Source of the DNA: a virus | IMG/VR virus record: IMGVR_UViG_3300044825_000653 | Coordinates: 1 to 22,662 of that record | Strand: one strand, 5' to 3' | DNA: 22,662 nt | In this document: one piece after another, positions 1 through 22,662 of the stretch | How positions within the stretch are numbered: position 1 is the first letter of the stretch | Layout of the letters: the number at the start of each line of letters is the position of its first letter | The notes under the pieces: generated by a model | What the model saw: the letters and a program-made list of their open reading frames with translations, nothing else | The model's database searches: none | What the model was told of the DNA's origin: nothing | Made by a program: the position numbers and the translations under genes

Positions 1-2
1 GA

Positions 3-863
3 TTTGGAAAACGCGTTACGGATGTTCTCAAAGGAATGCTCCGGCCCGCACTGATACCCGCACCCGGCAAGCAGTTCGTTGTCGCCGACTGGTCGGCCGT
101 CGAGGCGCGCGTAACAGCCTGGGCATCCAATGATCCACAGGCCGACGATGTGCTGCAAGTCTTCCGTGAAGGTCGCGACATCTACAAACGTGAAGCCGCC
201 GGCATCTACCGCGTGGCCGAGGATAGCGTAGACAAAGACCAGCGCCAGATCGGCAAGGTCGCGATCCTCTCACTTGGCTTCGGTGGGTCGATCGGCGCCT
301 TCTCGGCGATGGGTCGCAATTATGGTGTCTTCATGCCTGAGTCCGATTCGCGCCGCATTGTGGACGCATGGCGGCGCTCAAACGCGTGGGCGGTACGTTA
401 CTGGGGCAAGCTTGAGGACGCCTACACACGGGCGCTACGCAACCCCAATCGGGAGTTTTCCGCTGGGCGCGTCGTGTACCTCTACGACGGTCAACATCTC
501 TGGTACGCGCTGCCGTCGGGTCGCGTGTTGTGCTATCCATTTGCTAAGTTTGAGGGTGACGAGATCACGTACGTCAAGGCGGCATGGAAGCCGGCAGCGG
601 ATGCCAAAGAATGGCCACGGGCACGCTTGTGGCGAGGGCTTGCCTGCGAAAATATAACTCAGGCAATCGCAAACGATCTTTTGCGTAATGCTCTGCGGCA
701 GTTGGATGATGTAGTATTGCATGTCCATGACGAAATTGTCTTAGAGACGTCTGACCCCGATGCACCCAATACCCTAGAGCAAGTGATGTGTACGCCGCCT
801 AAATGGGCGGCTGGACTGCCTTTGTCCGCTGAAGTTGAAGTGATGAATCGTTACGGCAAATAA
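3..863 (+). CDS. Family A DNA polymerase, C-terminal part (5' truncated)
   Basis: This is the palm and fingers region of a Pol I-type replicative DNA polymerase; the reading frame is open to the left edge, so the N-terminal part (including any 3'-5' exonuclease) lies outside. Counting from the Met at 36, motif A is VADWSAVEAR (residues 16-25), the O-helix motif B is RQIGKVAILSLGFGGS (70-85), and motif C is HVHDEIVLE near the C-terminus with the catalytic HDE. Aligning the O-helix lysine with E. coli Lys758 puts Leu at the position of Phe762 and Phe at Tyr766. The 36 ATG is internal, because upstream codons (FGKRVTDVLKG) still match the family. The gene ends at a hairpin 2 nt after the stop, and the primase-helicase follows, so the two form a replication module. 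Confidence 0.95.
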   Translation, partial: FGKRVTDVLKGMLRPALIPAPGKQFVVADWSAVEARVTAWASNDPQADDVLQVFREGRDIYKREAAGIYRVAEDSVDKDQRQIGKVAILSLGFGGSIGAFSAMGRNYGVFMPESDSRRIVDAWRRSNAWAVRYWGKLEDAYTRALRNPNREFSAGRVVYLYDGQHLWYALPSGRVLCYPFAKFEGDEITYVKAAWKPAADAKEWPRARLWRGLACENITQAIANDLLRNALRQLDDVVLHVHDEIVLETSDPDAPNTLEQVMCTPPKWAAGLPLSAEVEVMNRYGK

Positions 864-888
864 AAAAGCCGCCTGGCAGGGCGGCTTT
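862..888 (+). terminator. Intergenic hairpin after polymerase, terminator-like
   Basis: A 9-bp perfect stem AAAGCCGCC/GGCGGCTTT (865-873 with 880-888) closes a 6-nt loop directly after the polymerase stop. The U tail is only the stem's own TTT, so it would be a weak terminator or an attenuating/processing hairpin. The primase-helicase SD (AAGGA, 897-901) lies 9 nt downstream. Confidence 0.6.
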
Positions 889-906
889 CCAACTACAAGG
901 ACTGCA

Positions 907-3219
907 ATGGATTTCCTAGAATTTTATACTAATTTGGCACCACAAGGTGAGACTGCTTTAGTTGTTCGCCAGAAACCTAAACTCAAAAGCGGACAAATTC
1001 AGTTGCACCCCGACGGCGCGGTAATCTGCACATGGCCGGCGTACCTGCCCGACTATCCGACCAAGCCCGATTGGGCAATCTACGGCAACACGGCAAGCTT
1101 TATCGTTGACCGGTTCAAGGACGGCCACGTTTCCGCATCGGCTGCGAATGCCGACTACGTGCTGGTGATGGTGCTGGATGACGTGGGTGACCCTGAGAAG
1201 GCGCCCAACACGCCGCCACTACCACCGACGTGGATCATCGAGACGTCTGCCGGGTCGTTCCAATGGGGTTACGCATTCTCAGAGCAGCCGACCACCGGCG
1301 AGTATGCCGCAGCCATCCGAGCGATTGCGGACGCGGGTTATACCGATCCTGGCGCCTGCAATGCGGTGCGTAACTTCCGTCTGCCGGGGTCAATCAATAT
1401 CAAGCCGGGACGGGATAACTTCGCCGCTCGTTTGGTTGAGTTCCATCCAGAGCGCGAGTACAGCCTGCCCGAAGTGTGCGCAGCCCTAAATGTCACGCCA
1501 GCGCCCGCTGAGTCACTGGGCGTGCGTCCTATCCGTCTGTCCGACGATGGCGCGGACGACGTGATGGCGTGGCTCTCGCATCAGGGCGTGCTGTTGTCGA
1601 CCCCAAACCCTGCCGGGTGGGCTGGCGTCATCTGCCCCAATAAAGACGAGCATACCGACGGCAACCCAGAGGGGCGCTACAGCCCGTCAACGCGCTCATA
1701 TCGCTGCCTGCACAGCCATTGCGTGGACTTCGACTCGCATGCGTTCTTAGATTGGGTCGCTGAGAACGGCGGCCCCAAACACGCGCCTGGCTTGCGTGAG
1801 GAGCTGTTGGCTCACGCGATGGACGCGGCGCTATCCAAACTGACGCCGACTGAGGCGTTTCCTGACAAGGGCGCAGAAGTCATTGCAGAGGTCGAGAAAA
1901 AACAACTGGATAGGGTCGAGAAGGAGAGCTGGTATGAGCGCTTTGCATACATTCAGAACGAAGATGCGTACTTTGACATGCTGGATCGACGCGAAATTAG
2001 TCGCGGCACTTTTAATGCACTCTTTCGACACATTTCCTGCTATTCAATCCACAAGAGCAAAACGCCGCGCCGAGTTGAGGCGTCTATATGCTATGACGAG
2101 AACCGACAGGCCAAAGGCGCATTGACGATTGCAGGCATCACGTACGCCGCTGGCGAGACGGTGCTTGTGTCGCGTGAGGGGCAAGTGTACGGCAATCGAT
2201 GGGTCGATCACCGTCCGCCGGTCAAGTCAGGCGACGCGCAGGTATGGCTCGATCATGTCGAGCGCATGTTGCCCGACCCGGTCGAGCGCAATCACGTTCT
2301 GGACGTCATGGCCTACAAGCTTCAAAACCCGAACCGCAAGATCAATCACGCGGTGCTGCATATCGGTCACCCAGGCTCTGGCAAGGACACCATGTGGCAG
2401 CCGTTCTTATGGGGCATTGGTGGTGAAGCGCTCTCAAACGTGTCAATCGTGCGGAACGAAGAGATTCAGTCGCAATGGGGTTATGCGTATGAATCCGAGG
2501 TCATGGTGTTTGAAGAGTTGCGCCAGAGCGAGGCGAAAGACCGCCGGGCGCTTGAGAACCATCTAAAGCCCATCATCGCCGCGCCGCCGGACTTTTTGCA
2601 GGTGAACCGCAAGGGCATGCACCCGTACCAGGCACTCAATAGAATCTTCGTTCTTGCGTTTTCCAATGAGCGTGTGCCGATCTCGCTGGCCGGGGACGAC
2701 CGCCGCTGGTTTGTGACGTACTCCGAGGCGCCGCGCATGACCGAGGCAGAAGCTTGCGCGATCTGGGACTGGTATAAGGCCGGCGGCCTAGCTGTTGCTG
2801 CCGGCTGGCTATATGCGCGTGACGTGTCGCGGTTCAACCCTGGCGCCACGCCACCATTGACCGAGGCAAAGATCATCATGATTGAGCAGGGCAGATCGAC
2901 TGCTGAGTCGTATCTGGTCGAGATGATTGAGCGCCGTTTGGGCGAGTTCTCAGGCGGTGTCGTGGCCGCACCGTTCTACAGCCTGTGCGACCGGCTGCAA
3001 GGTGGTGCGCCGATGAATACCCGCGTGGTACAGCAGGCGCTCTTACACGCGCTCAAAGAAGCCGGCTGGATCGATATGGGACGGCTAGCGTCACGCGAAC
3101 ACAGCACTAAGAAACATATATTCTGTGCGCCAGAGCTAGCCGACACGGCGAGCAAGTCAGAACTGCGCCGCATGGTGGAGGAAACACCGCCGCCGTCAGC
3201 GGTGCGACTGGTGAAATAG
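907..3219 (+). CDS. Primase-helicase fusion (RepB/AEP-like primase plus SF3/DUF5906-type ATPase)
   Basis: A 770-residue replication protein that should both prime and unwind phage DNA. The N-terminal region has an acidic pair in a beta-strand context (VLVMVLDD, residues 86-92) and the RLPGSINIK signature (158-166) seen in archaeo-eukaryotic-type RepB primases. A Cys/His cluster follows (C243, H249, C267, H269, C272) that could bind zinc. The ATPase part has Walker A GHPGSGKDT (487-495), a Walker B-like VMVFEE (532-537) and the SNE...DDRRWF sensor region typical of DUF5906/D5-like phage and plasmid helicases. SD AAGGA sits 5 nt before the ATG. With the upstream polymerase it makes a self-contained replication module. 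The family assignment is from motifs; the exact primase subclass is uncertain. Confidence 0.88.
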   Translation: MDFLEFYTNLAPQGETALVVRQKPKLKSGQIQLHPDGAVICTWPAYLPDYPTKPDWAIYGNTASFIVDRFKDGHVSASAANADYVLVMVLDDVGDPEKAPNTPPLPPTWIIETSAGSFQWGYAFSEQPTTGEYAAAIRAIADAGYTDPGACNAVRNFRLPGSINIKPGRDNFAARLVEFHPEREYSLPEVCAALNVTPAPAESLGVRPIRLSDDGADDVMAWLSHQGVLLSTPNPAGWAGVICPNKDEHTDGNPEGRYSPSTRSYRCLHSHCVDFDSHAFLDWVAENGGPKHAPGLREELLAHAMDAALSKLTPTEAFPDKGAEVIAEVEKKQLDRVEKESWYERFAYIQNEDAYFDMLDRREISRGTFNALFRHISCYSIHKSKTPRRVEASICYDENRQAKGALTIAGITYAAGETVLVSREGQVYGNRWVDHRPPVKSGDAQVWLDHVERMLPDPVERNHVLDVMAYKLQNPNRKINHAVLHIGHPGSGKDTMWQPFLWGIGGEALSNVSIVRNEEIQSQWGYAYESEVMVFEELRQSEAKDRRALENHLKPIIAAPPDFLQVNRKGMHPYQALNRIFVLAFSNERVPISLAGDDRRWFVTYSEAPRMTEAEACAIWDWYKAGGLAVAAGWLYARDVSRFNPGATPPLTEAKIIMIEQGRSTAESYLVEMIERRLGEFSGGVVAAPFYSLCDRLQGGAPMNTRVVQQALLHALKEAGWIDMGRLASREHSTKKHIFCAPELADTASKSELRRMVEETPPPSAVRLVK

Positions 3220-3223
3220 GCGT

Positions 3224-3250
3224 AAAAAAAGCCCGGCACAAAGGCCGGGC
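3224..3250 (-). terminator. Rho-independent terminator of the leftward operon
   Basis: A perfect 7-bp stem GCCCGGC/GCCGGGC (3231-3237 with 3244-3250) with a 6-nt loop. Read leftward it is followed by seven U residues (A7 at 3224-3230 on the + strand), the form of an intrinsic terminator. Read rightward there is no U tract (GAACC follows). It therefore ends the leftward operon, a few bases from the convergent primase-helicase stop at 3219. Confidence 0.85.
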
Positions 3251-3280
3251 GAACCGAAGGACGGCTGGAGAGAAGCCGCG

Positions 3281-3340
3281 TCACAACCCTAGCACGATCG
3301 CGAGCATGGCTGCAAGTATCAATCCGATGAGAGCGAACAT
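3281..3340 (-). CDS. Tiny 19-residue hydrophobic membrane peptide
   Basis: A 20-codon reading frame encoding MFALIGLILAAMLAIVLGL, almost entirely hydrophobic and long enough for one transmembrane helix. Although short, it has a consensus SD (GGAGG) 4 nt before the ATG, overlaps the 3' end of the preceding gene by 22 nt in another frame, and is the last gene before the leftward terminator. These are hallmarks of a translated cistron. Function unknown; small single-pass peptides of this kind in phages include membrane-active or lysis-accessory peptides, but nothing here specifies one. Confidence 0.6.
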   Translation of the reverse strand: MFALIGLILAAMLAIVLGL

Positions 3341-3567
3341 GCGGCCTCCGCTTCAATGTCTTTGACAATATGGTCCTTCAGCAGGTCTATCACGTCGACA
3401 CCGCCGGCGTAAGCGTGGATCAACCAGGCGCCGCCATACCAGCCGACCGACCGGTCGCCGGGCTCCCAATCGACAAAGCAGAGCAGCTCGGTATCGCCGT
3501 GCGTGTACGTGTACGGCCACAGATGCTGCGGCCATTGCAGGCCGCTGGTATCAGTTTGCGTTTTCAT
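3319..3567 (-). CDS. Hypothetical protein, 82 aa
   Basis: An unrecognised small acidic, aromatic-rich protein (repeated Trp, Tyr and Gly in the first 55 residues, e.g. WPYTYTHGD and VGWYGGAWLIHAYAGG) ending in a helical segment with Asp/Glu. A TTG one codon upstream could be read as the start, but the ATG at 3567 is better placed after the SD core AGGTGAT. It overlaps the upstream 94-aa gene by 17 nt, so the two are probably translationally coupled. No membrane segment or known motif seen. Confidence 0.75.
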   Translation of the reverse strand: MKTQTDTSGLQWPQHLWPYTYTHGDTELLCFVDWEPGDRSVGWYGGAWLIHAYAGGVDVIDLLKDHIVKDIEAEAACSLSSD

Positions 3568-3835
3568 CAATCACCTCGAATAGTGGCATTGTCGGGTCAT
3601 ACTGTGCGGCGCTTTCGGTACTGGCGCCGGTATAGTTCACCGATTGCAGAAAATTAAGCGCATCAAACCGGCGAATGTAATCGGCCGTCGATACTGTCGG
3701 AGTCCATGTCGGAAACTTGCGGATATCTTTTGGCTTTTTCGGTTTCCAGGCTTTGCGCGCCGCTTTGGCTAGTTCGACCGGATCACGGTCAAATTTCACT
3801 TTGTACGTAGTGCCGTCAATATCTATCGTTTGCAT
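3551..3835 (-). CDS. Hypothetical protein, 94 aa
   Basis: An unrecognised protein opening with MQTIDIDGTTYKVKFDRDP, a likely beta-hairpin, followed by a very basic stretch (KAARKAWKPKKPKDIRKF, residues about 25-42) that could bind nucleic acid. The C-terminal half is neutral to acidic. It has one of the best SDs in the operon (GGAGG, 7 nt before the ATG). It overlaps both neighbours (13 nt with the 67-aa gene, 17 nt with the 82-aa gene). The nucleic-acid binding idea rests only on charge distribution. Confidence 0.78.
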   Translation of the reverse strand: MQTIDIDGTTYKVKFDRDPVELAKAARKAWKPKKPKDIRKFPTWTPTVSTADYIRRFDALNFLQSVNYTGASTESAAQYDPTMPLFEVIDENAN

Positions 3836-4026
3836 AGTTCAACCTCCATAAGATAGGTGTTAATCAAGTGTAGTGCCCGTTCGGCGCTTGTCAGGCCCTC
3901 ATCCGGTTCAGGATTATTAATTGCATCCGATAGCGCGTCTCTCGCTTGCCAAAGCAAGTTTTCATTGGCGCCGGTAATTTCGGCGGTTTCCTGCGCGCGC
4001 AGGATCGCGGTTTTGAGTTTTGCCAT
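3823..4026 (-). CDS. Hypothetical helical protein, 67 aa
   Basis: Start chosen at MAKLKTAIL (ATG at 4026), because it has an SD-like AGAGG 8 nt upstream and follows the previous stop by 2 nt. An earlier in-frame start at 4110 would lie inside the preceding gene and lacks an SD. The protein is predicted all-helical (AQETAEITGANENLLWQARDA, then SAERALHLINTYLMEVE). It has no recognisable motif. Its end overlaps the next gene's start, so it is part of the coupled operon. Confidence 0.75.
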   Translation of the reverse strand: MAKLKTAILRAQETAEITGANENLLWQARDALSDAINNPEPDEGLTSAERALHLINTYLMEVELCKR

Positions 4027-4028
4027 AA

Positions 4029-4262
4029 TTAGACCCTCTCGAATTGTTTGCGATCCTCGCGGATCAAGTTTGACGTCAATACCTTGGCCGATAAGCCCGG
4101 CCGGTCCCATTCAATGGTCGCAATGTCCAGGCCATTGGATACCGGCGAGAGACTGATAATCCGGCCTTTTGCGTGCGGTATATCGCCGGTCAATTGACCG
4201 GTTGATCTAAGCCAGGCGCGCGCGTATTGCACGCGATCGCCGGTTTTAAATAGTGTCACCAT
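4029..4262 (-). CDS. Hypothetical small beta-rich protein, 77 aa
   Basis: Start assigned at the ATG at 4262 (MVTLFKTGDRVQYARAWL). It overlaps the stop of the 52-aa gene in ATGGTGA and follows a G-rich SD-like stretch. A longer frame starting at 4361 would merely be a shadow of that gene. The pattern GDRVQY...KGRIISL...IATIEWD...VLTSNLI looks like a small beta-barrel (SH3/KOW-type) as found in many phage accessory proteins. This is a fold guess from hydrophobic periodicity, not a family match. Confidence 0.75.
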   Translation of the reverse strand: MVTLFKTGDRVQYARAWLRSTGQLTGDIPHAKGRIISLSPVSNGLDIATIEWDRPGLSAKVLTSNLIREDRKQFERV

Positions 4263-4414
4263 AAAGCCACCCCATGAGTGTCGATTGTAGGAACTAGGCG
4301 CGCCGGTACGGGCACGCGCCGCGTGATATACCGGCCATTGGCCGGCGGGTAATCTAGCCACTGTATAACCGCATCAAAACAGTCTAAGCGGCCGTATTGC
4401 AGGCGATAGCGCAT
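4256..4414 (-). CDS. Overlapping 52-aa hypothetical protein
   Basis: A 53-codon frame (MRYRLQYGRLDCFDAVIQWL at the N-terminus, VPTIDTHGVALW at the C-terminus) that fills exactly the space between the Gp88-like gene and the 77-aa gene. Its ATG shares bases with the upstream stop (TGATG at 4416-4412) and its TGA overlaps the downstream ATG (4262). This is the geometry of translational coupling on both sides, and an AAGGGG SD-like run lies upstream. Function unknown; basic, Tyr/Arg-rich, no membrane segment. Confidence 0.72.
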   Translation of the reverse strand: MRYRLQYGRLDCFDAVIQWLDYPPANGRYITRRVPVPARLVPTIDTHGVALW

Positions 4415-5166
4415 CAATAATCCCGCCCCTTAATTTGAACGAAACCGCCGGTATCGCGTTTTGCTTTGCCTTTGGCATACAAGGCAACGACCACGCCGGC
4501 CGGCTCAATATGGCGAACATCGGTGTCGTCGCCGTCAACGACCGGCCACCCGCGAAATTCGGCTGGTATATCGCTCTGCTTTTGGAATACCACGGCCGCG
4601 CGTTTATTGGCCGGATTGATCAGGCCTTTAATTGATATCGGTTTCGGCGTGATAGCGGAAAATGAATACGTCAGATCATAGTTGCCGGCCGTTTTGCCCG
4701 TCAGGTTTCGGCTAGGGTGTTTCGTGTAATCGTAAAATTGAACGTCAGCGAACAGCTGGAATATCGTTTTGCCGTCAATCAAGATATTTTCAAACGGGAT
4801 ATCTGACGTGCCATTTGGCCGCACAAGCGGGATTAATCCTAATTTTTCAGCGCGCCGTGCGTGCGACCATACATCAGCGGCCATTGATAGCATAAACGCG
4901 CGCTGATTCTCACGGAAAAACGCGGTTTTGGCCGCTCTGGCCGCTTGCACGGCATTAAACGCGCCGCGGCCGGCCGATTTTAAACAGCCGTCAAAACAGC
5001 CGGCCATAATCGCAAACGGACAAAGCTTTTCATCCGGTACCAGATAGCAGATAGCTGTCAGATATCCGATTTTCTCGCCCTTAATTGTTTTGGCGCTGGA
5101 TTCACCCAAAACGCGGCGATAGGGTAAACCTTCACGTTTTAATTGTGCTTTGAACGGGTTTTGCAT
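4414..5166 (-). CDS. Gp88-like phage protein, 250 aa
   Basis: This resembles the phage 'gene product 88' family (named from a mycobacteriophage gene; biochemical role unknown to me). The recognisable core is at residues about 39-85: four cysteines in C-x8-C-x7-C-x3-C spacing (AIC, LCPF, GC, GCL), then SAGRGAF, then a helix VQAARAAKTAFFRENQRAF. The cysteines could coordinate a metal or Fe-S cluster. A likely nucleotide- or substrate-binding beta-region follows (SFSAITPKP, VVDGDDTDVRHIEP). SD AGGAG lies 8 nt before the ATG. It is the largest gene of the leftward operon, and its stop is coupled to the 52-aa gene. The family call is from memory of the motif; the metal proposal is inference. Confidence 0.8.
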   Translation of the reverse strand: MQNPFKAQLKREGLPYRRVLGESSAKTIKGEKIGYLTAICYLVPDEKLCPFAIMAGCFDGCLKSAGRGAFNAVQAARAAKTAFFRENQRAFMLSMAADVWSHARRAEKLGLIPLVRPNGTSDIPFENILIDGKTIFQLFADVQFYDYTKHPSRNLTGKTAGNYDLTYSFSAITPKPISIKGLINPANKRAAVVFQKQSDIPAEFRGWPVVDGDDTDVRHIEPAGVVVALYAKGKAKRDTGGFVQIKGRDY

Positions 5167-5185
5167 GGTCGGTTCTCCTAGTTAA

Positions 5186-5305
5186 TTAATAAGCAAGGCA
5201 AAGAAAAACAAATACAGCAAGGCCGGCGAATCCAATGACAGCGCCGATTAAGTCGAGTAGTGAAGGCTTCATTCTGTTAGTTCCTTTGTATACGTGAACA
5301 GGCAT
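5186..5305 (-). CDS. Small membrane protein, 39 or 28 aa (two in-frame starts)
   Basis: A short frame whose C-terminal part, LIGAVIGFAGLAVFVFLCLAY, is a single hydrophobic transmembrane segment. Two in-frame ATGs, at 5305 and 5272, each have their own SD: GGAG 8 nt before the first and AAGGA 9 nt before the second. The longer form adds 11 residues with basic character (MPVHVYKGTNR) before the membrane helix. A dual start of this sort recalls holin/antiholin genes, but one helix and the presumably early leftward location make that only one possibility. It precedes the Gp88-like gene by 19 nt. Confidence 0.65.
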   Translation of the reverse strand: MPVHVYKGTNRMKPSLLDLIGAVIGFAGLAVFVFLCLAY

Positions 5306-5323
5306 TTTCTTTTCTCCGATAGT

Positions 5324-5341
5324 GGCCGGCTTGCGCCGGCC
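5324..5341 (-). other. Intercistronic hairpin with GNRA loop
   Basis: A 7-bp perfect stem GGCCGGC/GCCGGCC closes a 4-nt loop that reads GCAA in the leftward transcript, a GNRA tetraloop. It lies between the 61-aa gene and the small membrane gene. No U tract follows in the leftward direction, so it is more likely an mRNA-stabilising or processing hairpin than a terminator. Read rightward the loop is UUGC, followed by GTTTAATTT. Confidence 0.55.
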
Positions 5342-5348
5342 GTTTAAT

Positions 5349-5534
5349 TTAGATTCTGAATTCTGGATGACCGGCTAACCGAAGGCCTTCGGCCAAAGCG
5401 ATCAGATCGCGCCGGCTTTTGTCTGTACGTGATACGCGAATCAATGATGACAAGATACGCGCCGCTGATACGTCATTGCCAGCGAAAACGTGTGATTCGA
5501 CAATCGCCGCTTGTTTAGTTTCGAATTTAGTCAT
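5349..5534 (-). CDS. Hypothetical protein, 61 aa, first gene of leftward operon
   Basis: Unrecognised. It is predicted mostly helical: MTKFETKQAAIVESHVFAGN, then VSAARILSSLIRVSRTD, then RRDLIALAEGLRLAGHPEF, resembling a small three-helix bundle that could hold a helix-turn-helix, though no clear HTH signature is present. SD GGAGA lies 8 nt before the ATG. It is promoter-proximal: the consensus sigma70 promoter at 5602-5629 would start transcription about 60 nt upstream of this ATG. First-gene position and small size fit an early phage regulator or host-takeover protein; that is inference. Confidence 0.75.
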   Translation of the reverse strand: MTKFETKQAAIVESHVFAGNDVSAARILSSLIRVSRTDKSRRDLIALAEGLRLAGHPEFRI

Positions 5535-5580
5535 GGTCTTTTCTCCGTTTGCCTAAAATTTAATCAGTGATTTGCACTAC

Positions 5581-5641
5581 ATTGTTTTGCTGCTGAAAAC
5601 CATTATAGCGACAACAAAATAAATGTCAAGGATTGTTTTGC
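5581..5641. repeat. 10-bp direct repeats flanking the leftward promoter
   Basis: ATTGTTTTGC occurs at 5581-5590 and 5632-5641, 51 bp apart (about five helical turns). One copy lies just beyond the -35 hexamer and the other in the start-site/leader region. The placement suits a repressor or looping site, but no regulator gene is evident. Confidence 0.5.
5602..5629 (-). promoter_or_regulatory. Consensus sigma70 promoter for leftward operon
   Basis: On the minus strand the -35 is TTGACA (5629-5624), the spacer is 16 bp and the -10 is TATAAT (5607-5602): both hexamers match the consensus perfectly. Transcription would begin near 5595, leaving a leader of about 60 nt before the 61-aa gene. A perfect host-type promoter suggests strong early expression without phage factors. 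Identical 10-bp repeats flank it, and the GTGGGTCAT elements begin about 30 bp upstream. Confidence 0.9.
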
Positions 5642-5796
5642 ATTTATTTTCGGGTTTTTTTGTGGGTCATTTGGGCGGTTTGTGGGTCATGAAAATGGCG
5701 CGGATGACCCACGCGATAACCTAGTCTGCTACTAGCTTTTAGCTATTTGTGGGTCATGTGGGTCATTAAATCTGTAAAGCTAGAATTTGTGTATTT

Positions 5797-5818
5797 ATAC
5801 AGTAGTGCATACAGTAGT
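5797..5818. repeat. Short tandem repeat ATACAGTAGT
   Basis: ATACAGTAGT occurs at 5797-5806 and 5809-5818 with 12-bp periodicity, inside the non-coding control region. It may be a binding site; nothing more can be said. Confidence 0.4.
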
Positions 5819-5894
5819 TTGCTGCTAAGCCCGCCGTGCCCCACGTTGTACGCAGCCGGCGACTTGAAAAAAAGCCCCAAAATAGCCAACATTT

Positions 5895-5965
5895 TAAGCC
5901 CTTGATTTTAAAGGGCTTTTTCTGTTACTTTTAGGAAACAAAAGTTGTAAGCCCTTGATTTTAAA
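5895..5965. repeat. 18-bp direct repeat pair
   Basis: TAAGCCCTTGATTTTAAA occurs exactly at 5895-5912 and 5948-5965. The first copy forms the left arm and loop of a terminator hairpin; the second has no matching right arm and runs into CAGAAAAA, the complement of the TTTTTCTG after the first. Flanking CAACATTTT and AAAATGTTG add an outer inverted repeat. Confidence 0.75.
5896..5921 (+). terminator. Rightward intrinsic terminator in the control region
   Basis: Stem AAGCCCTT (5896-5903) pairs with AAGGGCTT (5911-5918) around a 7-nt loop, followed by T to 5921. No coding gene lies upstream on this strand within the region, so it would end either an unannotated small RNA started at about 5650-5880 or stray transcription. 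The segment AAAAAGCCC at 5869-5877 can pair with the same GGGCTTTTT, giving a competing structure. Confidence 0.6.
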
Positions 5966-6030
5966 CAGAAAAAATGTTGTTTTTTCAAATGACCCACACT
6001 ATCAACCAATGCCAGTAGGGTTATTATGAG

Positions 6031-6039
6031 TTATCCACA
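6031..6039 (+). promoter_or_regulatory. DnaA box (TTATCCACA)
   Basis: An exact match to the high-affinity E. coli-type DnaA box, lying between the GTGGGTCAT elements and the palindrome array. A single 9-mer can occur by chance, but its placement in this repeat-dense gap supports an origin or DnaA-responsive regulation. Confidence 0.55.
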
Positions 6040-6062
6040 GATTCGTTGCCATAATGCTACAT

Positions 6063-6187
6063 GTTAGTGACCACTAACCTGGCTATGTTAGTGACCACTA
6101 ACTTTGTAAGTAAGTACTCACTAACCTGGTTAGTTAGTGCTTACTAACTTGCCAGGCTGACAACCATGTAAGTGAGTGCTTACTAAC
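6063..6187. repeat. Five 16-bp palindromic repeats (GTTAGTG-NN-CACTAAC type)
   Basis: GTTAGTGACCACTAAC is at 6063-6078 and 6087-6102; variants are GTAAGTACTCACTAAC at 6110-6125, GTTAGTGCTTACTAAC at 6133-6148 and GTGAGTGCTTACTAAC at 6172-6187. The first four repeat every 23-24 bp and the fifth is 39 bp on. The right half-site ACTAAC is invariant and three copies are followed by CTGG. Dyad symmetry and phasing suggest cooperative binding of a dimeric regulator or initiator. Confidence 0.85.
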
Positions 6188-6189
6188 CT

Positions 6190-6204
6190 GGGGGGGGTGG
6201 GGGG
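6190..6204 (+). repeat. G8-T-G6 homopolymer run
   Basis: Eight G, one T, then six G, followed by CCC and further GGG runs to about 6217. It abuts the last palindrome. It could fold as a G-quadruplex or be length-variable; it is also a place where sequencing error is likely. Confidence 0.6.
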
Positions 6205-6264
6205 CCCGTGGCTGGGCGGTCGCGGTCACGGAGGTGTCAGAAGAAATTTTTTATTTTTTAAAAA

Positions 6265-6303
6265 AATGTTGGTAGCCAACATTGCCCACAAATGCGCTAA
6301 TAT
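6265..6303 (+). promoter_or_regulatory. Palindromic operator and possible -10 before small terminase
   Basis: AATGTTGG (6265-6272) and CCAACATT (6276-6283) form a perfect 8-bp inverted repeat around TAG; TAGCCAACATT also occurs at 5883-5893. Downstream TAATAT (6298-6303) could be a -10 hexamer, but there is no TTGACA-like -35; the palindrome occupies that position, as at an activator-dependent promoter. The start site would fall on or beside the ATG at 6310. Confidence 0.45.
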
Positions 6304-6309
6304 GCAGCC

Positions 6310-6759
6310 ATGTTCAAATCGATACCATTCTCACCGCGCAAAGTCGAGGCGACCGAAGCCAGGCTGCAGGCCATCTATGACGCAGCTGCCTTGGGTCTGA
6401 AGGGCGACTCGCTGGCATTAGCCGCTGGTATGTTGCCCACCGAGTTTAGACAGCTGTGCGAACTTGACCCAGCAGCGGATATGGCCGCCATGAAGGGCCG
6501 CGCCGACAGCGAGATGGAGGCCAGTGCCCACCTGCGTGAGGCAGCCCGCGCTGGCGACTCGAAAGCCGCGCTCGCTATCTTGCAGCACGCCCACGGTTGG
6601 ACAGCGCGTCAGGAGATCAGCGTCGACATCACCAACAAGATCAGCATCACGCAAGCTCTCCAGCAGGCACAAGAGCGCGTCTTGGACGGTCTGATTACGG
6701 AACAGCAACCCACCCATCTACCAACTAAAGTGACGAATGGCGCAACAGCCGATCTATGA
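6310..6759 (+). CDS. Terminase small subunit (probable)
   Basis: 149 residues, first gene of the packaging and virion operon and overlapping the large terminase by 23 nt, the standard place for the DNA-recognition subunit. The N-terminal half (ARLQAIYDAAALGLKGDSLALAAGMLPTEF, residues about 17-46) looks like a DNA-binding helical domain. ADSEMEASAHLREAARAGDSKAALAILQHAHGW is a helical segment commonly seen in phage small terminases, followed by a C-terminal helix for oligomerisation. The ATG at 6310 is the first in-frame start after a stop at 6298, and no SD precedes it, so translation may be leaderless. Identification rests on position and helical pattern more than on motif. Confidence 0.75.
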   Translation: MFKSIPFSPRKVEATEARLQAIYDAAALGLKGDSLALAAGMLPTEFRQLCELDPAADMAAMKGRADSEMEASAHLREAARAGDSKAALAILQHAHGWTARQEISVDITNKISITQALQQAQERVLDGLITEQQPTHLPTKVTNGATADL

Positions 6760-8275
6760 CGCCGAGGGCGAGCAGCTCCTAATGACGCGCCTTTGGGCGC
6801 CGACCATCGCTGACGACCCCGAAGCGTTCGTGTTGTTCGCGTTCCCGTGGGGGCAACAAAATACGCCGCTGGCTAAGTTCAAAGGCCCGCGCACCTGGCA
6901 GCGCAAGATACTGCGCAGGATAGCTAGCCACATCAAGAACAACCGAGGTCAGATCGATATGGATGCGCTGAGAACAGCGGTCGCGTCCGGTCGAGGGATT
7001 GGTAAGTCGGCGTTAGTCAGCTGGCTCGTCTTGTGGATGCTGACCACCCGCATCGGCTCCTCCGTGATCGTGAGCGCCAACAGCGAAGCGCAGCTGCGCT
7101 CAGTCACATGGGGTGAGTTGACCAAGTGGCAGGCGATGGTGATTAACAACCACTGGTGGGAGATCAGCGCGACTAAGCTGGTGCCCGCCAAGTGGCTGAC
7201 TGAACTGGTCGAGCGAGACTTGAAGAAAGGTACGCGCTACTGGGCAGCGGAGGGCAAGCTCTGGTCGGAAGAGAATCCCGACAGCTACGCCGGTGTTCAC
7301 AACCACGACGGCATGATGCTGATCTTTGATGAGGCCTCTGGTATTCCGGACGCCATCTGGTCGGTCGGTGCGGGCTTCTTTACAGAACCCATCTTAGACC
7401 GGTACTGGTTCGCCTTTTCCAACCCCCGGCGTAATCAAGGTTACTTCTACGAGTGCTTTCACGCCAAGCGTAACTTCTGGCACACGGAGAACATTGACTC
7501 GCGAACGGTCGAGGACACGGACAAGCAGATATATGAGCAGATCATTGCGGAGTATGGCGAGGATTCGCCACAGGCTAGGGTTGAGGTCTACGGTGAATTC
7601 CCATCGGCTGGCGAAGATCAGTTTATTGGTGCGTCTGCTGTCGACGATGCCGCCCAAAGGCCACGCTACAAGGACGAGACGGCGCCAATTGTTGTCGGCG
7701 TTGACCCAGCTCGCGGCGGCGCGGACGCAACCGTCATCGTCGTCCGGCAAGGACGGGATCTAATAGCGATCAAGCGGTACCACGGCGAGGACACCATGAC
7801 GACCGTTGGCCGGGTGATTGACGCCATCGAAGAGTACCGCCCGGCGCTCACCGTGATCGACGAAGGTGGTCTGGGCTACGGGGTACTTGACAGGCTAAAA
7901 GAACAGCGTTACAAGGTGCGGGGAGTGAACTTCGGATGGAAGTCGAGCAAGCCCGTCATGTGGGGCAACAAGCGCGCTGAGATGTGGGGTGCGATGCGGG
8001 ATTGGTTAAAAACAGCCAGCATCCCCAACGATAGGCAGCTAAAAGCCGACCTGACTGGCCCGATGAAAAAGCCCGACTCGTCGGGGACGATCTATCTGGA
8101 AGGCAAGAAAGAGATGAAGTCGCGTGGCCTAGCGTCACCGGACGCAGCTGACGCGCTAGCGGTGACGTTCGCGTTCCCGGTAGCTGCCCGTGAATCAAGC
8201 TACGAACGGGCGGCACGGTCAACTCCGCGAGGGTACCAGCAGACGACAGTAGCAACTGGATGGATGGGGCACTAA
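6737..8275 (+). CDS. Terminase large subunit
   Basis: 512-residue packaging motor ATPase and nuclease (P22 gp2 is 499). The ATPase half has Walker A SGRGIGKS (84-91), Walker B MMLIFDEA (193-200) and coupling motif FSNPRR (227-232). The RNase H-like nuclease half has VVGVDPARGGAD (319-330, catalytic D323), VIDEGGLGYG (373-382, D375) and SPDAADALAV (467-476, third acidic site). It cuts and translocates concatemeric DNA into the prohead through the portal encoded four genes downstream. The start overlaps the small subunit; the SD is weak, consistent with coupling. Confidence 0.95.
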   Translation: MAQQPIYDAEGEQLLMTRLWAPTIADDPEAFVLFAFPWGQQNTPLAKFKGPRTWQRKILRRIASHIKNNRGQIDMDALRTAVASGRGIGKSALVSWLVLWMLTTRIGSSVIVSANSEAQLRSVTWGELTKWQAMVINNHWWEISATKLVPAKWLTELVERDLKKGTRYWAAEGKLWSEENPDSYAGVHNHDGMMLIFDEASGIPDAIWSVGAGFFTEPILDRYWFAFSNPRRNQGYFYECFHAKRNFWHTENIDSRTVEDTDKQIYEQIIAEYGEDSPQARVEVYGEFPSAGEDQFIGASAVDDAAQRPRYKDETAPIVVGVDPARGGADATVIVVRQGRDLIAIKRYHGEDTMTTVGRVIDAIEEYRPALTVIDEGGLGYGVLDRLKEQRYKVRGVNFGWKSSKPVMWGNKRAEMWGAMRDWLKTASIPNDRQLKADLTGPMKKPDSSGTIYLEGKKEMKSRGLASPDAADALAVTFAFPVAARESSYERAARSTPRGYQQTTVATGWMGH

Positions 8276-8276
8276 G

Positions 8277-8537
8277 ATGGCGACGAAGAAAAGTGTGTCG
8301 TTAAGTGTAGGCCGGGGCGAGAAGCTGCCGGTCAGTAAAGGTGCGGGGCTGACAGCCAAGGGGCGGGAGAAGTACAACCGCGAGACGGGCTCGAACTTGA
8401 AGGCACCGGCACCGAGTCCGAAGACGAAGGCAGATGAGGGGCGCAAGAAGTCGTTCTGCGCGAGAATGGGCGCCGTGGCGGCCAAGGCTAAAGACGGCGA
8501 ACGAGCGAAAGCAGCTTTGAAAAGGTGGAAATGCTAA
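8277..8537 (+). CDS. Small basic phage protein (DUF6321-like)
   Basis: 86 residues, strongly basic, with GAGLTAKGREKYNRETGSNLKAP in the first half and SFCARMGAVAAKAKDGERAKAALKRWKC at the end. This combination recurs in small genes next to terminases of podoviruses; I associate it with DUF6321, whose function is unknown. It starts 1 nt after the terminase stop and its TAA overlaps the next ATG (TAATG), so it is cotranslated with packaging genes. The charge suggests nucleic-acid contact or a minor head component. Confidence 0.8.
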   Translation: MATKKSVSLSVGRGEKLPVSKGAGLTAKGREKYNRETGSNLKAPAPSPKTKADEGRKKSFCARMGAVAAKAKDGERAKAALKRWKC

Positions 8538-8692
8538 TGGCTACTAAACCAGGACTCTACGCAAACATTCATGCTAAACAGGCACGCATTAAGGCGGGCT
8601 CTGGCGAGAAGATGAGGAAGCCCGGCGCACCCGGCGCGCCAACCGCGAAAGATTTTAAGCAGTCTGCTAAGACGGCTAAAAAGGGGAAGTAA
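8537..8692 (+). CDS. Small Gly/Lys-rich phage protein, 51 aa
   Basis: Begins MATKPGLYANIHAKQARIKA and continues with SGEKMRKPGAPGAPTAKDFKQSAKTAKKGK. Very basic, with a Gly-Pro-Ala central stretch. The start overlaps the previous stop (TAATG at 8535-8539). Proteins with the same YANIHAK...RIKAGSGEKMRKPG pattern are frequent beside terminase and portal genes in environmental podoviruses; function unknown. The HNH insertion begins immediately downstream. Confidence 0.8.
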   Translation: MATKPGLYANIHAKQARIKAGSGEKMRKPGAPGAPTAKDFKQSAKTAKKGK

Positions 8693-8693
8693 G

Positions 8694-8704
8694 ATGCCGC
8701 TATT
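8694..8704 (+). other. Possible 5' remnant of the interrupted small gene
   Basis: ATGCCGCTATT here, with a GGGGA SD-like sequence just upstream, resembles the true start ATGCCACTCATT of the small gene at 9271 on the far side of the HNH gene. It may be the original start codon region left behind by the insertion. The reading frame that continues from it is only the antisense of the HNH gene. Confidence 0.4.
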
Positions 8705-9281
8705 CGCGGAAACCGTGCGGGGTATGCTTCATATGCTCCAGCGAATGACAGTTTGGGCACAAAACTTCCAAGTTGCTCAAGTCATTGTTTTTGCGGTTTC
8801 TGTCTTTGTGATGCACACCCAAAATTTTTTGCTCCGCGTCATACCCACAACGCTCACATTTAAGCACCATACCCCGTGCCAACATGGTTTTTCGAACCGT
8901 AGTAAACGTAGGAACCCATTTACTTTTAGCAACTTTGTTGACGCAAGCTCTCGAGCAATATTTTCTTTTTTCGGATGGCGAACTAAGAAATTTTTTTCCG
9001 CAATGAGCGCAACTATTTTCTACACTGCCTTTTTTATGCATAGCTTTGTGGTAGCATTTTGGCGAACAGTATTTGGCTTTGTTTGCGCGGCTAGCAATGT
9101 GGGTAAATTCCGTGCCACATTCATTGCAATTTGCCGTAATTTCAATTCTTGCAGCCAAAGCCATGCAACTTCTGCCGCAGTATTGCGCGGTATTTTTTCT
9201 GTATTCAGGCACCATAAAAACGTCTTTGCAATGCGCGCAAATTTTTTTATATTTAACGCGGGAGCGAGTTATGCCACTCAT
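8700..9281 (-). CDS. HNH endonuclease with three Cys-pair zinc repeats
   Basis: A probable homing-type nuclease, 193 residues. Three consecutive treble-clef-like repeats, each CxxC...YCxxxC (CAHC/YCGRSC, CNEC/YCSPKC, CAHC/YCSRAC), precede a classical HNH: CERCG, GVHHKDRNRKNNDLSNLEVLCPNCHSLEH. The cysteine pairs should bind structural zinc and recognise DNA. The ATG at 9281 is chosen over that at 9296, because GGAGG lies 8 nt before it. It is antisense to the whole late operon, more AT-rich than its neighbours, and overlaps the downstream small gene by 11 nt: the pattern of a selfish mobile insertion. Confidence 0.92.
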   Translation of the reverse strand: MSGITRSRVKYKKICAHCKDVFMVPEYRKNTAQYCGRSCMALAARIEITANCNECGTEFTHIASRANKAKYCSPKCYHKAMHKKGSVENSCAHCGKKFLSSPSEKRKYCSRACVNKVAKSKWVPTFTTVRKTMLARGMVLKCERCGYDAEQKILGVHHKDRNRKNNDLSNLEVLCPNCHSLEHMKHTPHGFRE

Positions 9282-9420
9282 TAAAAATGCCTCCAAACAA
9301 GCGTTTAGAAAAAATGTCTCCGCCGAAGCTAAGACAAAACCAATTAAACAAGCCGTAGCAATAGCTTACAGTGTTCAGCGTAAAGCTGCAAGTAAAGCTT
9401 CGGCTAAAGGCAAAAAGTAA
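9271..9420 (+). CDS. Small basic phage protein, 49 aa (HNH insertion target)
   Basis: MPLIKNASKQAFRKNVSAEA at the N-terminus, then PIKQAVAIAYSVQRKAASKA and a Lys-rich tail. MPLIK...AFxKN...KQAxAIAYSVQR is a familiar small protein of phage genomes near the portal gene; role unknown. The start follows SD GGAG by 6 nt, and its TAA overlaps the portal ATG (TAATG). Its 5' codons also carry the start codon and SD of the antisense HNH gene. Longer upstream frames are only shadows of that gene. Confidence 0.8.
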   Translation: MPLIKNASKQAFRKNVSAEAKTKPIKQAVAIAYSVQRKAASKASAKGKK

Positions 9421-11684
9421 TGGACTACACCGGCATAAATTCGGCTGCTAAAGTTGCTGCGATCGGCGGTAACCCACCCACTAAAAAGGGTGATGAGAGC
9501 GACAGCGACACGCTGGCAACCATGCGGACGCGTCTGCAAATGACGCTTTCCGCGCTGTCTGAGTCCCGTGAAGATGAACTAGATGACCTGCGCTTCTACG
9601 CAGGCTCGCCAGACAACCACTGGCAGTGGCCAGCAGACGTTCTAGCTACCCGTGGCGCGGTGCAGGGACAGACGATCAACGCCCGCCCTTGCTTGACCAT
9701 TAACAAGCTGCCCCAGCATGTCCGACAAGTCACGAACGACCAAAGACAAAACCGTCCGAGCGGCAAAGTTATACCCGCTGACGACCGCGCCGACCCCGAA
9801 GTCGCCGAAATCTACAACGGCATGGTCAGGCACATCGAGTACATCTCTGACGCCGACGTCGCCTACGACACCGCCTGCGAGAACCAAGTAAGCTACGGCG
9901 AGGGCTACATCCGCATCATCACCGAATACTGCGACGACACCACCTTCGATCAAGACATCAAGATCATGCGGGTGAGAAACTCGTTTTCGGTCTACATGGA
10001 CCCGACCATTCAAGACCCCTGCGGCGCAGACGCTAAGTGGTGTTTCATCACGGAAGACTTGCAGCGCGAAGAATACGAGCGCCTGTTCCCTGACGCGTCG
10101 CCTATTTCCAGCCTGCAAACGCTGGGTATTGGCGACCAATCGATCAGCATCTGGATCAATGAAGACACGGTGCGTATTGCCGAGTATTACTACATCGAAT
10201 ACGAAAAAGCGACACTGCACCTGTACCCTGGCAACATCACGGCTTTTGAGGGTTCGCCCGAAGCCAAGCAGTTGAAGATGATGGGCGTCAAACCCGTGCG
10301 TACTCGTCAAGTGGACGCCAAGCGGGTCAAGTGGTGCAAGACTAACGGCTACGAGTTTTTGGAAAAAAGCGACTGGGCAGGCGACTACATACCGGTTGTG
10401 CGCGTGGTTGGCAACGAATTTGAGGTCGATGGCAAGCTGTACGTGTCTGGATTGGTCAGAAATGCCAAGGATGCGCAGCGGATGTACAACTATTGGACGT
10501 CACAAGAGGCAGAAATGCTCGCTTTGGCACCAAAAGCGCCATTTATTGGCTACGGCGGCCAGTTTGAAGGCTACGAAATGCAGTGGAAGACGGCCAACAC
10601 GCAAAATTGGCCGTATTTGGAGGTAAATCCGGACGTAACGGACGGAAATGGTGCAGTGCTTCCGCTACCACAGCGCGCGCCGCCTCCGCTGCCACAAACT
10701 GGCTTGATTCAGGCCAAAATGGGCGCCTCAGACGACGTCAAATCGACCACAGGGCAGTATGATACCAGCTTGGGAGCCACCTCTAATGAGCGTTCGGGCA
10801 AGGCAATTATGGCGCGCGAGCGTCAGTCTGATACTGGCACTTATCATTACGTCGATAATCTGGCGCGGGCTATCCGGCATGTCACTCGTCAGCTGGTTGG
10901 CTTGATTCCAAAGATTTACGACACCCAGCGTGTGGCTCGCATCATCGGTCTGGACGGCGACACCGAGATGGTCAAGCTCGACCCGACTCAAGCAGAGCCA
11001 GTCAAAGAAATTAGAGACGAGAACAACCTCGTCATCGACAAGATCTACAACCCCGGCGTCGGTAAGTACGACGTGGTGGTCACGACCGGCCCGTCCTACA
11101 TGACCAAGCGTCAGGAAGCATTGGATGCGATGGGCATGATCCTGCAATCCAACCCGCAGCTCTGGCAGGTGGCTGGTGACCTGTTCATTAAGAACATGGA
11201 CTGGCCAGGCGCGCAGGAGATGGCAAAACGGTTCGAGAAGATCATCGACCCAAAGATTATGGCCGAGTCAGACGAGTCGCCTGAGATGCAGCAAGCCAAG
11301 ATGCAGATGCAGGCTATGGCGCAAGAGCTGGATCAGATGCAACAGATGCTGCAAAATGTCGGCAAGTCGATCGAAGTGCAGGACTTGGAGCGCAAGAATT
11401 TCGAGGCCGAGATCAAGGCGTATCAGGCAGAAACTCAGCGTTTGACTGCCGTATCTGGCGCTATGAACCCCGAACAAGTGCAAGAAGTCGTCATGCAAAC
11501 GCTGCGCGATGTAATGACCACGGGCGACTTGGTCATGCAGCAGCAAGGTCAAGAATTGATGGGCGACATGGCCATGCCGCAAGAAATGCAGCAAATGCCG
11601 CCTGAAATGGGTATGATTCCACCTGAATCGGCTGAAATGCCGCCAGAAATGATGAATATGCCGCCCCAGGAGCCAATGGTATGA
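9420..11684 (+). CDS. Portal protein (P22-like)
   Basis: 754 residues (P22 gp1 is 725), placed after the terminase. It forms the dodecameric ring through which DNA enters and leaves. Typical features: MRTRLQMTLSALSESREDEL helix, DDLRFYAG and WPADVLATRG (residues about 60-80), the TINKLPQHVRQVTNDQRQNRP region (about 90-115), VSYGEGYIRI, and SGKAIMARERQSDTGTYHYVDNLARAIRH in the crown/stem part. The C-terminus is a long Gln/Met helix (MQQAKMQMQAMAQELDQMQQ) then a low-complexity MPPE repeat tail, which in P22-like portals forms the barrel extending into the head. Start overlaps the previous stop (TAATG). Confidence 0.93.
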   Translation: MDYTGINSAAKVAAIGGNPPTKKGDESDSDTLATMRTRLQMTLSALSESREDELDDLRFYAGSPDNHWQWPADVLATRGAVQGQTINARPCLTINKLPQHVRQVTNDQRQNRPSGKVIPADDRADPEVAEIYNGMVRHIEYISDADVAYDTACENQVSYGEGYIRIITEYCDDTTFDQDIKIMRVRNSFSVYMDPTIQDPCGADAKWCFITEDLQREEYERLFPDASPISSLQTLGIGDQSISIWINEDTVRIAEYYYIEYEKATLHLYPGNITAFEGSPEAKQLKMMGVKPVRTRQVDAKRVKWCKTNGYEFLEKSDWAGDYIPVVRVVGNEFEVDGKLYVSGLVRNAKDAQRMYNYWTSQEAEMLALAPKAPFIGYGGQFEGYEMQWKTANTQNWPYLEVNPDVTDGNGAVLPLPQRAPPPLPQTGLIQAKMGASDDVKSTTGQYDTSLGATSNERSGKAIMARERQSDTGTYHYVDNLARAIRHVTRQLVGLIPKIYDTQRVARIIGLDGDTEMVKLDPTQAEPVKEIRDENNLVIDKIYNPGVGKYDVVVTTGPSYMTKRQEALDAMGMILQSNPQLWQVAGDLFIKNMDWPGAQEMAKRFEKIIDPKIMAESDESPEMQQAKMQMQAMAQELDQMQQMLQNVGKSIEVQDLERKNFEAEIKAYQAETQRLTAVSGAMNPEQVQEVVMQTLRDVMTTGDLVMQQQGQELMGDMAMPQEMQQMPPEMGMIPPESAEMPPEMMNMPPQEPMV

Positions 11685-12043
11685 ACGCCGCAGACTTTGT
11701 AGGTACGCTGTTTTTAGGCCGTGATGTGGCTCATTCAGTGCATCTGAACACCCGCAGCTACGCCAAACACAAGGCGCTGCAAAAGTTTTACGACGGTATT
11801 GTTGACTTAGCGGACACGTTTGCTGAAGCCTACCAAGGCAAGTATGGTCTGATTGGCCCCATTTCGTTGCAGTCTGCAAAGAAGCAGGGCAACATTGTTG
11901 AGTTTTTAGAAGACCAGCTGGACGAAATACATTCCGCGCGCTACAAGGTCGTCGATAAGGACTGCACGGCAATTCACAACATTATTGATGAAATTGAAGC
12001 GCTGTACATGTCAACGCTCTATAAATTGAAGTTTCTTGCTTGA
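11681..12043 (+). CDS. DUF5856-like small protein, 120 aa
   Basis: All-helical: DFVGTLFLGRDVAHSVHLNT, YAKHKALQKFYDGIVDLADTFAEAYQGKYG, and a C-terminal pair of helices. Conserved-looking His, Asp and Glu spread over four helices recall a ferritin-like bundle, and I associate the sequence with phage DUF5856; both are recollection and fold inference. Its ATG overlaps the portal stop (ATGA) with AGGAG 8 nt upstream, so it is coupled to the portal gene, fitting a head or DNA-protection role. Confidence 0.7.
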   Translation: MNAADFVGTLFLGRDVAHSVHLNTRSYAKHKALQKFYDGIVDLADTFAEAYQGKYGLIGPISLQSAKKQGNIVEFLEDQLDEIHSARYKVVDKDCTAIHNIIDEIEALYMSTLYKLKFLA

Positions 12044-12051
12044 GGTAAAAC

Positions 12052-12318
12052 ATGGCAAATTACACCTACATCACGGCTTCGGCCAACATTAAACCAATGG
12101 CTGGCAAGCTCAAGGGTATTTTTGTCAGTGCGGCCTCCAGCACACCGACCATTGCTGTTTATGATTCGGCAGCCGCTACGACGACCAACATTATTTTGAA
12201 TACGTTTACCCCCGTAGGCGCAACGTCGTACATGTTGCCCCTTGACGGCGCGTATGCTAAAAATGGCATTTATGTCGTTATTGGTGGTACAGTAAACGCA
12301 ACCGTACTCTACGAATAA
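12052..12318 (+). CDS. Small beta-rich structural protein, 88 aa (putative)
   Basis: Ala/Thr/Ser-rich with alternating hydrophobic residues (KLKGIFVSAASSTPTIAVYDSA, YVVIGGTVNATVLYE), predicted all beta, a composition usual for minor capsid or decoration proteins. SD GAGGT lies 5 nt before the ATG. It sits between the portal-linked gene and the scaffold. No family recognised; a role in the virion is inferred from position and composition. Confidence 0.7.
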   Translation: MANYTYITASANIKPMAGKLKGIFVSAASSTPTIAVYDSAAATTTNIILNTFTPVGATSYMLPLDGAYAKNGIYVVIGGTVNATVLYE

Positions 12319-12334
12319 TTTTTGCATTACCGTA

Positions 12335-12351
12335 CTGACGCGGTACGTCAG
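12335..12351 (+). other. Hairpin before the scaffold gene
   Basis: CTGACG and CGTCAG pair perfectly around CGGTA; TACCG/CGGTA just upstream offers an alternative pairing. There is no U tract. It ends 20 nt before the scaffold ATG and could tune translation or mRNA stability. Confidence 0.4.
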
Positions 12352-12371
12352 GGATTCTTTAGGAATCGACA

Positions 12372-13151
12372 ATGTCTGATGAAGTACAAAACGAGTTAGC
12401 GGAAGTACCCGCGCCAGAACAGGCACCGACGGCAGAGCCTGTAGCTGAAGAAACACATGCGCCGGAGAATGATGAGTCAAAGCCAGCTAAAGTCTTCACA
12501 CAAGAAGAACTAGACGCTGCCATTGGCAAAAGGCTTGCAAGAGAACAGCGTAAGTGGGAAAGAGAACAGGCACGTCGAGCGCAAGAAGCGCCTGCCGTAC
12601 CTACCGAACTCCCGCCGGTTGAACAGTTTAACTCTGTTGATGAGTACGCCGATGCGTTGGCGATACGAAAGGCAGAAGAGCTGCTCGCCAAACGTGAAGC
12701 TGATCGTGAACGCATGAGTATGATTGAGGCGTATCAAGATCGTGAAGAGGACGCGCGGGCTAAGTATGAGGACTTCGAACAAGTCGCATACAACCCTGCA
12801 CTGCCCATTACGAGAGAGATGGCTGAGACTATTCAATCGTCCGATATCGGCCCCGATCTGGCCTATTACTTGGGTACCCACCCAAATGAAGCCAGCCGGA
12901 TTTCACGTCTGTCGCCAATTTTGCAGGCTAAAGAGATCGGCAAACTGGAAGTTAAAATTGCTTCAGAGCCGGTCTTAAAAAAGACAACTAGCGCTCCACC
13001 GCCCATCGCGCCTATTAGTGGCCGTGGCTCTGGCTCACCGTCTTACGACACGACTGACCCTCGTTCTGTAAAGAACATGAGTACGTCAGAGTGGATTGAA
13101 GCGGATCGCCAGCGTCAGATGAAGAAGTGGGAAGCTCAACGTAATCGCTAA
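12372..13151 (+). CDS. Scaffolding protein (putative)
   Basis: 259 residues, directly before the coat gene as in P22 (gp8, 303). The N-terminus is acidic, Pro/Glu-rich and probably disordered (about residues 1-45); then FTQEELDAAIGKRLAREQRKWEREQARRAQ and a central charged coiled-coil region, and a basic tail (WIEADRQRQMKKWEAQRNR) that could bind the coat protein, as scaffolds do. The FTQEELDAAI..RLAREQ.KWE pattern is common in phage scaffold or head-assembly proteins. It should be transient in assembly. SD AGGA lies 8 nt before the ATG. T7 follows the stop. Confidence 0.8.
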   Translation: MSDEVQNELAEVPAPEQAPTAEPVAEETHAPENDESKPAKVFTQEELDAAIGKRLAREQRKWEREQARRAQEAPAVPTELPPVEQFNSVDEYADALAIRKAEELLAKREADRERMSMIEAYQDREEDARAKYEDFEQVAYNPALPITREMAETIQSSDIGPDLAYYLGTHPNEASRISRLSPILQAKEIGKLEVKIASEPVLKKTTSAPPPIAPISGRGSGSPSYDTTDPRSVKNMSTSEWIEADRQRQMKKWEAQRNR

Positions 13152-13171
13152 CTTTTTTTAGGATATAAATC

Positions 13172-14383
13172 ATGGCAAACTCGATTCTTACCATCGACAT
13201 GATTACCCGCAAGGCTCTCGAAATCCTTGAGAACAACCTGGTAATCACTCGTAACGTCAACCGTCAGTATGACGATTCTTTCGCCGTTGAAGGCGCAAAA
13301 ATTGGTTCCACACTGCGTATCCGTTTACCGGATCGCGCGCTGGTAACCGACGGTGCTGCCCTGCAAGTTCAGGACGACAACGAACAGTTCACCACACTGA
13401 CTGTTGCTTCGCAGAAGCACATCGGCGTGAACTTTACCTCCGCCGAACTCACCATGCAGTTGGATGACTTCGCAGAGCGAGTTCTGAAGCCTCGTATTTC
13501 TCAGCTCGCATCGTCGATCGACGCTGACGTTGCTAACGCATACAAGACCATCGGTAACTCGGTCGGCACGCCTGGCACCACGCCTTCGACTTCGCTCGTT
13601 CTGCTGCAAGCCCAGCAGAAGCTGAACGAAAACGCAGCTGTGATGTCGCCACGCTACGCAACCGTTAACCCAGCTGCTAACGCTGGTCTGGTTGAAGGCA
13701 TGAAAGGTCTGTTTAACCCAACCACCACCATCTCTAACCAGTTCAAGAACGGTATGATGGGTATGGGTGTTCTGGGCTATGAAGAAGTCAACATGTCTCA
13801 GTCGATCAAGCAGCACACCACTGGTTCGCGCGACGCTTCTGCATCCACTCTGGTCAAGACTCCAGGCGTGACTGCTGAAGGCGCGTCCACAATCCTGTTG
13901 GAGCAGGGTTCTGTAACAACCACCATCAGAGCTGGCGACGTGTTCACCATCGCTGACAGCTTTGCGGTTAACCCACAGACTCGTGAGTCCACCGGTTCGC
14001 TGTTCCAGTTCGTTGCTCTGGCTGACGCCACTGCCGTGTCTGGTACTTGGACTGTGACTGTGGCACCGATGTACTCGGCAAGTCACGCTCTGGCCACTAT
14101 GACTGCTCTGCCTGTTACCGGCAAAGCCGTCACCTTCTTGGGTGCAGCCAGCAGCCAGTACGCTCAGAACCTTATCTACCATAAGGATGCGATCACTTTC
14201 GCTACCGCCGACCTGTTGCTGCCACAAGGCGTCGACATGGCTTCGCGTCAAGTACACAACGGCATCTCGCTGCGTGTTGTTCGTCAGTACGACATCAACA
14301 ACGACCGTCTGCCTTGCCGTATTGACGTGCTGTACGGCTTTAGCACGATCCGTCCGCAAATGGCTTGCCGCATGTGGGGTTAA
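13172..14383 (+). CDS. Major capsid protein (P22 coat-like)
   Basis: 403 residues (P22 gp5 is 430). The N-terminus NSILTIDMITRKALEILEN, the N-terminal region RQYDDSFAVEGAKIGSTLRIRLP (about 32-54), the spine-helix region LTMQLDDFAERVLKPRISQLASSID and the NPAANAGLVEGMKGLFNP segment match the P22 coat family (HK97 fold). The C-terminus NDRLPCRIDVLYGFSTIRPQMACRMWG is also typical. Codon use is strongly biased to CTG, AAC, CGT and GGT, unlike the flanking small genes, as expected for the most highly made protein. SD AGGA lies 8 nt before the ATG. Confidence 0.95.
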   Translation: MANSILTIDMITRKALEILENNLVITRNVNRQYDDSFAVEGAKIGSTLRIRLPDRALVTDGAALQVQDDNEQFTTLTVASQKHIGVNFTSAELTMQLDDFAERVLKPRISQLASSIDADVANAYKTIGNSVGTPGTTPSTSLVLLQAQQKLNENAAVMSPRYATVNPAANAGLVEGMKGLFNPTTTISNQFKNGMMGMGVLGYEEVNMSQSIKQHTTGSRDASASTLVKTPGVTAEGASTILLEQGSVTTTIRAGDVFTIADSFAVNPQTRESTGSLFQFVALADATAVSGTWTVTVAPMYSASHALATMTALPVTGKAVTFLGAASSQYAQNLIYHKDAITFATADLLLPQGVDMASRQVHNGISLRVVRQYDINNDRLPCRIDVLYGFSTIRPQMACRMWG

Positions 14384-14390
14384 GTCTTGG

Positions 14391-14408
14391 TGGGGGCTTC
14401 GGCTCCCA
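14391..14408 (+). terminator. TTCG-loop hairpin after coat gene
   Basis: TGGGGGC and GCTCCCA pair (one G-U) around a TTCG tetraloop 7 nt after the coat stop. A T6 run follows only at some distance (about 14420). It may be a leaky terminator or a 3' stabiliser that keeps coat mRNA abundant. A nearly identical hairpin follows the next gene. Confidence 0.6.
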
Positions 14409-14437
14409 TTAACAACATTTTTTAAAGGATATTTATC

Positions 14438-14836
14438 ATGGCACTTCCTAATGGCGCTGGTGGATACCAGCTTGGTGATGGTAATGTCGGCGAAGCCCAA
14501 CTGTTTGTTCAGGGCGCTCCGACCGCACTGACAGCTGCTGCAACCGCAACTGCTGCTCAGCTCGCAAACGGTCTGTTTACTTTCAACGGCACTGCTGGCA
14601 ATCTGACTCTGCCAACCGTTGCTGATCTAGAAGCAGACGTGTCTAGCGCAGCTAAAGTCAACGCAGCTTTTGACTTCTTCGTTATCAATATCGATGCTGG
14701 TACTGACGACGTGACTGTTGCAACAGCTACTGGCTGGACTCTGGTCGGCAACATGGTGGTGACTGAAACTACTTCAGGTCACTTCCGCGCTCGCAAGACT
14801 GGCGACGGTACTTGGACTTGCTACCGCATTTCTTAA
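14438..14836 (+). CDS. Putative head decoration/structural protein, 132 aa
   Basis: Starts MALPNGAGGYQLGDGNVGEA, a recurrent N-terminus of proteins encoded next to the coat in P22-like environmental phages. It continues with an Ala/Thr-rich segment and beta-strands ending DDVTVATATGWTLVGNMVVTETTSGHFRARKTGDGTWTCYRIS, a compact beta domain. High-expression codons like the coat gene. SD AAAGGA lies 8 nt upstream. Bracketed by two look-alike hairpins. Decoration role is inferred from position and composition. Confidence 0.72.
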   Translation: MALPNGAGGYQLGDGNVGEAQLFVQGAPTALTAAATATAAQLANGLFTFNGTAGNLTLPTVADLEADVSSAAKVNAAFDFFVINIDAGTDDVTVATATGWTLVGNMVVTETTSGHFRARKTGDGTWTCYRIS

Positions 14837-14840
14837 TGCT

Positions 14841-14863
14841 TGGGGGCTTCGGCCCCCATTTTT
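14841..14863 (+). terminator. Perfect TTCG-loop terminator between structural genes
   Basis: TGGGGGC (14841-14847), loop TTCG, GCCCCCA (14852-14858), then T5 (14859-14863). A textbook intrinsic terminator with a very stable loop, 4 nt after a structural gene and 12 nt before the next ATG, inside what should be a continuous late operon. Partial termination would step expression down after the coat and decoration genes. Confidence 0.8.
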
Positions 14864-14875
14864 AAAGGATAGACT

Positions 14876-15289
14876 ATGTCATCGAATACCAAACCGATTG
14901 GTGTGGCTTTTGAAGACCAGAACATCATTGGGTCTGATTCAGTGATGTCTGGGGGTGAGTTAGGCTACACCGCAGAAGCAAGCGGTACCGTAACTCAAGC
15001 AACTAGTAAATCAACTGGCGTGACTTTAAACAAGTCTGCCGGTCAAATTACTATGAACGACGCCGCGTTAGCTAATGCTACCAACGTCTCGTTTACTTTG
15101 ACTAACAACACTATTACCGCTAAAGATGTTGTAGTTTTGAGCGTTGCAGCTGGTGCTACTGCCGGTGCGTACAACTGCTGGATTTCTGGCAAGGCCACTG
15201 GAAGCTGCACAATCACATTGCGCAATCTTTCAGGCGGTTCGTTGTCTGAAGCGGTTGTAATCAATTTTGCTGTAATTCACGTACTGTAA
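14876..15289 (+). CDS. Putative structural (beta-sandwich) protein, 137 aa
   Basis: The pattern GYTAEASGTVTQATSKSTGVTLNKSAGQITMNDAALAN..VSFTLTNNTITAKDVVVLSV is a familiar phage virion protein type of Ig-like beta composition, often beside coat genes and sometimes within fiber proteins. It may decorate the capsid. SD AAAGGA lies 6 nt upstream of the ATG and the preceding terminator hairpin ends just before it. No catalytic motif. Confidence 0.75.
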   Translation: MSSNTKPIGVAFEDQNIIGSDSVMSGGELGYTAEASGTVTQATSKSTGVTLNKSAGQITMNDAALANATNVSFTLTNNTITAKDVVVLSVAAGATAGAYNCWISGKATGSCTITLRNLSGGSLSEAVVINFAVIHVL

Positions 15290-15293
15290 AACC

Positions 15294-15311
15294 ACGGGGC
15301 TTTGGCCCCGT
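15294..15311 (+). other. GGGGC-loop-GCCCC hairpin, third of the series
   Basis: ACGGGGC (15294-15300) pairs with GCCCCGT (15305-15311) around TTTG, with no U tract. It ends 7 nt before the next start codon, where an SD would be, so it may influence initiation of that gene. Confidence 0.5.
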
Positions 15312-15318
15312 CTACCTT

Positions 15319-15513
15319 ATGCTCATATACCTACAACACCCCGTTCACGGCACTAAAGTTGCTACGATGGAGCTAGAAGCAGAATTTGATGAACAAAATG
15401 GCTGGGAACGCTATAATCCCGACACGCCTTCAGAGCCTGAAGCGGCGGCACCAGCCAATGAACTGGAAGTTAAACGTCGTCGTAGCCGCACTACTGTACA
15501 GGCGGCAGCTTAA
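15319..15513 (+). CDS. Hypothetical 64-aa protein between head and tail genes
   Basis: MLIYLQHPVHGTKVATMELEAEFDEQNGWERYNPDTP, then an acidic Pro/Ala linker and a basic RRRSRTTVQ tail. The LxHPVHGxKVA...A..DE.NGW.RY pattern recurs in small genes before gp4-like adaptors; function unknown. No SD is visible before the ATG, which stands 7 nt after a strong hairpin. A second in-frame ATG at codon 17 is possible, but also lacks an SD. Confidence 0.68.
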   Translation: MLIYLQHPVHGTKVATMELEAEFDEQNGWERYNPDTPSEPEAAAPANELEVKRRRSRTTVQAAA

Positions 15514-15523
15514 AGGAGTGTAA

Positions 15524-16234
15524 ATGGCAACCGCCTTCGACCAGATCAAAGCGTCGCTTCGGCTCATAGGCCAGCTGGCTGAAGGTGAAGAGCCATCCCC
15601 GCAGGCAGCACAGGATGCACTGTCGGCCATGAATCAGATGATTGATTCGTGGAATACTGAGCGCCTAGCCGTGTTTTGCACCGAGGATCAGGTGTTTAAC
15701 TGGCCGGCTGGCGAGATTACCCAGACGCTTGGGCCTAGCGGCGACTTTGTCGGCAATCGCCCCATTTTGATTGACGACGCAACTTATTTCCGTGACCCCG
15801 GCACTAACGTGTCCTACGGTATCAAGCTGATTAATCAGCAGCAGTACAACGGTATTGCGGTCAAGACGGTTACCAGTACCTACCCGCAGGTCATGTTTGT
15901 GAACAACACGTTCCCAGACATCACCATGACGATCTACCCCAAGCCCACACGCTTGTTGGAGTGGCATTTTGTGTCGGTGCAACAGCTGGATAAACCGGCT
16001 ACTTTGAACACCGTACTGTCGTTCCCACCAGGCTACCTGCGTGCGTTCAAGTACAACTTGGCGATGGAAATTGCCAACGAGTTTGGTGTCGAGCCTATGC
16101 CGCAAGTGCAGCGTATCGCCATGACGTCTAAGCGTAATCTGAAGCGCATCAACAATCCTGATGACGTGATGTCCATGCCGTACTCGCTGGTCGCCACCCG
16201 TCAGCGCTTTAACATCTACGCTGGTAACTATTAA
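15524..16234 (+). CDS. Head-tail adaptor / tail accessory factor (P22 gp4-like)
   Basis: 236 residues with helix IKASLRLIGQLAEGEEPSPQAAQDALSAMNQMIDSWNTERL, typical of P22 gp4-type proteins that bind the portal ring and close the head, then ITQTLGPSGDF and a mostly beta core. The C-terminal helix LRAFKYNLAMEIANEFGV matches the end of the family's conserved region. Longer than P22 gp4 (166). SD AAGGAG lies 5 nt before the ATG. Followed directly by the gp10-like gene, as in P22. Confidence 0.85.
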   Translation: MATAFDQIKASLRLIGQLAEGEEPSPQAAQDALSAMNQMIDSWNTERLAVFCTEDQVFNWPAGEITQTLGPSGDFVGNRPILIDDATYFRDPGTNVSYGIKLINQQQYNGIAVKTVTSTYPQVMFVNNTFPDITMTIYPKPTRLLEWHFVSVQQLDKPATLNTVLSFPPGYLRAFKYNLAMEIANEFGVEPMPQVQRIAMTSKRNLKRINNPDDVMSMPYSLVATRQRFNIYAGNY

Positions 16235-16237
16235 ACC

Positions 16238-17671
16238 GTGAAGACGCCTATCCTCGGCCAATCGTATGTGGCTCGCAGCGTTAACGCTGCGGATAGCCGC
16301 ATGGTAAACCTGTACCCCGAAGCCACACCGGCGCCAGAAGGTATGGAGCCTGCGTTTCTGAACCGGGCACCAGGCTTGCGTAAGCTTGCGACTGTCGGCA
16401 CTGGTCCCATCCGTGGGCTGTGGCAGTACGGCAATTACGGTTACGCCGTCTCAGGCAGCAAGCTCTACCGCATCTCAAGCAACTGGACGTCGGTGCCGAT
16501 CGGCAACGTCAGCGGTACTGGCCCTGTGTCGATGGTGGATAACGGCACACAGCTCTTTATTGCAGCTAATCCTGACGGTTACATCTACGACGCGTCAACC
16601 GAAGAGTACGCCGAAATCACCGATGTAGATTTCCCCGGCGCGGTAACAGTCGGCTATTTGGACGGCTATTTTGTCTTCCAAGAGCCAAACTCCCAGAAGT
16701 TCTGGACGTCTGAACTGCTTGACGGCACCCAGCTCGACCCGCTGTCGTTTGCCAGTGCTGAAGGTATGCCAGACAACTTGGTGTCGCTGTTTGTCGACCA
16801 CCGCGAGGTGTGGCTGTTCGGCACCCAGTCGGTCGAAGTCTGGTACAACGCAGGCGACACACCGTTTCCGCTAGCTCGCATCCAAGGTGCGGTCAACGAG
16901 CTGGGCTGCGCGGCGACCTTCTCGGTCGCCAAGATGGACAACTCGCTGTTCTGGCTAGGGTCAGACGCCCGTGGCCAAGGCGTGGTGTTTCGTGCTAACG
17001 GCTACACTGGCCAGCGCATTTCTACCCACGCGGTTGAGTTTGCCATCCAGAGCTACGGCACCATCTCAGACGCAATCGCTTTTACCTACCAGCAAGACGG
17101 CCATGCTTTCTACGTGCTGACCTTTCCGACTGCTCAGAAGACTTGGGTGTTCGATGTGGCCACGCAAGCCTGGCATGAGCGTGCTGGCTTTGCCAACGGG
17201 CAGTTTATCCGTCACCGTGCGAACTGCCAGATGTTCTTCAACAACGAAATCGTTGTCGGCGACTTCCAAAACGGCAAGATTTACGCTTACGATCTCGACG
17301 TGTTTGCTGACGACAACCTGCCTCAAAAGTGGCTGCGGTCGTGGCGAGCGCTGCCTACCGGCCAGAACAACTTAAAGCGTACCGCCCAGCATGCCTTGCA
17401 GCTTGAGTGCGAGACAGGTGTGGGCTTGGTTCTTGGCCAAGGCAACGACCCACAGGTCATACTGCGCTTCTCAGACGACGGCGGCCACACATGGTCGAAC
17501 GAGAAGTGGGCGGGCATGGGCAAGATGGGCAATTACGGATTTAGAGCGTTCTGGCGTCGGTTGGGCATGACTGACAAGCTGCGTGACCGCGTGTACGAGG
17601 TATCAGGCACCGACCCCGTCAAGATCGCCATTATGGGTGCCGAACTCGCTTTGTCCGGCACCAATGCCTAA
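16238..17671 (+). CDS. Packaged DNA stabilization protein (P22 gp10-like)
   Basis: 477 residues (P22 gp10 is 472). The N-terminus KTPILGQSYVARSVNAADSRMVNLYPE and the repeated beta-propeller-like segments (RGLWQYGNYGYAVSGSKLYRI, GYLDGYFVFQEPNSQKFWTS, VDHREVWLFGTQSVEVWYN) are characteristic. It forms the hexameric tail hub plug below gp4 and carries the spike or fiber. The start is GTG 3 nt after the gp4-like stop, without an SD, so coupling is likely. Its last codons overlap the fiber gene start. Confidence 0.9.
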   Translation: MKTPILGQSYVARSVNAADSRMVNLYPEATPAPEGMEPAFLNRAPGLRKLATVGTGPIRGLWQYGNYGYAVSGSKLYRISSNWTSVPIGNVSGTGPVSMVDNGTQLFIAANPDGYIYDASTEEYAEITDVDFPGAVTVGYLDGYFVFQEPNSQKFWTSELLDGTQLDPLSFASAEGMPDNLVSLFVDHREVWLFGTQSVEVWYNAGDTPFPLARIQGAVNELGCAATFSVAKMDNSLFWLGSDARGQGVVFRANGYTGQRISTHAVEFAIQSYGTISDAIAFTYQQDGHAFYVLTFPTAQKTWVFDVATQAWHERAGFANGQFIRHRANCQMFFNNEIVVGDFQNGKIYAYDLDVFADDNLPQKWLRSWRALPTGQNNLKRTAQHALQLECETGVGLVLGQGNDPQVILRFSDDGGHTWSNEKWAGMGKMGNYGFRAFWRRLGMTDKLRDRVYEVSGTDPVKIAIMGAELALSGTNA

Positions 17672-19127
17672 CCCAGATAACGAACCGCAACTACCCAAGA
17701 ACCAGTCGCCGATTACTGACGACCGGACGGGGCTTGTCTCGCGTGACTGGTATCGGTTCTTCCTAAACCTATTAAATAAGGCCAATACCGGCGGCGGGTC
17801 AGGCACGGTCACATCGGTCAATGTATCGGGCGGCACGACGGGTTTAACGACCTCTGGCGGGCCTGTTACGACCTCCGGCACCATCACCCTAGCTGGTACC
17901 CTAGACGTCGATAACGGCGGCACAGGCGCCACTACAGCAGCGAATGCCCGCACTAACTTGAGCGTACCCAGCACGACAGGTTCTGGCGCGTCAGGTACGT
18001 GGGCTATTGACATCACCGGCAATGCGGCCAACGTCACGGGCACGGTAGCGATTGCTAACGGTGGCACCGGCCAGACTACGGCAGCGGCGGCCATTACGGC
18101 TTTAACAGGCACGCAGACGTCAGGCTATTACCTGCGCTCAGATGGCACTAACGCGGCTTTGGGTGCTATTCAGGCTGCGGACGTACCGACGCTTAATCAA
18201 AACACGACAGGCCAAGCAGGCAGCGTAGCCAATGCCTTGACCGCAGGCACCGGTATCTCGTACAGCGCCGGCACGACTTACAACGGCTCAACAGCTATTA
18301 CGATTAACAATTCAGCGCCAGACCAGACGGTGGTGCTGACCGGCGGCACAGGTATCAGTACGTCGGGCACGTACCCCAGCTTTACGATCACCAATACCCT
18401 GCCTGACCAAGTAGTGGCGCTAACTGGCGCGGGCACAACTAGCATTTCGGGCACGTATCCTAATTTCACCATTACGTCGAACGACCAGTACGTGGGTACC
18501 GTCACTAGCGTGTCCGGCACCGGTACGGTCAACGGTATTAGTTTGTCCGGCACGGTCACATCTAGCGGCAGCCTGACACTAGGCGGCACATTGTCAAACG
18601 TCAGCTTGACCACGCAGGTGACCGGCACGCTGCCGATCGCCAACGGCGGCACAGGCCAGACGACTGCTAGCGCCGCCTTTAACGCCCTGTCGCCAATCAC
18701 CAGCACGGGTGACTTGATTCTTGGCAACGGTGTCAACAGCTCGACTCGCCTGCCGATTGGCGCGAATACTTACGTGCTGACATCGAACGGCACGACAGCA
18801 ACCTGGGCGCTGCCAACCGGTTCGGGTGCAACGATTACGAACGACACCACCACGTCAACGAACGTCTATCCGACGTTCGCGGCTGCCACGTCTGGTTCGC
18901 TGTCAACCATCTATACTAGCAATGCAAAATTACTGTACAAACCCAGTACCGGTGAATTAACATCCACAGCAGTAGCGGCATCTAACGGCATATTTGTCAA
19001 TAGTTTAACTATTGGCACCAGCTACACGATTCCCGCAGGTTATTCGGGCATGTCTGCCGGTACGGTGACGGTGTCTGGCGGCGTGACGGTGACAGTGCCT
19101 AGCGGCTCACGATGGGTGGTGGTGTGA
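17664..19127 (+). CDS. Tail fiber / appendage protein with GTG-rich repeats
   Basis: 487 residues starting at ATG 17664 inside the gp10-like stop (earlier in-frame starts are within that gene). The N-terminal 40 residues (QSPITDDRTGLVSRDWYRFFLNLLNK) form a virion-attachment helix seen on many phage fibers. The rest is Gly/Thr/Ser-rich beta repeat: NGGTGATTAANA (84-95), NGGTGQTTAAAA (132-143) and NGGTGQTTASAA (327-338). A second repeated unit contains SGTYPSFTITNTLPDQ and SGTYPNFTITSNDQ. The C-terminus GTVTVSGGVTVTVPSGSRWVVV is a compact receptor-type beta domain. It likely binds the host surface. Confidence 0.85.
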   Translation: MPNPDNEPQLPKNQSPITDDRTGLVSRDWYRFFLNLLNKANTGGGSGTVTSVNVSGGTTGLTTSGGPVTTSGTITLAGTLDVDNGGTGATTAANARTNLSVPSTTGSGASGTWAIDITGNAANVTGTVAIANGGTGQTTAAAAITALTGTQTSGYYLRSDGTNAALGAIQAADVPTLNQNTTGQAGSVANALTAGTGISYSAGTTYNGSTAITINNSAPDQTVVLTGGTGISTSGTYPSFTITNTLPDQVVALTGAGTTSISGTYPNFTITSNDQYVGTVTSVSGTGTVNGISLSGTVTSSGSLTLGGTLSNVSLTTQVTGTLPIANGGTGQTTASAAFNALSPITSTGDLILGNGVNSSTRLPIGANTYVLTSNGTTATWALPTGSGATITNDTTTSTNVYPTFAAATSGSLSTIYTSNAKLLYKPSTGELTSTAVAASNGIFVNSLTIGTSYTIPAGYSGMSAGTVTVSGGVTVTVPSGSRWVVV

Positions 19128-19993
19128 ACGCGGTTGATATATTTAATCCGGACAGCACGGCGGTGGTTACGCCAGAGTTGATGCGGCAGAAAGTTGTGGC
19201 GCTGCAAGACGAGCTGCTGCAAATGCCGCAGGCGGACATTGTAACAACCCACACGTTTTTGCCTGGCGTGTACGAGCGTAAAATTACGGTGCCGCCGTGG
19301 ACAGTACTGACAGGCGCGGCGCATAAGACGGATTATCGCGTGCGGTTAGAAAAAGGCACGATTGCGGTAAACCGTGATACTGAAGTCGTTGTGCTGACAG
19401 CGCCATGTGAGTTTGACGCAAAAGCAGGTGAACAACGCGCAGGCCGCGTGTTTGAAGATGAAGTGGTGTGGGTGGACGTGTACGACAACCCCGACGACTG
19501 CCAAGATATACCGACGTTAGAAGACAGGCTGTACGTTGTGCCTGAATGCGGGTTAGGAGCTACACGTAGGCAATTGGCGATTGAATCAGCGCAAGCAGAC
19601 TACCAATTGTTTTTAGAGCAGTTAGGGGTGGATCAACCCACAATGGACGCCATAGTGACCATTGAAAATGATCTAGTTGATATGCCAGAAGGGCACGATG
19701 TAGAGTTAAAAGAATCGCCAGTGCATGGTATTGGCATGTTTGCTACGCGATACTTTTTTGCAGGTGAAGTTATTTGCCCTGGTCGGTTAGATGGTAAGCG
19801 TACTCCGGCAGGGCGGTACATTAACCATTCGCAAGACGCCAATGTAATGCCGTACAAGTTTGGTGATGATTTATATGTAATTGCCTTAAAAGATGTGGGC
19901 GTCGGTAACGAACTTTTTATTGACTACCGAGATGCTGTAGGCACAAATTTTGGCTTTTACTTACCCAAGGAAACAACATGTCAGGATTTATAG
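19112..19993 (+). CDS. Cupin-like plus SET-domain fusion protein
   Basis: 293 residues. Residues about 46-125 (HTFLPGVYERKITVPPWTVL, TGAAHKTDY, KGTIAVN, VFEDEVVWVDVYDN) have the strand order and His spacing of a cupin-type barrel. Residues 195-275 show SET-domain signatures: HGIGMFATR with GEVI (205-221), GRYINHSQDAN with the NHS motif (234-244) and ELFIDYRD (267-274, the C-terminal Tyr). The SET domain is short (about 80 residues), with no pre-SET or post-SET cysteines. SET domains transfer methyl from SAM to protein lysines. Start may be ATG 19112 or GTG 19124 (GTGA overlap with the fiber stop). Its 3' end overlaps the ejection gene by 16 nt. Confidence 0.8.
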   Translation: MGGGVNAVDIFNPDSTAVVTPELMRQKVVALQDELLQMPQADIVTTHTFLPGVYERKITVPPWTVLTGAAHKTDYRVRLEKGTIAVNRDTEVVVLTAPCEFDAKAGEQRAGRVFEDEVVWVDVYDNPDDCQDIPTLEDRLYVVPECGLGATRRQLAIESAQADYQLFLEQLGVDQPTMDAIVTIENDLVDMPEGHDVELKESPVHGIGMFATRYFFAGEVICPGRLDGKRTPAGRYINHSQDANVMPYKFGDDLYVIALKDVGVGNELFIDYRDAVGTNFGFYLPKETTCQDL

Positions 19994-20757
19994 CTGGTAG
20001 CGTAATTCAAGGATACGGTGCTAACCGCGCGGCAAAAGAGCAGTCGAAAGCCATGGATCGCGCTACTGCTGCGCAAGCGGAAAGCGCGCGGCAATCTATT
20101 GAAGCGCAAGAGCGCATGTTTGAGCGCCAAATTGGTCTGCAAGAGCCGTTTCGTCAAGCAGGCGTCAATGCGCTGCCCGAACTGGTTGAAGCCTCTCGCT
20201 ACACACCGTTTGGCATGGAACAGTTTCGACAAGACCCTGGGTACGGTTTCCGGTTACAAGAAGGACTGCGCGCGTTAGAGAACAGCGCGGCAGCACGCGG
20301 TGGCCTGCTGTCAGGTAACGCCATGCGCGGCATAACCCGGTACGGCCAAGGGTTAGCGTCAGAAGAGTTTGGTAATGCGTTTAACCGCTATCAAGCCGAA
20401 CGAGCAGCTCGTTTAAATCCATTGCAATCCTTGGCAGGCGTTGGCCAAAGCACAACGGCAACTATGGCAGGGCAAGCAGGTAATCTAGGCGCTGGGTTGG
20501 CATCTACTTATGGGCAAATGGGTCAAAACATGGCGCAAAACGCAATGGCGATGGGTAACATTAAAGCATCAAGTTACGCCAATATGGCTAACGCGTTGAC
20601 GGGCGGTCTTAACCAATACTTAAACCGTGAGCAAAATCGAGAAATGATGGAGCTATACGGGCCAAGACGAAATTACGGCGGCTCTGACATTGGGTTAATG
20701 GAAATGGATCCAAACTCTAGCGATTACGGTGCGTACACTAGAAGAGGACGGTTCTGA
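19978..20757 (+). CDS. DNA ejection (internal virion) protein, P22 gp7/gp14-like role
   Basis: 259 residues. N-terminal helix with Gly/Ala and many Gln (AKEQSKAMDRATAAQAESARQS), then QEPFRQAGVNALPELVE, PGYGFRLQEGLRALENSAAARGGLLSGNAMRGITRYGQGLASEEFGNAFNRY, and a Gly/Ala/Met-rich tail. GFRLQEGL.AL..SAAARGGLLSG..M is the classical signature of phage 'DNA transfer' proteins carried inside the head and ejected into the cell envelope. SD AAGGA lies 6 nt before the ATG. The following large gene should be its partner. Confidence 0.85.
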   Translation: MSGFIAGSVIQGYGANRAAKEQSKAMDRATAAQAESARQSIEAQERMFERQIGLQEPFRQAGVNALPELVEASRYTPFGMEQFRQDPGYGFRLQEGLRALENSAAARGGLLSGNAMRGITRYGQGLASEEFGNAFNRYQAERAARLNPLQSLAGVGQSTTATMAGQAGNLGAGLASTYGQMGQNMAQNAMAMGNIKASSYANMANALTGGLNQYLNREQNREMMELYGPRRNYGGSDIGLMEMDPNSSDYGAYTRRGRF

Positions 20758-20758
20758 T

Positions 20759-22662
20759 ATGGCAGCTATCGATTACACCATCCCAGGGCAGATTAAAGGC
20801 ATTCAACTTGAATCGCCAATGAACGCTATGGCACAAGCCATGCAGCTGCGCGGCTTGCAAGAAGCTTCGCAAATGAACGCGTTGAAAATGCAGGAACAAG
20901 CGCTAAAATTTCAAGAGGCGCAACGCGACGCGCAAGAGCGTAATGCTTTGGCAAAGTTAGACCCTTCTAAACCAGAATATCTTACGCAGTTAAAACGTGT
21001 AAACCCTAAACTAGCGCTTGAATACGAAAAATCAGGGCTTGAAGCTGACTCAGCAAGAATAAAAAAACAAAAAGATGAAGCAGATTTAGTTCAAGCTAAG
21101 CTAAAAGAATCGCGGTATTTTTTAGAGGGATTTAATGTTAACTCCCCTACTGCGCCAGCCGACTATATAGCGTGGTCTGAAAAAAATATTAACGACCCTG
21201 TATTGGGGCCGCTACTACGCGCGCGCGGCGTGACTTTAGATAAAGTACGTCAAAACGTAACTGAAGCGATTCAAACTGGCACGTTTGAGGATTTAGTAAA
21301 TCAATCTAAATTAGGCGTGGATAGATTTACTGAACTCACGCCTGCGTTCAGAAAAGCTGAAGACGAACGGATAAATCAAGAGTATTCAGATTATCTAAAC
21401 TCGCTCAAACCGGGAGCCACCGCGTTAACTAGATTGCAGTTTGTAGAGTTGCGAAAGCGTCAGCGTCCTGTTGCGCCTGCGCCAGATGCCACCGCGCCTG
21501 CGCCAGATGCTGTTGCACCCGCTGCCGCGCCTGCATCCCTACCTGCGCCTGTTGCTGCTGCGGTTGATTTAACAAACGTGCCTCCTGCTGAGCGCAGTAT
21601 CATGTTTAACCAGCCACCGGTTAATCAACTTGGTGGCGGTCAAACTACAACCGCAGCGGTTAACAATCTTGGGTTTATGCCAGCGGCTATTACAACGGCA
21701 AATAAAGTTCCATCTGTAACTGCAACTGCTACAACGCAAGCTGCCGGCGCTAAAGACCGGCCACTAATTCACCCAACCGCCGCAATACTATATAACAGCA
21801 CTTTGCCTGGCGACAAAGCAAGAGCGGACGCTATACAACGTCAACATGAAGCCGATCTTAAAAACACAGAAAAGCAGCGTGATTTTGCCGCCGCACAAGA
21901 CGCGGGTTTTAAAGGTAGTTTCCCAGATTGGTTGGATCAACAACGCGAAACTGAATCTGAACGTGAATATCGAAGGGCTAAAAACGACGGATCGTTTAAA
22001 GGCACGTTTGTAGATTGGAAACGTGAGATGGCAAAAGCCACCAAAATTGTTGTGCAACCCGCGCCGATGACGTTGACTAGAGACGCATTAGACTTAGCAG
22101 CGGATCAATTTTTGGTAACTGGCACAATACCTTCAGTTAACCGTGCAGATAGGTCAGCAATTATTAACCGCGCCGCCGCTATGGCTAAAGAAAAAGGAAT
22201 GAGCGCAGATGTTGTAGATCGTATGGCTAATAAAGCTAATCAATCTGCGCTAACGCAATTGACTAAACAAGAAACTATGGTCGGCGCGTTTGAAAAGAAC
22301 TTTGTGAAAAACGTGGGTATTGTTGAGCGGATAAGCCAGAAAAAAGACAATACAGGTGTTCCTTTACTGCAAAAATGGATTAACGTGGGTAAAAAAGCAA
22401 CGTCAGGCGACCCTGAGTTGGCTTCGCTTGCGGTCGCCATTAAAGCGGTGCAAAACGAATACGGCAAGATTGTGTCCGGCAGTATGGGCAATACGGCGGT
22501 AGCAGTATCTGAAATTAAACGCATGGAAGAGTTGCTTAACGCAGCCCAAACACCACAAGACGTTATGGCGGTACTTAACACTATGCGGGAAGAAACGCAA
22601 AACCGAATGGCCGGTTTTAAAGAACAAAAATCTGAATTAACTAACGAAATTCGTAGACCTAC
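20759..22662 (+). CDS. Large internal virion/ejection protein (3' truncated by window)
   Basis: Open from ATG 20759 to the window edge (634 codons, no stop), 1 nt after the previous TGA, with AGGA about 10 nt upstream. The N-terminus is Met/Gln/Ala helical (MNAMAQAMQLRGLQEASQMN). A long charged coiled coil, a Pro-Ala linker (VAPAPDATAPAPDAVAPAAA, about residues 240-260) and two copies of an FKGxFxDW motif follow (FKGSFPDW, FKGTFVDW), then a helical C-terminal part. Such long helical proteins after a gp7-like gene act in DNA injection across the envelope, like P22 gp16/gp20. Codons are AT-richer (TTA, AAT, AAA) than those of the head genes. No lysozyme motif seen in the visible part. Confidence 0.82.
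   Translation, partial: MAAIDYTIPGQIKGIQLESPMNAMAQAMQLRGLQEASQMNALKMQEQALKFQEAQRDAQERNALAKLDPSKPEYLTQLKRVNPKLALEYEKSGLEADSARIKKQKDEADLVQAKLKESRYFLEGFNVNSPTAPADYIAWSEKNINDPVLGPLLRARGVTLDKVRQNVTEAIQTGTFEDLVNQSKLGVDRFTELTPAFRKAEDERINQEYSDYLNSLKPGATALTRLQFVELRKRQRPVAPAPDATAPAPDAVAPAAAPASLPAPVAAAVDLTNVPPAERSIMFNQPPVNQLGGGQTTTAAVNNLGFMPAAITTANKVPSVTATATTQAAGAKDRPLIHPTAAILYNSTLPGDKARADAIQRQHEADLKNTEKQRDFAAAQDAGFKGSFPDWLDQQRETESEREYRRAKNDGSFKGTFVDWKREMAKATKIVVQPAPMTLTRDALDLAADQFLVTGTIPSVNRADRSAIINRAAAMAKEKGMSADVVDRMANKANQSALTQLTKQETMVGAFEKNFVKNVGIVERISQKKDNTGVPLLQKWINVGKKATSGDPELASLAVAIKAVQNEYGKIVSGSMGNTAVAVSEIKRMEELLNAAQTPQDVMAVLNTMREETQNRMAGFKEQKSELTNEIRRP

Follow-up and report, generated by a model that had tools for sequence, protein, structure and literature searches.

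A gene-free region with 9-bp iterons matched to the phage primase-helicase is a probable replication origin in a group of freshwater podoviruses

What is the function of a long gene-free region at the point where the gene order of a podovirus-like genome diverges? The window, that is, the whole stretch of DNA analysed here, is a complete IMG/VR virus record of 22,662 bases and represents a 22.6-kb fragment, as the genomes of its podovirus relatives measure ~36–38 kb. Its genes run from the last part of a family A DNA polymerase through a primase-helicase and small leftward genes to the gene-free region, and on to terminase and P22-like portal, coat and tail genes. The original prediction was that the gene-free region may be the replication origin and, at the same time, a leftward/rightward switch. 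Its basic description holds: the sole ORF of at least 50 aa wholly inside 5535–6309 is one of 52 aa, the flanking ORFs are divergent, and GC content is ~39% at 5501–6000 as against 50–60% in most of the remaining window. The polymerase and primase-helicase block said to lie next to the region is indeed in the window, but the end of the contig truncates the polymerase, leaving just its C-terminal part, and "next to" is loose because the primase-helicase ends 2.3 kb away with a leftward gene cluster in between. The genes concerned are as follows.

907..3219, plus strand: primase-helicase of 770 aa (probable AEP primase, D5/SF3-type helicase, predicted C-terminal winged helix), the proposed initiator
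3079..3117, plus strand: wing codons 725–737 of this gene (GRLASREHSTKKH), covarying with the iteron word
4414..5166, minus strand: GP88-family gene, a member of the leftward cluster between primase and putative origin
5349..5534, minus strand: leftward ORF, left border of the gene-free region
6310..6759, plus strand: TerS-like small terminase gene, right border

A search against Rfam gave zero matches above the gathering score, and blastn of the region against named phages gave zero matches. We found no isolated phage of this kind; the close matches were metagenome-binned contigs, including Rhodoferax and other freshwater Betaproteobacteria, which is weak evidence for such a host. TerS and TerL overlap in the window, and in L006, L011, L018, L046 and others they are separated by inserts of several hundred bases that are probably mobile endonuclease genes.

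The most conspicuous elements of the region are short repeats. All six exact copies of the 9-mer GTGGGTCAT that had been reported are present (forward at 5662, 5682, 5749 and 5758; reverse at 5704 and 5989). TGTGGGTCA is observed 5 times, with 0.17 copies expected, and both TGTGGGTCA and TTAGTNANNACTAA are clearly above chance. The iterons and the spacer between them are arranged as listed.

5661..5669, minus strand: iteron TGACCCACA (reading TGTGGGTCA on the plus strand)
5681..5689, minus strand: iteron TGACCCACA
5705..5713, plus strand: iteron TGACCCACg, 8/9; the full GTGGGTCAT is on the reverse strand at 5704–5712
5748..5765, minus strand: inverted tandem iteron pair, left of the AT-rich spacer
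5766..5989, no strand: AT-rich spacer, 224 bp as against the usual ~110; the long form is common to L135 and L006
5883..5891, plus strand: iteron TAGCCAACA, 117 bp from the inverted pair, which is the usual spacing
5892..5965, no strand: terminator-like hairpin (5896–5918) and second copy of a 21-nt repeat, a spacer insert common to L135 and L006
5990..5998, plus strand: iteron TGACCCACA, with the DnaA box 41 bp further on
6273..6290, plus strand: tandem iteron-like words TAGCCAACA TTGCCCACA ahead of TerS

Conservation of the repeat layout in related phages had been named as a test of the origin idea, and this test turned out positive and decisive. We collected 80 loci through a terminase search and about 200 more through primase searches; 18 records were taken at full length together with two annotated genomes. 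In more than 100 related phages, 9-bp iterons lie between the primase and terminase genes, each phage having its own word, and one or two related words are repeated per phage, in tandem at period 9. The window has TGACCCACA; words found outside it are TAGCCAACA, TTGCCCACA, TTGTCCACA, TGACTAACA, TTGCCTACA, TTGCCCTCA, TTGCCAATA, TGACCTAAA and others. The usual layout is an inverted pair, an AT-rich spacer of ~110 bp, a direct pair, and an exact DnaA box 31–32 or 40–42 bp further on. The spacer is mostly 100–122 bp long and has 61% AT versus 47% around it (n = 60 phages). The left-array spacings of 24, 43 and 9 bp are constant while the words differ, and the window's iteron at 5705..5713 accordingly sits 24 and 43 bp from its neighbours. 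Among 16 complete or near-complete genomes the word occurs nowhere else in all but a few, where stray copies are few; the word is therefore specific to one site and does not define a regulon. The pre-TerS region as a whole is a mosaic of modules, namely tandem 9-mers, a DnaA box, palindromes in some phages, and a G-run/A-T core by TerS. Cumulative GC skew, also proposed as a check, could be calculated on complete relatives and was uninformative, as it follows gene orientation and has no consistent minimum, and third-position GC skew in the same genomes gave no switch.

The other repeats of the region differ in how well they are kept. The exact DnaA box TTATCCACA at 6031–6039 on the plus strand is present as reported; on its own it is within chance (2 matches to the degenerate pattern found, 1.64 expected), and an exact box occurs in 39 of the 49 close relatives. 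Where measurable, its distance to the last iteron is 31–32 or 40–42 bp, a difference of one helical turn between the classes. The five imperfect palindromes GTTAGTG..CACTAAC at 6063–6187 are likewise real (23–24 bp apart, the last 39) and are probably an operator array with a regulatory role. There is also an imperfect 21-nt repeat (5892–5912 and 5945–5965, 95% identity). Neither the palindromes nor the 18-bp repeat of the original prediction can be regarded as an essential part, since many relatives lack them; the palindromes, absent from the close relatives L005, L008, L009, L014 and L037, are thus optional. This bears on the idea that the 9-mers are accessories and that the origin depends chiefly on host DnaA or on a protein with the GTTAGTG palindromes as its target. 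The DnaA box is conserved and phased and the palindrome array adjoins it, but several close relatives lack the palindromes and many distant ones lack an exact DnaA box while the iterons persist, so that we consider this explanation quite improbable. At the place of the palindromes, about –211 to –166 before TerS, the same five close relatives have the halves TGTTYCACG and CGTGRAACA, which resemble those of ParB parS sites except that their order is the reverse; in L019 and L040 these halves occur together with the GTTAGTG palindromes. The terminator-like hairpin inside the lengthened spacer points rightward, is followed by a second half copy (5896–5965 in all) and sits between divergent genes.

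If each phage has its own word, which protein reads it? A pair of near-identical primases with different words, L059 and G016 (L081), differ at 25 positions in the last 156 residues, the wing included, and at 7 in the first 620. Across 140 tabulated loci, a motif G-R-[LIV]-x-[ST]-x-[ED]... follows the word. We then used an unsupervised mutual-information scan over 78 representatives and 645 variable primase columns, which corrects for shared ancestry only in part. The top columns were 730 for base 8, 728 and 733 for base 6 and for bases 5–8, and 703 for bases 2–4. Arg730 and C8 agree in 77 of 78 representatives (61 with both, 16 with neither, one exception). Within clusters of at least 88% N-terminal identity the association persists, with 2 of 2000 permutations reaching the observed value, and the top columns there (733, 739, 728, 735, 704 and 746) are all C-terminal. 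As controls, TerS and TerL score lower than the primase wing. The 9-mers were called automatically, with a phasing score that gave a small bonus to C at base 5. In fresh phages, Arg730 and C8 were both present in 40 cases and both absent in 9; C8 without Arg730 was found in 0 and Arg730 without C8 in 6, giving agreement in 49 of 55. In most of the six, with words such as TTGTGGATA or TTGTGGGTA, the reverse complement carries CCACA, which suggests that the caller took the wrong strand or phase. Further swaps make the L059 group, in which LMSRDYTA goes with TGACTAACA, the best natural experiment: L283 (97% identical) has LYSREYAT with TTGCCTACA, L281 (96%) LASAEYMN with TTGCCAATA, and L298 (90%) LKSREYDS with TTGTCCACA. 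L147 is an exception to the wing/word rule, outside the core bases. This strong covariation points to the C-terminus of the phage primase-helicase as the putative reader of the repeats. Two other candidate readers were rejected. The leftward neighbour genes are a variable set in which we saw no shared DNA-binding gene, and a phage DnaA domain IV (PF08299) is absent in all relatives searched except MW202483. The latter has a stand-alone domain of this type (L119:31423-31719, E = 1.1e-17), and iterons of the usual kind were not seen before its TerS.

The predicted structure of the protein agrees with such a role. Its helicase domain is of the DUF5906/D5 type (PF19263, 44.9 bits; cut-off 27.6), and its N-terminus resembles an AEP primase, with a RepB_primase score of 21.2 bits that is below the cut-off of 24.3 and a fold match to the AEP domain of S-2L PrimPol (6zp9). 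Foldseek matches to the whole protein include NrS-1, poxvirus D5/E5, ASFV PrimPol and SaPI5 PriRep1 (7pds, 7ola), the best match for the helicase part being NrS-1 (6k9c, E = 2.6e-12). AlphaFold2 predicts a winged helix at ~665–757, with a recognition helix at 709–718, strands at 722–727 and 736–740, and the wing at 728–735; the full-length model is moderate (pLDDT 76), and the domain modelled alone reaches 82, its core 88–94. Since the model puts the wing at 728–735, the residues that track the word belong either to it or to the stretch that leads into the recognition helix. The C-terminal domain alone matched no Pfam family, and for the isolated domain Foldseek found nothing beyond weak similarity to generic winged helices (E 0.06 at best; VIA Z at most 6.4).

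Given the conserved layout and the partnership in sequence between repeats and primase-helicase, the origin proposal is supported. We consider it very likely that a podovirus of 36–38 kb uses this region as its replication origin and that its primase-helicase binds the 9-bp iterons through its C-terminal winged helix; judging from sequence comparison, replication very probably starts here. Our best model, by analogy with SaPI/PICI satellites and P4, is that of an initiator that loads itself. Oligomers of the primase-helicase would bind the facing iteron arrays through the winged-helix domain, with bases 5–8 read by the wing and bases 2–4 probably by the residues that lead into the recognition helix. 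The helicase would then load at the AT-rich spacer between the arrays, open the DNA, and make primers for the phage polymerase; host DnaA, sitting at a constant helical phase, would probably assist. Binding, helicase loading and the role of DnaA are parts that we infer from SaPI Rep and Cch2.

The region also has signals for transcription in both directions and a third conserved element close to TerS.

5602..5629, minus strand: sigma-70 promoter of the leftward genes, a perfect TTGACA-N16-TATAAT
6189..6265, no strand: G-run, GGTCACGGAGG and A-T tract, next to TerS in most relatives
6298..6303, plus strand: TANNNT, resembling a –10 element, with the TerS ATG 6 nt downstream

Most close relatives keep a leftward promoter of near-consensus sigma-70 type beside the iterons. 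In 66 of 73 loci a TANNNT lies 4–10 nt ahead of the TerS ATG and no ribosome-binding site is obvious, so the TerS transcript may be leaderless. To this extent the proposed leftward/rightward switch is partly borne out. Could the 9-mers then be operators of the switch, with the C-terminus of the primase-helicase repressing the two divergent promoters in an autoregulatory loop and replication starting elsewhere? The strong leftward promoter by the iterons, the late –10 element and the divergent genes would suit this, but the words are limited to one locus in most genomes, an AT-rich spacer between facing arrays and a phased DnaA box fit an origin, and the partner is a helicase-primase and no small regulator. 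We regard this as unlikely, if the least so of the alternatives to an origin read by the primase-helicase. As the leftward early and rightward late promoters share the region with the origin, initiation and transcription may influence each other.

The TerS-proximal core consists of a G-run, then GGTCACG..GGAGG, then a AAATTTTTT tract, and is a candidate packaging or late-promoter element. One may ask whether the whole region is instead a pac or cos site bound by the small terminase, as it lies directly before TerS, shares its G-rich/A-T core widely, and contains the point where the near-full-length contig G008 breaks, inside that core. Contig ends, however, do not fall at one point, several genomes close into circles, and covariation with the 9-mers is weaker for TerS columns than for the primase wing, which makes this the least probable of the alternatives. 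Unit-length cos ends at the region were rejected, as contig ends scatter and five genomes have end overlaps of 123–127 bp, typical of circular assembly. Even so, the core itself may serve for packaging, side by side with the origin.

How does the putative origin compare with known systems? Two iteron sets around an AT-rich region have been described as a feature of all PICIs that no other known replicon shares (PMC6092414), and the C-terminal domains of the initiator helicases SaPI Rep and Cch2 bind iterons (PMC7581432). The present phages resemble them in the two iteron sets flanking an AT-rich region (60 phages; the spacer is lengthened in the window) and in the fold match to the SaPI5 primase-helicase (7pds, 7ola). 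They differ in that the SaPI/PICI origin lies directly 3' of rep, whereas here the primase ends at 3219 and the first iteron starts at 5661; in being full-size phages with a full structural gene set and no integrase or resolvase in 11 genomes (no tyrosine or serine recombinase found with PF00589 and PF00239); and in having a DnaA box at fixed phase and an iteron word that diversifies among near-identical phages. On account of the distance between gene and origin, and since the search of the 11 genomes turned up neither integrase nor resolvase, we do not consider these phages to be PICIs. The P4 alpha protein is likewise a single primase-helicase of ~770 aa that acts as initiator on short repeats, and P4 needs a second site (crr) kilobases away; here all arrays are within one region. 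Iteron plasmid origins of the oriV type share the DnaA box, iterons and AT-rich segment but depend on a plasmid Rep protein that has no counterpart here, where the 9-bp iterons are apparently read by a helicase-primase. The NrS-1 primase-polymerase, also from a phage, recognizes an 8-nt sequence (PMC7102993), which is present as two single copies in the NrS-1 genome and not in iteron arrays.

The window itself is a hybrid. Its wing, ASREHST, is that of L136, L122, L123 and L124, all with TAGCCAACA, yet it has two copies of TAGCCAACA versus six iterons of TGACCCACA, the word of RSRDFDA phages. It is ~92% identical to L136 on both sides except over 5660–6029, and its left array and spacer match L135 (primase RSRDFDA, word TGACCCACA). 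At the iteron position 5883, the window has TAGCCAACA, the word predicted for its own primase type, L135 has TGACCCACg and L006 has TTGCCCACA. The window may be a recombinant en route to a matched pair, have a protein tolerating both words, or be a chimeric contig. We give an even chance to the joint reading that this is a non-satellite lineage with a satellite-type origin in which the wing sets recognition, that near-identical phages have repeatedly exchanged one wing/word pair for another, through recombination or in single steps, and that the window was caught mid-switch. If so, the pairs would form a natural recognition code, possibly with the effect that coinfecting phages are incompatible in replication or evade such incompatibility. 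A satellite-type layout would here serve full-size, apparently non-integrating phages common in freshwater metagenomes, and the more than 100 natural wing/iteron pairs offer a data set for winged-helix site choice and for initiator/origin coevolution, and would make the origin predictable from protein sequence.

Lastly, some distant relatives have a short sliding-clamp-like gene in the leftward cluster beside the putative origin (L077:1623-2216 and L056:1400-2101, both minus strand). The two tested, L077 and L056, match DNA_pol3_beta_2 (E = 5.5e-10 and 2.2e-8), and similar ORFs occur in L051, L061, L069, L074, L078 and L079; the proteins have ~200–230 aa, below normal clamp length.

Follow-up and report, generated by a model that had tools for sequence, protein, structure and literature searches.

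Most of what is known about SET enzymes comes from chromatin and pathogen effectors, and from a single algal-virus enzyme that is packaged in the virion. This viral enzyme, vSET (A612L) of PBCV-1, is a stand-alone histone H3K27 enzyme that the virus both encodes and packages in its virion (PMC7019647). In SET enzymes, N and H contact S-adenosylmethionine (SAM) (PMC1282579), and the inactive SET domain of MLL5 has lost this NH motif (PMC5094779). A further segment, SET-I, comprises 37 residues in MLL5 (PMC5094779) and has a channel segment that, in MLL enzymes, takes part in enclosing the lysine to be methylated (PMC4597100). Among bacteriophages, SET labels are already present on a few records, for example a Manatee Spring podophage record and a gene of Stenotrophomonas phage Ps15 (PMC9025141). 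We found no study of a phage family that combines SET with a cupin domain, and literature matches to 'SET domain' mostly referred to immunoglobulin I-set/C2-set domains.

The closest described relatives of the gene analysed here are grouped in PHROG 34170, which is labelled 'unknown function' and includes Rhodoferax phage P26218 gene 30 and a protein of Pseudoalteromonas phage PH1. Both share the cupin, helix and SET domain over their full length as well as the place before a gp7-like gene. A second group, PHROG 12032/24280 (PHA00672; Shewanella phage X14 gp38, Vibrio phage VvAW1 gp04), has the same cupin at the same gene position but, unlike our protein, carries no SET domain. The family itself is already listed, as PHROG 34170; what sets it apart is a SET domain that lacks SET-I and is joined to a cupin within the tail/ejection operon of a phage. 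Here, we describe this gene in a 22,662-base IMG/VR virus fragment (the window) and compare it with its relatives.

Results

The window carries P22-type late genes encoding portal (PF16510, 4e-176), coat (PF11651), gp4-like, Hc3, fibre, cupin-SET and ejection proteins. The head closure gene Hc3 (P22 gp10-like; 16238..17671, plus strand; PF11134 1.6e-13, PHROG 578 1.9e-138) anchors the P22-type order. It is followed by a GGTG-repeat ORF (17583..19127, plus strand) where P22 has its tail-needle gene 26; this ORF had no Pfam or PHROG match and is considered fibre-like from its repeats and the gene order. Downstream of the cupin-SET gene lies a gp7-like DNA-ejection gene (19978..20757, plus strand; PHROG 598, 1e-35). 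The window thus reads Hc3-fibre-cupin/SET-ejection where P22 has 10-26-14-7, and the cupin-SET gene takes the gene-14 position. Two further ORFs lie on the opposite strand: a Cys-rich HNH endonuclease ORF between the terminase and portal genes (8703-9296; PF01844, 2.1e-6), which looks like a homing-endonuclease insertion, and a GP88-family protein in the early region (4417-5166; PF17338, 6.6e-36).

The cupin-SET reading frame is open from ATG 19112 to 19993 on the plus strand (293 aa, the numbering used below). GTG 19124 is probably the true start, because the homologues L018, L028 and L037 begin at the codon that corresponds to residue 5; this start would give a GTGA overlap with the stop of the fibre ORF. 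The gene would accordingly span 19124..19993, and its stop codon (TAG, 19991-19993) lies 16 bases within the ejection gene. As the first-pass annotation had stated, the gene is nested in a tail/ejection module, and the end of the fibre ORF (19127) and the start of the ejection ORF (19978) both overlap it. Across 59 representatives, the ejection gene is next downstream in 52 by profile, and in the other seven the downstream protein shares the ejection N-terminal signature (MS and then small residues, for example MSGIATAI). In most cases the ejection gene overlaps or abuts the cupin-SET gene, and assembled bacterial genomes show the same arrangement, for instance on a 369 kb Paraburkholderia contig. 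The gene order agrees with the earlier proposal that the protein is made together with virion proteins, while its presence in the virion or its injection remains putative.

In the protein, residues 44-126 adopt a cupin fold, which a long helix connects to a SET domain at the C-terminus (residues 197-276; 19700..19939, plus strand). PF00856 (SET) matched residues 233-272 with an E-value of 2.9e-9 (37.7 bits against a cut-off of 22.4) and also matched all 56 aligned relatives at E <= 0.1. When PDB sequences were searched with the family profile, MLL1 was found at 2.7e-10, with the SPIHGxGLF and NHSxPN...E..DY segments both aligned. Structure prediction for the SET part alone gave a confident model (pLDDT 90, pTM 0.80), and all 50 of the PDB matches listed for this model were SET methyltransferases (probability 1.00). 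These included MLL1, SETD8 and vSET, each at probability 1.00, the last, a small viral SET with identical catalytic motifs but no cupin, with a TM-score of about 0.65. Together with the Foldseek matches to cupins, these results bear out the fusion of a SET and a cupin-like domain that had been read from ORF 19112-19993. As the homologues also retain NH and the terminal Tyr, the reading withstood the refuting test that had been set for it.

The SET motifs of the window protein are GxG (G206/G208), RT (230-231), GRYINHS (234-240, with NHS at N238-H239-S240), E267 and the terminal Tyr (Y272). Among 61 representatives that are less than 85% identical to one another, S202, G208, R230, T231, G234, N238, H239, E267 and Y272 never vary, and G206 and R235 are each kept in 60. 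The initially described NHS-x3-N motif has an invariant core in N-H only, as S240 can be replaced by A. The SAM-binding and catalytic residues stay invariant down to about 25–30% identity, and the dN/dS ratios of 0.093 for the SET and 0.054 for the cupin part show that both are under purifying selection. We consider it probable that the SET domain is catalytically active, because its catalytic residues are invariant, its dN/dS is low and the NH motif, which is lost in the dead SET of MLL5, is present in all 61 representatives. A dead SET domain, which had also been suggested, appears unlikely given that eight of these residues (G208, R230, T231, G234, N238, H239, E267 and Y272) never vary.

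The earlier observation that the motifs fit into only about 80 residues is correct and reflects the loss of SET-I. The family has a spacing of 30 residues between GxG and the N of NH, whereas MLL1 has 65 and vSET about 52, and the approximately 35 residues that are absent relative to MLL1 correspond to the size of SET-I. MLL1/KMT2A and SETD8/KMT5A, whose SPIHGxGLF and NHSxPN segments align with the phage domain and which are its best sequence and fold matches, are eukaryotic chromatin enzymes that contain SET-I, and MLL1 also contains a post-SET. Judged by this spacing, the phage domain is a variant of the SET superfamily rather than a canonical histone-type SET. Such a stripped-down core would test the need of SET-I for catalysis; as the segment is gone, the substrate must be placed in some other way.

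The N-terminal part (19241..19489, plus strand) is a cupin-fold beta-barrel, with a model pLDDT of about 96 and matches to PHROG 12032/24280. A Foldseek search with the full-length model (pLDDT 90) returned many cupins at probability 1.00 (best E 1.3e-6; TM, normalised to target length, as high as 0.74), in line with the cupin-like region noted before. The model joins the two domains by a long helix (residues 145-171; 19544..19624, plus strand), although with a pTM of 0.61 the domain arrangement is uncertain. In a column survey, the cupin metal ligands (HxH...E and H) were not conserved: position 69 is H, A or Q, position 71 is Q, H or Y, position 75 is H or Y, and motif 2 has no conserved His. 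By its sequence, this part is thus a cupin at the fold level without a conserved metal triad, and a metal-dependent cupin enzyme was rejected on the basis of these varying positions.

We found 128 relatives in one IMG/VR scan and at least 568 in a second; together with the SET dN/dS of about 0.09, this demonstrates that the gene is not a chance ORF. With a match of 3e-35 (residues 23-277 on profile positions 15-280 of 296), the window protein is assigned to the uncharacterised family PHROG 34170, whose members are about 26–32% identical to it and differ in nothing essential. SET domains had been described as uncommon in phages, a view that our searches correct: proteins combining cupin and SET are widespread among podophages, and cyanophages and a Stenotrophomonas phage carry mini-SETs that stand alone. 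PHROG 28741 (cyanophages P-SSM7 and P-RSM6) comprises SET domains of about 100 aa with an RTPLGGFxNHS motif and a likewise short GxG-NH spacing, but without a cupin and in other neighbourhoods, beside nrdB in P-SSM7 and beside a gp25-like gene in P-RSM6. In P-RSM6, the stand-alone SET gene (99 aa; L261 2974-3273) lies directly upstream of the gp25-like and baseplate wedge genes, a further case of SET next to tail genes of a phage. In Paraburkholderia ferrariae NBRC 106233 (L273 5225-6672), the cupin and the SET are encoded by two separate, overlapping genes in a prophage-like replication/integrase region; that they remain linked even when split speaks for a joint function of the two parts. In two further bacterial genomes, the helix and the SET are encoded but no cupin was matched. 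In MW202557, the start of an unannotated cupin-SET gene (L003 4356-5240) is overlapped on the opposite strand by an annotated 'contryphan-vn-tryptophan' gene (L003 3809-4375, minus strand).

The scan that yielded the 128 relatives also contained 30 loci whose cupin is 77–95% identical but which have no SET. All but one of them are complete ORFs of about 165–185 aa, the remaining one being cut by a contig end. DNA alignment of SET-minus with SET-plus genes showed that a segment is missing in frame between about residues 157 and 282, with both flanks homologous; residue 157 is also roughly where the homology within the helix stops. A relocated SET was found in none of 16 SET-minus records, several of which are fragments; the same search detected the SET in 15 of 16 SET-plus records, a good if not perfect sensitivity. 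On the cupin tree, there are ten changes between SET-plus and SET-minus, and well-supported branches force no fewer than five of them, although the count is rough given only 138 columns and possible recombination. Judged from these alignments and the tree, the SET is an optional attachment on a conserved cupin that has been switched repeatedly among close relatives. Such near-identical pairs of SET-plus and SET-minus phages make the function of the domain directly testable.

Our search for a methylation target covered the neighbouring virion proteins and the family itself. No lysine of the ejection protein is conserved above 47%, and no lysine in gp4, Hc3, fibre, ejection or the downstream virion protein tracks SET presence with a frequency difference above 0.6; scaffold and coat, with too few relatives, were left out of this comparison. 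Within the cupin-SET family, there is no conserved lysine for automethylation, the best candidate reaching 74%.

Discussion

Our analysis reveals a large uncharacterised bacteriophage SET family that is linked to genome-ejection genes. We see about an even chance that the gene encodes an optional late protein methyltransferase which is tethered by its cupin core to the tail/ejection assembly. Both folds, the invariance of the catalytic residues, the purifying selection, the fixed place beside the ejection gene and the optional nature of the SET are directly supported, and from them we infer activity, a lysine target, tethering and a role during assembly. The conserved cupin core would be made late, together with the fibre/needle and the first ejection genes, and the helical stalk would join it to an optional, very small and probably active SET. 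SAM would be bound via G206/G208, N238 and H239, and Y272 may aid methyl transfer to a lysine of a protein held adjacent. The likeliest substrate would be a virion protein, for example of the tail or ejection machinery, methylated while the particle is being assembled. Without the SET-I groove, the choice of substrate might be set by the placement of the cupin or by a partner protein. We favour a tethered methyltransferase because the catalytic residues are kept, the place of the gene is constant, cupin and SET stay linked when split, and a different type of protein modifier, an acetyltransferase, lies at the corresponding place in cyanophage Pan3. The repeated loss of the SET, however, makes a modification that is essential for assembly awkward, as phages evidently manage without it. 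The tethered enzyme is further weakened by the missing SET-I, by the failure of any target lysine to emerge in the ejection or neighbouring virion proteins, and by the lack of detectable homology to P22 gp14.

Alternatively, the protein could be an effector that is carried in the virion and ejected with the tail/ejection proteins, so that the SET methylates a host protein of defence, envelope or nucleoid and its optionality follows differences among hosts or their defences. Facultative switching among near-identical phages is typical of host-interaction genes, the gene sits among ejection genes, and the packaging of vSET by PBCV-1 offers a precedent from another virus group (PMC7019647). However, the paper behind the 'structural' label of the Shewanella phage X14 protein mentions no mass spectrometry, and the cupin-only forms would need another role. 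Overall, we regard an ejected effector as possible but rather unlikely.

More doubtful still is an inactive SET fold with a binding or structural role in a short tail fibre or adhesin. The PHROG 12032/24280 labels on the cupin ('short tail fiber' and 'tail fiber adhesin') point to such a role, SET-I is absent, and the presence of the SET varies as fibre-tip domains do. Nevertheless, the SAM-binding and catalytic residues remain invariant among distant relatives, unlike in MLL5, the cupin barrel does not correspond to a fibre fold, and we found no experimental basis for the fibre or adhesin label in annotation records and literature. A late cytoplasmic enzyme apart from the virion, such as a methyltransferase for host takeover whose gene happens to lie in the late operon, would suit the split genes of P. 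ferrariae in their replication/integrase region and the mini-SETs of P-SSM7 and Ps15, which are not beside tail genes, but is unlikely as nearly all other loci keep the gene directly before the ejection gene.

The cupin-SET family may also help to explain the purpose of the gene-14 position in P22-type phages. P22 gp14 itself (PHROG 651, DUF2824, 'head morphogenesis') likewise lies between gene 26 and gene 7, but homology to the cupin-SET protein was rejected (hhalign probability 0.3%), so that the two have only their position in common. More broadly, we tentatively propose, at somewhat less than even odds, that a widespread class of podophages builds a SET-I-less SET lysine methyltransferase on a cupin into its tail/ejection assembly to modify virion or host proteins, and that the gene-14 place is a general one for protein modifiers. 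If true, bacterial viruses would possess a system of protein modification that uses SET domains and is tied to genome delivery. Acetyltransferases resembling Pan3_09 were considered for P22 gp14, T7 gp13 and PBR31 orf028, but none of the three has Pfam or PHROG support; the best PDB match of T7 gp13 is an acetyltransferase, but with an E-value of 0.39. The lead that the position may attract protein-modifying enzymes comes from Pseudanabaena phage Pan3, in which a PHROG 1249 acetyltransferase (8e-11; L282 2181-2600) lies directly upstream of the ejection gene, and from Pam1, which has an annotated acetyltransferase near a comparable place.
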